64,000 bases of DNA from Pedobacter insulae. GTDB taxonomy: Bacteria; Bacteroidota; Bacteroidia; Sphingobacteriales; Sphingobacteriaceae. Shown in pieces: positions 1 to 64,000 of the stretch. The stretch covers positions 310,001 through 374,000 of the forward strand of contig NZ_FOPP01000002.1 of NCBI RefSeq assembly GCF_900113525.1. The letters are read 5' to 3'. The notes below the pieces were generated by a model that saw only the letters and a program-made list of their open reading frames with translations, was not told where the DNA came from and searched no databases. Positions within the stretch are counted from its first letter, which is position 1. Every line of letters begins with the position of its first letter. A program made the translations under genes and the position numbers.

Positions 1-6
1 TTTAAT

Positions 7-29
7 GCTTAAAATAATTTATTTTAAGC
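7..29. terminator. AT-rich hairpin near window start
   Basis: A perfect inverted repeat (GCTTAAAATAA, single-T loop, TTATTTTAAGC) lies before the first gene. It has no GC-rich core, so it is only a possible terminator of a gene outside the window. The rest of 1-182 shows no coding sequence. Confidence 0.35.
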
Positions 30-182
30 CATCGTATCACTATTTCTTGATGTAGTAAATTAGGGCGCAAATTTACGAATTATAATTTTGTTTTTCTAAT
101 AAATAAACAGTAAGAGTAGAAAGGAGTTTTTGTAATCTTTGTATTTTTTATATTATACTACTTAATCTGTAACCTTTTCTGC

Positions 183-190
183 TATTTTTG
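183..190 (+). promoter_or_regulatory. -7 box TATTTTTG for the ABC permease gene
   Basis: The octamer fits the Bacteroidetes -7 consensus TAnnTTTG and would start RNA about 10 nt before the ATG at 206. I see no good -33 TTG at the usual distance, so this is a moderate call. Confidence 0.4.
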
Positions 191-205
191 GTCTAAATAT
201 TAATT

Positions 206-1450
206 ATGATAATTTTCAGGCTAATAGGCGAAAGTTTTAGATTTGCATTTGATGCACTTCGCCAAAACAAACTCAGGACAATGCTCTCTTTATTGGGCAT
301 TACTATTGGTATTTTTACCATTATAACTGTTTTTACGGCGGTTGATACTTTGCGAGACAAACTTCAGGCTAGCGTTGACAAACTGGGATCAAATACTTTG
401 TTTGTTCAGAAATGGCCCTGGATTTTCAGTGACAATTTTCCTTGGTGGAAATATGTAAACCGTCCTGAGCCCTCATTAAGAGATTATAACGGTTTAAAGG
501 ATCGGTTGGAACTCGCCCGTGGGATTTGTTTTGAGGTTTCGACTAATAATCGTACCATTAAATATAGAAGTAATTCTGTAGAGGGTATTGGTTTAAATGC
601 TGCTTCACAGGAATATAATCTGACGTGGAATTTAGAGTTTCAAGACGGTAGATATTTTACAGAAACTGAAGGTAGATCTGGTAGCCCAGTCTGTATCGTT
701 GGGGCTGAGGTTGCTGACGGATTATTTGATGGTACGGATCCTGTTGGTAAACAGGTTAAGATAATGGGTAGGAGGGTAACAGTTGTTGGTGTTTTTAAAC
801 GCGAGGGGGAGGACATGATGGGAATGTCGCAGGATAAGAATGTATTGATACCGTTGAATTTTGCCAAGGGAATTTTTGATATAAACAATCAACGTTATAA
901 TCCGCAAGTAACGGTTAGGGGAAAAGAAAATGTAAGTTTGGAGGACGTTGAAAGTGAGCTTAAAGGTATGATGAGGTCTATTCATCGCTTGCAACCCGGG
1001 GAAGAAGATGACTTCTCACTTAATAAAACCACCATGATATCTAACCAGCTGGATTTAATGTTTGGAATGGTGAATGTGGCCGGTTGGGTAATCGGGGGAT
1101 TTTCGATTTTGGTAGGTGGATTTGGAATAGCAAATATCATGTTTGTTTCCGTTAAGGAAAGAACCAACATCATTGGTATTCAAAAATCGCTAGGCGCAAA
1201 AAACTATTTTATTTTGCTACAATTTATGTTCGAGGCGATAGCGCTTTGTATTATGGGTGGCGCATTGGGTTTAGGACTTGTATATGGAATTACCCTTTTG
1301 TTTACCTATGGCGCTGATATTGAAATTATTCTTTACTTCAAAAATATCGTGCTCGGTATTGGGATCTCGGTAATCATCGGTATGATCTCTGGATTTTGGC
1401 CAGCATTTTCTGCTTCCAGGTTAGATCCTGTAGAAGCGATACGAAGTTAA
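206..1450 (+). CDS. ABC transporter permease, MacB/FtsX type
   Basis: A 414-residue inner-membrane permease of the MacB/FtsX fold. The N-terminus (roughly residues 15-45) holds one membrane helix with the usual QNKLRTMLSLLGITIG signature, followed by a large periplasmic MacB-PCD-like domain. Three more helices fill about residues 285-410, and the end reads PVEAIRS, typical of the family. Such permeases work with a separate ATPase to move lipoproteins, peptides or signals across the envelope. No ATPase gene is adjacent on the right; the left side is outside the window. The substrate cannot be inferred. The ATG and length fit the family. Confidence 0.85.
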   Translation: MIIFRLIGESFRFAFDALRQNKLRTMLSLLGITIGIFTIITVFTAVDTLRDKLQASVDKLGSNTLFVQKWPWIFSDNFPWWKYVNRPEPSLRDYNGLKDRLELARGICFEVSTNNRTIKYRSNSVEGIGLNAASQEYNLTWNLEFQDGRYFTETEGRSGSPVCIVGAEVADGLFDGTDPVGKQVKIMGRRVTVVGVFKREGEDMMGMSQDKNVLIPLNFAKGIFDINNQRYNPQVTVRGKENVSLEDVESELKGMMRSIHRLQPGEEDDFSLNKTTMISNQLDLMFGMVNVAGWVIGGFSILVGGFGIANIMFVSVKERTNIIGIQKSLGAKNYFILLQFMFEAIALCIMGGALGLGLVYGITLLFTYGADIEIILYFKNIVLGIGISVIIGMISGFWPAFSASRLDPVEAIRS

Positions 1451-1456
1451 TTAGTT

Positions 1457-1492
1457 AATTAGCTAATTAGTATATTTACTAATTAGCTAATT
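1457..1492. terminator. 16-bp perfect hairpin between convergent genes
   Basis: The arms AATTAGCTAATTAGTA and TACTAATTAGCTAATT are exact reverse complements around a 4-nt loop. The hairpin fills the gap between the permease and aminotransferase stop codons, so it probably ends transcription from both sides. The core AATTAGCTAATT recurs at 6917-6958 and in part at 32468-32492. Confidence 0.6.
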
Positions 1493-1496
1493 GATA

Positions 1497-2693
1497 TTAA
1501 TTTAGCTTTCCTAATGCTTCTCTAATTCTTCGTAATGCTTCAATCAGACTTTCGTCTGATGCGGCATAAGAAAGACGGATATAGTTATTGTTGCCAAATG
1601 AATCGCCGCCAACAGTTGCTACGTGACCAACATTTAGTAAATATAAGGCTAGATCAGCAGAGTCTTTAATTATGTTTCCTTCCGCATCTCTTTTACCGAA
1701 GAAAGAACTTATTTCTGGAAAAAAATAAAATGCTCCGTCTGGCAGGTTGGTTTTAACTCCAGGTATATCATTTAATAAATCATACACCAGTTGCCTGCGT
1801 CTTTTGAAAGCTTTTTTCATTTCTAAAACAGTTTCTAAACCCTGTTCGTAAGCGGCTATTCCAGCACGTTGTGCTATTGAGCATGTTCCAGAAGTGGTTT
1901 GTCCTTGCATTTTATCATTAGCAGCTGCTATTTCCTTACTTGCCGCAATATAGCCAAGTCGCCAGCCAGTCATTGCGAATGCTTTTGAGAAGCCATTCAC
2001 AATAATTACCCGATCTTTAATACTTTCAAACTGCGCGATAGACTCATGTTTGTCAATAAAGTTAATATGCTCATAGATCTCATCCGATAGGATGAAAATA
2101 TTGGGATATTTCTCGAACACTTTAACTAAGCCAGCTAATTCTTCTTTACTGTAAACAGATCCAGTTGGGTTACAAGGAGAAGAAAACATGAACAGCTTGG
2201 TTTTTGGTGTTATTGCAGCTTCAAGTTGCGCAGGAGTAATTTTAAAATCACTTTCAATATCGGTATCGATAAAAACAGATTTTCCCTCTGCCAATACTAC
2301 CATTTCTGAATAGGAAACCCAATAAGGAGTTGGGATAATAACTTCTTCTCCAGGATTGATGAGTGTTAAAATCACGTTAGAAAGTGATTGCTTTGCACCT
2401 GTCGAAACAACAATTTGAGAAATATCATAAGTTAAATTGTTTTCATTCTTTAGCTTCTCGCAAATTGCTTTACGTAATTCTGGATAGCCAGGAACTGGTG
2501 AATAACGAGTGTAATTTTCGTCAAGCGCTTTTTTTGCAGCGTCTTTTACGTGTTCAGGAGTGTTGAAATCTGGCTCGCCAATACTCAAACTTATAACGTT
2601 TATGCCCTTAGCCGTTAATTCGCGGCCAAGCTTCGTCATTTTAAGTGTTGCAGATTCTGATAAGTTATTGATTCTTTCGGATAAAAATGTCAT
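1497..2693 (-). CDS. Pyridoxal-phosphate aminotransferase, class I/II (aspartate type)
   Basis: A cytoplasmic PLP-dependent aminotransferase of 398 residues, close to the aspartate/aromatic transaminases of fold type I. Visible signatures are the SSPCNPTG substrate loop, the LSDEIYEHI aspartate motif, and GFSKAFAMTGWRLGY carrying the Schiff-base lysine. The frame stays open upstream to 2816, but that extension is not protein-like and overlaps the promoter of the divergent CDF gene. The ATG at 2693 (MTFLSERI) gives the normal family start. Aspartate is the likely amino donor, but the exact specificity is not visible. It converges on the permease through the hairpin at 1457-1492. Confidence 0.88.
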   Translation of the reverse strand: MTFLSERINNLSESATLKMTKLGRELTAKGINVISLSIGEPDFNTPEHVKDAAKKALDENYTRYSPVPGYPELRKAICEKLKNENNLTYDISQIVVSTGAKQSLSNVILTLINPGEEVIIPTPYWVSYSEMVVLAEGKSVFIDTDIESDFKITPAQLEAAITPKTKLFMFSSPCNPTGSVYSKEELAGLVKVFEKYPNIFILSDEIYEHINFIDKHESIAQFESIKDRVIIVNGFSKAFAMTGWRLGYIAASKEIAAANDKMQGQTTSGTCSIAQRAGIAAYEQGLETVLEMKKAFKRRRQLVYDLLNDIPGVKTNLPDGAFYFFPEISSFFGKRDAEGNIIKDSADLALYLLNVGHVATVGGDSFGNNNYIRLSYAASDESLIEALRRIREALGKLN

Positions 2694-2756
2694 AATGTTG
2701 CTGTGAAATAGCAAATATAAACATCGATTACAATTAGCGGGTAAAAAAAATACTTT

Positions 2757-2789
2757 TTGAGATAATTTAACGCCTAAACTGTACTTTTG
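2757..2789 (+). promoter_or_regulatory. Bacteroidetes-type promoter for the CDF-BioA operon
   Basis: TTG at 2757-2759 and TACTTTTG at 2782-2789 fit the -33 and -7 elements with 22 nt between. The predicted start of RNA is about 10 nt before the TTG start codon at 2807. It would drive the five overlapping genes to 6925. Confidence 0.5.
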
Positions 2790-2806
2790 AATCAAAATTC
2801 TCCAAA

Positions 2807-3784
2807 TTGCATCCAAAAAAGAAAGCCATTCTGATTTCTCTTTGTGTGAGTATTATTTTAATGCTGGCAAAATTCGTGGCTTATTTTCTAACCCACTCAA
2901 ATGCTATTTTAACAGATGCTGCTGAGAGTATTGTAAATGTGCTAGCTAGTGCATTTGCGTTCTATAGCATTTATCTAACTACATTGCCGAAGGACGAAAA
3001 TCATCCATATGGGCATGGTAAAGTAGAGTTTTTTTCAGCTTTTGTAGAGGGTGTGCTCATTAGTGTGGCTGGAATTATCATTATTTTAAAATCGTCATAC
3101 GATTTACTTTATACAAATGAAATCGGGAAGTTGTATGATGGTGCAATTATTATTGGTGCAACAGGGTTGATTAATTTGATTGTCGGGTTTTATTTGATCT
3201 CTACTGGAAAAAAACATCATTCAATTACGTTAGAAGCAGATGGCAAACACTTACTATCAGATGCGATCACCAGTGGTGGTTTAGTTTTAGGAATTATTTT
3301 AATTCAACTTACACAAATTTATTGGCTTGATGGGGTGATATCTATTGCCATGGGCATATACATCATTTTTAACGGATATAAATTAACTCGGAGATCGGTT
3401 GGAGGCTTAATGGACGAAAGCAATATCGAATTAGTAAAAGATATTGTGAAGGTTCTACAAGACAATAGGCAGGATAGTTGGATTGACGTACATAATTTAA
3501 GGGCGCAACAATATGGCGCTGATTTGCATATAGATTGTCACGTAACGTTACCATATTACTTTGATCTAAATGTCGTTCATCAGCAGATTTCAAATATCGA
3601 TCAATTAATTAATCTATCTGGAGTTTACGAAACAGAGCTATTTATACATGCTGATCCATGCCTCCCCGCTTGTTGTAATTATTGTAAAATGCCAAATTGC
3701 CCTGTCAGACAGGAAGCTTTTAAGGGAGAAATTGTCTGGACAATGGAAAATGTAACTAAAAATCAAAAACATTTTAGTCAATGA
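2807..3784 (+). CDS. Cation diffusion facilitator (CDF) metal transporter
   Basis: A 325-residue inner-membrane exporter of divalent metals by proton antiport. Helix II carries LTDAAES and the loop HPYGHGK; helix V carries HLLSD, the HxxxD pair that binds metal in CDF proteins. A cytoplasmic C-terminal domain follows. It ends in a cysteine cluster (CLPACCNYCKMPNC), which could bind or sense metal. Whether it moves zinc, iron, manganese or cobalt cannot be told. The start codon is TTG, supported by the promoter just upstream and the normal N-terminus (HPKKKA). It overlaps the next gene by 4 nt. Confidence 0.88.
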   Translation: MHPKKKAILISLCVSIILMLAKFVAYFLTHSNAILTDAAESIVNVLASAFAFYSIYLTTLPKDENHPYGHGKVEFFSAFVEGVLISVAGIIIILKSSYDLLYTNEIGKLYDGAIIIGATGLINLIVGFYLISTGKKHHSITLEADGKHLLSDAITSGGLVLGIILIQLTQIYWLDGVISIAMGIYIIFNGYKLTRRSVGGLMDESNIELVKDIVKVLQDNRQDSWIDVHNLRAQQYGADLHIDCHVTLPYYFDLNVVHQQISNIDQLINLSGVYETELFIHADPCLPACCNYCKMPNCPVRQEAFKGEIVWTMENVTKNQKHFSQ

Positions 3785-4221
3785 GCTATTTTAATCTAAG
3801 AGTTTATGGATTGCTGATCAACGATTACGAAGAAGTTCTACTAAGCGATGAGCGAGAGTTTGGAATGGACTTTACAAAGTTTCCTGGAGGAGGAGTTGAA
3901 TTGGGTGAAGGACTTATTGAAGCTTTAAAACGCGAGTTTTTAGAAGAATGTAATGCTGAAATTGAGGTACTACAACATTTTTATACGACTGACTTTTATG
4001 AGAAATCTGCATTCAATGAAAGCCAGGTAATTAGTATTTATTATTTGGTAAAATCTATTTCGCCATTGCAACTGAATTTTAAAACCAATGTCTTTGATTT
4101 TGACGCAGATTCAGCCCAATCCTTCAGATGGGAAAAAATAGCTCAACTAGATGAACATAAGCTCACTTTTAAAACCGATCAAGCTGTAGTTCGATTGCTT
4201 AAGAGTTTAAACAATGCATAA
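3781..4221 (+). CDS. NUDIX hydrolase
   Basis: A 146-residue cytoplasmic NUDIX protein. The NUDIX box runs from GGGVELGEG to KREFLEECNAEI, giving the REFLEE core that binds the catalytic metal. These enzymes cut nucleoside diphosphate-X compounds; the substrate here is unknown. The ATG overlaps the CDF stop (ATGA), and the end overlaps the next gene by 8 nt, so translation is likely coupled. Confidence 0.87.
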   Translation: MSYFNLRVYGLLINDYEEVLLSDEREFGMDFTKFPGGGVELGEGLIEALKREFLEECNAEIEVLQHFYTTDFYEKSAFNESQVISIYYLVKSISPLQLNFKTNVFDFDADSAQSFRWEKIAQLDEHKLTFKTDQAVVRLLKSLNNA

Positions 4222-5050
4222 ACATTTATTACATGCGGTCTTGCCAATAGCAAAATTAGTTTTATTCCTATTTTGTGTTTTACTCTTTGCGTTACCGGTC
4301 GGACTTATTCAACAAATACCCTTTGTTAAAGGATTACCTACAGAGCACTCCATTGTTTTTTTAGAGTTTTTCCTCATATTTTCAGTTTTCGGAGCATTGT
4401 TTCTTCTTACCAAAATTTTTTATCCTATAACGTTTCACGATTTTTTTATTACAAAAAAAGGCGCGTTTAGTGGTCTTTTAAAGGGAACTGTTATTGGGGT
4501 TATTATAATGACAATTTGTGTTATGTTGATGGCATTAACTGGAAATGCTTCTTTTATGATGGGAAGTATAAATATCGGTTTGTTTTTCTTTTACATCTTA
4601 TACTTTTTAATTGTTGCCTTGTTTGAGGAACTATTTTTTAGAACATATGCTTTGTTTGTTCTTGCAGAAACATATCCCTTAACTGTTTCTGTGTTGATTA
4701 ATGGTGTACTTTTTGGACTTCTTCATACAGGGAATGCGGGTTTTACCTGGCTGGCAATGCTCAATATTAGTTTGGCTGGTATATTATTCTCCATGGTTAC
4801 TTTATACCATCGCAATATAAGTTGGGCCATCGGTATTCATTTGGGCTGGAACTTTGCTCAAGGTGTTTTGTTTGGCTTTAACGTTAGTGGAAATAAAACG
4901 ACTGGCTTACTTAACACAAAGCCAATTGGGCCCCGCCATCTTTCAGGTGGCGAGTTCGGAATAGAGGGGTCTGTGATTTGTACAATGGTAATGATGCTGA
5001 TCATAAGTTATTTCTTTATGAAACATAAAATAGAACCAATTGGAATATGA
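4214..5050 (+). CDS. CPBP-family intramembrane metalloprotease
   Basis: A 278-residue polytopic membrane protein of the CPBP (CaaX protease and bacteriocin-processing, ABI) family. The three signature motifs are present in order: EELFFR (EExxxR), FGLLH (FxxxH) and HLGWN (HxxxN); these supply the metal ligands. About seven or eight helices are predictable by eye. The bacterial members have varied or unknown targets, and nothing here names one. It overlaps both neighbours. Confidence 0.85.
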   Translation: MHKHLLHAVLPIAKLVLFLFCVLLFALPVGLIQQIPFVKGLPTEHSIVFLEFFLIFSVFGALFLLTKIFYPITFHDFFITKKGAFSGLLKGTVIGVIIMTICVMLMALTGNASFMMGSINIGLFFFYILYFLIVALFEELFFRTYALFVLAETYPLTVSVLINGVLFGLLHTGNAGFTWLAMLNISLAGILFSMVTLYHRNISWAIGIHLGWNFAQGVLFGFNVSGNKTTGLLNTKPIGPRHLSGGEFGIEGSVICTMVMMLIISYFFMKHKIEPIGI

Positions 5051-6315
5051 ACTTACAAGAAAGAGATAAAAAAGTAATCTGGCATCCTTATACACAAATG
5101 AAAGGTGCACTACCTCAACTTCCCATTGTAGAAGGAAGAGGTGTTTATTTAATAGATGAAGAGGGAAAGCGCTATATTGATGCTGTTTCTTCCTGGTGGG
5201 TAAATATTCATGGGCACGCTAATGCCCGAATTGCGGCAAAAGTATCAGAACAGTTACTGAAATTAGAACACGTGATATTTGCTGGCTTCACTCATGAGCC
5301 GGCCGTTTTATTGGCCGAGCAATTATTGCCATTGCTGCCAGGCAGGCAAGAGAAGGTGTTTTATAGTGATAACGGATCGACAGCTGTTGAAGTGGCTTTA
5401 AAAATGACTTTTCAATATTGGCGTAATCTAGGAAATACTAGCCGTAAAAAAGTATTAGCTTTTAGAGATGCTTACCACGGAGATACTTTTGGCGCTATGT
5501 CGGTAAGTGGGAGGAGCATTTTTACTGATCCATTTAACGAACTACTGTTTGACGTTGAATTTATTGATTTGCCCTGTGCTGAAAACATTGAAGATCTGAA
5601 ATCTCGGATCCTAAGTTTAAAATCTCAGTTAGCCTGTTTCATTTTTGAGCCTTTAATTTTAGGAGCTGGAGGAATGCAGATGTACGAGGCAAAGTATTTG
5701 GATAAATTAATTAAAATTTGCCAGGAGAGTGAGATTTTGTGTATTGCGGATGAGGTGATGACAGGATTTGGTCGTACAGGAACCTATTTTGCCAGCGAGC
5801 AATTAAATGAAAAGCCCGATCTGTTTTGTCTGAGCAAGGGTTTAACCGGGGGTACTATGCCTTTAGGTGTAACTACCTGCAATAGCAAAATTTTTGAGGC
5901 TTTTTTAAGTGATGATAAATTAAAGACTTTATATCACGGACATTCGTTTACAGCTAATCCTGTAGCTTGTGCGGCTTCATTAGCAAGTCTGGCTATCTTA
6001 TTAGAGCCTCAAACATTAGCAAATATTAAACGGATAGAAGCCCAACATTCGCTTTTTATGAATAAAATTGCAGGTCATGCAAAAGTAAAAACGATAAGGC
6101 ACACCGGAACAATTATCGCAATAGAATGGCAAACTGAGGATTCTACTTCGTATTTGAGCTCGTTAAGAGATAATTTGTATACTTATTTCTTAAATAAAGG
6201 TATTGTACTCAGGCCATTAGGGAATATTGTTTATATTTTGCCGCCATATATTATCACTAATGAAGAACTGGCGTATATTTACAGCACAATTAGTCAAGCC
6301 CTAGATGACCTATAA
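5047..6315 (+). CDS. bioA: Adenosylmethionine-8-amino-7-oxononanoate aminotransferase
   Basis: A 422-residue PLP enzyme that turns 8-amino-7-oxononanoate into 7,8-diaminononanoate with S-adenosylmethionine as amino donor, the third step of biotin ring assembly. Seen are the N-terminal WHPYTQMK, SSWWVNIHGHAN, the YHGDTFGAMSVSG motif, IADEVMTGFGRTG, and LSKGLTGG with the PLP lysine near residue 264. The length is normal. It overlaps the preceding gene by 4 nt and the next by 11. The other bio genes (bioB, F, D) are not in this window, so bioA stands apart with a di-iron-like partner. Confidence 0.93.
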   Translation: MNLQERDKKVIWHPYTQMKGALPQLPIVEGRGVYLIDEEGKRYIDAVSSWWVNIHGHANARIAAKVSEQLLKLEHVIFAGFTHEPAVLLAEQLLPLLPGRQEKVFYSDNGSTAVEVALKMTFQYWRNLGNTSRKKVLAFRDAYHGDTFGAMSVSGRSIFTDPFNELLFDVEFIDLPCAENIEDLKSRILSLKSQLACFIFEPLILGAGGMQMYEAKYLDKLIKICQESEILCIADEVMTGFGRTGTYFASEQLNEKPDLFCLSKGLTGGTMPLGVTTCNSKIFEAFLSDDKLKTLYHGHSFTANPVACAASLASLAILLEPQTLANIKRIEAQHSLFMNKIAGHAKVKTIRHTGTIIAIEWQTEDSTSYLSSLRDNLYTYFLNKGIVLRPLGNIVYILPPYIITNEELAYIYSTISQALDDL

Positions 6316-6925
6316 TATGCACTTAAACACCCTTCTATCAAGCATCGTTAAAGATAATACTTTACACTCAAAGTGGTTAAACACGCTCTCCTTCATGGAA
6401 AATGCTGGCGCGAGAAAAATTTCTGCAGCCGAACACAAAGAAGAGGTAACCTTATTGATTTTAAAACATGCTGCGGAAGAGCATCGTCACGCTTATTATT
6501 TAAAGAAGCAATTAGCTAAGTTGGACGATAATATATGTAAAACTTACCATAATACTGAACTGCTCGCACCAAACCACACCCGTTTTTACCTTAATACCCT
6601 CGATGTCAAAGTTTGTAGGTATTTGAAAGAGCATTTTAATTTGTCAGGTGCTGATTTAAAGTTCGCTGCCTATTTATTTGTGACTTATGCAATTGAGGTT
6701 CGGGCCGATGAACTTTATCCCATCTATCAAAGCGTACTCACTGCAAATGAAAGTAAAGTTACCGTAAAGTCAATTATTTTAGAAGAAGAGGGGCACCTGG
6801 AAGAGATGCTTAACCAATTGAAAGAATTCTCTCCTGATTGGGAGGATCATGCAAAAGAGATCATCAAAATAGAGCAAAGGATGTTTGGCGATTGGACGGC
6901 AGGTTTACGAGAAGAAATTCATTAG
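6305..6925 (+). CDS. Ferritin-like di-iron protein coupled to bioA (unknown function)
   Basis: A 206-residue soluble, helical protein that I cannot assign to a named family. It carries the ligand pattern of a four-helix di-iron protein: a first-helix glutamate (E43, E46 or E47), E59xxH62, E131 in the third helix, and E161xxH164 in the fourth. This is inferred from motif spacing. The ATG at 6305 overlaps the bioA stop by 11 nt; a second ATG at 6317 gives 202 residues and is equally possible. The overlap means coupled translation with BioA. An oxidase, hydroxylase or iron-storage role is possible, and a link to biotin precursor supply is only a guess. Confidence 0.7.
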   Translation: MTYNMHLNTLLSSIVKDNTLHSKWLNTLSFMENAGARKISAAEHKEEVTLLILKHAAEEHRHAYYLKKQLAKLDDNICKTYHNTELLAPNHTRFYLNTLDVKVCRYLKEHFNLSGADLKFAAYLFVTYAIEVRADELYPIYQSVLTANESKVTVKSIILEEEGHLEEMLNQLKEFSPDWEDHAKEIIKIEQRMFGDWTAGLREEIH

Positions 6926-6958
6926 CTAATTAATCAATTGGCCAATTAGCTAATGAAT
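6917..6958. terminator. 15-bp perfect hairpin between convergent genes
   Basis: The arms ATTCATTAGCTAATT (6917-6931) and AATTAGCTAATGAAT (6944-6958) are exact reverse complements with a 12-nt loop. The left arm includes the stop codon of the di-iron gene; the right arm ends just before the stop of the DUF4097-like gene. A two-way terminator is likely. It shares its core with the hairpin at 1457-1492. Confidence 0.6.
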
Positions 6959-6963
6959 AATTG

Positions 6964-8067
6964 CTATTTTTCTCTTAAATAAACGTTCTTGTTGGTCGAT
7001 TTGAAAATGAGATCAACTCCACCTCCATTGAGTTTGCCCTTAATTCTATCACCACCTAAAGCGTAACTTCTAGTAAAGAGGTTATTGCCGTCTGTGAAAA
7101 CAGCGCCATTTAATATTTGAACTCCTGTGCCTTTAGTAGTGCCAGACAATCTAGCAGTTGGAAAGCCTTTGACTACGATAACTTCGGTTTTATTTTTTCC
7201 ACCACTACTAGAAGTTTTTGCTTTAGTAGCTGAACTAGTGGCGGTATCTACTTTCGCAGCTGTATAAATTTGTCTGCCTGCAACACGACTTCCTATTGTT
7301 GCTACATTTGAAAAGCTTTCTGTCTCTGTTTTGTCAAGATCGAATTTGAACTCTTTACCAGCAAAAAGTTTTCCGTAACTACTTCCCATTTCTATATTTG
7401 CTTTGGTGGTCGCTGGCATGGTCACATCTACATAATTTGTAGCTGAAACAATTGAAACTGGCCCCTTAATATCGCCATTAAATATGGCATCAACAGAACC
7501 CGATACCGTTTTAATATTCATTGGGCCAGTATTATTCTCTAGTTTAATCTTACTATTGTAAACCGATACTTCAATTTCATTTTTCAGGTTTTTCAGAACA
7601 ATTTCATCAGAAACTTTCTCCACCGTTTTGTTATCGTTAGTTGTGTTACTCATATTTACAGAGGAATTGTAGCTAAAAACAAAATTTCCGGTATTGAAAT
7701 TGTTCATAATTGACACTTTCATGTTTTGTGGGACTTTGATAGTGACTACGCCGACTGGTTTTTTTGAAACTAAATTAACCGTAACATTTTGGCCGTTTTC
7801 ACTTACGTTAATACCAATTCCGGTGTTATCTATGTATCTTGATGAGCTTATGGGTACGAGACCTTTTGCGCGCTCATCAGTCGGCTCGTCTATTACGATT
7901 TTTTGACCAGAAAAGATTATCTCTTTGCCATCATAGCCTTCTACGTTGACACTAGACATATTGATTTTTAGGTTCCCACTTGATTTTGCTAATCGATACT
8001 CTTGTTGAGCTTTAACAATGAAGTTTGCACTTAAGAGCACTAAGAGGATAATAAATTGCTTTTTCAT
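6964..8067 (-). CDS. Secreted DUF4097-like beta-strand protein
   Basis: A 367-residue exported protein. Residues 1-20 form a Sec signal peptide ending in VKAQ. The rest is rich in short beta strands with repeated phrases such as LKNEIEVSVYNSKIKLENNTG and GPMNIKTVSGSVDAIF, the pattern of the DUF4097 / putative-adhesin beta-helix family. A lysine/serine-rich linker (about 275-290) precedes the last 75 residues. It is the last gene of an operon after the ECF sigma and HEAT proteins (14-nt gap), so it is probably an envelope product made under that sigma factor. Its molecular role is unknown. Confidence 0.7.
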   Translation of the reverse strand: MKKQFIILLVLLSANFIVKAQQEYRLAKSSGNLKINMSSVNVEGYDGKEIIFSGQKIVIDEPTDERAKGLVPISSSRYIDNTGIGINVSENGQNVTVNLVSKKPVGVVTIKVPQNMKVSIMNNFNTGNFVFSYNSSVNMSNTTNDNKTVEKVSDEIVLKNLKNEIEVSVYNSKIKLENNTGPMNIKTVSGSVDAIFNGDIKGPVSIVSATNYVDVTMPATTKANIEMGSSYGKLFAGKEFKFDLDKTETESFSNVATIGSRVAGRQIYTAAKVDTATSSATKAKTSSSGGKNKTEVIVVKGFPTARLSGTTKGTGVQILNGAVFTDGNNLFTRSYALGGDRIKGKLNGGGVDLIFKSTNKNVYLREK

Positions 8068-8081
8068 ATTGTTGTATGTTT

Positions 8082-8855
8082 TTAAAGTTTGTTTTGATTA
8101 AGTAATACTAAATAAGCTTGATCTTTAACTTGTGCAAACGTTGTAGGGTCGTTTGCAAGGGCGTATAATTTATCATCTAGCTTAGGGTTGTCGGTTTGAC
8201 TAAGTAATTGGATTAAGTTCAATTGCAATAAGGGGTCGCTCTGATTTGAAAGTGATGTCATAAATGCATTGTTAACATAATTATCTTGTGCATATTTGCT
8301 CATCAGATTAAGTGCAGCTAAACGAACATTACTGTTGGAATCGTGATTTAATGTCTGTGTTAACTTATCAATGATGTCATAACTCATCATTGTTGATTCT
8401 TGAATTTCAAGTATTGCTGCTAATCTAGTGCTTGCTGAACTACTGTCTGTTAAATTACGATAGGCTGCTAGTAAGGGGTTATGTTGAAATAGTTTTTTAC
8501 GCTTTTTCTTTAGGTAATTAATAGTAGGTTTTGAAACCTTTTGCACAATCTTGACTCCAATATCTTTTTTGTTTTTAGCTAATAGTCTGCTGTTATCTTT
8601 AGTAACTTCTTTTTTTACGAGCTGCTCGTTCCGCACCTTATGATTAGAAACAAGCAAGTAAGTTGCCGACACCAATAATAAGATAGCAGCTGCGACCAAC
8701 CATTTATGCTGCACAATTAATCGTGTTACTCCTTTCCTTTCTTTTGGGGAGCTTTTTAGTTGTGCTTTTATCTTAAAAAGAATATCCACGGAGGGCTCGA
8801 GATGATCAAAATCCTCACGGTTTTCTTGGATATATTTTTTTAAAGGGTCATTCAT
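8082..8855 (-). CDS. Membrane HEAT-repeat protein, probable anti-sigma factor
   Basis: A 257-residue protein with a cytoplasmic N-terminus of about 50 residues, one membrane helix (about 51-70, WLVAAAILLLVSATYLLV) and a periplasmic C-terminus. From about residue 130 on it reads as HEAT-like helical pairs (TRLAAILEIQES, NVRLAALNLMSK, LLQLNLIQLLSQ). It starts inside the sigma gene, overlapping by 8 nt, the usual place for an anti-sigma factor. By that logic the N-terminus would hold the sigma factor and the HEAT part would sense the envelope. No classical zinc anti-sigma motif is seen. Confidence 0.65.
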   Translation of the reverse strand: MNDPLKKYIQENREDFDHLEPSVDILFKIKAQLKSSPKERKGVTRLIVQHKWLVAAAILLLVSATYLLVSNHKVRNEQLVKKEVTKDNSRLLAKNKKDIGVKIVQKVSKPTINYLKKKRKKLFQHNPLLAAYRNLTDSSSASTRLAAILEIQESTMMSYDIIDKLTQTLNHDSNSNVRLAALNLMSKYAQDNYVNNAFMTSLSNQSDPLLQLNLIQLLSQTDNPKLDDKLYALANDPTTFAQVKDQAYLVLLNQNKL

Positions 8856-9456
8856 AAATTTTATCTTTTAGTGATAATAAAACTTTCTTTTTTGCGCGAT
8901 GGTACTGGGTTCTTACCGTGTTATGTGATATTCCTAACATAGCACCTATATCTTCTTGAGAAATATTTTCAAATAGGTATAAGCAAACTATCGTTTTATA
9001 ACCTTGCGGCAAATTTTCTATACTGTTTCTAACATCTTCTATTCGGGTTTCAAATAATTCATTTTCCTGTATGTCATATTCGTCTTCTGCTACTATGTCC
9101 GTGGTATCTATATTAGAAAATTCAATTTTCTTTTTTCTTAAATGAGATATAGCTCTATTGATAGCAATTCGTTTTACCCAAGCCTCAAAATTCACCACAT
9201 TACTTAACTTGTTAATTTCCTTAAAAACAGTTAGAAATGTTTCCTGAAGAATGTCTTCAGCTTCGGCAGTATGAGAAACGATTCTATGGATCGAATTATA
9301 GATACGTCTAGCATATTTTCCATATAATTCGCTATACCCCAAGTCATTGTTGGCTTGGCACAGTGCAATTAATTCAAGATCCGTTTTTTTCTCTGTGGAT
9401 GCCAATGATTTAGTATTGTGGATATAAATAAAATTGTTTCTATAAGGTAGTCGCAA
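8848..9456 (-). CDS. ECF RNA polymerase sigma factor
   Basis: An extracytoplasmic-function sigma factor of up to 202 residues. Region 2 is visible (AEAEDILQETFLTVFKEINKL, with the -10 melting helix WVKRIAINRAISHLRKKK), and region 4 is a clear HTH (QEDIGAMLGISHNTVRTQYHRAKKKVL). There is no ATG at the front: the open frame begins with TTG at 9456, and a second TTG at 9405 (ASTEKKTDLELIALCQ) would give a more typical 185-residue protein. It probably directs transcription of its own operon and other envelope genes, held by the next gene's product. Confidence 0.85.
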   Translation of the reverse strand: MRLPYRNNFIYIHNTKSLASTEKKTDLELIALCQANNDLGYSELYGKYARRIYNSIHRIVSHTAEAEDILQETFLTVFKEINKLSNVVNFEAWVKRIAINRAISHLRKKKIEFSNIDTTDIVAEDEYDIQENELFETRIEDVRNSIENLPQGYKTIVCLYLFENISQEDIGAMLGISHNTVRTQYHRAKKKVLLSLKDKIYE

Positions 9457-9518
9457 TTTCTCTATTATTGTTGCACGGATTATAAAAAAAAGTCGTTTGA
9501 TGCTTTTTTAAATAACAG

Positions 9519-10157
9519 TTATACCTTTAATACCTTTGTGGGGGTAATCGCATAAACATCCTCTCCTTTATTGGGCTTGATGTTGAAAAGCCCCGTAAAA
9601 GCACTAAATGCAGGTAAAATGGCATATTCTTTTCCAAAATAGAAGCAAGGAAATCGTAGTCTTTGTTTAGCCTTACCTATAATGGTTACTCCAGGATGGA
9701 TGTGACCACTAATAGGATATAAGGTTTCTTCTTTGCAAGCTGTAGAATCATGAATAAAGCAAAGTTTATCCGTGCAGTAACTGGGTTCGTACACATGGAT
9801 GCCTAAATCTTGGTAATGTTTATCTGCCAATCGATCATGATTACCCTTGACTAATATAAATTCAAGGTTCCGATAATAGCTCTTCCATCTGCTAAAATCA
9901 TCAACATCGCTATTTAGTTGATGATGAAACATATCGCCATTAATAAGTAATGTTTGCGGCGCATAACGCTCAATGATTAAAGACAACCGTTGTAAATCAC
10001 TTTGTGCTACTGTAGAAGGTACTTGTAGGCCAGCTCTCCTAAAATGAGCTGATTTGCCAAGATGCAAATCGCTGATGACCAAAAGCTGCTTTTCAGGTAA
10101 AAATAGTGCCCTTTCCTTAATTAAAATAAACTCTTCGTCGCAAACTGTAATCGTCAT
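9519..10157 (-). CDS. pdeM: Ligase-associated DNA damage response endonuclease PdeM
   Basis: A 212-residue calcineurin-like metallophosphoesterase. The metal-binding motifs appear in order: ISDLHLGK, LLINGDMFHH, VKGNHD, and SGHIHPG. This is the PdeM family found in the ligase-associated repair cassette and thought to act as a DNA phosphodiesterase. It follows the helicase by 3 nt and is the last gene of the four-gene operon. The start ATG and length are normal. Confidence 0.88.
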   Translation of the reverse strand: MTITVCDEEFILIKERALFLPEKQLLVISDLHLGKSAHFRRAGLQVPSTVAQSDLQRLSLIIERYAPQTLLINGDMFHHQLNSDVDDFSRWKSYYRNLEFILVKGNHDRLADKHYQDLGIHVYEPSYCTDKLCFIHDSTACKEETLYPISGHIHPGVTIIGKAKQRLRFPCFYFGKEYAILPAFSAFTGLFNIKPNKGEDVYAITPTKVLKV

Positions 10158-10160
10158 TAT

Positions 10161-12620
10161 TTAAAATTTTGCTGCTTCTGCCTTCATTCTTTCAATTCTA
10201 TTATCTAATTCTTCTGAACTCATATTAGCTCTTAAACTGTCTACTTTAATAGGGAATGAGAGCGGAGTAAAGCTTTTGGGATGTGTAATTACAATATTGC
10301 TTTGCTGTATCCGGTGTAGTGCTGCCAACAGACGTGGTTCTTCCAATTGTTGGTAAAACACCTCATCGTATGCCTGACGCAAAAGTAAATTATGTTTATC
10401 GAAATCGCTAAACACATTAAAAAATAATCCAGCCGAAGATTGGAGGTGTTTATTTGCCACATATTTCCCGGGATATCCCTGGAAAACAAGACCTGCAATA
10501 CAGGCAATATCCCTAAATTTTCTTCTGGCCATTTCAGTTGAATTAATGCTCAATTTAATATCTTGGGCCAGATTAACTGGTGAAAAAATATCATAGGCAA
10601 TAGCATCATCCATTGGTATTTCGGTGTCACTCAATAATTCAAAACCATAATCATTCATGGCAATTGAGAAGGTGATAGGCACCAAGCGACTCAATCTATA
10701 AGCAACCAGAGCAGCAAGTATTTCATGCACTAATCTTCCCTCAAAAGGATATGAAAACAGATGAAAGCCTTCTCTATTATTTATTAATTCAATTAAAAGT
10801 TCATTTTCTTTTGGAACATGAGATTTTTCCTGTTGCTTTAAGAATAATGGATAAACGGTATCCAGTTCCTCGTCTTCATGGTGTTGATCCAAAACTTCGT
10901 TATATTTTTTTCTCAGTACCGCCCCCAGATTGGAAGATAAGGGTAAGCGCCCGCCTAACCAACTCGGTGACATCGCCCTTTTTTTCTTACTTCGGCGTAC
11001 AATTACCGTCATATCTTTGAGCTGTACAAAATCTAAAATTCTTCCTGCAAGCGTAAAGCTATCATTCGGTTTAAGCTTAGAGATGAAATATTCTTCTACC
11101 ATCCCTATGTAGCCTCCTGAGAGGAACTTGACCTTTAGCATGGCATCACTTATTATCGTTCCGATATGCAGCCGATGGCGCATGGCTATCTGTCTGCTTT
11201 TTACTTTCCAAAGGCCATCTTGTTCGTCTTTAACTACTTTATTAAATTCTTGATAGGCTGTTAAGCTGTCGCCACCAGTTGTTATAAATTGCATTATCCA
11301 CGACCATTCTTCAGGAAGTAATAATTTGAAGGCATGTGTATTTTTTACCTCTTGATAGATTTGTTGATCATCAAATCCATCACCTACGGCTAAACTCACC
11401 AGATATTGGATTAAAGTATCAAATACCATAACCATAGGTTCTCTGCTTTCTATGTTATTGTTTTTAGCTGCTTCTTTAATTGCTGCAGCTTCAACTAATT
11501 CCAGTGCGTGGGTGGGCAAAAAATAGATCTTAGAAGTAGCGCCAGGAGAATGGCCTGACCGACCAGCCCGTTGCAGAAAGCGCGCAACGCCTTTCGGAGA
11601 TCCGACTTGAACCACCGTGTCTACGGGCTTAAAATCCACCCCCAGATCCAAAGATGAAGTCGCAATCACAGCCTTTAGTAAACCTGTATGTAATGACTCT
11701 TCTATCCAGTTGCGTAGCTCGAAGTCTATCGATCCATGATGGATCGCAAGTCGCCCTGCTAAATCAGGTTCTATATTTAGCAGGTGCTGATACCACATTT
11801 CTGATTGGCCCCTGGTATTGATAAAAATAAGCGTGGTTTTGCTTTTTTTTATAATGGGCAGCAGTTTGTAAGCTAACTTTAAGCCTAGGTGACCGGCCCA
11901 TGGTAAAGTTTCTATGTCATCAGGTAAAATAGACTTAATCGTAATCTTCTTAGATAGTTTTGCTCTAATAATGACTCGTTTTGCCGTTAAATCTGGTTCT
12001 ATTACATCCAGGGCTTCATCTAAGTTTCCTATTGTCGCTGAAATCCCCCATATTCTTAATAAATTGTTCTTATTTAATGCTTTGATCCGCGAAATTGCCA
12101 ATTCAACCATTACACCTCGCTTGCTGCCGAGTAGTTCATGCCACTCATCCGCAACGATACATTTAAGATTATTAAATAAAATGGAAGAACCTTTTTGGGC
12201 GAGTAAGAGATGGAGGCTTTCAGGAGTAATGAGCAAGATTTCAGGCATGGATTTTTTTTGCTTTAATTTCTCATTTTGGCTAGTATCTCCATTTCTAACA
12301 CCGACATGCCAATCTAGGTTTAATGCTTGCAACGTTTCATTCATTGCTCTGGCGATATCTTTTGCAAGTGATCTAAGAGGGGTGATCCAAATTAATTGTA
12401 ATCTCTCTTTTGCATTTTTCTTTGACTTTTCTTGACTCAACCCTTCCATCACAACCGCTAAAAACAAGGAAAAAGTTTTGCCAAACCCGGTCGGTGCGTT
12501 TACCAATCCACTGTAACCATCGGCATAATATTGCCAGGCTTCCTCTTGAAAATCAAATGGCTTTTTTTTATCGGCTTTTAGCCAGTCTTGTACTTTTTTA
12601 TAGCCGATGGTTTGTTGCAT
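10161..12620 (-). CDS. Ligase-associated DNA damage response DEXH helicase (Lhr type)
   Basis: An 819-residue superfamily 2 helicase of the Lhr group. Walker A reads APTGFGKT (about residues 40-47), the Walker B box is DEWH rather than DEAH, motif III is SATIGN, and motif VI is QRAGRSGH. The C-terminal half is the winged-helix and Lhr core. It is the helicase member of the ligase-associated cassette. It starts 9 nt after the ligase stop and ends 3 nt before PdeM. Confidence 0.92.
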   Translation of the reverse strand: MQQTIGYKKVQDWLKADKKKPFDFQEEAWQYYADGYSGLVNAPTGFGKTFSLFLAVVMEGLSQEKSKKNAKERLQLIWITPLRSLAKDIARAMNETLQALNLDWHVGVRNGDTSQNEKLKQKKSMPEILLITPESLHLLLAQKGSSILFNNLKCIVADEWHELLGSKRGVMVELAISRIKALNKNNLLRIWGISATIGNLDEALDVIEPDLTAKRVIIRAKLSKKITIKSILPDDIETLPWAGHLGLKLAYKLLPIIKKSKTTLIFINTRGQSEMWYQHLLNIEPDLAGRLAIHHGSIDFELRNWIEESLHTGLLKAVIATSSLDLGVDFKPVDTVVQVGSPKGVARFLQRAGRSGHSPGATSKIYFLPTHALELVEAAAIKEAAKNNNIESREPMVMVFDTLIQYLVSLAVGDGFDDQQIYQEVKNTHAFKLLLPEEWSWIMQFITTGGDSLTAYQEFNKVVKDEQDGLWKVKSRQIAMRHRLHIGTIISDAMLKVKFLSGGYIGMVEEYFISKLKPNDSFTLAGRILDFVQLKDMTVIVRRSKKKRAMSPSWLGGRLPLSSNLGAVLRKKYNEVLDQHHEDEELDTVYPLFLKQQEKSHVPKENELLIELINNREGFHLFSYPFEGRLVHEILAALVAYRLSRLVPITFSIAMNDYGFELLSDTEIPMDDAIAYDIFSPVNLAQDIKLSINSTEMARRKFRDIACIAGLVFQGYPGKYVANKHLQSSAGLFFNVFSDFDKHNLLLRQAYDEVFYQQLEEPRLLAALHRIQQSNIVITHPKSFTPLSFPIKVDSLRANMSSEELDNRIERMKAEAAKF

Positions 12621-12629
12621 AATGAATTA

Positions 12630-14240
12630 TTATTTTTCTTCAGGTGCTAAACTCACCGAGGAAATTAGCTGTTTTAAATCATCTAACGTATTTATTTCGC
12701 TTACTTTTTTATCTTTTCGCCATCTCGCGATACGGGGGAAACGTAAGGCAAGACCCGCTTTGTGGCGTTTGCTTTCTGCGATTCCTTCAAAGGCTATTTC
12801 AAACACAAGTTCAGGTTTTACGGTTCTTACCGGACCAAATTTTTCTATAGCATTTTTATTTACAAACGCGTTTACTTCTTTTATTTCTTTATCGGTTAAC
12901 CCTGAATAGGCCTTTGCTATGGTAATTAATTTTTCACCGTCACTCACTGCAAAAGTATAATCAGTATAAAAATTCGCACGCCTGCCACTTCCTTTCTGTG
13001 CATAAATCATTACAGCGTCGATGGTATAAGGGTTTATTTTCCATTTCCACCAGTCTCCACGCTTTCGCCCACTATGAAACGTAGAGTTTATATTTTTTAG
13101 CATGATGCCTTCGCTATTTATTTGCCTTGCAGTTAGTCGAAGTGCCCCTAGATTTTCCCAGGTTTCGAAGGGTATTACGGGAGAGATTTTTACAATATCA
13201 GTAGTAATTAAATCAGCTATAACCTTTTCTAAAATCTTTCTTCGCTCTTGTAATTTTTTTAACCGAATGTCTTCTGTTTTATATTCTAATATATCATAGA
13301 CGTAAAATCCAATGGGTGCATTAATTAGCTGATCTTTGGTAATTGTTTTTCTATTTAAGCGTTGTTGAAGCGTACTAAAGGATTGTACCTGCCCATTTTT
13401 AATGGAGAGTATCTCACCGTCTAAAACGGTTCCATCTGGTAGTTCGTTTTTTAAAAAGTGAAGCTCCGGAAACTGATCTGTTACGAGCTCTTCTCCTCTC
13501 GACCAGATAAAAAGTTCCCCGTTTCGCTTGATGATTTGTCCACGAATGCCGTCCCATTTCCATTCTGCTTGCCATTGGGAGGGTTTTCCTATGTTTTCTG
13601 GTTCAGTATCGAGTGCATAAGCCAAACAAAAAGGATATGGCCACGAATTGTCGGTATTTACGTGTGCACCATCAATGAGTTGTTGGTAGGTAATTTTGCT
13701 GGGGTCCCATTTTCCCATAATCGCATGCATAATCTTACTGCTTTCGATGCCGCTTTGTTTTGCAATCGCATTCACTAACATTTTATTGGAAACGCCAATC
13801 CGGAAGTTGCCAGAAATTAACTTATTGAAAATAAATCTTTCTGATGTATTTAATCCATTCCATGTACTTAAGATATATTCTTTTTTTTGTTCCTCATTTT
13901 GTGACGATATAGCTGCAAGGTCGCTCATCCATTCTTGCAGCGGCTTATCTATTTCAGTTTTTGCGGGTGGCAAAACCAATGCAATGGTTTCACTTAAATC
14001 TCCTACATTATGGTAACTTTCGGTAAATAGCCAGGATGGAATGTTACTTTCTGCGATTGCCCATTCTTTAATTAGTGCAGTACTAACCGGACGTTTTGGC
14101 TTTTTACCAGTAAACATTGCGATAACATACGGTTTATCTTTTTCGTTGGCACTACTAAAATAGTCCACGAGCGCGGCAATTTTGTCGTTCGTTTTGTTGC
14201 TAAGTTCAAGTTGCTGTATTAATGCTGCAAAGTGTTTCAA
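12630..14240 (-). CDS. ATP-dependent DNA ligase (ligase-associated cassette)
   Basis: A 536-residue ATP-dependent ligase. An N-terminal DNA-binding domain (about 1-200) precedes the adenylation domain with KWDG (catalytic lysine K228), VLDGEIL (motif III), EGIMLKN (motif IV) and WWKWK (motif V), followed by an OB-fold. It seals nicks with ATP and is separate from the NAD-dependent replicative LigA. No Ku or LigD polymerase or nuclease domain is attached, so this is not classical bacterial end joining. It overlaps the exonuclease gene by 4 nt. Confidence 0.92.
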   Translation of the reverse strand: MKHFAALIQQLELSNKTNDKIAALVDYFSSANEKDKPYVIAMFTGKKPKRPVSTALIKEWAIAESNIPSWLFTESYHNVGDLSETIALVLPPAKTEIDKPLQEWMSDLAAISSQNEEQKKEYILSTWNGLNTSERFIFNKLISGNFRIGVSNKMLVNAIAKQSGIESSKIMHAIMGKWDPSKITYQQLIDGAHVNTDNSWPYPFCLAYALDTEPENIGKPSQWQAEWKWDGIRGQIIKRNGELFIWSRGEELVTDQFPELHFLKNELPDGTVLDGEILSIKNGQVQSFSTLQQRLNRKTITKDQLINAPIGFYVYDILEYKTEDIRLKKLQERRKILEKVIADLITTDIVKISPVIPFETWENLGALRLTARQINSEGIMLKNINSTFHSGRKRGDWWKWKINPYTIDAVMIYAQKGSGRRANFYTDYTFAVSDGEKLITIAKAYSGLTDKEIKEVNAFVNKNAIEKFGPVRTVKPELVFEIAFEGIAESKRHKAGLALRFPRIARWRKDKKVSEINTLDDLKQLISSVSLAPEEK

Positions 14241-15265
14241 GAGATTTCGTTTTGTTTAATTTGGTTATCGTCATCATTTTCTTCCGAACCATATTTTGTA
14301 TTAACTTCTTCTGCTGTTATCCCAATTTCATTCAGGTATTTCGAAAAGATGGCTGTATAACCGTGCGTTACAAAAACTTTTTCGGCTTGAGTTGCTTTAA
14401 TTGCTTCGAGTAAGCTTGGCCAATCAGCGTGATCGCTTAGGGTAAATCCAGCATCTGCGCTTCTCCATCTTCTTCCAGCTCTAACCATCATCCACCCAGA
14501 GCATATTGCCGTAGCAGGCTGGATTAAGCTTTTAACCCATTTACCATCTGCGAGTGCAGGGGGAATGATGATTAGTCCTTTTTGGAGTTCTTCTTTTTTA
14601 ATCAGAGGGGTTATGGTTATCGTTTCAGGTAAGTTAATTCCTGCTTTTACAAAACCTTCATTTAATTTGGCTACAGATTGATGTACATAAATTGGATAGC
14701 TTCCAGCTAGATTTTTAATTAACCGTTGTGCTTTTCCTAAACTATAGGCGATCAGTATACTGGTTTTTTGCTTAGCATTATTGGCTGATAACCAGTTTTT
14801 AATTTGTTCGAAAATTTGATATTGCGGCTCCCAATGATATATTGGGAGTCCAAAAGTACTTTCAGATACAAAAGTATGGCATTTAACGGGCTCAAATGCT
14901 GTGCTAATCCCATCATATTCTAATTTGTAATCTCCTGAAACCACACAAACTTCGCCTTTATACTCTAATCTTATTTGGGAAGATCCTATGACATGACCCG
15001 CTGGATGCAGGCTTAGTTTTACGCCATTTATATTGATTGTTTGATGATAGGGGAGCGTTTGGACGTTTTCTTCAAGGCCATATCGTTGCCTTAAAATGGG
15101 CTTTGTTAACTCGTGACAAAGGTAATGTTTGTTGCCCCATTTTACGTGATCTGCATGTCCGTGGGTTGTAACAGCGTAATCTACTGGTTGCCAGGGGTCG
15201 ATGTAAAAGTTACCTTGTTTGCAATATATTCCTTTGTTTGTGAAATTAATTAGGCTCATGTTCAA
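14237..15265 (-). CDS. Ligase-associated DNA damage response exonuclease (metallo-beta-lactamase fold)
   Basis: A 342-residue member of the beta-CASP/SNM1-like nucleases. Metal ligands are visible in THGHADHVKWG (HxHxDH), AGHVIGSSQ, VSGDYK, SDHADW and the late VTHGY. In known cassettes this protein stands first and is predicted to trim damaged DNA ends before ligation. It is the first gene of the operon and overlaps the ligase by 4 nt. Its promoter lies in the divergent region that holds the palindromes at 15303-15379. Confidence 0.9.
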   Translation of the reverse strand: MNMSLINFTNKGIYCKQGNFYIDPWQPVDYAVTTHGHADHVKWGNKHYLCHELTKPILRQRYGLEENVQTLPYHQTININGVKLSLHPAGHVIGSSQIRLEYKGEVCVVSGDYKLEYDGISTAFEPVKCHTFVSESTFGLPIYHWEPQYQIFEQIKNWLSANNAKQKTSILIAYSLGKAQRLIKNLAGSYPIYVHQSVAKLNEGFVKAGINLPETITITPLIKKEELQKGLIIIPPALADGKWVKSLIQPATAICSGWMMVRAGRRWRSADAGFTLSDHADWPSLLEAIKATQAEKVFVTHGYTAIFSKYLNEIGITAEEVNTKYGSEENDDDNQIKQNEIS

Positions 15266-15302
15266 TATAACAGTTATTTGATTAAATTAGTTTTCTCCAT
15301 GA

Positions 15303-15379
15303 GATCGGTCATATACCCGATATTGTTATTTATCGGTTAATTGACCGATATTTTGATTTATCGGTTATATACCCGATAT
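15303..15379. promoter_or_regulatory. Three palindromic operator-like sites at 28-bp spacing
   Basis: Three copies of an inverted repeat, TATCGGT-N6-ACCGATA in the best copy, begin at 15303, 15331 and 15359, exactly 28 bp apart. Copies 1 and 3 have one mismatch in the right arm (CCCGATA) and copy 1 one at its first base. The last ends 7 bp before the satD-like ATG. The even spacing and dyads look like binding sites for a dimeric regulator, perhaps the SatD-like protein, whose C-terminus has an HTH. Confidence 0.75.
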
Positions 15380-15386
15380 TAGCAGT

Positions 15387-15998
15387 ATGATAGCAGTAAT
15401 AACAGGTGATATTATTAATTCGAGAAAGTTACCAGAAGGTTGGATTAACGTCTTGAAAAGTTCTTTAACAAACCTAAAGGGCAGACATAATAAATGGGAA
15501 ATTTTTAGAGGAGATAGTTTTCAAATCGAACTGGATCCTGACGATGCTCTGTTAAATGCTATCTACATCAAAGCTTGTATCAAAACTTTCAAAAAGGGAG
15601 ATGTTAGAATAGGGATTGGCCTAGGGAAAAAAAGCGGGAACGCTCCAAAACTAACCGAGGCTAATGGTGAAGCATTCATTAATTCGGGGAGAGCATTCGA
15701 TAATTTAAAGACTGCAAAGGTAAACATGGCTTTTGTAACACCATGGCAAGATTTTGATGAGGAAATTAATCTTTATTTACGACTGGCGTTAATTGCAATG
15801 GACAACTGGGGTCAAATAGCGGCAGAAATGGTAAAATATGCGATTGAAAACAAAAACATGAAGCAAGATAAAATCGCAGAGATATCGGGTAGGAGCCAAT
15901 CTTCTGTAAGTGAAGCTCTAAAAAGAGCCTACTATACAGAAATTTTAGCAGTGGAAGGTAAATACAGGAGTAAAATTACTAACTTGATAGAAAAATAG
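15387..15998 (+). CDS. SatD-like protein with C-terminal helix-turn-helix
   Basis: A 203-residue cytoplasmic protein. The N-terminus (MIAVITGDIINSRKL, with FRGDSFQIEL following) matches the SatD family, which is poorly understood. The last 50 residues form a probable helix-turn-helix (DKIAEISGRSQSSVSEALKR), so it may bind DNA, most simply the palindromes that precede it. It is followed 2 nt later by the DUF3307 membrane protein. The ATG sits 7 bp after the third palindrome, so a bound repressor would block expression. Confidence 0.75.
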   Translation: MIAVITGDIINSRKLPEGWINVLKSSLTNLKGRHNKWEIFRGDSFQIELDPDDALLNAIYIKACIKTFKKGDVRIGIGLGKKSGNAPKLTEANGEAFINSGRAFDNLKTAKVNMAFVTPWQDFDEEINLYLRLALIAMDNWGQIAAEMVKYAIENKNMKQDKIAEISGRSQSSVSEALKRAYYTEILAVEGKYRSKITNLIEK

Positions 15999-16000
15999 AG

Positions 16001-16708
16001 ATGGAAATTACTTTGCTCAAGCTCTTATTAGCTCATATACTTGGTGATTTTTTCTTTCAGCCAAATTCATGGGTGCTGGAAAAAGAAAGGAAGAAATTAA
16101 AATCACTTAAGCTCTATTGGCACGTAATCATTCATACGGTACTGGTTTTTTTAATTTTTCTTTCGTTTGGAGTTTGGAAAATAGCCCTAGCAATAGGAAT
16201 TACTCATTTGGTAATCGATAGCATTAAGTTAATTTATCAACGGGCAAAAACTAAAAGACGTTGGTTCTTCATCGATCAGGGTTTACATCTACTGGTAATT
16301 CTGGCATGCTGGATAAATTATATTCAACCAGATTTAAGCAGTTTGTTTATATATGAACAGAAGATATGGGTTTTTGTTGTTGGAGCATTGGTTCTTACCT
16401 CACCAACCGCCATGGTCATTAAAATGATTATAGCGAAATGGCTGCCTACTGGCGATAGTAAAAAAGCAAGTTCTTTACAAGAAGCAGGGAGATATATTGG
16501 CATGTTGGAGAGATTGCTCATTTTCCTATTTGTTTGTACCCATCATTTTGAGGCAGTGGGTTTTTTATTAGCAGCAAAGTCGATTTTTAGATTTGGAGAT
16601 TTAAAAGAAGCACACGATATTAAATTGACCGAATATGTGTTAATAGGCACTTTACTAAGCTTTGGTTTGGCCTTATTAGTGTCCCTGGCTGTGGTAGGTT
16701 TATCATAA
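16001..16708 (+). CDS. DUF3307 membrane protein
   Basis: A 235-residue integral membrane protein with about six helices. The N-terminus LLLAHILGDFFFQPNSWVLEKE and the WHVIIHTVLVFLIF stretch match DUF3307, a family of unknown function. The conserved HxxxD and histidine-rich helices suggest a catalytic or metal-binding membrane protein, but that is inference. It lies 2 nt after the SatD-like gene, forming a two-gene operon closed by the terminator at 16714-16745. Confidence 0.78.
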   Translation: MEITLLKLLLAHILGDFFFQPNSWVLEKERKKLKSLKLYWHVIIHTVLVFLIFLSFGVWKIALAIGITHLVIDSIKLIYQRAKTKRRWFFIDQGLHLLVILACWINYIQPDLSSLFIYEQKIWVFVVGALVLTSPTAMVIKMIIAKWLPTGDSKKASSLQEAGRYIGMLERLLIFLFVCTHHFEAVGFLLAAKSIFRFGDLKEAHDIKLTEYVLIGTLLSFGLALLVSLAVVGLS

Positions 16709-16713
16709 AAACA

Positions 16714-16745
16714 AAAATGCCACTAATTTTTAGTGGCATTTTTTG
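16714..16745 (+). terminator. Rho-independent terminator after DUF3307 gene
   Basis: An ATGCCACTA / TAGTGGCAT stem with a T-rich loop is followed by a run of T. A-rich bases on the left side let it also serve the leftward cold-shock gene. Confidence 0.85.
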
Positions 16746-16776
16746 CATCAAATAAATAAATAAAAAATATTACTTA

Positions 16777-16980
16777 TTATCCGGTTACTCTTACGTTTTC
16801 AGCTTCTGGACCTTTTTTGCCTTCTTTCACTTCATATTCCACTGTTTGTCCTTCTTGCAACGATCTTTGTCCTGTAGCCTTAATTGCAGAATGGTGGCAA
16901 AATATATCTTTACCGCCTTCTTCTGGGGTTATAAAACCAAAGCCTTTAGCATCGTTAAACCATTTTACTGTACCTGTCAT
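16777..16980 (-). CDS. Cold-shock domain protein
   Basis: A 67-residue single cold-shock domain that binds single-stranded RNA and DNA. RNP1 is [10 protein letters not shown] and RNP2 is DIFCHHSAI; the start [15 protein letters not shown] and the ending [11 protein letters not shown] are typical. The leader of about 60-95 nt upstream is AT-rich, as in other csp genes. Confidence 0.93.
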
Positions 16981-17076
16981 AACTTCTTATTATTAAATTA
17001 AACAGTGAAGATAACAATTTCAATATAAAAGGATAAATTATTTTAATACAATTGACAAATAAATAGTTGACGCAAC

Positions 17077-18582
17077 CTAAAACCTCAATCCAAAAGTTAG
17101 GAATACATTATTTTTTGTATTTATGGTGGTAGCAAGAGGCTCATTTCCGTTATTTAAGGTATAGGGACTCAGTATATTGGTGTTCTCTAATCTTTGATAG
17201 GCTAAATCTAACGAGTATTTATTAGTTCGATAACCTATACCACCACTATAAATTTTAGTATCAAACATTCCGGTTTCGTCCGTTTTATAAGGACTTCCAT
17301 TTACAGCGTAACCACCTCTTAAACTTATTAAATCAATCTTATACTCTAGTCCAAATCTGTAATTTATAGCACTTTGGAAATTTTTTCTAACGGATGCATT
17401 ATTATCATTAATCACATCGCTATAACCGCCGCCATTTGAAGAAAAACGAGTACTGCTATAATCAATAAAATCTACATCGGCAGAAATTAAGGCTTGGCCG
17501 CCAATAATATAACTGCCCCCTAATGAACCTTTTAACGGAGTTCTTAAATTATAGGTGAAATCATAAGTTTTGCTATCGCTACTGCCTCTAATCGTTCCTC
17601 TATTATCTAGCTGCTCAGTTGTACTATCATCTATTACAAACCAAGACGGTGTTTGTAAAGTTGCACCAAGTCTTAATCCTTCAGCTGCTCTAAAAATTAA
17701 ACCCAATCTGCCATTTATACCCGAGCCTTTGGTAATTTGGTTTTGATTAAATAATAATTTATAATTAATGTTGTTACCTGTTAAATTATCATTCAAATAT
17801 TCTCTAGCCTTTCCTGTTTCCATGTACTGGGCATCGCTATTATACCTGATATTTAATAGACCTATGCTAGCTCCAATGTAGATTTGGTTACTGATATTTG
17901 CAGCTGCAGCAAAATTAAATTCTGACACTGAGCCAGTTCTCATTTCATTTTTGCTTTGTGTATTGTAATCAGAACCGTTGGCAAAGGTTTCAGAGAAGTA
18001 ATTATTCGCTACATTATCGTAACTTATCAAATAGTCATCATACGCAATTCGTTCAGGTGTACCTGCAATCAGAGAATTTGGATTAGAGGAGCCTGCAATT
18101 TCAGCGAAATAATCTGTAATTGAAGAAACATTATTTGAACCCCCATAGTTACTTTCCATGCTAAAATCATTATTTCTATGATATCCTAAGCCGAACACCA
18201 TACTTACCAATCCGTTTTTCGTATCCTGTCCCTTTCTTTTATAAGCCGGGCTAAAAAATACTGCACCCAGTTGGTTTACATTTAACTGATTCTTATCGGT
18301 ATTTTGATTTTGACTAAGATAAGTTGCATTAACGCCTGTTTGATTAAACTCGGGTGTTAAACTAAACTCAGATTTAGTAAAAAGACCCAAACCAGCAGGG
18401 TTCCCTCCTAGAGAACTCATATCACCTCCGACACCTATTTGAGCGTTACCCATTGCTTTAAAACGGGCAGAACTTCCATAATTAGTTTGGGAGAAACGTA
18501 ATGCATCACTTGCATATTGGGCATAAGTAGAGCTAGTGGTGGCTACTATAGCTACCAGTACTATTGTTATAATTTTTTTCAT
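17077..18582 (-). CDS. Outer-membrane beta-barrel protein, FadL/OmpP1-like
   Basis: A 501-residue exported barrel. A signal peptide (1-21, ending TYAQ) is followed by YASDALRFSQTNYGSSARFKAMG and SSLGGNPAGLG, the N-terminal hatch style of the FadL/OmpP1/TodX family in Bacteroidetes. Alternating hydrophobic strands run to the C-terminal phenylalanine (FLTFGLRF), the usual barrel sorting end. Transport of hydrophobic compounds is the family role; the ligand is unknown. The gene follows a low-complexity lipoprotein gene with a hairpin between. Confidence 0.8.
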   Translation of the reverse strand: MKKIITIVLVAIVATTSSTYAQYASDALRFSQTNYGSSARFKAMGNAQIGVGGDMSSLGGNPAGLGLFTKSEFSLTPEFNQTGVNATYLSQNQNTDKNQLNVNQLGAVFFSPAYKRKGQDTKNGLVSMVFGLGYHRNNDFSMESNYGGSNNVSSITDYFAEIAGSSNPNSLIAGTPERIAYDDYLISYDNVANNYFSETFANGSDYNTQSKNEMRTGSVSEFNFAAAANISNQIYIGASIGLLNIRYNSDAQYMETGKAREYLNDNLTGNNINYKLLFNQNQITKGSGINGRLGLIFRAAEGLRLGATLQTPSWFVIDDSTTEQLDNRGTIRGSSDSKTYDFTYNLRTPLKGSLGGSYIIGGQALISADVDFIDYSSTRFSSNGGGYSDVINDNNASVRKNFQSAINYRFGLEYKIDLISLRGGYAVNGSPYKTDETGMFDTKIYSGGIGYRTNKYSLDLAYQRLENTNILSPYTLNNGNEPLATTINTKNNVFLTFGLRF

Positions 18583-18617
18583 CAGTCTTACGGTCTGTTT
18601 TTGAAAAGATAGGATTG

Positions 18618-18648
18618 TTCCTATAAGATTAATTAAATCTTATAGGAA
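18618..18648. terminator. 13-bp perfect hairpin between two leftward genes
   Basis: TTCCTATAAGATT (18618-18630) and AATCTTATAGGAA (18636-18648) pair exactly around a 5-nt loop. It lies 22 nt after the lipoprotein stop and 36 nt before the FadL-like start. There is no clear T run on the leftward side, so it may be a weak terminator or an mRNA stability element. Confidence 0.5.
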
Positions 18649-18670
18649 TTTTCCAATTAAGTTAATTAGA

Positions 18671-19591
18671 TTATCTGCCACCACCTCTGGTTGGACGGCC
18701 GCCACCGCTGCTTGATGATGAACTACCGCTTCCACTTCTAGAACTAGAGCCACTACTACTGCTGGAAGGAGGAGGAGTACTTTGACGAGGTGGAGAGTAT
18801 GTTCTTGCCGGTGGAGGAGCGTCGTTTTGTCGTGTTGGTCGAGAATCAGAACCGTTTGATGCTCTACTTGGCGTAGAACTTGTCGTTCCGGTAGGACGGC
18901 GTGCACTGCCCGTTGAACCATTATTATTTGGATTATAGCGCTCTGCTCTACTAGCTGAGGTTCTGTCGCTTATGCCGTTGGGATTTCCATTATATCTTGT
19001 GCCATTTGCCCTATTTACCCCATTTTCACTACCTCGTGCTGGGCGCGGACCATAGTTGCCATTGGTCGTTCCCCTACCTCCAATAGAACCATAATATCCA
19101 CCACCGCCGATAAAGCCTCCCCCATAATATGGGTTATGATAAGAATATGGCCCCCAGTAGTTATTGTAGTAAGGCGATCCATATAAACCCCAATACGAAT
19201 AGGGGCTGAACCAACTATTTAAACCTCCAAATACCCCCATTCCGAATCCATAGGCATACGAATCGAAGTATGGGTTAAATAGAACGGAGTTATAGCCGTA
19301 ATAACCATCATAATATGTTCTCCATGGATTGGCGTAATAAAATCGATTAATTCTTGTAGCATAATCCATGTCATAATAAGGATCACTGGTTCCGTAATAA
19401 TCGTCTGCCTGGGTATTATCCTGCGCTAAAATCTGTGGTTGTGCCACCTCCTTATACTCTTTTGCCTGAGCAGTTGTATTATAAACATCATCTTGAATGG
19501 CATCATTTTGTGCCAATTTTGATGTTGAGCACGAAGCAACGAACAAGGCCGTTACTACGAGCATACTGGTGAATAAATGGTTAGGTTTCAT
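18671..19591 (-). CDS. Low-complexity lipoprotein (Tyr/Gly-rich then Ser/Arg/Pro-rich)
   Basis: A 306-residue lipoprotein: the signal ends in the lipobox VASC, giving lipidation at C21. Residues 55-170 are rich in tyrosine, glycine and asparagine (repeats like YYGYNS, NPYYGG, GGGYYGS). The tail from about 175 is rich in serine, threonine, arginine and proline and ends in GGRPTRGGGR. No domain is recognisable. It could be an envelope scaffold or surface polymer-binding protein; that is guesswork. It is divergent from proS. Confidence 0.72.
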   Translation of the reverse strand: MKPNHLFTSMLVVTALFVASCSTSKLAQNDAIQDDVYNTTAQAKEYKEVAQPQILAQDNTQADDYYGTSDPYYDMDYATRINRFYYANPWRTYYDGYYGYNSVLFNPYFDSYAYGFGMGVFGGLNSWFSPYSYWGLYGSPYYNNYWGPYSYHNPYYGGGFIGGGGYYGSIGGRGTTNGNYGPRPARGSENGVNRANGTRYNGNPNGISDRTSASRAERYNPNNNGSTGSARRPTGTTSSTPSRASNGSDSRPTRQNDAPPPARTYSPPRQSTPPPSSSSSGSSSRSGSGSSSSSSGGGRPTRGGGR

Positions 19592-19641
19592 ATTATGTGT
19601 GTTTTGTTTGTGTGTGCAACCAAATTGTAGGTATAAATTTA

Positions 19642-19649
19642 TAGATTTG
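19642..19649 (+). promoter_or_regulatory. -7 box TAGATTTG for proS
   Basis: An exact match to TAnnTTTG, 47 nt before the proS start. No matching -33 TTG is seen at the usual distance. Confidence 0.4.
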
Positions 19650-19696
19650 TAATCTATTATACAAGTAATTTAACACAAAAAACGTTCCAAATAGTT

Positions 19697-21169
19697 ATGA
19701 GCAAAGGCCTTACAAGTAAAAATGATGATTATTCACAGTGGTATAACGAAATTGTTATAAAAGCCGACCTAGCTGAGCACTCTTCCGTGAAGGGCTGTAT
19801 GGTGATCAAGCCATATGGGTACTCCATTTGGGAAAAAATGCAGGCCGTTTTAGATCAAAAGTTTAAAGATACCGGACACAGTAATGCCTATTTTCCCTTA
19901 TTTATTCCTAAATCTTATTTTTCAAAGGAAGCTGCTCATGTTGAAGGGTTTGCAACTGAATGTGCGGTTGTAACGCACTATCGTTTAAAAAATGATGGAA
20001 ATGGAAATATTGTGGTCGACGAAACTGCAAAATTGGAAGAAGAGCTCATTGTTCGTCCGACCTCAGAAACCATCATATGGAACACTTATAAAGGCTGGAT
20101 TGAATCATATCGTGATTTGCCTTTGCTAATTAATCAATGGGCAAATGTTGTTCGCTGGGAAATGAGAACACGCTTATTTCTGCGTACTACAGAGTTTTTA
20201 TGGCAAGAAGGACATACTGCCCACGCAACTTCTCAAGAAGCGATTGAAGAAACGGAAAGAATGTTAGATGTTTATGCAGATTTTTCTGAAAATTGGATGG
20301 CTGTTCCAGTAGTAAAAGGTAAGAAAACCGCAAATGAGCGTTTTGCCGGCGCCTTAGAAACCTATTGTATCGAAGCTTTAATGCAGGATGGAAAGGCATT
20401 ACAAGCAGGTACATCTCATTTTTTAGGGCAGAATTTCGCCAAAGCTTTTGATGTTAAGTTTACCAGTAAAGAAGGGAAGTTAGAACATGTTTGGGCCACT
20501 TCATGGGGAGTGTCAACCAGACTAATGGGCGCTTTAATAATGGCCCATAGTGACGATGCAGGTCTGGTTTTACCTCCGAAATTAGCACCAATACAGGTTG
20601 TTATTGTGCCAATTTATAAAGGCGACGAAGATCTTCAGAAAATCTCATTGTTTGTTGATGAATTAATTGTTAAACTAAAGGGCATAGGCATTTCAGTTAA
20701 ATATGATGACAGAGATAGCCAACGTCCGGGCTTTAAATTTGCTGAATATGAACTAAAAGGAGTGCCTATTCGTTTAGCTATAGGCGGTAGAGATATGGAA
20801 AATGGCACTGTTGAGCTAGCAAGAAGAGATACGAAGGAAAAATCTACTGTACCTCAGGAAGGATTAGATTTATATATTGCCAATCTGCTTGATGAGATCC
20901 AGGCTAATATTTTTAATAAGGCGCTTCAGTTTAGAAATGAGCACATTACAGAAGCTAACTCTTACGAAGAATTTAAATCGTTACTCGATGACAAGACAGG
21001 CTTCATAGCTGCGCACTGGGATGGGACACCTGAAACAGAAAAAAGGATTAAGGATGAAACAAAAGCAACAATTAGGTGCATTCCTTTAAATAATAAACAG
21101 GAAGACGGCGTTTGTATGGTAACAGGAAAACCTTCTACACAGCGGGTACTTTTTGCTAGAGCCTATTAA
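19697..21169 (+). CDS. proS: Prolyl-tRNA synthetase (archaeal/eukaryotic type)
   Basis: A 490-residue class II aminoacyl-tRNA synthetase that charges tRNA-Pro. It is the shorter type without the insertion editing domain, and ends in the characteristic tyrosine (RVLFARAY). Class II motifs are seen around [24 protein letters not shown] and the C-terminal anticodon-binding domain ([12 protein letters not shown] onward). It begins a rightward run with the next two genes (gaps 12 and 4 nt). Confidence 0.95.
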
Positions 21170-21181
21170 GAATTTTAGAAA

Positions 21182-21874
21182 ATGCTAGAAGAAAACTATA
21201 AAGAAATACTGACTAAGTTAGAGCGCAAAGCTTCCTTAAAACAAGCAATATATAGGAGCTCCTCAGAGGTGTTTGGGCAAATGAAGACAGCGCTCTCCAA
21301 GATTGCAGCCAAGTTGTATCAAGATTATACGATTAAAGATCCTTCAGTAGAAGTGAGTTACAAAGAAATTAATCAATTCGAATCGCATTTAAAGTTTTCT
21401 GGCGATGTATTGATGATTTCTATGCACAGTAACATTTTCAACTTTAGCGATGGACATTCCATCTTACAAAGTCAGTACGTAAAAGCAAATGAAGATTTAA
21501 GTTATTGTAGCGTTATTTATGTCCATAATTTTTTAGCAGATTCTATCAAATATAATCGCCTTTCAGACGAAGGGACATTGATAGCGAGAATACTAATTAA
21601 TAAAGAAAAACATTTTATTGTAGAAGGAGAAGGTGCATTAGGTTTTTTATATGATGATCTTGCTACGAATATCGTTACAGAGGAAATTCTAAACGATATT
21701 CTGGAACGAGCAATCCTTATCTGTATCAATACGGATTTATTACTGCCTACTTTTGCTCAGGTAAAAGATGTTACGCTTCATCAGAAGCAATCAATCGTGG
21801 CTGCAAGTGGTTATCCGACGGGGAAACGTCTAGGATATTTGTTTAATTCGGAGATACAAAATAATACGTTATAG
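21182..21874 (+). CDS. Conserved hypothetical protein
   Basis: A 230-residue soluble protein that I do not recognise. There is no signal peptide or membrane helix. It has a helical N-terminal 50 residues, then a mixed alpha/beta part with phrases such as GDVLMISMHSNIFNF and HFIVEGEGALGFLYDDL, and ends in a basic, polar tail. It lies between proS and the trans-sulfuration gene with gaps of 12 and 4 nt, so it is probably co-transcribed. No function is claimed. Confidence 0.7.
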   Translation: MLEENYKEILTKLERKASLKQAIYRSSSEVFGQMKTALSKIAAKLYQDYTIKDPSVEVSYKEINQFESHLKFSGDVLMISMHSNIFNFSDGHSILQSQYVKANEDLSYCSVIYVHNFLADSIKYNRLSDEGTLIARILINKEKHFIVEGEGALGFLYDDLATNIVTEEILNDILERAILICINTDLLLPTFAQVKDVTLHQKQSIVAASGYPTGKRLGYLFNSEIQNNTL

Positions 21875-21878
21875 TTAT

Positions 21879-23036
21879 ATGAATAATATAAAAGAGATGA
21901 AATTTGCAACCAAAGCGATTCATGCCGGTCAAGAGCCAGATCCTACCACAGGTGCGATCATGACGCCAATTTATCAAACTTCAACATATTGGCAAAAATC
22001 GCCAGGTGCACATAAAGGTTATGAGTATTCCAGAGGTACGAACCCAACGCGAAAGGCATTGGAAGATTGCTTAGCTGCCCTTGAAAATTGTAAATATGGA
22101 TTGGCATTCAGCAGTGGGATGGGAGCTACAGATGCCGTTTTAAGGTTGTTGAGGCCAGGTGATGAAGTAATAACTGGAAACGATTTGTACGGCGGCTCCT
22201 ACCGAATTTTTACCAAGGTATATGAAAATTATGGCATCAAGTTTCATTTTATAGATCTGTCGGATCCAGAGCATCTTAAACCCTATATTAATGCAAATAC
22301 GAAGCTTGTTTGGATAGAAACGCCAACGAATCCTACCATGCGGATTATTGATATTGAGGGTGTTGCTAAAATCACCAAAGCAAATAATGTACTGTTAACG
22401 GTCGACAATACCTTTGCTTCCCCTTATCTTCAAAATCCAATTGACTTGGGGGCAGATATCGTGATGCATTCGGTAACTAAGTATATTGGAGGTCACTCTG
22501 ATGTAGTTATGGGAGCACTTTTAACAAATAATGAACAGCTATATAAAAATTTATTCTTTGTATATAACGCCTGTGGGGCTACCCCTGGTCCGCAAGATGC
22601 TTTTTTGGTTTTGAGAGGAATTAAAACGCTTCATCTGAGAATGAAAGCACATTGTGAGAATGGAGAAAAAGTTGCACATTATTTGAAAAATCATCCGAAA
22701 ATTGATAAAATTTACTGGCCAGGTTTTGAAGATCATCCTAATCACGCTATTGCGAAAAAGCAAATGCGGGGCTTTGGTGGTATGGTCTCTATAACTTTGA
22801 AAGGAGCCGATTTAACAGAGACATTTAGAGTTGCTTCTCGTTTTAGAGTTTTCTCTTTGGCTGAATCATTAGGAGGAGTTGAGTCGTTGATAAATCACCC
22901 AACTACGATGACGCATGGTTCTATTCCAAAAGCAGAACGTGAAAAAGTGGGTGTAACAGATAATCTATTACGTTTAAGCGTTGGCGTGGAAGATATTGAT
23001 GATTTGTTGGCAGATTTGGAGCAGGCACTTTCTTAA
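21879..23036 (+). CDS. Cystathionine gamma-synthase / trans-sulfuration PLP enzyme
   Basis: A 385-residue PLP enzyme of the Cys/Met metabolism family. Signatures are YEYSRGTNPTR, the SSGMGATDAVLRLL region, ETPTNPTMRIIDI, VDNTFASPYLQNP, and HSVTKYIGGHSDV with the PLP lysine. The family covers cystathionine gamma-synthase, gamma-lyase and O-acetylhomoserine sulfhydrylase; the sequence style fits gamma-synthase or gamma-lyase best and does not settle between them. An internal ATG at 21897 (MKFATKAIHAGQ) could be the true start. Confidence 0.85.
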   Translation: MNNIKEMKFATKAIHAGQEPDPTTGAIMTPIYQTSTYWQKSPGAHKGYEYSRGTNPTRKALEDCLAALENCKYGLAFSSGMGATDAVLRLLRPGDEVITGNDLYGGSYRIFTKVYENYGIKFHFIDLSDPEHLKPYINANTKLVWIETPTNPTMRIIDIEGVAKITKANNVLLTVDNTFASPYLQNPIDLGADIVMHSVTKYIGGHSDVVMGALLTNNEQLYKNLFFVYNACGATPGPQDAFLVLRGIKTLHLRMKAHCENGEKVAHYLKNHPKIDKIYWPGFEDHPNHAIAKKQMRGFGGMVSITLKGADLTETFRVASRFRVFSLAESLGGVESLINHPTTMTHGSIPKAEREKVGVTDNLLRLSVGVEDIDDLLADLEQALS

Positions 23037-23090
23037 CCAGTTTATATAATTTCACAGTTAACCCGTTAAAAAACAGCTGGTAACCAAAAA

Positions 23091-23939
23091 ATGGATTTTT
23101 CAGAACTAAAAGACTTTCTGGATTTTAAAGTTGATCAATACAACCAACCCGATTTTATTGTTAATGATCCAATTTGTATTCCACATCAATACACCGGCAA
23201 ACAAAACATCGAAATTGCTGCATTTTTTGCAGCAATTTTAGCTTGGGGGCAACGTAAAACCATCATCAACAAGTGCAATGAATTGTTGGCTAGGATGGAT
23301 AACGATCCTCATCAGTTTATGCTCAATCATAGCGATACTGATCTGAAAAATTTGCTCGGCTTTAAGCACCGCACATTTAATGATACTGATTTGCTATACT
23401 TTGTTGCTTTCTTTAAGCAGCATTACCTACACTCAACAAGTTTAGAAACAGCATTTCTTCCACAACAAGAATTTAATCCTGCATATCTTTCAGGAGAGCT
23501 GGAATCAGAAGTAAAACTTTCTTCTTCAGCATGTATGTTAGGTGAACTGGAATATTTTACGGCCGAGAAGGCTTTGAATCATTTCAGAGCTTATTTTTTC
23601 AGCTTAGAAGATTTTCCAAGAAGAACGATTAAGCATATTTCCTCTCCCAAACAAAAATCGACCTGTAAACGCCTAAACATGTTTTTGCGATGGATGGTTA
23701 GAAAGGACAATTGTGGCGTTGATTTTGGTTTATGGAATGCTATTCCTACCTCAGCTTTAGTTTGTCCCTGCGATGTCCATGTAGATCGTGTTTCCAGAAG
23801 ACTTGGACTCATTACACGTAAACAAACCGATTGGCTAACTGCTGTTGAATTAACAGAGAAATTAAAGGAATTTGATGCCGATGATCCGGTAAAATACGAT
23901 TTTGCGTTGTTTGGGCTGGGGGTAGAGGAGAAATTTTGA
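23091..23939 (+). CDS. TIGR02757 / DUF2400 family protein
   Basis: A 282-residue protein of the TIGR02757 (DUF2400) family, known from many Bacteroidota and of unknown function. Typical stretches are NIEIAAFFAAILAWGQRKTIINKCNELL, PRRTIKHISSP, RWMVRKDNCGVDFGLW, and VCPCDVHVDRVSRRLGL. It reads as a soluble helical protein; a relation to helix-hairpin-helix DNA glycosylase folds has been suggested by its end pattern but I cannot show it here. It is alone in its small transcription unit. Confidence 0.82.
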   Translation: MDFSELKDFLDFKVDQYNQPDFIVNDPICIPHQYTGKQNIEIAAFFAAILAWGQRKTIINKCNELLARMDNDPHQFMLNHSDTDLKNLLGFKHRTFNDTDLLYFVAFFKQHYLHSTSLETAFLPQQEFNPAYLSGELESEVKLSSSACMLGELEYFTAEKALNHFRAYFFSLEDFPRRTIKHISSPKQKSTCKRLNMFLRWMVRKDNCGVDFGLWNAIPTSALVCPCDVHVDRVSRRLGLITRKQTDWLTAVELTEKLKEFDADDPVKYDFALFGLGVEEKF

Positions 23940-23968
23940 AAAGTAAGATTAAGGAAATCTTTTTAGGT

Positions 23969-23997
23969 GCGTCATTGCGAGGAACCTAGCAATCTTA
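23969..23997. repeat. REP-like CATTGCGAGGA element fragment
   Basis: The intergenic stretch holds GTCATTGCGAGGAAC followed by GCAATCTT. This looks like the dispersed GTCATTGCGAGGA...AGCAATCT element common in Bacteroidota genomes. Only this copy is in the window, so its repeat nature rests on memory rather than on the sequence shown. Confidence 0.4.
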
Positions 23998-24042
23998 ACC
24001 TCTGTCTTTATATATATTCTATTTTCTTCTTAATTTAGCTAC

Positions 24043-24558
24043 ATGATAACCCTAGAAGCCGAAATAGAACGATTTGAAGCCAATGGCGAGAAAACCGGTT
24101 GGACTTATATTTTTATACCCCATGAGATAGCCGAACAAATTAGGCCGGGCGAACGCAGGAGTATTAGGGTAAAAGGTAAAATTGATGATGTTGAGATTAG
24201 CGGCATCGGTTTAATGCCAATGGGACACGGAGATTTTATCATGGCCCTCAATAAGCCTTTACGTAGGCTTTTAAGAAAAGAGGCTGGTGCAAAGGCGGTA
24301 TTACAGTTGGCGTTTGATGCTGATTTTAAAATCGATATGCCAGATGACCTTGAAATCTGTTTGGCAGATGAAGAAGTACTTTTAAAGAACTTTTTAGCCA
24401 TGCCAAAATCACATCAAAACTATTTTATCAACTGGCTAAATACTGCGAAAACAGAAGCAACCCGTACAAAGAGGTTAGTGATGATCGTGAATGCAATGGC
24501 CAATAAATTGGATTTTGGAGGTATGTTAAGAGCTAATAGGAACGGAACCAGCTATTAA
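24043..24558 (+). CDS. YdeI/OmpD-associated family protein with DUF1905 domain
   Basis: A 171-residue soluble protein with two parts. Residues 1-95 match DUF1905 (small beta-barrel, with LEAEIERF, GWTYIFIP and GHGDFIMALNKPLRRLLRKEAGAKA). Residues 105-165 match the YdeI/OmdA C-terminal helix pair (SHQNYFINWLNTAKTEATRTKRL). The function is unknown; relatives are linked to stress. It converges on the glycosyltransferase gene and overlaps it by 26 nt at the 3' ends. Confidence 0.8.
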   Translation: MITLEAEIERFEANGEKTGWTYIFIPHEIAEQIRPGERRSIRVKGKIDDVEISGIGLMPMGHGDFIMALNKPLRRLLRKEAGAKAVLQLAFDADFKIDMPDDLEICLADEEVLLKNFLAMPKSHQNYFINWLNTAKTEATRTKRLVMIVNAMANKLDFGGMLRANRNGTSY

Positions 24559-25255
24559 TCTTCATCTGTATTACGCCGAGAAAGGCTTCCCTAAAAATCT
24601 TGGTACTCATTTTAGATTCCCCTTCCGTACGATCAGTAAATATAATGGGTACTTCTACCACATTAAAACCATATTTAATTGCGGTGAATTTCATTTCAAT
24701 TTGAAAAGCATAACCCACAAATTTGATTTTCTCCATTGGGATAGTTTCTAATACAACCCTACGGTAGCATTTAAATCCCGCTGTTGCATCTTGAATATTG
24801 ATGCGTGTAACCCATCTTACATACATAGAGGCGAAATAAGACATTAAAACACGTCCCATAGGCCAATTTACTACATTTACGCCTCTTACATACCGTGAAC
24901 CAATGGCTAAATCGGCGCCATTTACACAAGCTTCTCTTAGTCGGATGAGGTCTTCTGGGTTATGAGAAAAATCAGCATCCATTTCAAAGATATAGTCGTA
25001 TTTTCTCGCCAAGGCCCATTTAAATCCATGAATATAAGCTGTACCTAAGCCCAGTTTGCCGCTTCGTTGCTCGAGATGCAATCGTTCTGGGAATTCTATT
25101 TGAAGAGCTTTTACAATGCTTGCAGTGCCATCCGGCGAGCCATCGTCGATAATTAAAACTTCGAAGGCAAAGGAAAGGGAAAAAACTTTTCGAATAATTT
25201 TCTCAATGTTTTCTTTTTCGTTATAGGTCGGAATAATGACTAGGCTATCTGGCAC
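24533..25255 (-). CDS. Polyprenol-phosphate mannosyl/glycosyltransferase (GT2)
   Basis: A 240-residue GT2 enzyme of the dolichol-phosphate-mannose synthase type, transferring a sugar from a nucleotide sugar to polyprenyl phosphate on the inner face of the membrane. Seen are VIIPTYNEKENIEKII, LIIDDGSPDGT, LGLGTAYIHGFKWAL, MDADFSHNPEDL (DxD) and the SRYV motif near GSRYVRG. It lacks the C-terminal membrane helices found in some relatives. The sugar is not certain. Confidence 0.85.
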   Translation of the reverse strand: MPDSLVIIPTYNEKENIEKIIRKVFSLSFAFEVLIIDDGSPDGTASIVKALQIEFPERLHLEQRSGKLGLGTAYIHGFKWALARKYDYIFEMDADFSHNPEDLIRLREACVNGADLAIGSRYVRGVNVVNWPMGRVLMSYFASMYVRWVTRINIQDATAGFKCYRRVVLETIPMEKIKFVGYAFQIEMKFTAIKYGFNVVEVPIIFTDRTEGESKMSTKIFREAFLGVIQMKINSWFRSY

Positions 25256-25291
25256 GGGTTGGTTTATTTGTTTGGTAAAAATACCTATTAA

Positions 25292-25330
25292 AAACCAAAA
25301 GCCCGAAATTTCTTCACGGGCTTTTGGTTA
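25292..25330. terminator. Rho-independent terminator
   Basis: AACCAAAAGCCCG and CGGGCTTTTGGTT form a long perfect stem with a short AT-rich loop between the glycosyltransferase start and the end of the peptide transporter. It most likely ends the leftward transporter operon. Confidence 0.8.
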
Positions 25331-25346
25331 AATGATGTTAAATATT

Positions 25347-26927
25347 TTAATGAACTCCGTTCATCCATTTTTTTAACAATGGGTTTAGCGCAAATAACAA
25401 TAAACCTGCTATAATTGGGATGATGGTAAAAATCAAGAAGAAATAGGAAATCGAATATTCAGTACTTATTTTGTCAATTAAACCTCCGGTTGCTCCCGCC
25501 AGCCAGTTTCCGATAGCCGTACAAGTAAACCATACGCCGAACATTAAGCCCACTAATTTTGCTGGGGCTAGTTTACTAACATATGATAATCCTACCGGAG
25601 AAACACATAATTCGCCAATAGTATGGAAGAAATATGCGAAGACTAGCCAGAACATACTCACTTGTGCTACTGTTGCACCTTGAGGTATGTCAGATCCGCC
25701 ATAGGCTAATCCGGCGAAGCCTAAGCCTACAAATATTAAACCTAATCCAAACTTAATCGGTCCGCTTGGATTGAACTTAGCTTCCCAAAGTTTAGAGAAA
25801 AATGGTGCCAATGAAACGATGAAGAATGAATTTAAAATCCCGAACCAAGATGCTGGAACTTCGGTGCTCACCGCAGTGAACTCTTTCTCTACTTTCCAGA
25901 TAGCTAAACCCCACATAATTACAAAACTGAGACCAGTAAACAATATCGTTGCAGGATATTTTTTTGCAATTTTCTTTGCTAACCCGAATAAAACAACGCT
26001 TACTGCAATTAGCGGGAAAATAGTCAGCGCTGCATCCGCCCATTTAAAAAGGGTTCCGGAACTTCCAGTTAAACTTCGTAAGGTATAATCTTTTGCAAAA
26101 ATCGTCATTGAACCACCAGCCTGCTCAAATACCATCCAAAAGAAAATGGTAAAGATAGAAAGTACAAAGATGACCATCAATCGCTCAGTTACAACTTTTT
26201 TAGGCAATTCTGCTTCACCGGCAACAACTTTTGCTTTATTATCATTTTTCTGACCAATAACGCCAAATATTTTCTGTCCGAAATAAAATTGCAACATTCC
26301 GAAGAACATAAATATACCAGCTAATCCAAATCCCCAATGCCAGCCAATTTTTTCACCAACATAACCGCACATTAAAATTCCTAAAAAGGCACCAGAGTTA
26401 ATTCCCATATAGAAAATTGTATAAGCTGCGTCTTTCTTATCGCTTATTGCAGGATATAATTTCCCTACCATTGAGGAGATATTTGGTTTAAACAACCCAT
26501 TACCCACCATCATCAGAACCAGACCAGCATAAAAGAAGCTCATGCTTATTCCTTCCATTGCCATTGAGGCATGTCCCATTGTCATAATTAAAGCTCCTAA
26601 AATAACGGCTTTACGATATCCAGTTAGTTTATCTGCTATTAATCCACCAATAATTGGGGTTAAATAAACCAAGCCCGTATACCATCCGTATAAGCTCAAA
26701 GCTTCAGGTCTAGTCCATTCCCAACCGCCTTTGCTTGCTTCACTTACTAAGAAAAGAACCAAAAGTGCCCTCATGCCGTAATAGCTGAACCTTTCCCACA
26801 TCTCGGTAAAGAATAAGACAAATAATCCAACTGGGTGGTTAATTAATCTATCTGTTTCGACACCACTTTTTTGGAGGTGTAAATCTAGTGCCTGATCTTG
26901 ACTTAGGCTAGTAGTTTCATTTGCCAT
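25347..26927 (-). CDS. POT/PTR2 family proton-coupled peptide transporter
   Basis: A 526-residue inner-membrane transporter with about 12-14 helices. The signature ExxERFxYY appears as EMWERFSYYG near residue 41; GNGLFKPNISS and the FYMGINSGAFLG motif are typical of proton-dependent oligopeptide transporters. It imports di- and tripeptides. A close paralogue (26999-28660) lies 71 nt upstream, so the pair probably arose by duplication. It is last in the leftward operon and followed by the terminator at 25292-25330. Confidence 0.9.
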   Translation of the reverse strand: MANETTSLSQDQALDLHLQKSGVETDRLINHPVGLFVLFFTEMWERFSYYGMRALLVLFLVSEASKGGWEWTRPEALSLYGWYTGLVYLTPIIGGLIADKLTGYRKAVILGALIMTMGHASMAMEGISMSFFYAGLVLMMVGNGLFKPNISSMVGKLYPAISDKKDAAYTIFYMGINSGAFLGILMCGYVGEKIGWHWGFGLAGIFMFFGMLQFYFGQKIFGVIGQKNDNKAKVVAGEAELPKKVVTERLMVIFVLSIFTIFFWMVFEQAGGSMTIFAKDYTLRSLTGSSGTLFKWADAALTIFPLIAVSVVLFGLAKKIAKKYPATILFTGLSFVIMWGLAIWKVEKEFTAVSTEVPASWFGILNSFFIVSLAPFFSKLWEAKFNPSGPIKFGLGLIFVGLGFAGLAYGGSDIPQGATVAQVSMFWLVFAYFFHTIGELCVSPVGLSYVSKLAPAKLVGLMFGVWFTCTAIGNWLAGATGGLIDKISTEYSISYFFLIFTIIPIIAGLLLFALNPLLKKWMNGVH

Positions 26928-26998
26928 TTTTTTAATTTAGTGTGTATGAGTGTTTAGTTGTATGCAAATTAAGTAAGTTTATTCGTATTTCATCGTAA

Positions 26999-28660
26999 CT
27001 ATTTTATACCCATTTCCTTCATAATTCCATTTAACCATTTTAAAAGGATAAATCCTATGATAGCGGAAGATAGGAGTAAAATAAAATTAACCCAGAAGAA
27101 ATTCGCTTTATCGCTATAAGTATCCCAGAGTGTTGCCAATACGCCAGAGAGTTTATTGCCAATGGATGTTGATAGGAACCAACCTCCCATCATGAGCGAA
27201 GTAATTCTTACGGGGCTTAGTTTTGACACTAAAGATAAACCCATCGGACTTAACAAAAGTTCACCTATGGTAATTACCCCATAACCCGCCATAAGCCATA
27301 GTACAGAAACTTTTTCTGAACCATTGTTGCCTGCGTAAACAGCGGCTACCATCACCAGTACGGAAATTGCAGATACGAACACTCCAAAGATAATTTTTGT
27401 AGCTGTACTAGGTTCTTTGTCTCGGCGTCTAAGCCAGGTAAAAAATGCTACGATGAGCGGAGTAAGGATAATTACCCAAGCTGGATTTATAGATTGGGTT
27501 AGGTTTGTAGCCCAGAGTTCAATTTCTGCACCTTCTGCAGGTAGTTTTTCGGAAGGTACATTTTTAAAGTAAGGAGGGTAATTGTACTCTTTCATAACTA
27601 CTCCATTATTTTTTTGTAATCGAAAGGCATCATCATAAAGCGCAATACTGTCTTTTTGATAAGTTACATTTTGCGACAAGCTTAGACCTGAAAATATTTG
27701 CTTTGCAGTTGGATTACTTACCTCCCTATCTGTATAACGATCGGCCCAGGTGTTAAGAGCTGAACCATTTTGCTTAAATACCGCCCAAAATAAAATTACT
27801 ACCATAAAAATGGTTAATAACGCAGCTATCGGACGTTTTTCTATTTTGTTTGCCTTAAAGTAAAGGGTGCTATAGAAATATATTACTGGAATACAGGCAA
27901 ATATAAAAGCGTCTGTAGAATTCGACCCAACTAAAGCATGGCCAAGCAGTTTTTGCGGTAATATCCATCCAACAATACCAGCTAAAATGGCAGGTGCGAG
28001 GATGAGCATTGTAATTCTGGTGAATGACATGTCGCCTTCTTGCACGCCTTTTTTAATATCAAAGGCACGATAATGTTTCAACCCACTTATAAACACCACT
28101 ACGCCAATAAACATTCCAATACCAGCAGCCAGGAAGGCATACTCCCAACCTAATAAAATATACAAAGCAGCGCCAAAAAAGTTGCAGATGAAGGCACCCA
28201 CATTTATGCCCATGTAAAATATATTGTAGCCATCGTCTTTTTTATCCTGATACTCCGGTGTGGAGTAAATATTTCCCAATAAAGTGGAGATATTGGGTTT
28301 AAAAAAACCGTTTCCCAGTATCACGAGCGTCATTGCAACATACAGTGCTGCTAAATTGTGTACACCCATTAAGCAATAGCCAACGCCCATCATTAAGCCA
28401 CCCATAATAATAGATTTCGCGTAACCCAGATATCGATCTGCAATTAACCCTCCCAGAAACGGTGTCAAAAAAACTAACGCTATAAATGTTCCATAAAGAT
28501 CTGCAGATTCGGCTTCCGTCATCGCAAAACCAGCTTTTACATCCTTTAAGTAGAGTGTAAAAATTCCGATCATTAAATAGTAACCAAATCTTTCCCACAT
28601 TTCTGAGAGAAATAGAAATTTCAGACCTTTAGGGTGTTTTAACGAAGTTGCTTGAGCCAT
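26999..28660 (-). CDS. POT/PTR2 family proton-coupled peptide transporter
   Basis: A 553-residue relative of the preceding transporter with the same ERF motif (LSEMWERFGYY), GNGFFKPNISTLLG, and FYMGINVGAF. It differs in carrying a roughly 80-residue hydrophilic loop (about residues 300-380, between two helices), which is longer than in its neighbour. The second half repeats the transporter fold. It imports short peptides. It starts 20 nt after a secreted-protein gene in the same operon. Confidence 0.9.
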   Translation of the reverse strand: MAQATSLKHPKGLKFLFLSEMWERFGYYLMIGIFTLYLKDVKAGFAMTEAESADLYGTFIALVFLTPFLGGLIADRYLGYAKSIIMGGLMMGVGYCLMGVHNLAALYVAMTLVILGNGFFKPNISTLLGNIYSTPEYQDKKDDGYNIFYMGINVGAFICNFFGAALYILLGWEYAFLAAGIGMFIGVVVFISGLKHYRAFDIKKGVQEGDMSFTRITMLILAPAILAGIVGWILPQKLLGHALVGSNSTDAFIFACIPVIYFYSTLYFKANKIEKRPIAALLTIFMVVILFWAVFKQNGSALNTWADRYTDREVSNPTAKQIFSGLSLSQNVTYQKDSIALYDDAFRLQKNNGVVMKEYNYPPYFKNVPSEKLPAEGAEIELWATNLTQSINPAWVIILTPLIVAFFTWLRRRDKEPSTATKIIFGVFVSAISVLVMVAAVYAGNNGSEKVSVLWLMAGYGVITIGELLLSPMGLSLVSKLSPVRITSLMMGGWFLSTSIGNKLSGVLATLWDTYSDKANFFWVNFILLLSSAIIGFILLKWLNGIMKEMGIK

Positions 28661-28680
28661 AATTTGTGTGAGGGATGTCG

Positions 28681-29598
28681 TTATTGTCTAGGGTTTACAA
28701 TTACTTCAGAAGCTTTTTTTGGTGCTTTGTATAAATCTTCATTTGCAGTAGCCTCATTTTTTAAAGCTACATTTTCAGAGAGTGACAATTTGCCCCATAC
28801 AATTGGATAGGCATCGAAAGTTAAATCACTGCCATAAAATTCGAAGTTACCTGTCATTTTTGGCTCGTAAGGAACTAAATGGTCAAAAACAATCATGTTT
28901 ACCTTTTTGTCCCAGATTAATGTCATCGCATTTTGCTTGCTGTATTCAAAGATTACCCTATTTTTTAGCGGTTTGTTTTTCTCGGTTTCAAAAATATTCT
29001 TGCCAAACACCGGTTCATTTTTCTCGAACGATAATACTTCAATTACTTTTTTAGAAGTTTTTAAGGTGTTCCCTTTCCAACCTAATAAAACATAGTAAGG
29101 TTGTTTGCCCTTTGCTGATACGGGTATTATTTCATAATAGCGGGCGCCAAACCATTCTTTATGGGTGGTTAGGGCATTTGGATTGTTGATGGTGTTTGTG
29201 GCGTCATTAAGAGGAAAGAGTTTTAATGCGCCATCACTAGTAGGTATTTGAATGGTTCCATAATAACGATAGGTGCCATCATTTAATGGAACAAACCAAG
29301 TAATAATTCTGAATGAATTGTCGGAAGGCTTTAATATGGATATTCTTTTTAATGAATCGAATCCATAATCGAATGATCCAGTAATTTTTAGTGCAGTTAT
29401 AAATTTCTTAATGAATGCCGCATTCTTTTCTAAACGTGAAAAATCTTCCTGCGGCGCAAAAGTCTCTTCGCTTAAAATAAGGAGAGAATCCTGGTATTTA
29501 TTTAACTGAGAACTGTTAACGTTATTGTAAGTATGCTGTGCATCCGATTTGAATGCACAGCATACAATTACAACTAGCAACATAAATTGTTTAACCAT
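28681..29598 (-). CDS. Exported protein of unknown function
   Basis: A 305-residue protein with a signal peptide (1-20, ending KSDAQ). The mature part is soluble, mostly beta, with motifs such as GSFDYGFDSLKRISIL, YRYYGTIQIP and YYVLLGWKGN. I do not recognise a family. It sits between thiolase (5 nt) and a peptide transporter (20 nt), so it is co-transcribed with them and may act in the periplasm. No enzymatic motif is seen. Confidence 0.68.
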   Translation of the reverse strand: MVKQFMLLVVIVCCAFKSDAQHTYNNVNSSQLNKYQDSLLILSEETFAPQEDFSRLEKNAAFIKKFITALKITGSFDYGFDSLKRISILKPSDNSFRIITWFVPLNDGTYRYYGTIQIPTSDGALKLFPLNDATNTINNPNALTTHKEWFGARYYEIIPVSAKGKQPYYVLLGWKGNTLKTSKKVIEVLSFEKNEPVFGKNIFETEKNKPLKNRVIFEYSKQNAMTLIWDKKVNMIVFDHLVPYEPKMTGNFEFYGSDLTFDAYPIVWGKLSLSENVALKNEATANEDLYKAPKKASEVIVNPRQ

Positions 29599-29603
29599 AT
29601 ATA

Positions 29604-30782
29604 CTAACGCAGATTTTCAATAACTATTGCACTTGCGCCACCGCCACCATTGCAAATTCCAGCCACACCAATTTTACCATTGTTTTGTGCCAATACTGAA
29701 AGGAGGGTGACTACTATTCGAGCGCCAGAAGCACCTAGTGGATGCCCAATAGCCACTGCTCCGCCGTTTAGGTTAACTTGTTCGTTTTTAAGATTTAACT
29801 CTTGGTTATTAGCTAATGATACAACCGAAAATGCTTCATTAATCTCGAAATAATCCACATCCGCTATAGTTAAATTAGCCTTATTTAAAGCGAGGGGAAT
29901 AGCTTTTGAGGGGGCTGTTGTGAACCACTCTGCCGCCTGTTGCGCATCAGCGTAAGCTAAAATTTTCGCTAAAGGTTTTAGACCCAGTTGACTGGCTCTT
30001 TCTGCACTCATAAGTACCAGCGCTGCTGCACCATCATTTAAGCTCGATGCATTCGCGGCTGTTACGGTTCCATCTTTTTTGAAAACAGGTTTTAAACCTG
30101 GTATTTTATCAAATTTCACCAAATTGGGCTCTTCGTCATTGCTGATTAAGGTTATTTCCCCCTTTCGGTCTTTTACTTCAATCGGTGCAATTTCATCAGT
30201 GAATTTACCTGAAGTCTGTGCAGCTTGCGCTCTTTTATATGATTCTATGGCGAAATTATCTTGGGCTTCCCGGCTAATATTACAGGTTTCGGCGCAAAGT
30301 TCTGCTGCCGACCCCATATGATAATCATTATACACGTCCCACAGGCCATCTTTTACCAGTCCATCCGTAATTTGTCCGTGGCCGAGGCGATAACCATTCC
30401 GTGCTTTATCTAAATAATAAGGAACATTGCTCATGCTTTCCATGCCGCCCGCTACCACAATTTCATTTTGCCCTAAAGCAATACTTTGCGCGGCAAGCAT
30501 GATTGCTTTGGTGCCAGATGCACAAACCTTGTTAATCGTAGTGGTAGGTAAGTCGTGTAATCCGGCAAATTTTGCAGCCTGGGTTGCTGGGGCCTGGCCA
30601 AGGTTGGCCGATAATACATTACCCATATATACTTCCTGAACGCTTTCCGATTTTATTCCTGCTTTTTCAATTGCTGCCTTAATAGCAAAACCCCCTAGCT
30701 GGGTAGCTGAAAATGAGGCAAGTGACCCGCCAAAACTGCCAATAGGTGTTCTAACCGCAGCTATAATTACTACTTCTTTCAT
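29604..30782 (-). CDS. Acetyl-CoA C-acetyltransferase (thiolase)
   Basis: A 392-residue thiolase joining or splitting acyl-CoA with CoA. The acylated cysteine is in NKVCASGTKA (C87), the catalytic histidine in GHPLGASGAR and the second cysteine in GICNGGGGAS. The open frame extends to a TTG at 30809, but the ATG at 30782 (MKEVVIIAAVRTPIG) is the normal family start. It opens the operon with the exported protein and the two peptide transporters. The biosynthetic or degradative direction is not fixed by sequence. Confidence 0.92.
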   Translation of the reverse strand: MKEVVIIAAVRTPIGSFGGSLASFSATQLGGFAIKAAIEKAGIKSESVQEVYMGNVLSANLGQAPATQAAKFAGLHDLPTTTINKVCASGTKAIMLAAQSIALGQNEIVVAGGMESMSNVPYYLDKARNGYRLGHGQITDGLVKDGLWDVYNDYHMGSAAELCAETCNISREAQDNFAIESYKRAQAAQTSGKFTDEIAPIEVKDRKGEITLISNDEEPNLVKFDKIPGLKPVFKKDGTVTAANASSLNDGAAALVLMSAERASQLGLKPLAKILAYADAQQAAEWFTTAPSKAIPLALNKANLTIADVDYFEINEAFSVVSLANNQELNLKNEQVNLNGGAVAIGHPLGASGARIVVTLLSVLAQNNGKIGVAGICNGGGGASAIVIENLR

Positions 30783-30840
30783 GTCTTTCTCTAATATTTG
30801 GTGGGGCAAATATAGTATTAATCACGCAATCCTAGTAATG

Positions 30841-31035
30841 CTACAATTCTTCAGTTTTATTGATCTTCGAAATTTTAGTCTTTTTTTGCCTCTTTATCGC
30901 TTCATTCAAAAGGAATTCTATTTGCCCGTTCGTGCTTCTAAACTCACTGCTTGCCCATCGCTCAATCTCTTTAAGAAGTGCTGGATTGATGCGTAGCACA
31001 AAGGCTTTTTTATCTTTCTCTGACATCGGTTTCAA
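30841..31035 (-). CDS. Arc-like ribbon-helix-helix DNA-binding protein
   Basis: A 64-residue protein with the Arc/MetJ fold: a short beta strand (KAFVLRI), helix 1 (NPALLKEIERWASSEFR) and helix 2 (STNGQIEFLLNEAIKRQ), then a basic tail. Such proteins bind DNA as dimers of dimers. It overlaps the membrane PH-like gene by 26 nt, or 17 nt if the ATG at 31026 is used. It is the last gene of the SPFH operon and may regulate the repeats found just before the SPFH start. Confidence 0.8.
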   Translation of the reverse strand: MKPMSEKDKKAFVLRINPALLKEIERWASSEFRSTNGQIEFLLNEAIKRQKKTKISKINKTEEL

Positions 31036-31546
31036 TGGCTCCTATGTTGTTGGTTCGTTTTAAATTAATTAAAAAGAGGTTAAGTTCATTTGCTTTTGCG
31101 GTGCTGAAGAGAATTTTTTTACGATTGGATAGTTCTAGTTGTAAACCTATATTTTCGTCATTAAAGATATAGGCCTTGTCATTAAATTTAAACCACAGGC
31201 GATGTTTTACACCCCAGCCGCCATACTCCCCCAGCGCATCGTATCTTCTGAGGTAGATCTTGTCGATGTCTGTCCAAGTGATCATCCTTTTTTTGGAGAA
31301 TGGCCAATAGTGATAAATAACGCCAGCCGGGTTTATTATGAGTGTTAGAGAATTTTTGGTCACAAAATAAATTATAACAAACGGGAGTAGTAAAGCCCAG
31401 ATAGGCGCAAAATAACTCTCTTTTAAGGTTTCTAAAGTTATTCCTCCCTTATCTAAAAATACAATACTTCCTATCACTATCGATTCAATAGCGAGGAGGA
31501 TATATAGCCACCATAATTTAAGCTGTTGTTTTTCTTCGAATTCCAT
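31010..31546 (-). CDS. Membrane-anchored PH-like domain protein
   Basis: A 178-residue protein with two membrane helices (about 13-32 and 44-63) followed by a beta-rich domain of about 105 residues (LTLIINPAGVIYHYWPFSKKRMITWTDIDKIYLRRYDALGEYGGWGV) that resembles the bacterial PH domain (DUF304/bPH). I assign this by eye. It directly follows the SPFH gene (no gap) and overlaps the RHH gene. A role in membrane or protein scaffolding with the SPFH protein is inference. Confidence 0.65.
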   Translation of the reverse strand: MEFEEKQQLKLWWLYILLAIESIVIGSIVFLDKGGITLETLKESYFAPIWALLLPFVIIYFVTKNSLTLIINPAGVIYHYWPFSKKRMITWTDIDKIYLRRYDALGEYGGWGVKHRLWFKFNDKAYIFNDENIGLQLELSNRKKILFSTAKANELNLFLINLKRTNNIGAIETDVRER

Positions 31547-32404
31547 TTAGTTGTATAATGTGCCCGTGTTTACAACAGGCTGTACATTCCTGTCTCCGCA
31601 TAATACAACCAGTAAATTACTTACCATTGCAGCTTTACGTTCTTCGTCTAAATCAACGATATTTTTTTCCGATAGACGTTCTAAAGCCATTTCTACCATG
31701 CCAACCGCTCCTTCAACAATTAGTTTACGTGCGGCAATAACTGCAGTTGCTTGTTGACGCTGTAGCATGGCGCTAGCAATTTCCTGTGCGTAAGCTAAGT
31801 GAGATATTCTGGCCTCAATTACGTCAATACCAGCTCTAGACAAACGTTCATTTAGTTCTTGTTCTAAAAGTACACTCACTTTATCGGCGCCGTCTTTTAA
31901 GGTAATTTCTGCGCTTTCATCTTCCATATGGTCGTATGCAAAACTGTTAGCTAAATGCCTTACCGCTGCCTCGCTTTGTATATTAACATACTGCAAATAA
32001 TTCTCCACCGCAAACGTTGCCTTAGCGGTTTCGTTTACCTGCCAAACAATTACCGCAGCAATTTCAATAGGATTACCCATTTTGTCATTTACCTTTAATT
32101 GCTGCCCGTTTAAATTTCTAGCTCTTAATGATAGCTTTGTTTTGCTAGTAAAAGGGTTCACCCAATAAAAACCATCTGTTTTCACGGTGCCAACATATTG
32201 TCCAAATAAAGTCAGCACTTTCGATTCGTTTGGGTTTACAATGATTAACCCTGGCATAACGAGAACAAAATTCACCGTTAGCAAGACTCCTCCCAAAGCA
32301 AAGTTCTCGGAGGTGAAGCAAATAACGGCTATGCATAAAAGCACAAAGAACATGGCAGCTGCCAAATAACCAGATACTGGCTTTATAATTTTTTCCTGAT
32401 ACAT
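31547..32404 (-). CDS. SPFH/Band 7 domain protein
   Basis: A 285-residue membrane protein of the stomatin/prohibitin/flotillin (SPFH) superfamily. Two N-terminal hydrophobic segments (about 12-60) precede [29 protein letters not shown], the start of the Band 7 domain, and the end of the domain is rich in charged helices ([43 protein letters not shown]). These proteins form large membrane assemblies linked to proteases and stress. First gene of the operon with the PH-like and RHH genes. Confidence 0.87.
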
Positions 32405-32406
32405 AA

Positions 32407-32426
32407 TTGATATTAATTTGATATCA
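32407..32426. promoter_or_regulatory. 11-bp-spaced direct repeat TTGATAT with TGATATCA dyad
   Basis: TTGATAT occurs at 32407 and 32418, 11 bp apart, and the second copy overlaps the palindrome TGATATCA at 32419-32426. This lies 2-20 nt before the SPFH start codon. It could be an operator for the RHH protein encoded at the end of the same operon, which is an inference. Confidence 0.45.
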
Positions 32427-32467
32427 TAAATTAAGGAATAATAATTGAGATTTCCTAATTGATTCAG

Positions 32468-32492
32468 TAGCTAATTAGTTATTTAGCTAATT
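32468..32492. repeat. Two TAGCTAAT copies of the AATTAGCTAATT element
   Basis: TAGCTAATTAG at 32468-32478 and TTAGCTAATT at 32483-32492 form direct copies 16 bp apart in the divergent gap between the SPFH and HD genes. The same core forms hairpins at 1457-1492 and 6917-6958. Here it is not at a gene end, so it is not simply a terminator. Confidence 0.5.
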
Positions 32493-32507
32493 TTGATGAA
32501 ATAATCT

Positions 32508-32515
32508 TATTTTTG
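32508..32515 (+). promoter_or_regulatory. -7 box TATTTTTG for the 7TM-HD gene
   Basis: An exact TAnnTTTG octamer 22 nt before the TTG start at 32538. No strong -33 TTG is seen at the usual distance. Confidence 0.45.
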
Positions 32516-32537
32516 AATTAAATCAATTTATAATCTT

Positions 32538-34613
32538 TTGGCTAAAATCAGAAAAAATCCTAAAGTACTTTATCGCAAGTATTCATCAAATATTAAGTAT
32601 TTAATGATGATTGTTTGTGTGCTTGCTGTTACCCTTTTTTTACCCAAACAACCGCGATTTAGGTATGAATTTGAAAAGGGAAAGACTTGGTTAAACAAGG
32701 ATTTAATTTCGCCTTTCAGCTTTGCTATTTTAAAAACTGATCCCCAGTTAACGACCGATAAAACTGAGGCTTTAGATAACATTTTACCTATTTATAAGTA
32801 TAACAGCGAGGTTTTTGAGAGCCAAAATGAGGCTTTTTTGAATGAGTTTGATGTTAAATGGAAGTCGAATGACCTAGCAGAGACTGAAAAAGAGGGCACC
32901 AAGAAGCAGGCCCTTAACATGTTGCGGTCGGTTTATGAGAAGGGAATTATTGGCATAGTTGCCAAACATCAGAAAGGGCAGAAATATTATGACTTTTCGC
33001 TACTTAAGCAAAATGTTTCCAAAAAAAGCAGTTCTCAGGATGTTTATACTACTGAAAGTGCACTGAATTATTTTAAAAATAACTTTAAATCTACAAACCT
33101 TAAAGTCAAAGATGCCGTCATAGATTTAATAGAAAGTCATTTAAAGCCAAATCTTCTTTTTGATGAAAATCTTACGGCTATTGTGCAGCGGAATACACTC
33201 AATAGCTTATCTACTACAAAAGGCATGGTCCAGAAAGATGAACTGATTGTAGCTAAAGGAATGGTTATTAATGACGAAGTCTATCAAAAACTGCTTTCCT
33301 TTAAAGAAACCTATGAAGCTCAGACAAAAACTATCGGAGATAATAGGTTAGTTTACGTTGGGCAGGTGTTTCTTGTCGGTTTTATTATTACCTTGTTAAT
33401 GGTATTTCTCTTTCTATTTAGGAAGGATATTTTTGGCGATAATAGGCAATTGTCGTTGCTTTTATTAGTGATCACATCGATGTTATTTGCCTTAACATGG
33501 GCTATCAAGGTTAATTTACCAAGTCTTTATTACATCCCTTTTTGTATTGTACCAATTATCATCCGGATCTTATTTGATACCCGTTTAGCGCTAAACCTCC
33601 ATTTATTGGTAATCTTGATTGCTGGTTTTTTTGTACCTAATAGCTTCGAGTTTGTGTTTTACCAAACTACCGCTGGTATGGTAGCTATATACAGCATTAA
33701 GAATTTAATTAAGCGAGAACAACTACTCATTTCCGCATCTTTTATATTGGCTGCTTATTTTGTTTCGTTTGTTGGGATCGCATTGCTCAGGGAAGGATCT
33801 TTAAATCAGATTGAATGGGAGAGATTTTTGCCTTTTGTTTTTAGTGTTTTACTTTCTTTGTTGGCTTACCCATTAATTTACGGTTTTGAAAGGGTTTTTG
33901 GTATCACATCTGATGTTGCTTTAATTGAGCTCACCAACACTAATAATAAATTACTCCGTGAGTTAGCATTTAAGGCGCCAGGTACATTCCAGCATTCATT
34001 ACAGGTGGCTAATTTGGCAGAGGCAGCAATTTTTAAAATTGGGGGTAATTCGTTATTGGTAAGGGCAGGGGCTTTATACCATGATATTGGTAAAATGGAA
34101 AACCCGCAATATTTCATAGAAAACCAGAATACTGCTGTAAGTCCGCACGACAAGCTGCCTTATGAACAAAGCGCTCAAATTATCATTAAGCATGTACATA
34201 AGGGCATTGAAATTACACGGCGCCATAAATTGCCAGAAAATGTTATTGATTTTATTAGAACACACCATGGCAATACAAGGGTTGATTATTTTTATCAGTC
34301 TTTTTTAAAGAATTCTCCAGAAAAGTTTGTTGATGAAAATATTTTCCGTTATCCAGGACCCATTCCATTTTCTAAGGAAACGGGTGTATTGATGTTGGCG
34401 GACTCGGTGGAAGCTGCGTCGAGAAGTTTGAAAAATCCCGATGCCCAGAGTATAAATGACCTTGTTGAAAGGATCATAAATTATAAATTGGATCAAGATC
34501 AATTAGATAATTGCGATTTAACGTTAAAAGATCTAGAAACTATAAAGCTGATTTTCAAGACGATGCTGATGAGTATTTATCATGTTCGAATAGATTATCA
34601 ACAAACAACGTAA
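32538..34613 (+). CDS. 7TM-HD phosphodiesterase (PgpH family)
   Basis: A 691-residue inner-membrane protein: short cytoplasmic start, one helix, an extracytoplasmic domain (to about residue 270), a seven-helix 7TM-HD region (about 270-460), then a cytoplasmic HD domain with FQHSLQVANLAEAA and HDIGK near residue 515. PgpH proteins hydrolyse cyclic di-AMP, so this probably turns over that messenger; confirmation by assay is not in the sequence. The start codon is TTG (MAKIRKNP), leaving a cytoplasmic tail before the first helix. It precedes the tRNA pair. Confidence 0.9.
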   Translation: MAKIRKNPKVLYRKYSSNIKYLMMIVCVLAVTLFLPKQPRFRYEFEKGKTWLNKDLISPFSFAILKTDPQLTTDKTEALDNILPIYKYNSEVFESQNEAFLNEFDVKWKSNDLAETEKEGTKKQALNMLRSVYEKGIIGIVAKHQKGQKYYDFSLLKQNVSKKSSSQDVYTTESALNYFKNNFKSTNLKVKDAVIDLIESHLKPNLLFDENLTAIVQRNTLNSLSTTKGMVQKDELIVAKGMVINDEVYQKLLSFKETYEAQTKTIGDNRLVYVGQVFLVGFIITLLMVFLFLFRKDIFGDNRQLSLLLLVITSMLFALTWAIKVNLPSLYYIPFCIVPIIIRILFDTRLALNLHLLVILIAGFFVPNSFEFVFYQTTAGMVAIYSIKNLIKREQLLISASFILAAYFVSFVGIALLREGSLNQIEWERFLPFVFSVLLSLLAYPLIYGFERVFGITSDVALIELTNTNNKLLRELAFKAPGTFQHSLQVANLAEAAIFKIGGNSLLVRAGALYHDIGKMENPQYFIENQNTAVSPHDKLPYEQSAQIIIKHVHKGIEITRRHKLPENVIDFIRTHHGNTRVDYFYQSFLKNSPEKFVDENIFRYPGPIPFSKETGVLMLADSVEAASRSLKNPDAQSINDLVERIINYKLDQDQLDNCDLTLKDLETIKLIFKTMLMSIYHVRIDYQQTT

Positions 34614-34619
34614 TTTTTT

Positions 34620-34649
34620 TTTGCAAACTTAGATGAATTGCTATATTTG
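34620..34649 (+). promoter_or_regulatory. Bacteroidetes promoter for tRNA-Ser/tRNA-Pro
   Basis: TTTG ends at 34623 and TATATTTG at 34642-34649 fits the -7 box exactly, with 18 nt between. RNA would start about 25 nt before tRNA-Ser. This is the clearest -33/-7 pair in the window. Confidence 0.65.
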
Positions 34650-34677
34650 CATCCTCAAAAGGGACATTTTGAGAATT

Positions 34678-34764
34678 GGAGGGATGCCTGAGTGGCCGAA
34701 AGGAACAGTTTGCTAAACTGTCGTACTGGCAACGGTACCGAGGGTTCGAATCCCTCTTCCTCCG
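34678..34764 (+). tRNA. tRNA-Ser(GCT)
   Basis: An 87-nt serine tRNA. The acceptor stem pairs GGAGGGA with TTCCTCC, the anticodon GCT is in the loop of a stem CAGTTT/AAACTG, the T arm is GAGGG-TTCGAAT-CCCTC, and a long variable arm (GTACTGGCAACGGTAC) marks class II. It reads AGC/AGT codons. CCA is not encoded. Confidence 0.93.
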
Positions 34765-34815
34765 CTGCTTATAAAATCGAAAGGTTTTATAACATTTAAA
34801 AGATCGATACCAGTT

Positions 34816-34889
34816 CGGGGTGTAGCGTAGCCCGGTATCGCGCCTGCTTTGGGAGCAGGAGGTCGTAGGTTCGAATCCTGCCACCCCGA
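34816..34889 (+). tRNA. tRNA-Pro(TGG)
   Basis: A 74-nt proline tRNA. Acceptor CGGGGTG pairs with CACCCCG, anticodon TGG sits in CCTGC-TTTGGGA-GCAGG, and the T arm carries GTTCGAAT. The CCA end is not encoded. It shares a transcript with tRNA-Ser (about 51 nt gap). Its 3' end is duplicated downstream beside an integrase, so it is probably an integration target. Confidence 0.94.
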
Positions 34890-34890
34890 C
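34874..34890. repeat. att-like direct repeat, copy within tRNA-Pro 3' end
   Basis: The 17-nt sequence AATCCTGCCACCCCGAC covers the end of the T arm and the acceptor stem of tRNA-Pro. The identical sequence occurs at 35052-35068. Integration of mobile elements at tRNA 3' ends leaves exactly such duplicates, with the integrase gene near one of them. Confidence 0.7.
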
Positions 34891-34895
34891 AAACG

Positions 34896-34924
34896 AAAGC
34901 CCCGATTTATCGGGGCTTTATTGT
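34896..34924 (+). terminator. Terminator after tRNA-Pro
   Basis: AAAGCCCCG and CGGGGCTTT form a stem around ATTTAT, followed by ATTGTTTT. It closes the tRNA transcript. Confidence 0.85.
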
Positions 34925-35051
34925 TTTCAGGAAGTGCCAAGCTCGCTTGAAGCACGAACTGTAAGCAACAAAGCAAGCTTCGACGAAGGAGAAGCGGGGG
35001 CTTGATTTTGCGCTAAATTCCCTCCCCAGGATCACCGAGCGTAGCGAAGGT

Positions 35052-35068
35052 AATCCTGCCACCCCGAC
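35052..35068. repeat. att-like direct repeat, second copy
   Basis: An exact copy of the last 17 nt of tRNA-Pro plus one base, lying 178 bp downstream of the first and 236 bp before the integrase start. The flanking bases differ on both sides. The 160 bp between the copies have no gene; they hold a hairpin (arms AGGAT..ACC and GGT..ATCCT) around GAGCGTAGCGAAG. Confidence 0.65.
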
Positions 35069-35092
35069 CACATAGCGTGCAAACTCTATTAA

Positions 35093-35127
35093 AAACCCTC
35101 TAATTACATCAGTTAGAGGGTTTTTTC
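35093..35127. terminator. Rho-independent terminator
   Basis: CCCTCTAA and TTAGAGGG pair around a short loop, with A-rich left and T-rich right flanks. It stands between the att-like repeat and the integrase and would insulate the integrase from the tRNA transcript. Confidence 0.8.
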
Positions 35128-35303
35128 GTTTAAGTCATATCACGATAGAGTAACCAAAACCAAAGAAAATTACCCCTATTTAACACCCTGTTCTTTCTTC
35201 CTATACTTGTCTTAATATTTGAATTAAATCATCCATTTGATACACTTTGACTTGCACACCAGTTAAAACGGTAGAAAAGGGTAAGAAAAAAGAAAGGGAT
35301 TTT

Positions 35304-36557
35304 ATGAAAACGCAGCACACCTTCACAACATTATTTTTTCTGAAGAAGGACAAACAAACAAACGGCAACGCTCCCCTGTACGCCAAGATCACCGTCAATG
35401 GACAGTTCACCCATCTATCCGCAAAACGTCGGCTAGCCATTAGCGACTGGAACCAAAAGCAACAAAAAATCAGCGGAGACTCAGACCACCAAAATGACGT
35501 CCGTGAAAAAATGCGCACACTTTCCGGCGAGATCAATCAAGCCTACGACGAAATCCGCTACGCCAAACAGCCCCTTACCGCCGAAGCCATTAAAGCCAAG
35601 GTCGAAGGCACCGACGAGCAGCAGCACAGCTTAAAAGACCTGCTCGACTATCACAACCAAGAACTTGGCAAGCTCCTCTCGGAGGGCACCATGAAAAATT
35701 ATTACACCTCCGAACGTTTCCTCTATGAATTCCTTCAAGCCAAGCGTAAAAAGAAAAACCTCATCCTGGCCCAGCTGGATTATAAGTTCATCACCGACTT
35801 CGGTCTGTTCCTCCGTCTGCGTACCCCTGACAAGGGGCAGCGTCCCTGTACCAACAATACGGTGATGAAGCATATGGAACGCTTGAAGAAACTCATCGGA
35901 ATCGCAATCAAGAATAACTGGATGAGCCATGACCCTTTCGAGAATTTTAAAAGGCACATGGTCAAAAGGGACAGGGAGTCGCTAGACGAACAGGAACTGC
36001 AACGTTTTGCTAACGCCATTGTTTTTGCCCCTGGGCATCTTATCGTACAGGATATGTTTCTTTTTAGTTGTTATACGGGCTTAGGTTATGCGGAGGTCTG
36101 CCGTTTTAACTTGTCGCATTTGTCAAGGGATAAAGACGGGAATATGTGGCTGGAAATGACCAGGAAAAAAACGTTCAGTACCACCGAGCAGAAGTTTCAG
36201 GTGCTGCTTTTGCCAGAGGCGTTGGAGTTGATTGAAAAGTATCAGAACCATCCAGTGTCTCTTCAAGGGGGCGTGGTATTTCCGTTTTATTCCAATCAGG
36301 TGACTAATCGCTATATTAAGTTAATTGTGCAAGCCGCTAAGATTGAGAAGAAAGTAAGTTTTCATACGGCTAGGCATACGTTTGCGACGACCATTACTTT
36401 GGAGAATGGGATTTCTATAGAGAGCGTAGCGCATATGCTGGGGCATGCGAGTATTCGTACGACGCAGATTTATGCGAAGGTGAGAATGAAAAAGGTGGCG
36501 AACGAAATGTTGGCGTTGCAGAGTAAAATGCATCCAAGAGTTAAAATGGTGGGGTAA
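35304..36557 (+). CDS. Tyrosine-type site-specific recombinase (Bacteroidetes integrase)
   Basis: A 417-residue integrase. An N-terminal arm-binding domain (TLFFLKKDKQTNGNAPLYAKITVNG) and a SAM-like core domain precede the catalytic part. The late catalytic residues are clear: HTARHTF (HxxR), LGHASIRTT and the tyrosine in TQIYAKV. The first catalytic arginine is missing: the site reads TGLGYAEV with glycine, as known for IntDOT-like enzymes of Bacteroidetes. The frame is open from a TTG at 35247, but the ATG at 35304 fits the family start. The 5' half is clearly richer in C-ending codons than the 3' half. Confidence 0.9.
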   Translation: MKTQHTFTTLFFLKKDKQTNGNAPLYAKITVNGQFTHLSAKRRLAISDWNQKQQKISGDSDHQNDVREKMRTLSGEINQAYDEIRYAKQPLTAEAIKAKVEGTDEQQHSLKDLLDYHNQELGKLLSEGTMKNYYTSERFLYEFLQAKRKKKNLILAQLDYKFITDFGLFLRLRTPDKGQRPCTNNTVMKHMERLKKLIGIAIKNNWMSHDPFENFKRHMVKRDRESLDEQELQRFANAIVFAPGHLIVQDMFLFSCYTGLGYAEVCRFNLSHLSRDKDGNMWLEMTRKKTFSTTEQKFQVLLLPEALELIEKYQNHPVSLQGGVVFPFYSNQVTNRYIKLIVQAAKIEKKVSFHTARHTFATTITLENGISIESVAHMLGHASIRTTQIYAKVRMKKVANEMLALQSKMHPRVKMVG

Positions 36558-37148
36558 CAGTGGATATCCGCTTTAAATATCTCATTTTTTAATCCAACAG
36601 GATACCATACTTTTCAGCTTGGTTAAGGCGTGAGGGATTGGCCTAGAGCTGGATTGCAGGCTAAGCTTGAAAAGTGGATTGGCGCTTATTGCGATTTGAC
36701 ATTCCAAAACCTATCCGCTCGCACTATAATTGGTAATCGCTTTTTTTGGTGATTACCGCAGAAGCGTTATGATTTTTCGGAATCAGAGATGATGGATTCC
36801 ATCTGTACCATTGATGCGCAAAGTTCAGGATAAGAGTCTACAACAACAAGGGTGATGCGGCCATCGTCATTCGGTCCGATGCGTCGATCAAGGACGGCTA
36901 CGTTTTGCGATCTAAGGTAAGAAAAGTGGGGAACCAGATCTCTCTGACGAACCTATATCCAATTAGGATAGCATGGAGGTTTTCACCGATTTTATATTTT
37001 TGTTTGATGAAGAAGGTTAGGCGATTATTTTAAACAATAGCGTTCGTGTTGGTTCGTCGATTACGATAAAGGCCTAGTTTTTTCAACCTAATCCACTGGG
37101 CTATGTTTTATAAACATTTATTATAGCCAGCGAGCCTTTCCTGGAATT
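36558..37148. other. Non-coding or decayed DNA after the integrase
   Basis: No intact gene is seen. One frame read rightward from about 36815 to 37032 gives a protein-like stretch (KFRIRVYNNKGDAAIVIR..SIKDGYVLRSKVRKVGNQISLTN) without a start, preceded and followed by stops, which looks like a gene remnant. Imperfect inverted repeats occur at 36608-36675 (TTTTCAGCTT / AAGCTTGAAAA) and around 36729-36755. The base mix is richer in GC than the flanks. Confidence 0.4.
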
Positions 37149-38423
37149 TTAATTGGATTCCCTTCGGCCTGTTCCTAAAGAACAAAAATACATATCCCGA
37201 ATGTAGAAAATGCCATCAAAAATGTCTGACCAAGGGGCAGGGTCTGCGACATGGCCCCTTCCTTTCATAAGAAAAGGAGTTTTCATATCAGGATTCTCTT
37301 TCCGGTACCTTTTGAAATCTACAAAGGCATAAGGAACTGTCACAGGGATCCAAGACTCAAAACTATTAACTTCTGGCGCCGGTACTGTATACTTTTTTTC
37401 AATGAGTACTCTACCTGCAGTGCCTGATCTAGAAGTAAAACCAAGGATATAAGACTGTTTGTCGAACTGTTTATCAGCTGTGAAAAAGTCGCCCATATTT
37501 TTCCAACTCCTTTGCAATCCTCTAATCTTAACAAGTCCCGGTTGTTTAAGGATGTGGGAATTGTGCGCCCAGACAATAACCTTCTCATTTGGAAATTTAA
37601 ATTTTACTAGCCATTTTAAATTTTCAGCCATCTGCCTGTCTCTAATCTCCAGTTGATCAGGGCCATTACTTAAAAATGAAATTTCCTTTTCGGTAAGAGT
37701 CATTAAGCTTTTTAGTAAAATACTTTCGAACGCTGTAGAATCCCCGGGGGGCAATTCCACGTGAATTTGTGCTAGTGCTTTTTTGAAATTTCGTTGTTTT
37801 TCAATGTTTCTATTAAAGCTAATGGAATCGAGGAAGGAAAGGAAATCTATTATATATTTCTCAGTTTTTGTGAAGTTTATTTCTTTTCTTTTTAGATAAT
37901 CATCCAGAAAAGGCCTCAAGTTCTTGGAACTATAACTTCCATGGACCTGATTGTCAAACCCTGAAAGGACAAGAGGCTTTTTGCTTGAAAAAGTACTGGG
38001 AATATAATTGAAAAGAAGATGTTCGCATTCTATGCATTTTGTCCAAATATTAAAAATATTTTCTGAGACGAATGGATCCATTTTATTCTTGTTTTTTTCC
38101 AGTTGATCCCAGCCTTGGTTTAAAGCAAAGAAATCACTTTCAAATGCCAAGACATTGAACCCCATTTTTTCATGTAGGTATTTGATCAATCTCGTTTTTG
38201 CCATAAAAGTTGGGGCATCTCCATGGTCCTGTTCACCTAACATGACAATTCTAGAATCTCCAATAGCTTTACCGATTTCTTCAAGCTCCGAAAAATCAGT
38301 GGAATCTGGCGAGATGGTTTGGATAGGTACAAGATTTTCTGTGACATATGATTTGATGTCTTTTTGTTTGCAAGAGCAAACCGCAATCAAGAGGGATAGG
38401 ATCAACCATGAGTTTTTAAACAT
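37149..38423 (-). CDS. Erythromycin-esterase-like lipoprotein
   Basis: A 424-residue protein of the erythromycin esterase (PF05139) family. The signal peptide ends in the lipobox AVCSC, so it is probably membrane-anchored and periplasmic. Family motifs are GEQDHG (63-68), VLAFESDF (91-98), IRDRQMAENLKWL (about 260) and VWAHNSH (284-290), which supply the catalytic histidines and glutamates. Known Ere enzymes open macrolide rings and are cytoplasmic; the lipoprotein form is unusual, and many relatives have unknown substrates. It lies in accessory DNA next to the integrase, so resistance is possible but unproven. Confidence 0.82.
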   Translation of the reverse strand: MFKNSWLILSLLIAVCSCKQKDIKSYVTENLVPIQTISPDSTDFSELEEIGKAIGDSRIVMLGEQDHGDAPTFMAKTRLIKYLHEKMGFNVLAFESDFFALNQGWDQLEKNKNKMDPFVSENIFNIWTKCIECEHLLFNYIPSTFSSKKPLVLSGFDNQVHGSYSSKNLRPFLDDYLKRKEINFTKTEKYIIDFLSFLDSISFNRNIEKQRNFKKALAQIHVELPPGDSTAFESILLKSLMTLTEKEISFLSNGPDQLEIRDRQMAENLKWLVKFKFPNEKVIVWAHNSHILKQPGLVKIRGLQRSWKNMGDFFTADKQFDKQSYILGFTSRSGTAGRVLIEKKYTVPAPEVNSFESWIPVTVPYAFVDFKRYRKENPDMKTPFLMKGRGHVADPAPWSDIFDGIFYIRDMYFCSLGTGRRESN

Positions 38424-38844
38424 ATTCGCGGATTTTAGTGATAAATCTATAAAATCATTTTGGTAGAGAATAATCTGGTAGCAAAATTGCTAAGTTCTGT
38501 GTACAGGGATTTGAAACTAGGTATTGTCCAACATTGCCAAAGAGTATATCTAAGTTTACTGCAGTAATTTTCATTATCTGGTTTTCGAATTTAACCAGCC
38601 AGGAAGTTTGAAATTATAAAAAGCAGTTTCCTTAGCTGAACTAGAGTTAGCTAAGCCCACCGTAAAGACCCGAAAAGAGATCTATTTTTTTAATACTGAT
38701 GGATTTTATTACTCGTGCGTATTGTCTATAAGAGAATGAAGGCCTTCAACCATACAGGTAGATTTTTCGTTGGGAGAAACAACCATTTGTTGACTTCCTT
38801 ATTGAATGTCAATAATTGTATATTAGTTTTGATTAAAATAGATT
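38424..38844. other. Divergent intergenic region, 421 bp
   Basis: I see no gene or clear promoter. It separates the esterase (leftward) from the truncated secreted-protein gene (rightward). Confidence 0.5.
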
Positions 38845-39123
38845 ATGACTTTCATGAGTAAATACATTTTAACAATCGCTATTTTTCTATTTCAAAATGC
38901 TCATGCCCAAATCAACATAAACGGGGACTTTGAACAAATTAATACTTTAACTAAAGCTCCAACTGGCTGGGCTCTTTCCTCAAGTCAACCTCTAGGAAAA
39001 GCCTATAGTGTAAAAGTAGACAGCGTTGATGAATTACAAGGTAAATATAGTGTTTAGATAGAAAAGATCCACCTTGTAACTTCTAAGCTGTCTATCGTTA
39101 AGTTTAATATGAGAGAAGGATGA
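38845..39123 (+). pseudogene. Truncated secreted-protein gene (N-terminal fragment)
   Basis: The frame starts with a signal peptide (about residues 5-22, ending AHAQ) and a start of a carbohydrate-binding-like domain (INGDFEQINTLTKAPTGW, then SVKVDSVDELQGKYSV), then stops at 39057. Reading on in frame gives a protein-like IEKIHLVTSKLS, so the TAG looks like a nonsense change, and more stops follow from 39121. Similar N-terminal domains occur in front of erythromycin-esterase-like and other secreted Bacteroidetes proteins, but nothing downstream continues the gene. Confidence 0.5.
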
Positions 39124-39583
39124 GTCGATTGAAATGGAAACATCTTTAACTTTGGCTTGTAACTCAACATAATTATTGTTCGAGCCACAACTGGAAAAAT
39201 AGGACTAAAAATATTTTAACAAAACTTATTTTTAACATAACTTAATTAAAAAGCGTTTCATAAATTAAAACTCATGAAACGCTTGGGTAATATATACATA
39301 AACTACTCAATTTGGCACACGGCATAAATCTATGCCAAGCCTGTTAGGTATAACTAACATCGTCCTCCTTTATTACAAGGGTCCGATGGGTCAGGTTCTC
39401 CACAAATTACGCCCTAATATGTTGTGCCATTTATTACGAGGCTACACACGGGCTGTCGAAGTAATAAAATTGTTGTATTCATTTGTTTACAATCATTTTA
39501 GCCTATTTTAACTCCGTTTCAACTACACATTAAAAGGCCTCAAAAGGATTCGCAAAAAAGAGAAAATCATGAAAAACGCAGCT
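39124..39583. other. Non-coding region with a possible decayed short gene on the minus strand
   Basis: No intact gene. On the minus strand, reading from 39486 gives a short protein-like frame (MNTTILLLRQPVCSL, then after one stop GVICGEPDPSDPCNKGGRC) ending around 39366. It resembles the cysteine-rich tail of small Bacteroidetes secreted peptides, but it is broken. An AT-rich stretch at about 39231-39260 follows the pseudogene. Confidence 0.3.
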
Positions 39584-42400
39584 TTAACGCTTCGTTTTTT
39601 TTCCAAAGTGCCTTGGGTAATAGGAAACCGTAGTCATAAAATATTGTGTCAGCACATTTCTTGTGCCAACGGTAAAATTGGTCGAGCTTCCATCATTGAT
39701 GATGCTGCTATTCTGACGCAGAAGATCCAAAGCAGAAAACTTTAGCTCAAGGTTATTTCCTTTTAAAAACCTAAAGTTCGCACTTGCATTCCATAATGTA
39801 AAATTAATGGCATCTGTATTTGTAGACGTATTGCGGTTAAAAGTAATATCACTATTCAGGGTTATTTTCTTAGTAACCCTATAACTAGAACTGAGGGTCG
39901 TTGCTGAAAGGACACCGTTAAACTTTGTGTTAAATGCCGCCTGTTTCAGGCTGTACATCGAATACGATTGAGCACCTTCAAGAGCAATCTTATCTTTATA
40001 CGTAAAATTTGCATTTAGCTTGATGGTGGCATTCAGGTTATCTGAAAAAGTGTATGCTCCGTTCAGGTAGGCACCGTTTTTAGATTTACCAAACATTGTG
40101 GTTAAACCAATCTGGAATTCGGACGTTTTTAACTTCAATGCCTTGCGAATATTCGCATTAAAACTAAGATAATTATTGGCATGCGAATCATTTACCGGAT
40201 AAATGTTCCTCCTATTGTCGTCACTTATTAAAACACTATCAATAATATTGTTATGTAGATAATTAAGATTGAAAGCAAAATTATAGTTAAGGGTGTTTTT
40301 TCCAGTCTGATCTTCGTGCCTGTAGCTAATTTGAATATTTCTATTTATAGAAGCGAGCAGCGCCAAATTTCCTTGTTGAATATTAGTTATTGATGTACTG
40401 TCTATCAATGGCGCAAGCTGCTGCAAAGTTGGGGTCTTTATGCTGGTGTTAAAACTCAGTTGATAATATTTAAAATATTTGCCCCACTGCCTGTTTGTAT
40501 AATTAATTGATGCTTCAGGAGCAAACTGGCTGTACGATCTATTGATATTTTGAAAGGCTTTATCCGATCTGTTCTCCTGATAAATAAATAAATGCTTAGC
40601 CCCTAGCCTGAATGTCCAATCTTTGTTGAACCGATCTGACAAACTAGACTTAATCGATTTGCTTACTATTAATGCCGGTGCATCTTCCGTAGTGTTGGTC
40701 CTTACGTTATTCGTCAAGTATTGATTATGCTCATACATGGAAGTAGCAGGATTAAAGTCTTCAATTACATTTCCCTCCCTTTTATGGTTTAATTTTAAAT
40801 CATTACTTAATGAAAAATCGAAGCCATAAAATTTGGTCCAGTCAAAAAATACCGTTTTCAAATCGTTAAGCGCAAAATTCAATACCTGATCTACATCTTT
40901 TAAGTCGGTATTATACTTTCTGTTAAAACGTTGAGTGGATAGGGGGTTGATGAACGACAAGAAGTCTGTTTGGTTTAATCGCTTTTCCTCCTTATTGTCG
41001 ACACCCAAGGTGTAAGTGGTCGATAATCCTTTAAATTTCTTCCCCTGCTTTTGGCCCATCAGGTAGTTGATCGAAAGATTATAGCTGTTCCTATTTTCAT
41101 CTATAGCATTGATGCCTGAGTATTCGCTTATTGCCAGGTCTTGCTCGTTACGTGAGCGGCTTAGTGTCTGGATATTATTTTGGCTTTTATCGTTAATAAA
41201 AGACTGGTTTACAGTTAATGCATGATTATTTTCAGTCCATTCATATTTCGAATCGACCTTATGCCCCAAGGTATTGGAGAAATTGTTGTTTATATTGTCG
41301 TCAATAATCTTGTCCAAATTTCCCCTAGCCGTAATGGTTTTGGCAGTAGAAGCATTTTCTGTATCCCTATCGCGAAAAAAGTAATTAACATTTAGCGTAT
41401 TCCGCTCATAATATGTGGGCTTTTCAACAAAATTATAGGTAAAGGTGGTGCCTATCGCCTTTGACCGGGTAATTCCGCCCATGCTAAAATCAGGCCGATA
41501 TTCGATAGCAGTACCAACCCCCTTAAAGGTACTATTGGTAAGTATGGTATTTACATTATTTGCCAATTTATTGATGTTATTTATAGCGGCTACAATCCCT
41601 AATTGCATTTTGGGGCTAAAAGCGTTTATGCTCATATCTGTTTCGTACCGGCCATCCGTACCTCTTCCCGCCCCTATTTTGCCGAAGTACCCAAATTCCT
41701 GTCCCTTTTTTAACTTAATATTCATATTAAGAGTCGAATCAAGCGTATTCGAAATAGCGGTCCTAAAAACCTGCACCTTATCAACCACATTCTTAGAAAG
41801 GTTCTGCGTGGCTACCTTAAAGTTGCCACCAAAAAAATCTTTTCCATTAACCGTTAACTTTTTTATTTCTCGTCCGTTTACGGTAATGGTGTTATCGCCC
41901 CATACTACAATATTGGGTATTTTCCTCAAAAGGTCCTCCACTACCGCATTACTATCCAATTTAAATGCCGCCGCATTAAATTCCAATGTATCTCCATTCA
42001 TGCTAATGGGCGGAATAGAAATTACAACTTCTTTTAAGGAAGTGGTTCTTTCTATCATCACTAATGTTTTTAAATTTATTGCCTTTGTGTCTGCTGGAAT
42101 TGAAAATTCTTTAATTAGCACATGGTAGCCCACATTGTTAACGATCAGTTTTAACGGACTATTTAAAGGTAGATTGGTAAAATTGAATTCACCGTAAGTA
42201 TTAGTGATCTGATAGCTTAACAGCACACTATCTTGTGGACTAACCTTGTAAACAGATGCCGTGGCCGACTTAAGTACATAATTATTGGCTGTATCGCGCA
42301 CTATTCCCTTTACCGAGCCCAATGCTTCCGTTTTTTGCTGTGAAAGAGCAACCTGCGTAGCAAATAATGTTAAAAATAGAAGGCATGCGCAAGCCCTCAT
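39584..42400 (-). CDS. Outer-membrane beta-barrel protein with carboxypeptidase-like regulatory domain
   Basis: A 938-residue exported protein. After the signal peptide (ending in VALSQ) come a carboxypeptidase-D-like regulatory domain (GSVKGIVRDTANNYVL to about residue 105), a plug-like region (SNAVVEDLLRKIPNI, TVNGREIKKLTVNGKDFFGG, about 150-210), and a large barrel of the outer-membrane protein beta-barrel family (PF14905). There is no SusD partner. It starts 3 nt after the stop of the propeller gene, so the two form an operon. Its transport substrate or binding partner is unknown. Confidence 0.83.
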   Translation of the reverse strand: MRACACLLFLTLFATQVALSQQKTEALGSVKGIVRDTANNYVLKSATASVYKVSPQDSVLLSYQITNTYGEFNFTNLPLNSPLKLIVNNVGYHVLIKEFSIPADTKAINLKTLVMIERTTSLKEVVISIPPISMNGDTLEFNAAAFKLDSNAVVEDLLRKIPNIVVWGDNTITVNGREIKKLTVNGKDFFGGNFKVATQNLSKNVVDKVQVFRTAISNTLDSTLNMNIKLKKGQEFGYFGKIGAGRGTDGRYETDMSINAFSPKMQLGIVAAINNINKLANNVNTILTNSTFKGVGTAIEYRPDFSMGGITRSKAIGTTFTYNFVEKPTYYERNTLNVNYFFRDRDTENASTAKTITARGNLDKIIDDNINNNFSNTLGHKVDSKYEWTENNHALTVNQSFINDKSQNNIQTLSRSRNEQDLAISEYSGINAIDENRNSYNLSINYLMGQKQGKKFKGLSTTYTLGVDNKEEKRLNQTDFLSFINPLSTQRFNRKYNTDLKDVDQVLNFALNDLKTVFFDWTKFYGFDFSLSNDLKLNHKREGNVIEDFNPATSMYEHNQYLTNNVRTNTTEDAPALIVSKSIKSSLSDRFNKDWTFRLGAKHLFIYQENRSDKAFQNINRSYSQFAPEASINYTNRQWGKYFKYYQLSFNTSIKTPTLQQLAPLIDSTSITNIQQGNLALLASINRNIQISYRHEDQTGKNTLNYNFAFNLNYLHNNIIDSVLISDDNRRNIYPVNDSHANNYLSFNANIRKALKLKTSEFQIGLTTMFGKSKNGAYLNGAYTFSDNLNATIKLNANFTYKDKIALEGAQSYSMYSLKQAAFNTKFNGVLSATTLSSSYRVTKKITLNSDITFNRNTSTNTDAINFTLWNASANFRFLKGNNLELKFSALDLLRQNSSIINDGSSTNFTVGTRNVLTQYFMTTVSYYPRHFGKKTKR

Positions 42401-42403
42401 CGA

Positions 42404-43615
42404 TCAATCCTTTTTAGGTTTAAGCACCACAAGTACTCGATTATTTGTACTTTTATAGTTTTCGAAATACTTGGCCAGTGCGCTGTCGTATTTCACATTT
42501 TTATTAGGGTTTTGGTCTTTTAGCGCTTTCATGTCTAGGGTAGATATGCTTGTATACAGATAGTTATTCTTGAATAAATGGAAACCGCCAGACATGCTGA
42601 ACTCAGGATTTAGCGCAATCGATGTTACTGGTAGGTAATAGGAAAGCGCATCAGGCTCTATATCTACCAATGCAACTAAACTGTTCGTCTTAAGATTGTA
42701 TGCAAAATCCCTCTTTTCACCCCTTGTTGAAACCAAGCCTTTTGCACCAAAAAATAAATAATTCCCCGATTTGAAAGGGCTGCTTAGCCCTTGAAAAATC
42801 TTCCTGTTCTTATTCGTAAAATCTGACCGTTTAATATAATTATCATAATTGGTCGTAAAACCTTCCGGTAAAGAAAATTCGCTGGGGAAGATAAGCTTGT
42901 AATCCAATTTAACTCCCTTTGGGGAAATTGTGTAGATATTGTATTCATAAGGTCTCGTATAAAGCAGTTCATTTGGCGTGTTGGCATACTTTAAGATTGT
43001 TCGCAAATCAAATTGCTTAGAAATAAAATCCTTTTCGTGCGGAAATACCTTATAGAGTACCTTATCATCTTTTAACGCTGCAATTTCGTAGATTCTGTCA
43101 TCAGAAATATATTCGTATTTCACTTCTATCTCCTCTGGTTTGAAGTAATATAAAATTTTTTCAAACTCATTCTGCTTTATGTCTTCTTTTTTTAACAATT
43201 TTCCAGTTAGATCATAGGTTAGCTCCGTAAGGCCGTTCTGTACAAAAAGTTTAGTCTCAAAAGGTTCGTCTATCAATCTATATTCAAAGTTATAGGGCTT
43301 CTTTTCCAGCTTGATTTTTGTTTTAAAACTTCCATCCAGGTTGAACAGTAATATGCAATGGGTATCCTGATCGGATATAATATAGTAGTTATTTGCAACT
43401 TCCAATCGAGATATTCTACCAAAAAGACTTTCGGGGGTAGTTTGGAGGGGAACAAATTTTACCTCATCAAAAAGTTGTGAAACTGTTAGCCCCCTGGTCT
43501 GTCTTGGATCTAACCTTAATGTTTGCGTTTTTGAAACATCAATATAATCTTCCTGGGCATTGGCTACAAAAAAGATTGTTGATAGTGTTAACAGTGTATA
43601 AAGTGCTTTTTTCAT
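42404..43615 (-). CDS. Exported 6-bladed beta-propeller protein
   Basis: A 403-residue protein with a signal peptide (1-20, ending VANAQ) and repeated beta motifs such as ILLFNLDGSFKTKI, which fit the 6-bladed beta-propeller family of Bacteroidetes. It is upstream of the barrel gene with a 3-nt gap and is presumably a surface or periplasmic partner of that protein. The ligand is not known. Confidence 0.72.
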   Translation of the reverse strand: MKKALYTLLTLSTIFFVANAQEDYIDVSKTQTLRLDPRQTRGLTVSQLFDEVKFVPLQTTPESLFGRISRLEVANNYYIISDQDTHCILLFNLDGSFKTKIKLEKKPYNFEYRLIDEPFETKLFVQNGLTELTYDLTGKLLKKEDIKQNEFEKILYYFKPEEIEVKYEYISDDRIYEIAALKDDKVLYKVFPHEKDFISKQFDLRTILKYANTPNELLYTRPYEYNIYTISPKGVKLDYKLIFPSEFSLPEGFTTNYDNYIKRSDFTNKNRKIFQGLSSPFKSGNYLFFGAKGLVSTRGEKRDFAYNLKTNSLVALVDIEPDALSYYLPVTSIALNPEFSMSGGFHLFKNNYLYTSISTLDMKALKDQNPNKNVKYDSALAKYFENYKSTNNRVLVVLKPKKD

Positions 43616-43676
43616 CTGTATATATTTTGCTTTTTATTATGATGAAGCTAATTAAATATTACTAAGATAATACATA

Positions 43677-43934
43677 ATGCATCCAATTCCCTTCGACAGC
43701 GATAAATTAATTATATTCCTGATTCCACAACTTTTGAACTTGATCCGAATCAAACCTTTTTTAGTGATTATTAACTTTAAAGAAATATTTAAAGCTTTTT
43801 TTTGGTGGGTGTTTTGCGTCGATCCATTTTTTGGACGAAATAAAGACCTTGCCGAACGCATAAAAGCTAGCGAAGAGTTTACGGATCTTAATCTAATCGC
43901 ATTTATTAAATCTTACAACGCCAGTAAACCTTAA
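43677..43934 (+). CDS. Short hypothetical open frame
   Basis: An 85-residue frame with an apolar start (IIFLIPQLLNLIRIKPFLVII) and a polar end (DLAERIKASEEFTDLNLIAFIKSY). I do not recognise it. It lies beside the promoter region of the leftward propeller gene and could be a chance frame or the remnant of a longer gene. There is no visible ribosome-binding or promoter signal. Confidence 0.25.
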   Translation: MHPIPFDSDKLIIFLIPQLLNLIRIKPFLVIINFKEIFKAFFWWVFCVDPFFGRNKDLAERIKASEEFTDLNLIAFIKSYNASKP

Positions 43935-44024
43935 ATTTTTAAATCAACTTTCAAAGAACAATCGATGGGTACCTGTTAACAAATCTATCGAGATCAAGAG
44001 AATTATTAGCATTTTGGCACCGAA

Positions 44025-44049
44025 TGTCATCGATTGTCACTAAATGTCA
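44025..44049. repeat. TGTCA repeated three times at 10-bp spacing
   Basis: TGTCA starts at 44025, 44035 and 44045, with a reverse-complement copy (TGACA) nearby at 44059. The spacing is one helical turn. It sits at the left of the 11-bp array and may be part of the same regulatory or repeat region. Confidence 0.5.
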
Positions 44050-44099
44050 GCTGGAGCATGACACCGCTACTGACTCTCTTCGAAATTGCGAAATACCCG

Positions 44100-44250
44100 G
44101 CATAGTGTTTCTATACTTTTTGCATAGCTTTTCTATACCTACAGCTATACAATCACTATAGAAAAGGTATAGCGGAACTATAGGATAGGTATAGGATGGG
44201 TATAGAAATGATATGGCAATCCAGTAGTAATCCCGAAGCAATCCCATAGC
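44100..44250. repeat. Degenerate 11-bp periodic array before the copper genes
   Basis: Hexamers of the form STATAG or CTATAC start at 44100, 44111, 44122, 44133, 44145, 44156, 44167, 44178, 44189 and 44200; all steps are 11 bp except one of 12. The right end continues with AATCC at 44218, 44229 and 44240, again 11 bp apart. About 13-14 degenerate units result. Because 11 bp is close to one helical turn, all units face the same side of the DNA. There is no gene here; the minus-strand frame over it is a repeat artefact. Confidence 0.75.
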
Positions 44251-44371
44251 AAAATGAACAAGCTAAATATAACTAATAGTTAAAAGAATAAAATATCATT
44301 TCGAGTCCTTCTCCGGCCTACTCATATCGAAACAATTCTGGCCGAAATGTTATTCCAGATAAATAAAAATG

Positions 44372-44379
44372 TAGTTTTG
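44372..44379 (+). promoter_or_regulatory. -7 box TAGTTTTG for the AraC/HMA gene
   Basis: An exact TAnnTTTG octamer 33 nt before the start at 44413. A -33 TTG is not obvious. Confidence 0.45.
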
Positions 44380-44412
44380 TTAAACTTGTCTTTAAGTGGG
44401 TTAAAATAGTTA

Positions 44413-44985
44413 ATGAGTTATATGGCAACTTTATTTATAAAGAACATGGTCTGCAATCGCTGTATTATGGTGGTACAGCATGAAATGGATAAAAACGGAA
44501 TCCAAATAAAAGATATAAAGCTGGGGGAGGTCACTTTAGAAAACGAATTGTCTGTTGAAAAGAAAAAGGCAATTGATAAGTCATTAACGCTATTGGGCTT
44601 CGAAATAATAGACGATAAAAAGAGCAGGATTATAGAGCAAATTAAAAATGTAATAATCGAGCAGGTTCATTATCACGACGATGATGCAAAAGTCAACTTA
44701 TCTGAGGTATTAATTAGCAACCTTCATCATGATTACAATTATTTGTCTAATTTATTTTCGGAAGTCGAAGGTACTACGATTGAAAAATATTTTATAGCGC
44801 AAAAAATAGAAAAAGTAAAAGAACTATTAGTCTATGATGAACTCTCTTTGAGTGAAATTGCTTTTCAACTTAACTACTCAAGCGTTGCTTATTTAAGTAA
44901 CCAGTTTAAAAAAGTCACCGGACTTACACCAAGTCACTTCAAGCAAATTAAGGATGATAAAAGGAAACCATTGGATGAAGTGTAA
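44413..44985 (+). CDS. AraC-family regulator with N-terminal heavy-metal-associated domain
   Basis: A 190-residue regulator joining two modules. Residues 1-70 are an HMA (copper-binding) fold with the metal motif MVCNRC (CxxC). Residues 90-185 are the AraC DNA-binding domain with two helix-turn-helix units (LSEIAFQLNYSSVAYLSNQFKKVTGLTPSHFKQ). This arrangement suggests a copper sensor in which metal binding to the HMA part alters DNA binding. It directly precedes copA (79-nt gap). A start four codons in (44422) is also possible. Confidence 0.82.
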   Translation: MSYMATLFIKNMVCNRCIMVVQHEMDKNGIQIKDIKLGEVTLENELSVEKKKAIDKSLTLLGFEIIDDKKSRIIEQIKNVIIEQVHYHDDDAKVNLSEVLISNLHHDYNYLSNLFSEVEGTTIEKYFIAQKIEKVKELLVYDELSLSEIAFQLNYSSVAYLSNQFKKVTGLTPSHFKQIKDDKRKPLDEV

Positions 44986-45015
44986 AAATTACAAATCAAT
45001 TCCATAAAATTACAA
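44985..45015. promoter_or_regulatory. Direct repeat AAAATTACAA at 21-bp spacing before copA
   Basis: AAAATTACAA lies at 44985-44994 and 45006-45015, 21 bp apart, that is two helical turns. The first copy also forms the dyad TGTAAAAATTACA over the regulator's stop codon. AraC proteins commonly bind such half-site pairs, so this is a candidate operator for the HMA-AraC regulator. The copA -7 box CACCTTTG at 45038-45045 lies 22 bp beyond. Confidence 0.55.
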
Positions 45016-45064
45016 TAAGCGAGTTCTATTTAGTTGCCACCTTTGATTAATAAAATTAACTAGT

Positions 45065-47479
45065 ATGGCAACAGAAAATAAAGAAGTCATTTATCTTCCT
45101 TTGGAAGATGTTGAAAGCGAACACTGTGCAATGATTGTAGATAAAGGATTAGCACAGGTTAATGGGGTTGAAACCCACAAAGTTGAGCTGAACAACCAAA
45201 GAGCAGCTATAACAGTATATGATAAAAAAGCACTGATTGAAGCTATTCGGAAAATTAAGGAATTAGGTTATGGCGTTACAACGGTAAATCAGTCATTCCC
45301 TGTTTTGAATATGACATGCGCCTCCTGTGCCGTAAGTGTCGAAAGCACTGCGCAATCTGTTCAAGGTGTTATAAGTGCGAACGTGAATTTTGCCACGGCT
45401 ACGCTTTCAGTAGAATACCTGCCCAATATAACGAGCGCTTCTGTTTTACAAAAAGCGATACAAGGTGTGGGTTACGATTTGTTGATCGAAAATGAAGCTT
45501 CACAACAAGAAACGCTTGAAGCTCTCCACGAAAAGAAATGGAGCGCATTAAAGAACAAAACTATTTGGGCAATTGTATTGTCACTTCCCGTGGTTGTAAT
45601 CGGAATGTTCTTTATGGATATACCCTATGCAAACGAAATCATGTGGCTGTTTACAACTCCTGTAGTGCTATGGATTGGTAAAGACTTTTTCGTGAATGCG
45701 TTCAAGCAGGCAAAGCATCGTTCCGCCAATATGGATACATTGGTAGCTTTAAGCACGGGGATTGCTTATATATTTAGCGTTTTTAATATGGTTTTCTCCG
45801 ATTTCTGGCATGAAAGGGGATTACATGCACATGTATATTTCGAGGCCGCTGCAGTAGTAATAGCCTTCATTTTATTAGGTAAGTTATTAGAAGAAAAAGC
45901 CAAAGGAAATACCTCCTCAGCTATTAAAAAACTGATGGGATTACAGCCAAAAACAGTTTTGGTACTACAACCAGATGGAACCGAAAAGCAAACAGCCATT
46001 GAAGAAGTAAAGATTGATGACATAATCATCGTAAAGCCAGGAGAAAAAATTGCGGTAGACGGACTAGTACTTTCGGGCAATTCTTATGTGGATGAAAGTA
46101 TGTTAAGTGGTGAACCGGTTCCTGTACTGAAAAAAGAAGATGATAAGGTTTTTTCCGGTACCATCAATCAAAAAGGAAGCTTTCACTTTAAAGCCGTTAA
46201 AGTAGGAAAAGATACCATGCTTGCCCAAATCATTAAAATGGTTCAGGATGCTCAAGGTAGTAAGGCCCCGGTTCAAAAATTGGTAGATAAGATTGCAGGG
46301 ATTTTTGTGCCCGTTGTAATGGGTATTGCCTTGCTCGCCTTTATTTTATGGGTTATTCTTGGAGGGGAAAATGGAACGGTTCAAGGACTGTTGGCCGCTG
46401 TTACCGTACTGGTGATCGCTTGTCCCTGTGCATTAGGCTTAGCAACCCCTACGGCAATTATGGTCGGTGTAGGCAAAGGTGCAGAAAATGGTATTCTCAT
46501 TAAGGATGCTGAGAGCCTGGAATTGGCAAAAAAAGTTGATGCCGTTGTATTAGACAAAACAGGAACAATTACACAGGGTAGGCCGGAAGTTCTAACCGTA
46601 AAGTGGCTCTTTGAAAATAATGAATTTAAACAAATTCTCTTTAGTATAGAAAAGCAATCCGAACATCCTTTAGCGGAAGCGGTAGTAAAATACTTAGATC
46701 AAGTAGAAAGCATAGCTATTACTTCTTTTGAAAGTATTACGGGTCAGGGAGCAAAAGCTACTTATCATAATGAAAACTATTTTGTGGGCAACAAAAAGCT
46801 ATTAGTTGAAAACCAAATTGCGATCGAAGATGAATTAGTAAAACAAGCCGATGAGTGGACTCAACAGGCAAAAACCGTTATCTGGTTTGCAGATGGAAAA
46901 AAAGCCTTGGCAGTATTAGCTATTGCCGATAAAATAAAAGAAACATCGGTAGAAGCCATTAAGCAATTACACGAAATGGGAATTGAGCTATATATGCTTA
47001 CCGGAGATAATGAAGCCTCAGCCAAATCCATCGCTCAACTAACAGGAATAGCGCACTATAAAGCTGAAGTATTGCCACAGCATAAAGCTGATTTTATAAA
47101 AGAGCTGCAGCGCAAAGGTAAGGTAGTGGCTATGGTTGGAGATGGAATTAACGACAGTACAGCGCTCGCCACTGCTGATGTTAGCATTGCCATGGGTAAA
47201 GGTAGCGATATTGCCATGGATGTAGCGAAGATGACCATTATTTCATCTGGCCTTACTAAAATTCCCCAGGCGATAAAACTCTCAAAGCAAACTGTAGCTA
47301 CCATTAAACAGAATCTCTTCTGGGCGTTTATCTACAATCTTATCGGTATTCCTATTGCAGCTGGGATTCTTTACCCTGTAAACGGCTTCTTATTAAACCC
47401 AATGATCGCCGGAGCGGCAATGGCATTAAGTAGTGTAAGCGTTGTGAGTAATAGCCTGCTTTTGAAATGGAAGAAGTAA
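45065..47479 (+). CDS. copA: Copper-exporting P1B-type ATPase
   Basis: An 804-residue P1B ATPase that pumps Cu(I) out of the cytoplasm. Two N-terminal HMA-like modules precede the pump. The first (about 10-75) keeps only one cysteine (ESEHCAMIV) in place of CxxC; the second has MTCASC (C85, C88). Later motifs are [10 protein letters not shown] in the metal channel, DKTGTIT with phosphorylated D497, [15 protein letters not shown] and GDGINDST. It is the first enzyme gene after the AraC-HMA regulator and is followed by the HMA protein after 37 nt. Confidence 0.95.
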
Positions 47480-47516
47480 AACAGTAAATAATAAAAATTA
47501 ATAAAAAGCAATCAAA

Positions 47517-47744
47517 ATGAAAAATAACAATCAAAGTTTACAGTTCAAAACAAATATTAACTGTGGAGGTTGCATAGCCTCAGTGAAACCCCATTTAGAT
47601 GATGCTGAAGGCATCTGCCATTGGGAAGTGGATACTGCCAATAAGGACAAAATACTTACAGTTAAATCTGATGGCATTACGCAACTGGAAGTTATGGACA
47701 AAGTAAGGAAAGCGGGTTTTAAAATTGAGCCGATAAACAGCTAG
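47517..47744 (+). CDS. Small heavy-metal-associated protein (copper chaperone type)
   Basis: A 75-residue single HMA domain with the metal motif INCGGCIASV (CxxC), followed by a KAGFKIEPI ending. It is likely to carry Cu(I) to CopA. It differs from the usual CopZ in the GGC spacing and the longer helix loop. It lies 37 nt after copA and 56 nt before the oxidase gene. Confidence 0.85.
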   Translation: MKNNNQSLQFKTNINCGGCIASVKPHLDDAEGICHWEVDTANKDKILTVKSDGITQLEVMDKVRKAGFKIEPINS

Positions 47745-47800
47745 TAAGAAAAGGAGCCAGTCGGTTAAAAGAGTATCAATATTTTCATAAAACAATAAAA

Positions 47801-50053
47801 ATGATTATACCCAAAAATATTTCGATAAGATTGCTACAAACAGTATTCGTGCTATTTTGTTCGCAAACCATTTTCGCACAAAAGATAGTGCGTTACGAAT
47901 TATATGTAAAAGATACACTTGTGCACTATGGAGGTAAAGAAAAAAGAGCCATTGCTGTTAATGGGCAAATACCAATGCCTACGCTTACTTTTACAGAAGG
48001 TGATACTGCTGAGATTGTGGTACATAATCAATTAAAAGAGAGCACATCATTGCATTGGCACGGAGTGTTTTTACCAAATAAGGAAGACGGGGTGCCCTGG
48101 CTTACCCAAAAGCCTATTGCAGCAGGTACTACGTTTACTTATCGCTTTCCTATTATCCAACATGGAACGCACTGGTATCATTCCCATTCGGGCTTGCAGG
48201 AGCAGATTGGTATGTATGGCAATTTTGTGATGAACAAAAGAAATAGCGATAAAACCTTTCGGAAAGGGATAGATGATTTACCTACTGTACCAATTATTTT
48301 AAGCGAATGGACCAACCTTAATCCAAATAACATACACAGGATGTTGCATAATGCAAATGATTGGGCAGCAATCAAAAAAAATGCAACGCAGTCTTACGTA
48401 GAGGCTATTAAAGAGGGACATTTTAAAACCAAATTAACCAATGAGTGGAAACGGATGTTGGCAATGGACGTAAGCGATGTATATTATGACAAGATTTTAA
48501 TTAATGGAAGTAACAGTACAGATTTAAAGGAGGTTGATGGGCGCAAACTAAAGGCCGGCGATAAAGTGAGACTTCGTATTTCAAATGGTGGTGCCTCTTC
48601 CTATTTTTGGTTGCGGTATGCAGGTGGAAAGATTACTGTGGTAGCGAATGATGGCAATGATGTGGAGCCTGTAGAGGTAGATCGATTAATTATCGCAGTT
48701 TCGGAAACATATGATATTGTTGTAACCATTCCCGATGAGGGGGTAGCCTATGAGTTTTTAGCGACAACAGAAGATAGGACACAATCTGCCAGTTATTTCG
48801 TTGGGAATGGCATCAAACAACTCATTTCTCCACTTCCACGCCTCAAATATTTTGAAGGAATGAAGATGATGAATGATATGATGAAGATGAATGGGGACCT
48901 GGACGATATGGGTATGAAAATGAGCTTAAATAAAATGGATATGAACGCAGTGATGTATCCTGAAATAACCGGAGAAGATAAGCCACAGTCAAACCATGCT
49001 GATCATAGCATGAATATGGACAATACAAAAGCTTTGGGCAATATTATTACGTTAAACTATGCGATGCTGAAGTCGCCATATAACACCTCACTTCCCAAAG
49101 ATGCTCCGGTAAAAGAATTAAAATTTACCCTTACCGGAAATATGAACCGCTACGTTTGGAGCATGGATAATAAGGTGCTTGCTGAAACGGATAAAATCCC
49201 TGTTAAGAAGGGCGAAATCTTACGTATAACCATCTATAATAACTCTATGATGCGTCACCCGATGCACTTACATGGCTTCGATTTCAGGGTAATTAACGGT
49301 AAAGGTGAAAAATCTCCATTAAAAAATGTTTTGGATATCATGCCAATGGAAACGGATACCATCGAGTTTTTAGCAAACGAAGAAGGAGATTGGTTTTTCC
49401 ACTGCCATATACTTTATCATATGATGTCGGGTATGAATAGGGTTTTTGCTGTTGGTGACTACCATAATCCCAACTTGCCCAACAAAAAACAAGCTTATAA
49501 AGCACTGCAAAGGGAAAGCAATATGCCTCACTTTATGGCCCAAAATGACTTTGCGACCAATGGTAACGATGGAGAAGCTATGTTTCAAAATGCAAGATGG
49601 TCATTAGGTACAGAGTGGCGTTTAGGCTATAGTGATATGCATGGTTATGAAGTGGAAACACATTTCGGAAGATACCTTGGTAAGATGCAATGGTTTATGC
49701 CCTTTGTTGGCTTTGATTGGCGTTACCGTAAAATGGGAATAGATGAGCATGGAACAAATTTGTTTGGGCAAAAAAATGAAAAGGATACCCGAAATGCCTT
49801 CAGTTTAGGTTTTATGTACACCTTGCCAATGTTGGTTAATTTTCAGGCTGAAGTATATCATGATGGTATAGTGCGCCTTTCTTTAATGCGTGAAGATATT
49901 CCAATTTCAAAAAGATTACGAGCAGGTTTTATGATCAATACGGACAAGGAATATATGACAGAACTAAAGTATGTTGTCAATAAAAATTTGGGTATTCGTA
50001 CACACTATGACAGTGATATGGGCTTGGGTTTAGGGTTATCTCTCAATTATTAA
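47801..50053 (+). CDS. Multicopper oxidase fused to a CopB-like beta-barrel
   Basis: A 750-residue exported protein in two parts. After the signal peptide (1-27), residues 30-550 are a CopA/PcoA-type multicopper oxidase: LHWHG (84-88), HWYHSHSG (124-131), HPMHLHGF (486-493) and HCHILYHMMSGM (534-545) supply the copper ligands. Between the domains a methionine-rich stretch (about 352-410, MKMMNDMMKMN, HSMNMDN) could bind Cu(I). Residues about 585-750 are beta strands resembling the outer-membrane CopB/PcoB domain. The two parts are usually separate proteins. It would oxidise copper in the envelope. Confidence 0.85.
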   Translation: MIIPKNISIRLLQTVFVLFCSQTIFAQKIVRYELYVKDTLVHYGGKEKRAIAVNGQIPMPTLTFTEGDTAEIVVHNQLKESTSLHWHGVFLPNKEDGVPWLTQKPIAAGTTFTYRFPIIQHGTHWYHSHSGLQEQIGMYGNFVMNKRNSDKTFRKGIDDLPTVPIILSEWTNLNPNNIHRMLHNANDWAAIKKNATQSYVEAIKEGHFKTKLTNEWKRMLAMDVSDVYYDKILINGSNSTDLKEVDGRKLKAGDKVRLRISNGGASSYFWLRYAGGKITVVANDGNDVEPVEVDRLIIAVSETYDIVVTIPDEGVAYEFLATTEDRTQSASYFVGNGIKQLISPLPRLKYFEGMKMMNDMMKMNGDLDDMGMKMSLNKMDMNAVMYPEITGEDKPQSNHADHSMNMDNTKALGNIITLNYAMLKSPYNTSLPKDAPVKELKFTLTGNMNRYVWSMDNKVLAETDKIPVKKGEILRITIYNNSMMRHPMHLHGFDFRVINGKGEKSPLKNVLDIMPMETDTIEFLANEEGDWFFHCHILYHMMSGMNRVFAVGDYHNPNLPNKKQAYKALQRESNMPHFMAQNDFATNGNDGEAMFQNARWSLGTEWRLGYSDMHGYEVETHFGRYLGKMQWFMPFVGFDWRYRKMGIDEHGTNLFGQKNEKDTRNAFSLGFMYTLPMLVNFQAEVYHDGIVRLSLMREDIPISKRLRAGFMINTDKEYMTELKYVVNKNLGIRTHYDSDMGLGLGLSLNY

Positions 50054-50118
50054 ATTATTCATTCGCTAAAAACATTTTTATTGGCAATTTGTTAGCAAAT
50101 AAACTAATAAGAAATATT

Positions 50119-50313
50119 ATGGGATTTATAAGAGGAGTGGTGTTTGGCATAGCGGCATATGCAGTGGTTCAACACCTTACAAAAAAAGATGTGTTAACAG
50201 GGAGATCTCTCCTGGATGAGTTAATGGACAGAACACCAGCATATATCGACAACGTAAAAGATTATGTGGTACAGATTAAGGAAGAGTTTTCAGAGCCTAT
50301 GAATACGGTTTAA
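50119..50313 (+). CDS. Small YtxH-like membrane protein
   Basis: A 64-residue protein with one N-terminal helix (MGFIRGVVFGIAAYAVV) and a polar tail (KDYVVQIKEEFSEP), in the style of YtxH proteins. The frame is open from a TTG at 50089, but the ATG at 50119 gives a normal YtxH-like start. It ends the copper operon. A structural role in the membrane is likely, but its link to copper is not shown. Confidence 0.65.
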   Translation: MGFIRGVVFGIAAYAVVQHLTKKDVLTGRSLLDELMDRTPAYIDNVKDYVVQIKEEFSEPMNTV

Positions 50314-50449
50314 TAAAAAGCCCTGCCAACCTTTTAAATAAGTGATTTTTGCATATTTTATAAAGGGGGGGCAAGCTAAATTTGATTAATTAATAAAATG
50401 AATTTGGATAAATTCTAATTTAATTAGTTATTAGTTATTACGAATATTG

Positions 50450-50480
50450 GTAGCCGGAGTAGTTAACCGGCTACTTTTTT
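50450..50480. terminator. Terminator after the copper operon
   Basis: GTAGCCGG and CCGGCTAC form a stem around a 9-nt loop, followed by TTTTTT. It ends the rightward copper transcript. Confidence 0.8.
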
Positions 50481-50514
50481 AATTTTCGATGTGCTTTAAA
50501 ATGTATAAAATATA

Positions 50515-50554
50515 AAAAAGGGGGCCTGCTTTTAATAGCAGGCCCCCTTTTTTT
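50515..50554. terminator. Strong two-way terminator
   Basis: AAAAAGGGGGCCTGCT and AGCAGGCCCCCTTTTTTT pair with a TTTAAT loop. A-rich and T-rich flanks let it work in both directions, separating the copper operon from the leftward SusC-type operon. Confidence 0.9.
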
Positions 50555-50569
50555 GGTATGAATTTTTAC

Positions 50570-51550
50570 TTAAGGCCTAGTGCCGGTAAAAGTCCATTTT
50601 TCGTGGAAGGATGTTCTAACGGTAGAACCTGGCTGAAGCATATGATAACTAACTTCTAGAGTCTTACTACCATCGCTATTTACAGTAAACTTGTTAACAC
50701 CGGCAGGATTTAATTGTCCCGATCGACCGTTGCCAGAAGGCTGCCCAAAATAATTAACCACACTTAAAACCACTCCGGTGGTTGGATCCATTGTAAAAAC
50801 GGGACTGAATTGACCGTAGCTCGAAAGAGAAGTTCCGCTGAGTATGGGATGAGCATAGTTGTTTGCGGCATATTGTCCATCATACATAGCGACTGAATTA
50901 GCCCCGGTAGTAATCAACGACATTTGTTTCATTGGATAAAACCCAGTCAAAGTACCTGCCGTTACGTCAACCATCGGTGCCGTTGCAGTAACTGTATATA
51001 AGCCATCATATTTATTTTTAACGCCTACCTGAAATAGGGCAGTGCCAAAGTTCGTGCTTACCGTTGCATTTGGCGATGATAATTTCAATGGCAAAACGTA
51101 AGATTTGGTAAGATCTATCGCAGTGGTATTAAAATTCGCAGTAAATGAGGCAGTTTTTTTACCTTTCGGTATTATCACAGAGGTGGTAGACAAGGTATAA
51201 TAAGAACTGGGCATCATTACGAGTGATTTGGACTGTTCTGTATTGTATTGGTCTATTACCGCCTGAGAAGCTAGCGCAATATTAACAGTGATATCATTAG
51301 GCGCTTCCATCTCTGCACCAGAATAGCTTACCGTAAGTGTAATCGGTGTTGGTGTAGTAACAATGGGGAAACTGTAGTTATAGAGAGGAGTTGTACTGCC
51401 GTGAACTACGATATCTGTTGGATCTTTGAATTCTATGATGTTAGGGCCAGCCTTATTAGGATCTAACACAGTTGTGTCGTCTTTTAAACACGAAGTAAGT
51501 ACAACCGTAGCAAGAAGCAAGAGTAGAACTTTATTTATATTTCTTTTCAT
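50570..51550 (-). CDS. DUF1735-type surface lipoprotein (SusE/F-like position)
   Basis: A 326-residue lipoprotein with lipobox LTSC at the signal end. Residues about 40-180 look like DUF1735 (TVSYSGAEMEAPNDITVNIAL, YYTLSTTSVIIPKGKKTASFTANFN), a beta-sandwich found in Bacteroidetes uptake operons, and the C-terminus (NKYDGLYTVTA) forms a second beta domain. It lies 25 nt after the SusD-like gene, in the position of SusE/F or surface glycan-binding proteins. Confidence 0.8.
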   Translation of the reverse strand: MKRNINKVLLLLLATVVLTSCLKDDTTVLDPNKAGPNIIEFKDPTDIVVHGSTTPLYNYSFPIVTTPTPITLTVSYSGAEMEAPNDITVNIALASQAVIDQYNTEQSKSLVMMPSSYYTLSTTSVIIPKGKKTASFTANFNTTAIDLTKSYVLPLKLSSPNATVSTNFGTALFQVGVKNKYDGLYTVTATAPMVDVTAGTLTGFYPMKQMSLITTGANSVAMYDGQYAANNYAHPILSGTSLSSYGQFSPVFTMDPTTGVVLSVVNYFGQPSGNGRSGQLNPAGVNKFTVNSDGSKTLEVSYHMLQPGSTVRTSFHEKWTFTGTRP

Positions 51551-51575
51551 TTTCTTAAATTTAAGATGGTTTAGA

Positions 51576-53156
51576 TTAGTTTAAGTCCCAAAAAATTCGT
51601 GAAGTAAACTTATTGATACCCGATGGCGCGTTATTTGGATTCAAGTTGTACTCTTGTTGAGGGTAAAGTATTCTTGAGGGTAATTTGTCGCTTCGAGTTG
51701 AAATGGATTGCCTAGAAGCGAAGGTTGCAGTCGGATTTAACGATCCATTTTCAATTTTTGGGAAGCTGGTACGTCGAAATTCATTAAAGCCCTCATCATT
51801 ATTTATCATGTTAAAAGCAATATATTTTTGTGTAATAATAGCTTCTATTTTCTGATCTAATGATACTGCCAAATTGAAATTAACTAATGGACTTGCAGCA
51901 TTTTCCGTCATATAAGTAGCAACATCAGCTGCTGGATTTTTACTAGGATCAACCACATTGGAGGCATTTTTATACAAATAGGTAAAAGATTGTAACACAC
52001 CATTTTGAAAGGCGGCTGCCGCATCACCTGTTAGATAGTTACGTGCAAAAGCTTCAGCCTGTAAAAAATAACTCTCTGCAGCTAGCATGACAGGTACACC
52101 TTGGCCCGGACCTTTAACCACCCCAATGGTACTTGTGGTAGTATTAGTGCCTGTAAACCATGCAGAACCTGCAGCTAGCGCTGCTGGAACGCCTGCCGAC
52201 TCGTCGCCTAATTGATTGGTAGGTGTACTTGGAAAGTTTCTGTAAATTGCTGCTCCTCTTGCAGGGTCAGATATTTTAATTCCATTATAAAAGCTAAAAA
52301 TCCATTTAGTAGGAATTCTGCTTGTATTAACATTTGTACCTGTCGCTGTAAATCCTAATGAGCTGTAAACAGGGCTCGGCCTTGTTGTTTTTTCATAGGT
52401 TGGTTGATTAATGGCGTCAGTAGTTAAGAACCCTAAAGTTCTATCAATTGCGGAAAAGCCTGCTGTTGCATAAGCCTGCTGAGCTGGAACACCGGCCATT
52501 TTAATTAGCATACGCAGCTTGATGGTGTTTGCATATTTTTTCCATAGGTCCATATCTCCACTAAATAAAGGATCTGAACTGGCTGTTATCTTTTCAGTAG
52601 CAATATTTCCCTGCGCAGTAGTAATATCTGCAATTGCCTTGTTTAATTCCGCAATACAGGCCTTGTAAATGTCTTCCGCCTTATCGTATTTTGGTTGTAA
52701 ACTAGCGGAGCCTTTTAACGCATCAGAATAAGGAGCATCATTGTATTGGTTAACCAGACGTTCAAAATCCATAGATTTCATGATACGTGCAATTGCCGTA
52801 GAATAGGCTAAAACCGGGTTACTTGACGTATTGGTTAAAATGTACTCAAAATCGTTCGCATTGTCATAGGTTCCTACCCAGAGACCGTTGAAGTTACCCG
52901 TACCAAAATCATAGGTAACAACAGAGCCGAAGCCCCCGAAACCACCTGCATTGGCTTGGTATCCACCAAAATCTGACATGCTCTGACTGGAGTTATTGCC
53001 AATTAAAGCGGAATTAGTAATTGCCTGAGGTAAAATTAAAGCGGGAGTAGCGGATGTTAAGCTATTTGGGTTTTTATTAATATCTAAAAACTTTTCACAA
53101 GAACTAAGTGAAACAACTGCCAAGCTAATCATGATATATTTAAAATATTTTTTCAT
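51576..53156 (-). CDS. SusD/RagB-like nutrient-binding lipoprotein
   Basis: A 526-residue surface lipoprotein. The signal ends in SSCEKFLDINKNPNS, the standard start of SusD-like proteins, and the helical body has TPR-like stretches. It caps the SusC channel and binds ligand. It follows susC by 12 nt. The style (LDINKNPNSLTSATPALILPQA) is that of the SusD-like family 2. The substrate cannot be read from the sequence. Confidence 0.9.
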   Translation of the reverse strand: MKKYFKYIMISLAVVSLSSCEKFLDINKNPNSLTSATPALILPQAITNSALIGNNSSQSMSDFGGYQANAGGFGGFGSVVTYDFGTGNFNGLWVGTYDNANDFEYILTNTSSNPVLAYSTAIARIMKSMDFERLVNQYNDAPYSDALKGSASLQPKYDKAEDIYKACIAELNKAIADITTAQGNIATEKITASSDPLFSGDMDLWKKYANTIKLRMLIKMAGVPAQQAYATAGFSAIDRTLGFLTTDAINQPTYEKTTRPSPVYSSLGFTATGTNVNTSRIPTKWIFSFYNGIKISDPARGAAIYRNFPSTPTNQLGDESAGVPAALAAGSAWFTGTNTTTSTIGVVKGPGQGVPVMLAAESYFLQAEAFARNYLTGDAAAAFQNGVLQSFTYLYKNASNVVDPSKNPAADVATYMTENAASPLVNFNLAVSLDQKIEAIITQKYIAFNMINNDEGFNEFRRTSFPKIENGSLNPTATFASRQSISTRSDKLPSRILYPQQEYNLNPNNAPSGINKFTSRIFWDLN

Positions 53157-53168
53157 TTTATTTATTTC

Positions 53169-56100
53169 TTATAAGGTTAATGATAAACTCAGACCATAAA
53201 GTCTACCAGGAGGAGTTTGATTTAACGAGGCAAAACCAATAGCGTTGCTATTTGCTCCTAATGCGCTATATTCCGGATCGGTATAGATGTTGGTTTTTGG
53301 TGTCCATAAAAACAAATTCCGTCCTTGTGCGCTTATCTCTGCACCTTTAATAAACCTCAGATTTGCAAGCAAAGATTTAGGTAGTGAATAGGAGATAGAG
53401 AGCTCACGCATTTTCCAAAATGCAGCTGAATGAGTATAATTTGCATTAACCCCGGTATTGGTTGGTCCATTTGTCCAAAAGTCTACACCACCAGTTCTTG
53501 TAGTAATACTTGTATTTGCTACATATTGATTGGTAACAGGATCTAAGTAGGAAGAGTTAGGTACAACAAAGCGTTCTCTATTGAAATAGGTCGTCCGAAT
53601 ACCTGCTCCAGAAAAGTCGAAACCGGTATTAGCACCGTTATATATTACATTTCCAGCGCGATATTCAAATACCGTGGCAAGACGAATTCCTTTAAAAGAA
53701 ACTGTCATATCTAATCCTAAGCGATGTTTTGGTTCCGTGCTGCCTAAATTGGAGGTGAGTGTAGTGGCACTAGGAAAACCCGTAATCCGGTCGACAATAA
53801 TACGCCCTTGGTCATCTTTGTTATAAGTTGTTCCCTTCAGCAACGGAAAAGCCTTACCTTTTTCAGCTACGATGTTCGCAAAGCCAAAAGTACCTAAGTT
53901 GATAAAATCTTGGTCGGCGCTGATAGATAATACTTTATTCTGGTTAAACGAAAAATTACCTCCCAAAGTTATTTCTAAGCCAGATTCCGTACGAACAGGA
54001 ACTAAGCGCATAGAAGTTTCAATGCCTGTGTTCTCAACTTCGCCGGTATTGGTTAAAAATTGAGTATAACCTGTTGAACTAGGAATCCCCACAGGAACGG
54101 TTTGATCAATGGTGTTTGACTTATAAACTGTCAATGACATATTGAGCCTTGATTTGAGCATTTCCAAGTCAAAGCCGCCCTCCATAGAAGTAGTTACCTC
54201 CGGATTAATTTTTTGGGATACTTGAGTGTTACCCACGGTAAAACCAGGTACCGATGCGTATGGGTATCCAGAAGCTTGACTAAACGTTGGATCCAACGCA
54301 TACGCACCAATAGAAACTTGCCCTACCTTAGACACACCAGCTCTGATTTTTAAGCTAGAAATGGTTTTAGATTCTTTCAAGAAAGATAAAGCATCTGAAG
54401 CTATGAATGAAATATCTGCGGCCGGGTAGAATAATGATCTATTATTAACTGCCAAAATAGAACGCCAGTCATTTCTTCCGGTAACATGAAAATATAAAAA
54501 CCCTTTAAAACCAATACGGCCATCTAAATAAACGCCAAGTTGGCGCTCGCGAGAGTTAGATTCGCTACCGGATGTATTACCTGTGGTGTTTGATACATTG
54601 TATAAACCCGGTGTTACCATAGCGGACGAAGATGCATTTACATTTTTTGCAATGTTATCGCGCAAACTTGAACCTGCGATTATGTTTAACGAAAAATCGT
54701 TGCCTAGTTTTTTAATGTATTGCGCTTGAAATTCTGGGTTTAACTGAGTAGTATAATTGGATCCATCAGATACACTGCCCGCTCGGTTAGAAAAGTTTGA
54801 CGTAATACCTAATCTATAAGCAGAGAAAGTATATTTATCTGACCAAGATTTTGTAGAAACGTTTCTAGTGGCTATGCTGGTGCGGAATAATAAGGTTAAT
54901 TCTTTAATGGGATTAAATTTTAACTGAACATTACCTGTTAAATAATCATTTCTGGTTAAAGTTCTGCCGTTCCCAAGCGTGAAATAAGGGTTATCAAAAT
55001 ACTCATTGTAATACCCATCAGGTGTTGAGTACTTATCATTTCTCCAATCTTTGTACCGTGTTAATGGAATTTGTCCCGGAGACATTAAGACGTTAACATA
55101 CGCCGTACCGGCATCACCAGTGTCAAATCTATTTTGAACATAATTGGCGTTAAAGTTAAATTCAAATTTGTCACCCAATTTTTTCGCGCCATTTAAACGG
55201 ATTGTAAAGCGATTATATTTATCACCCGGTACAGTGCCTTTTTGATCTAAATATTGGGATGACAAATAGTAGGAGCCATTATCATCTCCAGAAGACAGGC
55301 TAAAATCCGTTTGGTTATTTATTCCTGTGTCCCAAAACTGTTGTTTACCTTCTTTAGCGTTATAAGCATAGGGAACCATTTGAATGGATCCATCGATGAG
55401 AGGTTTGCCGATCACTCTCATTGAACCGTCAAACTCAGGACCATATTGTTGATTTTCATAAGGAGTATAGGTAGGTACATCATCAGGGCTGGTACCAGAA
55501 CCATATCGCTTTTGTAATTGCGGTAAAAAGGAGATGGTCTCCATAGTTGAAGTCTGACCCACCTTTAATGTGGTTACACCTTTTTTCCCGGTCTTAGTAG
55601 TAATGATCAAAGCTCCATTTGATGCGTCAGAACCATATAATGCCGCTGCACCTGCACCGTTTAGTACCTGAATATCTTCAATGTCCTCAGGATTTAGATT
55701 TCCCAGAATGTTGCTGGGTACAATTACATTGTCTACCACTACCAGGGCCTGATTATTACCCAATAAAGAGCGATTGCCACGTAAAACCAAACGTACGCTT
55801 GGATTAACGCCAGAACTCACGGCATTAACCTGTAATCCTGCCACTTTACCAGAAAGGGCAGCGGCGACGTTAATGGCCTTACCTTGCGTTAGATCCCGGG
55901 CCTTTACGGTAGTAGATTGGTTTCCTTGCTCGCGACGTTGAATGCTCACACCCCCAGCCGTTACCACTACTTCATTTAAGCTTTGAGGATCAATTCCTAA
56001 TTTTATAACCCCAACGTTTCCATTTGCAGGAATGGCAATTTCTTGCGTTTTAAAACCCAGGTATGAAATTGATAATGTTTTGCCTTCGGCAGCCACTCTG

Positions 56101-56294
56101 AATGAGAATTTGCCGTCGGCACTTGTTCCCACAGTAGCGCTGGGAACTTCTTTTACTGTTACGTTTGCCCCTGGAATGGGCAACCCATCTTCACTTGATA
56201 TTACGGTTCCTGTTACCGTACGTTCTTGTGCATTTGAAACCAAGCATGTGGCAGTAATCAAAAACAGGAGTATAGTTAGTATTTTTATTTTCAT
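53169..56294 (-). CDS. SusC/RagA TonB-linked outer-membrane transporter
   Basis: A 1041-residue TonB-dependent receptor. The signal peptide (ending SNAQ) is followed by the carboxypeptidase-like regulatory domain (ERTVTGTVISSEDGLPIPGANVTV), the SusC-specific plug (LNEVVVTAGG, VRLVLRGNRSLLGNNQALVVVDN, IEDIQVLNGAGAAALYGSDASNGALIITTK) and the 22-strand barrel, ending in SLSLTL. It imports a large ligand, probably with the SusD-like protein. No glycoside hydrolase or protease lies in the operon, so peptides or another substrate are possible. Confidence 0.95.
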   Translation of the reverse strand: MKIKILTILLFLITATCLVSNAQERTVTGTVISSEDGLPIPGANVTVKEVPSATVGTSADGKFSFRVAAEGKTLSISYLGFKTQEIAIPANGNVGVIKLGIDPQSLNEVVVTAGGVSIQRREQGNQSTTVKARDLTQGKAINVAAALSGKVAGLQVNAVSSGVNPSVRLVLRGNRSLLGNNQALVVVDNVIVPSNILGNLNPEDIEDIQVLNGAGAAALYGSDASNGALIITTKTGKKGVTTLKVGQTSTMETISFLPQLQKRYGSGTSPDDVPTYTPYENQQYGPEFDGSMRVIGKPLIDGSIQMVPYAYNAKEGKQQFWDTGINNQTDFSLSSGDDNGSYYLSSQYLDQKGTVPGDKYNRFTIRLNGAKKLGDKFEFNFNANYVQNRFDTGDAGTAYVNVLMSPGQIPLTRYKDWRNDKYSTPDGYYNEYFDNPYFTLGNGRTLTRNDYLTGNVQLKFNPIKELTLLFRTSIATRNVSTKSWSDKYTFSAYRLGITSNFSNRAGSVSDGSNYTTQLNPEFQAQYIKKLGNDFSLNIIAGSSLRDNIAKNVNASSSAMVTPGLYNVSNTTGNTSGSESNSRERQLGVYLDGRIGFKGFLYFHVTGRNDWRSILAVNNRSLFYPAADISFIASDALSFLKESKTISSLKIRAGVSKVGQVSIGAYALDPTFSQASGYPYASVPGFTVGNTQVSQKINPEVTTSMEGGFDLEMLKSRLNMSLTVYKSNTIDQTVPVGIPSSTGYTQFLTNTGEVENTGIETSMRLVPVRTESGLEITLGGNFSFNQNKVLSISADQDFINLGTFGFANIVAEKGKAFPLLKGTTYNKDDQGRIIVDRITGFPSATTLTSNLGSTEPKHRLGLDMTVSFKGIRLATVFEYRAGNVIYNGANTGFDFSGAGIRTTYFNRERFVVPNSSYLDPVTNQYVANTSITTRTGGVDFWTNGPTNTGVNANYTHSAAFWKMRELSISYSLPKSLLANLRFIKGAEISAQGRNLFLWTPKTNIYTDPEYSALGANSNAIGFASLNQTPPGRLYGLSLSLTL

Positions 56295-56390
56295 GAAATT
56301 TAGATTAAATGGATAAATGGATATTGATTCAAAAACTAAAATTGCGAGGCGGGGCTCTTTCCATAATGATTACAGTTTTTAATAAAAAAA

Positions 56391-56437
56391 TAAATTTAGG
56401 CTGTACCCTTTTACAGAAATGTGCGAAAATCACTTTT
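56391..56437. promoter_or_regulatory. Roughly 45-bp element shared with 60551-60598
   Basis: On the minus strand the stretch reads AAAAGTGATTTTCGCA, then CATTT, then AGGG, CA and TAAATT at fixed distances. The same layout occurs at 60551-60598. It also contains the dyad CTGTA-N6-TACAG. It lies about 100-145 bp before susC and about 60-105 bp before the AraC gene, so it is probably a promoter or operator. Confidence 0.6.
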
Positions 56438-56496
56438 AAATAAAGGTGTATTTATAAGCTCACTTTTTGTAAATTGCAGAACTGAAATGCTACCGG

Positions 56497-57315
56497 ATGA
56501 ATATAATTTTCTATGAACCACCGATATATTTGAAAAAATATATCCGTTATTTTTGGAGTTGTGACCTGGCAGATTACCGATCTGAAGAAATTATCTATTT
56601 TGATAATTACGCAGATAAATATCCACGTTTGGTTTTTCAGGTAGACGACAGGCCTCAATTAAAAAGTGATGAAAATAAGGATATCCCTAAAACTTATATA
56701 TGTGGGATTGAGACTTATCCATCTTTCACCTCTGTTCAGGCAAATTTTTCTCATTTTGGAGTAAGTTTTAATCCTTTTGCGCTAACAGAAATATTTAAAG
56801 TAGCTCCAAATCTGGTGGTTAATCAAAATGTAGATTTAAATGATCTTGGTTATACAAATCTTCTCTCAAAACTGGCTGATGCGAAGTGTCACGCTCGCAG
56901 GATTGAGATAATGTGTAGGTTTGTAGAAGATCAAACTACTTATAAAAGAATTGTAAATCCTGATGTTATTCAAATTGTATTAAATAACGAACTCGTTGAG
57001 CAACGCGATCTTTTTAACCTACAGAAAAAATATAAGGTAACGGAACGAACGATGGAGCGATTGTTCAAAAGCGCGATAGGCGTATCTCCAAAAACGTTCC
57101 AACGCTTAGCTCGGTTCGAAAAAACATTAGCGTTGCTTAAAAGTCACGACTATAACAATTCTGCGAATGTAGGATATCTTCTCGATTATACAGACCAATC
57201 TCATTTTATTAAAGATTTTAAGCAGTTTACAAATATTACTCCTGCTCAATTCCGAAGGAATAATTTTCTTTTATCAGAAAGTTCTGCATTCATTTCAAAA
57301 AAATCTTCATCCTAA
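56497..57315 (+). CDS. AraC-family transcriptional regulator (DUF6597 N-terminus)
   Basis: A 272-residue regulator. Residues 1-150 match the DUF6597 sensor-like domain (FYEPPIYLKKYIRYFWSCD, PRLVFQVDD, FSHFGVSFNPFALTEIF). Residues 165-260 are the AraC DNA-binding domain (VTERTMERLFKSAIGVSPKTFQRLARFEKTLALL). It is transcribed divergently from the susC operon with 202 bp between, and probably controls it or itself. The signal sensed is unknown. Confidence 0.85.
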   Translation: MNIIFYEPPIYLKKYIRYFWSCDLADYRSEEIIYFDNYADKYPRLVFQVDDRPQLKSDENKDIPKTYICGIETYPSFTSVQANFSHFGVSFNPFALTEIFKVAPNLVVNQNVDLNDLGYTNLLSKLADAKCHARRIEIMCRFVEDQTTYKRIVNPDVIQIVLNNELVEQRDLFNLQKKYKVTERTMERLFKSAIGVSPKTFQRLARFEKTLALLKSHDYNNSANVGYLLDYTDQSHFIKDFKQFTNITPAQFRRNNFLLSESSAFISKKSSS

Positions 57316-57387
57316 CTTTCTTATTGCATTAAGAACAAGTTAAGTAGACCTGTCGGTTTTTTACTATTTCGCTAAAGTACCTGTTGC

Positions 57388-57395
57388 TAACTTTG
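57388..57395 (+). promoter_or_regulatory. -7 box TAACTTTG next to the VOC start codon
   Basis: An exact TAnnTTTG octamer ending 5 nt before the ATG at 57401. RNA would start at or within a few bases of the ATG, so the mRNA may be leaderless. Confidence 0.4.
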
Positions 57396-57400
57396 TTAAA

Positions 57401-57784
57401 ATGAGCAATGTGATTAGGTATGCGTCTGTTTATATTCAGAATGAAACGGAATCGATTTCATTTTACACTCAATATTTAAAATTTACTTTTTGCGAAAATG
57501 TTAAGTTGGGTGTTGATGAAGAATGGTGGATATTAAGAAAAGATGAAAGAGCAGAAACAGGAATAATTTTAATCAAATTGAGTACGAAGGCTCTTTCTAA
57601 AAGTACTTTAATCCTACACACGCACGATTGCATTTTAGCATATTGTAGGCTTAGGGAGGCAGGAGCTACTGAACTTTCTACGCCATTATATTCTTCGTTA
57701 GGGTTAAGTTTCAGTTTCTACGACCCTAATGGCAATAAAATCATGCTATTAGAAGAGCGAAAATACAACGACTTAGAAATTTAA
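57401..57784 (+). CDS. VOC (glyoxalase/bleomycin resistance) family protein
   Basis: A 127-residue single-domain VOC protein with the repeated beta-alpha-beta pattern (VIRYASVYIQNETESISFYTQYLKFTF, then LGLSFSFYDPNGNKIMLLEE). Family members bind metals and small molecules or act as lyases; no reaction can be assigned. It is followed by a second AraC gene after 6 nt. Confidence 0.85.
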   Translation: MSNVIRYASVYIQNETESISFYTQYLKFTFCENVKLGVDEEWWILRKDERAETGIILIKLSTKALSKSTLILHTHDCILAYCRLREAGATELSTPLYSSLGLSFSFYDPNGNKIMLLEERKYNDLEI

Positions 57785-57790
57785 ACTTAA

Positions 57791-58666
57791 ATGGAAACTT
57801 ATTTCAAACGCCTTAAAAATAATAACAGTCTATATCAAGAAACTAAAAGGTATAGTCATGGAGATTATCAAAATAATGATTTAACCCTAAAATTTGTCTT
57901 TTCAGGTACGAGAACCTATAAATTTAGTAGAAAGGAGCTGGTGGTTCATCCAGATTGTTTCCTCATTATCAATAAGAATACTGATTTTGAAAGTAAGATT
58001 GAGTCTAATGATTATGTACAGTCTTTGTCCATTTCTTTCGATTCAAAATTTTTACAGGATATGGAGAGAACTTTGAAAAGACCTGCTGCTTATCTTTTAG
58101 AAAATCTTAAGGAGGAAGATCCATCTAGTTTTCATTTCCCAGAAACCTTGTTGCCATTAAAAAGTAATTTGCTTTTCAATCTTCATCATATTAAAAACTT
58201 TGTTAAAAATAACATGAACGATGATCATTTACTGGAGGAATACTTACATCATACCTTTATAAACTATTTAGAGATTTTTAACCAGGATATCTTGCAAGCT
58301 GAAGAGCGTTTAAACTGCATAAAACAGCATACTAAAGCAGAAGTTGTTAAAAGACTGAACTTAGCCAGAGATTTTATCTATTGCAATTACAATAAACAGA
58401 TTGAATTAAAATCAATTGCAGAAAACAGTTGCTTATCAGTTAATCATTTGCTAAGAACCTTCAAACAAGCATTTGGTGAAACGCCTCATCAATTTCTAAC
58501 TAAGATTAGATTAAAAAGAGCGCATCACCTGATCAAAAAATCAACTTATTCTATTAATGAAATTGTAAATACAGTGGGTTTTGAATGCCCGAGTTCCTTT
58601 ATCAGGTTGTACAGATCTTACTATAATTGCACCCCCGCTAAAAATAGAAAACAACTTATTGATTAG
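57791..58666 (+). CDS. AraC-family transcriptional regulator
   Basis: A 291-residue regulator. Residues 1-160 form an N-terminal sensing domain (HGDYQNNDLTLKFVFSGTRTYKFSRKELVVHPDCFLIINKNTDFESKI, a cupin-like pattern), and residues 190-290 are the AraC HTH domain (KSIAENSCLSVNHLLRTFKQAFGETPHQFLTKIRLKRAHHLI). It is coupled to the VOC gene and overlaps the DoxX-like gene by 11 nt at the 3' ends. Confidence 0.87.
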   Translation: METYFKRLKNNNSLYQETKRYSHGDYQNNDLTLKFVFSGTRTYKFSRKELVVHPDCFLIINKNTDFESKIESNDYVQSLSISFDSKFLQDMERTLKRPAAYLLENLKEEDPSSFHFPETLLPLKSNLLFNLHHIKNFVKNNMNDDHLLEEYLHHTFINYLEIFNQDILQAEERLNCIKQHTKAEVVKRLNLARDFIYCNYNKQIELKSIAENSCLSVNHLLRTFKQAFGETPHQFLTKIRLKRAHHLIKKSTYSINEIVNTVGFECPSSFIRLYRSYYNCTPAKNRKQLID

Positions 58667-59057
58667 TTACGTCGGCTATTGCCTTGTTTCTAATTTTTGG
58701 ATAAAGGATCGTGAGTATACAAATGATGAGTAAAAAATTGAATTCTACACCATTTCTACCGCCACCTACAACAAACCACCCTTCTTTTAAGTGAACCATC
58801 ATAATACCTGCAACTAACACCAATATTGTAACGATGGAAGTAAATTTCAGATACCTATCTGTCACAAGTGAAAATACAAACCCAACATGCGAAAGCTTTA
58901 TTAGCCATGCTAATATGACACCAAATGGAGCAAAACCTATTTGATTTAGGTATAGATTTCCAAAATCGTTAACGCCATTGTTGAACATTCCTGAGAGACT
59001 ATGCGCCAAAAAAATGACGATTAGGCCAGTGCGTAATATGGGTAAGTTTTTTATCAT
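58656..59057 (-). CDS. DoxX-like four-helix membrane protein
   Basis: A 133-residue protein with four membrane helices (about 7-25, 45-65, 70-90, 105-122) and motifs seen in DoxX-type proteins (LRTGLIVIFLAHSLSGMF, LNQIGFAPFGVILAWLIKLSHVGFV). Function is unknown; members are linked to redox or detoxification. It is the last of a possible leftward group with the small envelope genes. Confidence 0.75.
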   Translation of the reverse strand: MIKNLPILRTGLIVIFLAHSLSGMFNNGVNDFGNLYLNQIGFAPFGVILAWLIKLSHVGFVFSLVTDRYLKFTSIVTILVLVAGIMMVHLKEGWFVVGGGRNGVEFNFLLIICILTILYPKIRNKAIADVTNQ

Positions 59058-59084
59058 CTTGTTAATTTGAATAAAGTTTTAGTT

Positions 59085-59585
59085 TTAGAGAACAACAGCA
59101 AATGCAAACATAAAGTCTTTAGCGCCAAAAAAGTATTCTCCTTGATCAAGATTCTTAACAATTAAATAATAGTAGCCATCTTTGATTTTTTTAACCTCAT
59201 AGACTATTTTTTCAAATGAGGTCGTGGTACTCGTGGTTTTTGCTTGTGTAGTTATAAAAACCCGTTGATCTTTCCGAACTTCAAATTGCACTAAATCGAA
59301 AACAGACGTTGGATCCATTCCAGGTGTTAACTTTACAACGAATTTTAGTTCATCCTGTTTAGTTAGTTTGATGGGGGATGAAATACCATTTAACATAAAA
59401 CCGCCTTCGGCTTTAAATAAGCCTTTAGCTTTTGCTATAGTGTTGTATTGCGATTTTTCCAGCTCTCTTAACTGCTTTGTTTTAGAATCAAAATACGCAG
59501 GCTTTTCGTTAAACTCTGGTAAAATTTGGGCCACTGCAGTTAATGAACTACAGAAAATGAGCAGTATGCTTGCGATAGTCTTCAT
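59085..59585 (-). CDS. Small exported protein of unknown function
   Basis: A 166-residue protein with a signal peptide (1-20, ending AVAQ). The mature part is mostly beta with a repeated alternation (KLTKQDELKFVVKLTPGMDPTSVFDLVQFEV). I do not recognise a family. It lies 27 nt before the DoxX-like gene and 5 nt after a lipoprotein gene. Confidence 0.65.
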   Translation of the reverse strand: MKTIASILLIFCSSLTAVAQILPEFNEKPAYFDSKTKQLRELEKSQYNTIAKAKGLFKAEGGFMLNGISSPIKLTKQDELKFVVKLTPGMDPTSVFDLVQFEVRKDQRVFITTQAKTTSTTTSFEKIVYEVKKIKDGYYYLIVKNLDQGEYFFGAKDFMFAFAVVL

Positions 59586-59590
59586 ATGAA

Positions 59591-59977
59591 TTAAAATACG
59601 ATGGGCGGCGCACCTTCCGAAAATGCACCAGAACTATTCGCAGTTACCACCAATGGTGGTCCAACTTGATTACCCCCTCTTTTTATTAAAACGGTAACTT
59701 TTTGCCCCGGTACCCCGCCATTTCCAACGATGACGAAATTACTCGCAGTAAGTGTGTTGGAATAGGTGACTTCCTTAGTCCAAGGAAGTGAAGTAACTTC
59801 GTCATTACTTGTACCCCCATTTGCGGTGGTGTAGGCCACGAAAAGCGTTCCCGTAAAATTCCCAGTAAGTTCATAACGAACTACTCGTGACGATGTATTT
59901 GGCTTTTTGTCTGAATCTTTTTTACAAGATGTACAGATAAGAAGTCCGGTAAGAATGGTAAGAATTAACTTTTTCAT
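59591..59977 (-). CDS. Small lipoprotein, possibly MmpS-like
   Basis: A 128-residue lipoprotein with lipobox CTSC. The mature domain is beta-rich and follows the pattern YELTGNFTGTLFVAYTTANGG, LPWTKEVTYSNTL, VTVLIKRGGNQV, as in MmpS-type domains; this match is tentative. It is 27 nt after the barrel gene. Confidence 0.6.
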   Translation of the reverse strand: MKKLILTILTGLLICTSCKKDSDKKPNTSSRVVRYELTGNFTGTLFVAYTTANGGTSNDEVTSLPWTKEVTYSNTLTASNFVIVGNGGVPGQKVTVLIKRGGNQVGPPLVVTANSSGAFSEGAPPIVF

Positions 59978-60004
59978 AAGGATGTTTATTGATAAGGATG
60001 TATA

Positions 60005-60517
60005 TTAAAATTTAAATGCTACGCCAATTCTAGCATTGGTACTACCGATAGCACCTAGCTCAGTGAAAAGACTTATCTTTTGGCTTAGGTAGTACTTGCC
60101 ACCCACGTATGCACCCAAAAATAGTCCGCTTCCGTAGTCGTCACCTAAGTTTTGCTTAGTGTCTTTCCACGAAAAATTTCGGTAGCCTAATGTTGGACCA
60201 CCATATAAATCAATCTTGTTATTTTCTATTTTTAATAAATCATTAAAATGATAAGAAGCCCTTACACCTAAATAGATTGCGGTAAATTTAAAAGACAAGT
60301 AGTCGTTTGAAAGATAGTCTGCATTTACTCCAACACTAATGGTAGAGGTAATACCTTGCTCGTAAGAGGCTCCAAAAGGTATGCCACCGTCATAGAAGGA
60401 ATTTACACCTATACCTATATTTAATAATTTGTCATTTTTGGTATAGCTTCCATTTTGTTGTGCGAATAAGAAAGTAGTTGTTAAAAGTAAAAGGCTAAAA
60501 GTGCTTATGGTTTTCAT
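60005..60517 (-). CDS. Small outer-membrane beta-barrel protein
   Basis: A 170-residue exported protein. The signal peptide (ending LFAQ) is followed by alternating amphipathic strands and ends with aromatic phenylalanine (RIGVAFKF), as in eight-strand barrels of the OmpX kind. Its promoter region contains an element shared with the susC operon (60551-60598). Confidence 0.75.
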   Translation of the reverse strand: MKTISTFSLLLLTTTFLFAQQNGSYTKNDKLLNIGIGVNSFYDGGIPFGASYEQGITSTISVGVNADYLSNDYLSFKFTAIYLGVRASYHFNDLLKIENNKIDLYGGPTLGYRNFSWKDTKQNLGDDYGSGLFLGAYVGGKYYLSQKISLFTELGAIGSTNARIGVAFKF

Positions 60518-60550
60518 GAATAGATTATTTGATAAGGTAATTTCCTAAGG

Positions 60551-60598
60551 GCGAATTTAATTTGATCCCTATATTTAAAATATGCAAGAATCACTTTT
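60551..60598. promoter_or_regulatory. Roughly 45-bp element shared with 56391-56437
   Basis: Minus-strand reading gives AAAAGTGATTCTTGCA, then TATTT, then AGGG, CA and TAAATT, matching the susC-side element in order and spacing. It lies 34-80 bp before the start of the barrel gene at 60517. Confidence 0.6.
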
Positions 60599-60623
60599 TT
60601 CAATTTAGGGATATCGACATTTA

Positions 60624-61658
60624 TTATGGATTCAGCTCGCCACGAATAAATGGGACGATTTTGTGCTTATTTGCTTCAGATAAGCCGCTATAAAAGGTTA
60701 ACATGGTATGCAGGATGTGAGACATTTTCACTACCCTGATGATTTTTGGAGCTTCTTTTTTATCGCTTGCCCTCACCATAATTCCTAATAACTGTCCATC
60801 AGCATTAAAAACTCCACCTCCACTCATCCCGGGTATTGCTTGCGCATCTACAAAAAATTCGACGTTAGCGTTATAAGGAATATCTCCTTCGGTATCGCCA
60901 ACGGCTTTCAATGCAAGCACCCTATTAACTGATTCTGTATCAGATAATATTTTGCCATAGGCCACTGCACCATTGGGATAGTTAGCCCTATCTTGAGGAT
61001 ATCCAATCGCTATAGCATACTCGCCTACCATCGGAATGTTCCAGGTTCGGGCAGATTTTGTGCGGTAATTGGGATCGTACATTTGTAAGGGATCTGAGAT
61101 CTGAACATGATTAGGATGCTTAACCAAGGGTCCTTGCTCAGTTCTTTGATTATCAAGGACACCTAAATAAAAATCTTCTGCTGGTAGTAAAGATGTATTT
61201 GTTGCATTTGCTGAAATATCAAAATGCATAAGGGGGAAATCGGCCGTAAGTGTATTTCCTAAGCTTATGCTTCCGGTGGAAGGTGGTATCTGGGAGGTTT
61301 CAAAAATACCTAAATTTTCAACACTCGGGTCAAAAAACTGAGCAGTTCTAGAAATCCAACCGGATAGCCCGTAAACATGATTAGCACTAACATATAGCCC
61401 TAATTCATAATCGTTTTTCCTACTCCAGATTGTTTTAGATCCAGCACCTCTTCGCCCAACGCTACCTCTCACATTCTTTAACAACTGAATTAAATTTGGG
61501 TCGTTACTATTTAATACCTCTTCAATTTTTGGGATTTTAATTCCGGTATCTGGCTTAATGCGACTGTTTCTTTTACACGTTAGCACAGAAGCGCCAAGTG
61601 CTATCAGTACAACTATCGGCAGTATTTTCTCAAACAAAAAATGGTTGACTTTTAGCAT
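60624..61658 (-). CDS. Trypsin-like serine protease, membrane lipoprotein
   Basis: A 344-residue protein. The N-terminal hydrophobic stretch ends in VLTC, a possible lipobox at C28. A trypsin-like triad can be placed: H94 (ANHVYG), D147 (HFDIS) and S279 in PGMSGGGVFN (GxSGG). The region before the serine also has NIPMVGEYAIAIGYP. It probably cleaves proteins in the envelope. The GxSGG motif is strong; the aspartate is a guess from position. Confidence 0.75.
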   Translation of the reverse strand: MLKVNHFLFEKILPIVVLIALGASVLTCKRNSRIKPDTGIKIPKIEEVLNSNDPNLIQLLKNVRGSVGRRGAGSKTIWSRKNDYELGLYVSANHVYGLSGWISRTAQFFDPSVENLGIFETSQIPPSTGSISLGNTLTADFPLMHFDISANATNTSLLPAEDFYLGVLDNQRTEQGPLVKHPNHVQISDPLQMYDPNYRTKSARTWNIPMVGEYAIAIGYPQDRANYPNGAVAYGKILSDTESVNRVLALKAVGDTEGDIPYNANVEFFVDAQAIPGMSGGGVFNADGQLLGIMVRASDKKEAPKIIRVVKMSHILHTMLTFYSGLSEANKHKIVPFIRGELNP

Positions 61659-61811
61659 ATCTTAAATTATAACTTAGTAAAATTATAAATTACCCTTAAC
61701 TAATTTCTTAACTTTAGTTAAGAAATGATGCCGCCACGGGGTTGTTTGCTTTAGGAAGAAATATTTCTTAAAGAGATTTACTTCGTTATTTTCGCATCTT
61801 TAATAGATAAG

Positions 61812-62327
61812 ATGGCCATAACTAAAGCAGTACAGCAAGATATAAAGGAATTAAATAGCTTAATCAACGCGGCCTATCGTGGTGATGAATCAAAAAAAGG
61901 ATGGACAACCGAAGCGGAAATTCTTGACGGGATCAGGATTAATGAGGTAACACTGGCGGATTTGCTTAGTAATGCAGCTGTTAGCATATTGAAGTATACC
62001 AATGAAGACGGAAAAATCGTGGGTACGGTATATTTAGAACTAAAGCCTGAACAACTATATCTCGGCATGTTTGCGGTTTCACCAATTTCGCAAGGAAAGG
62101 GCATTGGTAAGGCCTTTCTAGCGGCAGCCGAAGTCTATGCCTTAGCTAATAATTGCAATCGGATTATCTTAACGGTGATCAGTAGCCGTACAGAACTGAT
62201 CGATTGGTACAAAAGACATGGATACATGGCTACAGGCGGTTCTATTGCCTTCGAAGAAATTGAAGGACGCTTTGGCGAACCGAAAGTTCCGACGATCAAG
62301 CTTATCGAGATGGAGAAGTTATTGTGA
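61812..62327 (+). CDS. GNAT-family N-acetyltransferase
   Basis: A 171-residue acetyltransferase of the GNAT fold: the pyrophosphate-binding motif is visible as LGMFAVSPISQGKGIGKAFLAAAEVYA, followed by IILTVISSRTELIDWYKRHGY. It moves an acetyl group from acetyl-CoA to an unknown amine. It is a single gene before the PafA gene, 81 nt apart. Confidence 0.85.
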   Translation: MAITKAVQQDIKELNSLINAAYRGDESKKGWTTEAEILDGIRINEVTLADLLSNAAVSILKYTNEDGKIVGTVYLELKPEQLYLGMFAVSPISQGKGIGKAFLAAAEVYALANNCNRIILTVISSRTELIDWYKRHGYMATGGSIAFEEIEGRFGEPKVPTIKLIEMEKLL

Positions 62328-62408
62328 TTTCTAAATTCCACCAATTAAGAATTAAGTTTGGCTGAAAGTTTAAAATTACTTACTATTATGGTTCAAACAC
62401 ACACATAA

Positions 62409-64000
62409 ATGAGAATTAATAAAACGTTGCCACTGCTGGTATTATTGTTATTAAGTCAACTTTCTTGGGCCCAAAAAAAGAATCCGAGTACTATTCCCAG
62501 ACCTAAATTAGTTGTAGGAATTATGGTAGATCAAATGCGTTGGGACTATCTATATCGGTTTTACGACCGTTACAGTGATAAAGGTTTTAAAAGGATGTTA
62601 AATGAGGGGTTCAACTGTGAGAACACTTATATCAACCATCTCCCTACCGTGACCGGTATTGGCCATAGCACTGTTTATACTGGATCAGTTCCAGCCATAC
62701 ATGGAATTACGGGCAATAGTATCACTTTTAATGCCACCGGCAAATCAGTTAATTGCGTAGCAGATGACAATGTTGAGAGTGTAGGTATTGCCACCTCAAG
62801 TGGAAAAAAATCTCCCGTGAATTTGTTAGTCACTACCATTGGTGATGAGCTAAAACTAGCTACAAACTTTAGGTCAAAAGTGATTGGGCTTGCTGTCAAA
62901 GATCGAGGGGCAATTTTACCTGCCGGCCATGCTGCAGATGCCGCCTATTGGTTCGACACTAAAAGTGGAAAATGGATTACAAGCACGTACTATATGGATA
63001 AATTACCACAATGGGTAGACGGCTTCAACAATCAAAACCTTGCAGAAAAATACCTCCTTGGCAATTGGAACACTTTATATCCAATAGATACCTATATTCA
63101 AAGTTCGCCAGATAAGGCTGTTCATGAGGGATTGATGAAAGGACAGCAGGAAGCGGTTTTCCCGATAGAGACATCGAAGCTTTTTACGAAAGATAGTTAT
63201 GAGGTAATTTATACCACTCCCTTTGGAAATTCTATTACGCTGGATTTTGCTAAAACAGTTATTGCCAATGAAAAAATGGGAAAAGGGAAGGAAACCGATC
63301 TTTTAGCCGTAAGTCTTTCCTCACCTGATGCGATCGGTCATTTAATTGGGATGAACTCGGTTGAAATTGAAGATACTTATTTACGTCTTGACCGTGATTT
63401 AGCCGAATTCTTTAAATATCTTGATGCTGAGGTCGGAAAAGGAGAATATACTGTATTCCTTACTGCTGATCATGGTGCTACACATAATCCCAAGTTTTTG
63501 GAAGAGCATAAGATTCCTGTTTTTGCTAGTCAGCCAGGTTTACAAAATAGACTGAATACGCTTTTAGAAAAAAAATTTACTGTGAAGAATTTAGTTTCTG
63601 GTACTAGTTATTCTCAGATACGATTTAATTACAAAGCTCTAAATGAGCATCAATTAAATGAGGAGGCAATTAGGGATGTATGTGTTAATTTTTTAAGAAA
63701 AGAACCAAATGTCCTTTTTGTGGTCGATCTTAACAAGGTTGGTGAGGCTGCCGTGCCACAAGAAATTAAAGAAAGAATTGTAAACGGACATCATCCAGAT
63801 AGATCTGGGGGCATTTTTTACATTCTAACTGGGAATACTGGCTCTTTAAACGCAAAAGGATCTTCACATAGTGAATGGCTCCCGGATGATGCGAAAATAC
63901 CCCTCCTTTGGATGGGGTGGGGTATCAAAAAGGGCCGGTCACTTGAACAGCGGCATATGGTCGATATAGCCCCGACAGTATCGTCTTTATTAAGAATTCA
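62409..64000 (+). CDS. Alkaline phosphatase, PafA type (incomplete at window edge)
   Basis: The first 530 residues of an alkaline phosphatase closely resembling PafA of Elizabethkingia. A signal peptide (to about WAQ22) is followed by D41, the nucleophile threonine T82 in the LPTVTGIGHST motif, N103, K164/R166, then DAIGH, ADHG and SSHSEW, which bind two zinc ions. It hydrolyses phosphate monoesters in the envelope. The gene runs past 64000 and lacks its end here. Upstream PHO-type boxes were not recognised. Confidence 0.88.
   Translation, partial: MRINKTLPLLVLLLLSQLSWAQKKNPSTIPRPKLVVGIMVDQMRWDYLYRFYDRYSDKGFKRMLNEGFNCENTYINHLPTVTGIGHSTVYTGSVPAIHGITGNSITFNATGKSVNCVADDNVESVGIATSSGKKSPVNLLVTTIGDELKLATNFRSKVIGLAVKDRGAILPAGHAADAAYWFDTKSGKWITSTYYMDKLPQWVDGFNNQNLAEKYLLGNWNTLYPIDTYIQSSPDKAVHEGLMKGQQEAVFPIETSKLFTKDSYEVIYTTPFGNSITLDFAKTVIANEKMGKGKETDLLAVSLSSPDAIGHLIGMNSVEIEDTYLRLDRDLAEFFKYLDAEVGKGEYTVFLTADHGATHNPKFLEEHKIPVFASQPGLQNRLNTLLEKKFTVKNLVSGTSYSQIRFNYKALNEHQLNEEAIRDVCVNFLRKEPNVLFVVDLNKVGEAAVPQEIKERIVNGHHPDRSGGIFYILTGNTGSLNAKGSSHSEWLPDDAKIPLLWMGWGIKKGRSLEQRHMVDIAPTVSSLLRI

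Follow-up and report, generated by a model that had tools for sequence, protein, structure and literature searches.

The 178 bp that separate two copies of a tRNA-Pro 3' end in Pedobacter insulae probably form a gene-less repeat unit of the tRNA tail, built in the manner of the RtT repeats of Escherichia coli and turned over at the tRNA end, with an island placed at the copy of the tRNA end (the echo) in which the unit terminates. The window, i.e., the whole stretch of DNA that was analysed, comprises 64,000 nucleotides (C13:310001-374000) of a genome of 4.39 Mb; the features that are given by position in it lie on the plus strand, and coordinates given without a contig name are counted from its first nucleotide.

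The sequence AATCCTGCCACCCCGAC occurs at 34874-34890 and at 35052-35068, exact in both places and with a start-to-start spacing of 178 bp, as the initial annotation had it; by chance, 0.01 matches to a 17-mer are expected in the window when up to two mismatches are allowed. The first copy consists of the last 17 nucleotides of an intact tRNA-Pro(TGG) at 34816-34890, which was found by ARAGORN and scores 67.1 bits with the Rfam tRNA model. Beyond the right-hand border of the window, where the initial annotation proposed to look for a third copy, there is indeed an exact one (C13:387296-387312), which ends a second intact tRNA-Pro, and also a fourth with one mismatch (C13:387474-387490), so that the spacing is again 178 bp. 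From this follows that 306 bp are repeated 42.4 kb apart. When the two regions are compared by BLASTN, 34786-35090 and C13:387207-387512 are seen to be a direct repeat, identical in 297 of 306 positions (97%), that flanks a 42.4-kb segment at both ends. The repeat extends from about 30 bp upstream of the tRNA-Pro to 22 bp past the second 17-mer and contains the tRNA-Pro, the 178-bp unit and the start of the arm on the integrase side, and the mismatches between its copies are mostly found in the final part, from about C13:345015 on. The right-hand echo is followed by a relic of the integrase arm, and another such relic is present in genome G094.

The unit itself (34891-35068) contains no genes, and its parts follow each other in a fixed order: a terminator-like hairpin directly 3' of the tRNA (AAAGCCCCGATTTATCGGGGCTTT, 34896-34919, seen in the sequence and in the fold), a quasi-palindrome, a C-tract, a terminal hairpin and the echo. 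The terminal hairpin (35027-35058) reads CAGGAT[C]ACC - loop - GGT[A]ATCCTG, and its 3' arm, which it has in common with the echo, leads into the copy of the same tRNA's own 3' end. It is the best-conserved portion of the unit, covaries in relatives, and is the basis of the covariance model R1. Fold z-scores differ from unit to unit, from about zero to -9.5, and the unit in the window is a weak case with -2.7; when it is folded as a DNA strand, the z-score is weak as well. In its own genome the unit has two copies, each behind a tRNA-Pro, and among the 30 tRNA loci examined there no echo was detected behind other tRNAs. A dispersed repeat of REP type was considered as well and rejected, because these two copies, both at tRNA-Pro, are the only ones in the genome. 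Across 146 genomes, the strict hairpin pattern occurs beside tRNAs only. No description of such units was found in the open-access papers, a set that does not include the older tyrT papers.

Related units lie behind tRNA-Pro in several other Pedobacter genomes (G016, G035, G036, G037, G041, G063, G075 and G094), with an echo spacing of 184-188 bp where the echo is intact and, in G035, with four unit copies in tandem. In the family as a whole, the covariance model of the terminal hairpin finds matches in 72 of 401 genomes, which belong to 13 of the 25 genera, and several contain arrays. A same-strand tRNA lies within 1.3 kb of 71 of the 97 matches mapped in fetched DNA, and all these tRNAs are Ser or Pro: Ser TGA in 27 cases, GCT in 11 and GGA in 5, Pro TGG in 24 and GGG in 4. 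For single units, the distance from the tRNA end to the hairpin end is mostly 153-181 nt. Echoes of 16-19 nt are present behind Pro, Ser TGA and Ser GCT, while many Ser units have a partial echo or none. The remaining 26 mapped matches have no tRNA inside 1.3 kb; some of them are near contig ends and some at apparent island ends, where, for instance in G001, G050 and G249, a unit without tRNA carries a core-like copy on each side.

Several further arrangements were encountered at such loci. Genus g16 has echo units of a second type (GGATGAGAACC...GGTTCGA...GGGGCTGAACCAATCCC..., at L343, L352, L364 and L268), which precede or follow the first type in a stack behind tRNA-Ser. In G134, G019 and G013 (L295, L313, L314 and L328-L330), a tRNA-Ser(TGA) with its unit is found in several copies scattered on one chromosome, many of which continue into a similar short sequence (ATTGGAGGATA...). 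About 240 bp past the first tRNA-Pro at L026 of G005 there is what looks like a broken tRNA copy, a sequence similar to tRNA-Pro in which a short hairpin (TCCCGAAACTTCGGGA) interrupts the T-loop. The double cores seen in genus g14 were excluded as echoes, since they come from complete tRNA-Pro(TGG) genes in tandem, 166-179 bp apart, at L240 (G351, which has four) and at other loci of that genus.

The closest known system is the RtT repeats at tyrT and tyrV of E. coli. For a long time these tRNA-Tyr tail repeats have been regarded as a peculiarity of a single locus, and it has been proposed that a stable RNA is processed from a transcript that they share with the tRNA. In strain K-12, tyrV is followed by three exact repeats of the 19-nt 3' end of tRNA-Tyr, at +178, +356 and +534, and each unit has one inverted copy; these repeats are covered by the annotated rttR (b4425) and by the Rfam family RtT (RF00391). 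In both systems, gene-less units stand behind a tRNA and each closes with a repeat of the 3' end of that tRNA (exact in both, with 17 nt in the window and 19 nt in E. coli), the period is 178 bp, an inverted copy of the tRNA end lies inside the unit, and tandem arrays occur. The differences are that the tRNA is Tyr in one case and Pro or Ser in the other, that the inner sequence is not the same, and that the unit in the window, unlike RtT, starts with a terminator-like hairpin. A search with the Rfam RtT model, which gives 133-138 bits for the E. coli repeats, returns no match for the window unit at E<=5 and none for three relatives' loci at E<=1, and the unit is therefore built like RtT without being a member of that Rfam family. 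Of the second unit type of genus g16, which shares GGATGAGAACC...GGTTCGA with E. coli, one unit matches RtT over its full length but below threshold, with 26.3 of 45 bits. Since an RtT-like architecture is thus present in 13 genera of a phylum other than that of E. coli, where it follows tRNAs for Ser and Pro and offers natural pairs of presence and absence, its origin and function can now be tested.

Such pairs, in which an empty and a filled site can be compared precisely, exist at three orthologous loci. In the first, the flanks on either side of one tRNA-Pro are about 86% identical between G045 and G063; in G045 the terminator comes directly after the tRNA-Pro, while in G063 there are an extra 186 bp with a 20-bp direct repeat. 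The other two are orthologous tRNA-Ser(TGA) loci of G412 and G346, with upstream DNA that is 96-97% identical, and here a unit of 167-168 bp is distributed reciprocally: at locus A it is present in G412 only, and at locus B, directly behind the tRNA, in G346 only. Precise gain and precise loss would account equally well for each case, and the pairs, which carry no direction, therefore do not separate the two. Because the unit is a quasi-palindrome with a direct repeat of 17-20 bp at its flanks, we propose that recombination or slippage, acting precisely at the sequence of the tRNA end, adds, removes and multiplies units, and that correction of the palindrome or selection on the fold keeps the inverted copy matched to the tRNA. 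The start of the unit would then serve as a replacement terminator and its end as a spare tRNA 3' end, and from this would follow that integrases are offered a second attB, by which the tRNA is spared.

The presence and absence of units with a flanking repeat of 17-20 bp is also what one would see if they were true mobile cassettes of MITE type, which a tyrosine recombinase would carry in trans from one tRNA 3' end to another, perhaps with a folded single strand as its substrate. The tandem arrays, the units at apparent island ends and the near-identical units on the two tRNA copies in each of G000 (the genome of the window), G028 and G037 agree with such movement as well. However, the pattern is no different when a palindrome between direct repeats is lost precisely, a tRNA and its unit may have been duplicated together, and insertion of an island between a tRNA and its unit would explain the units without tRNA with no need for unit mobility. 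Furthermore, no dedicated recombinase was identified, and several unit-bearing genomes have no close integrase, which makes mobility of this kind a possible but rather doubtful explanation. Short modules in tandem behind a fixed site, with a hairpin that includes the site, also bring integron cassette arrays and MITE-like mini-elements to mind, a resemblance only, but the present units differ from integron cassettes in that they have no genes and in that no integron integrase was identified: scored with the model for that enzyme, the recombinase adjacent to the unit in the window reaches 53.2 of 265 bits. In its widest form, the proposal is that gene-less palindromic cassettes move between Ser and Pro tRNA 3' ends, with the tRNA end as insertion site and the folded hairpin as donor, that they multiply the attachment sites for larger islands, and that E. 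coli tyrT is a distant case of the same; this we put forward tentatively.

That the unit is instead kept for a function in RNA, being co-transcribed with the tRNA and processed, or controlling termination and 3' ends, as proposed for RtT, would fit with that precedent, with the location on the same strand as the tRNA in a narrow range of distances, with the strong folds in several species (z from -6.7 to -9.5 in G063, G028 and G037) and with covariation in the terminal hairpin. In 16 units, pairing in this hairpin is kept in 94.2% of cells, a share that does not exceed 46% once the partners are slid, and both sides have changed in three of its pairs; on 119 distinct matches, covariation is above that in shuffles and slid controls, to be read with caution as this alignment was fitted to the model. 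Yet correction of the palindrome could yield the same covariation without selection on RNA, a terminator-like hairpin stands between the tRNA and the remainder of the unit, the presence in 72 of 401 genomes is patchy, there are units at island ends without a tRNA, and the fold of the window unit is weak, so that we regard maintenance by RNA function as unlikely.

In the preferred reading, where the unit is a tRNA-tail repeat, the adjoining integrase would come in as a user of the unit rather than as its source. Its open reading frame runs from 35247, with a likely start at the in-frame ATG at 35304 (35304-36557), i.e., 236 bp past the second copy, where the initial annotation had placed it. 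It carries the Pfam domains Phage_integrase (1.1e-21), Phage_int_SAM_5 and Arm-DNA-bind_5, and within the genus it has 17 relatives, which are 44-55% identical to it. In the named relatives that keep their upstream DNA, a short arm comes straight after the tRNA-Pro 3' end and leads on to the integrase; it contains a terminator-like repeat, which reads AAAAACCCTCTAAAT...ATTTAGRGGGTTTT or close to it. In the window, an arm of the same type with its own terminator-like repeat (35069-35130) comes directly after the second 17-mer, from which we infer that this copy is the attL core and that the 178 bp are extra. The unit was also considered as a part of the integrase's own attachment region, a possibility rejected because the arms of the relatives abut the tRNA directly. 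In G126, the same order of tRNA, arm and integrase is found, and core (CTGCCACCCCGAC) and arm come a second time 33.4 kb further on, which reads as a canonical tandem pair, and the end of that element bears no likeness to the 178-bp unit.

These comparisons decide what remains of the initial annotation, which took the double site for the scar of an integration at the tRNA. Its view that integration took place at the tRNA-Pro gene is borne out by the Pfam domains and the comparison of arms: tRNA-Pro is an integration hotspot, and the integrase has a canonical attL arm. Borne out as well are the further copy on the right and the alternative that something small and separate is trapped between the copies, for the 178 bp are a conserved, structured and gene-less repeat that also stands behind Ser and Pro tRNAs in many genera. 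What does not hold is the double site itself as a scar of this integrase: the arm of its closest relatives sits directly on the tRNA 3' end without a unit, and in other species, G016 and G063, there are tRNA, unit and echo without an element and without an integrase of the family at E<=1e-60 (the unit-bearing G036, G075 and G094 are likewise listed without one at this threshold). The idea that integrases of this family integrated in tandem or in a nested way, with the 178 bp as the remnant of an earlier element between attL and attR, draws on the two cores around the unit, the terminator at its start as in integrase arms, the tandem pair in G126 and the arm relics after the right-hand echo and in G094, but the conserved units of other genera largely refute it and it is very improbable, as a common length, hairpin and C-tract would not be expected of remnants that arose independently in 13 genera and at five tRNA types, and as units exist in genomes without this integrase and differ from the element end in G126.

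The attL arm, which abuts the tRNA elsewhere, abuts the second copy here, and this suggests that the element probably used the echo (35052-35068) as attB, i.e., that a tRNA-Pro integrase would have put its island into the echo and not into the tRNA. With arm-binding, SAM-like and catalytic domains encoded beside a core that matches a tRNA end, with a canonical attL arm and with a variable region, the element is like other tyrosine-recombinase islands at tRNA 3' ends. It is unlike them in that an echo, 178 bp away from the tRNA, serves as its putative attL core, and in that the only distal cores, at C13:387296 and 387474, are parts of another tRNA-Pro, complete and with its own unit, and not of a bare 3' fragment. 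This second tRNA-Pro with its unit, after the 42.4-kb segment, could be another ready-made landing site, which fits the growth of the region to 168 kb. Units may in this way supply extra attachment sites, and an apparent scar of integration beside a tRNA can turn out to be such an independent unit, which bears on how the boundaries of islands are called.

On the left, the conserved genes end with a tRNA-Ser(GCT) at 34678-34765 (ARAGORN), ahead of the variable region; synteny with G016 and G094 runs to the gene before it and resumes at C13:512956, and the right-hand tRNA-Pro is therefore inside the variable region, which takes up 35069-64000 of the window and continues to C13:512956. The variable interval measures about 168 kb here, compared with about 28 kb in G016 and about 25 kb in G094, and no proteins common to the interval here and in these two genomes were detected. 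The phosphoesterase flank was rejected as a marker for the empty island site, because it belongs to the variable region itself and nothing related to it occurs in the genus. Among the scanned proteins of the 42-kb segment, a subset of its open reading frames, there are no conjugation genes; the scanned genes encode an erythromycin-esterase family protein, SusD-like and TonB-plug proteins, a metal-transport ATPase, a multicopper oxidase, carotenoid-type enzymes and LutB-type proteins. The named relatives that share the order tRNA-Ser, tRNA-Pro, tRNA-Pro are Pedobacter, and many of the genomes of the genus that were examined have two tRNA-Pro genes in tandem, 122-131 bp apart. Outside the window, two further tRNA-adjacent integrases are present in the same genome as the window, G000 (C3:91706-93232 and C12:145410-146942), at a tRNA-Lys(TTT) and a tRNA-Asp(GTC), about 250-260 bp beyond each tRNA.
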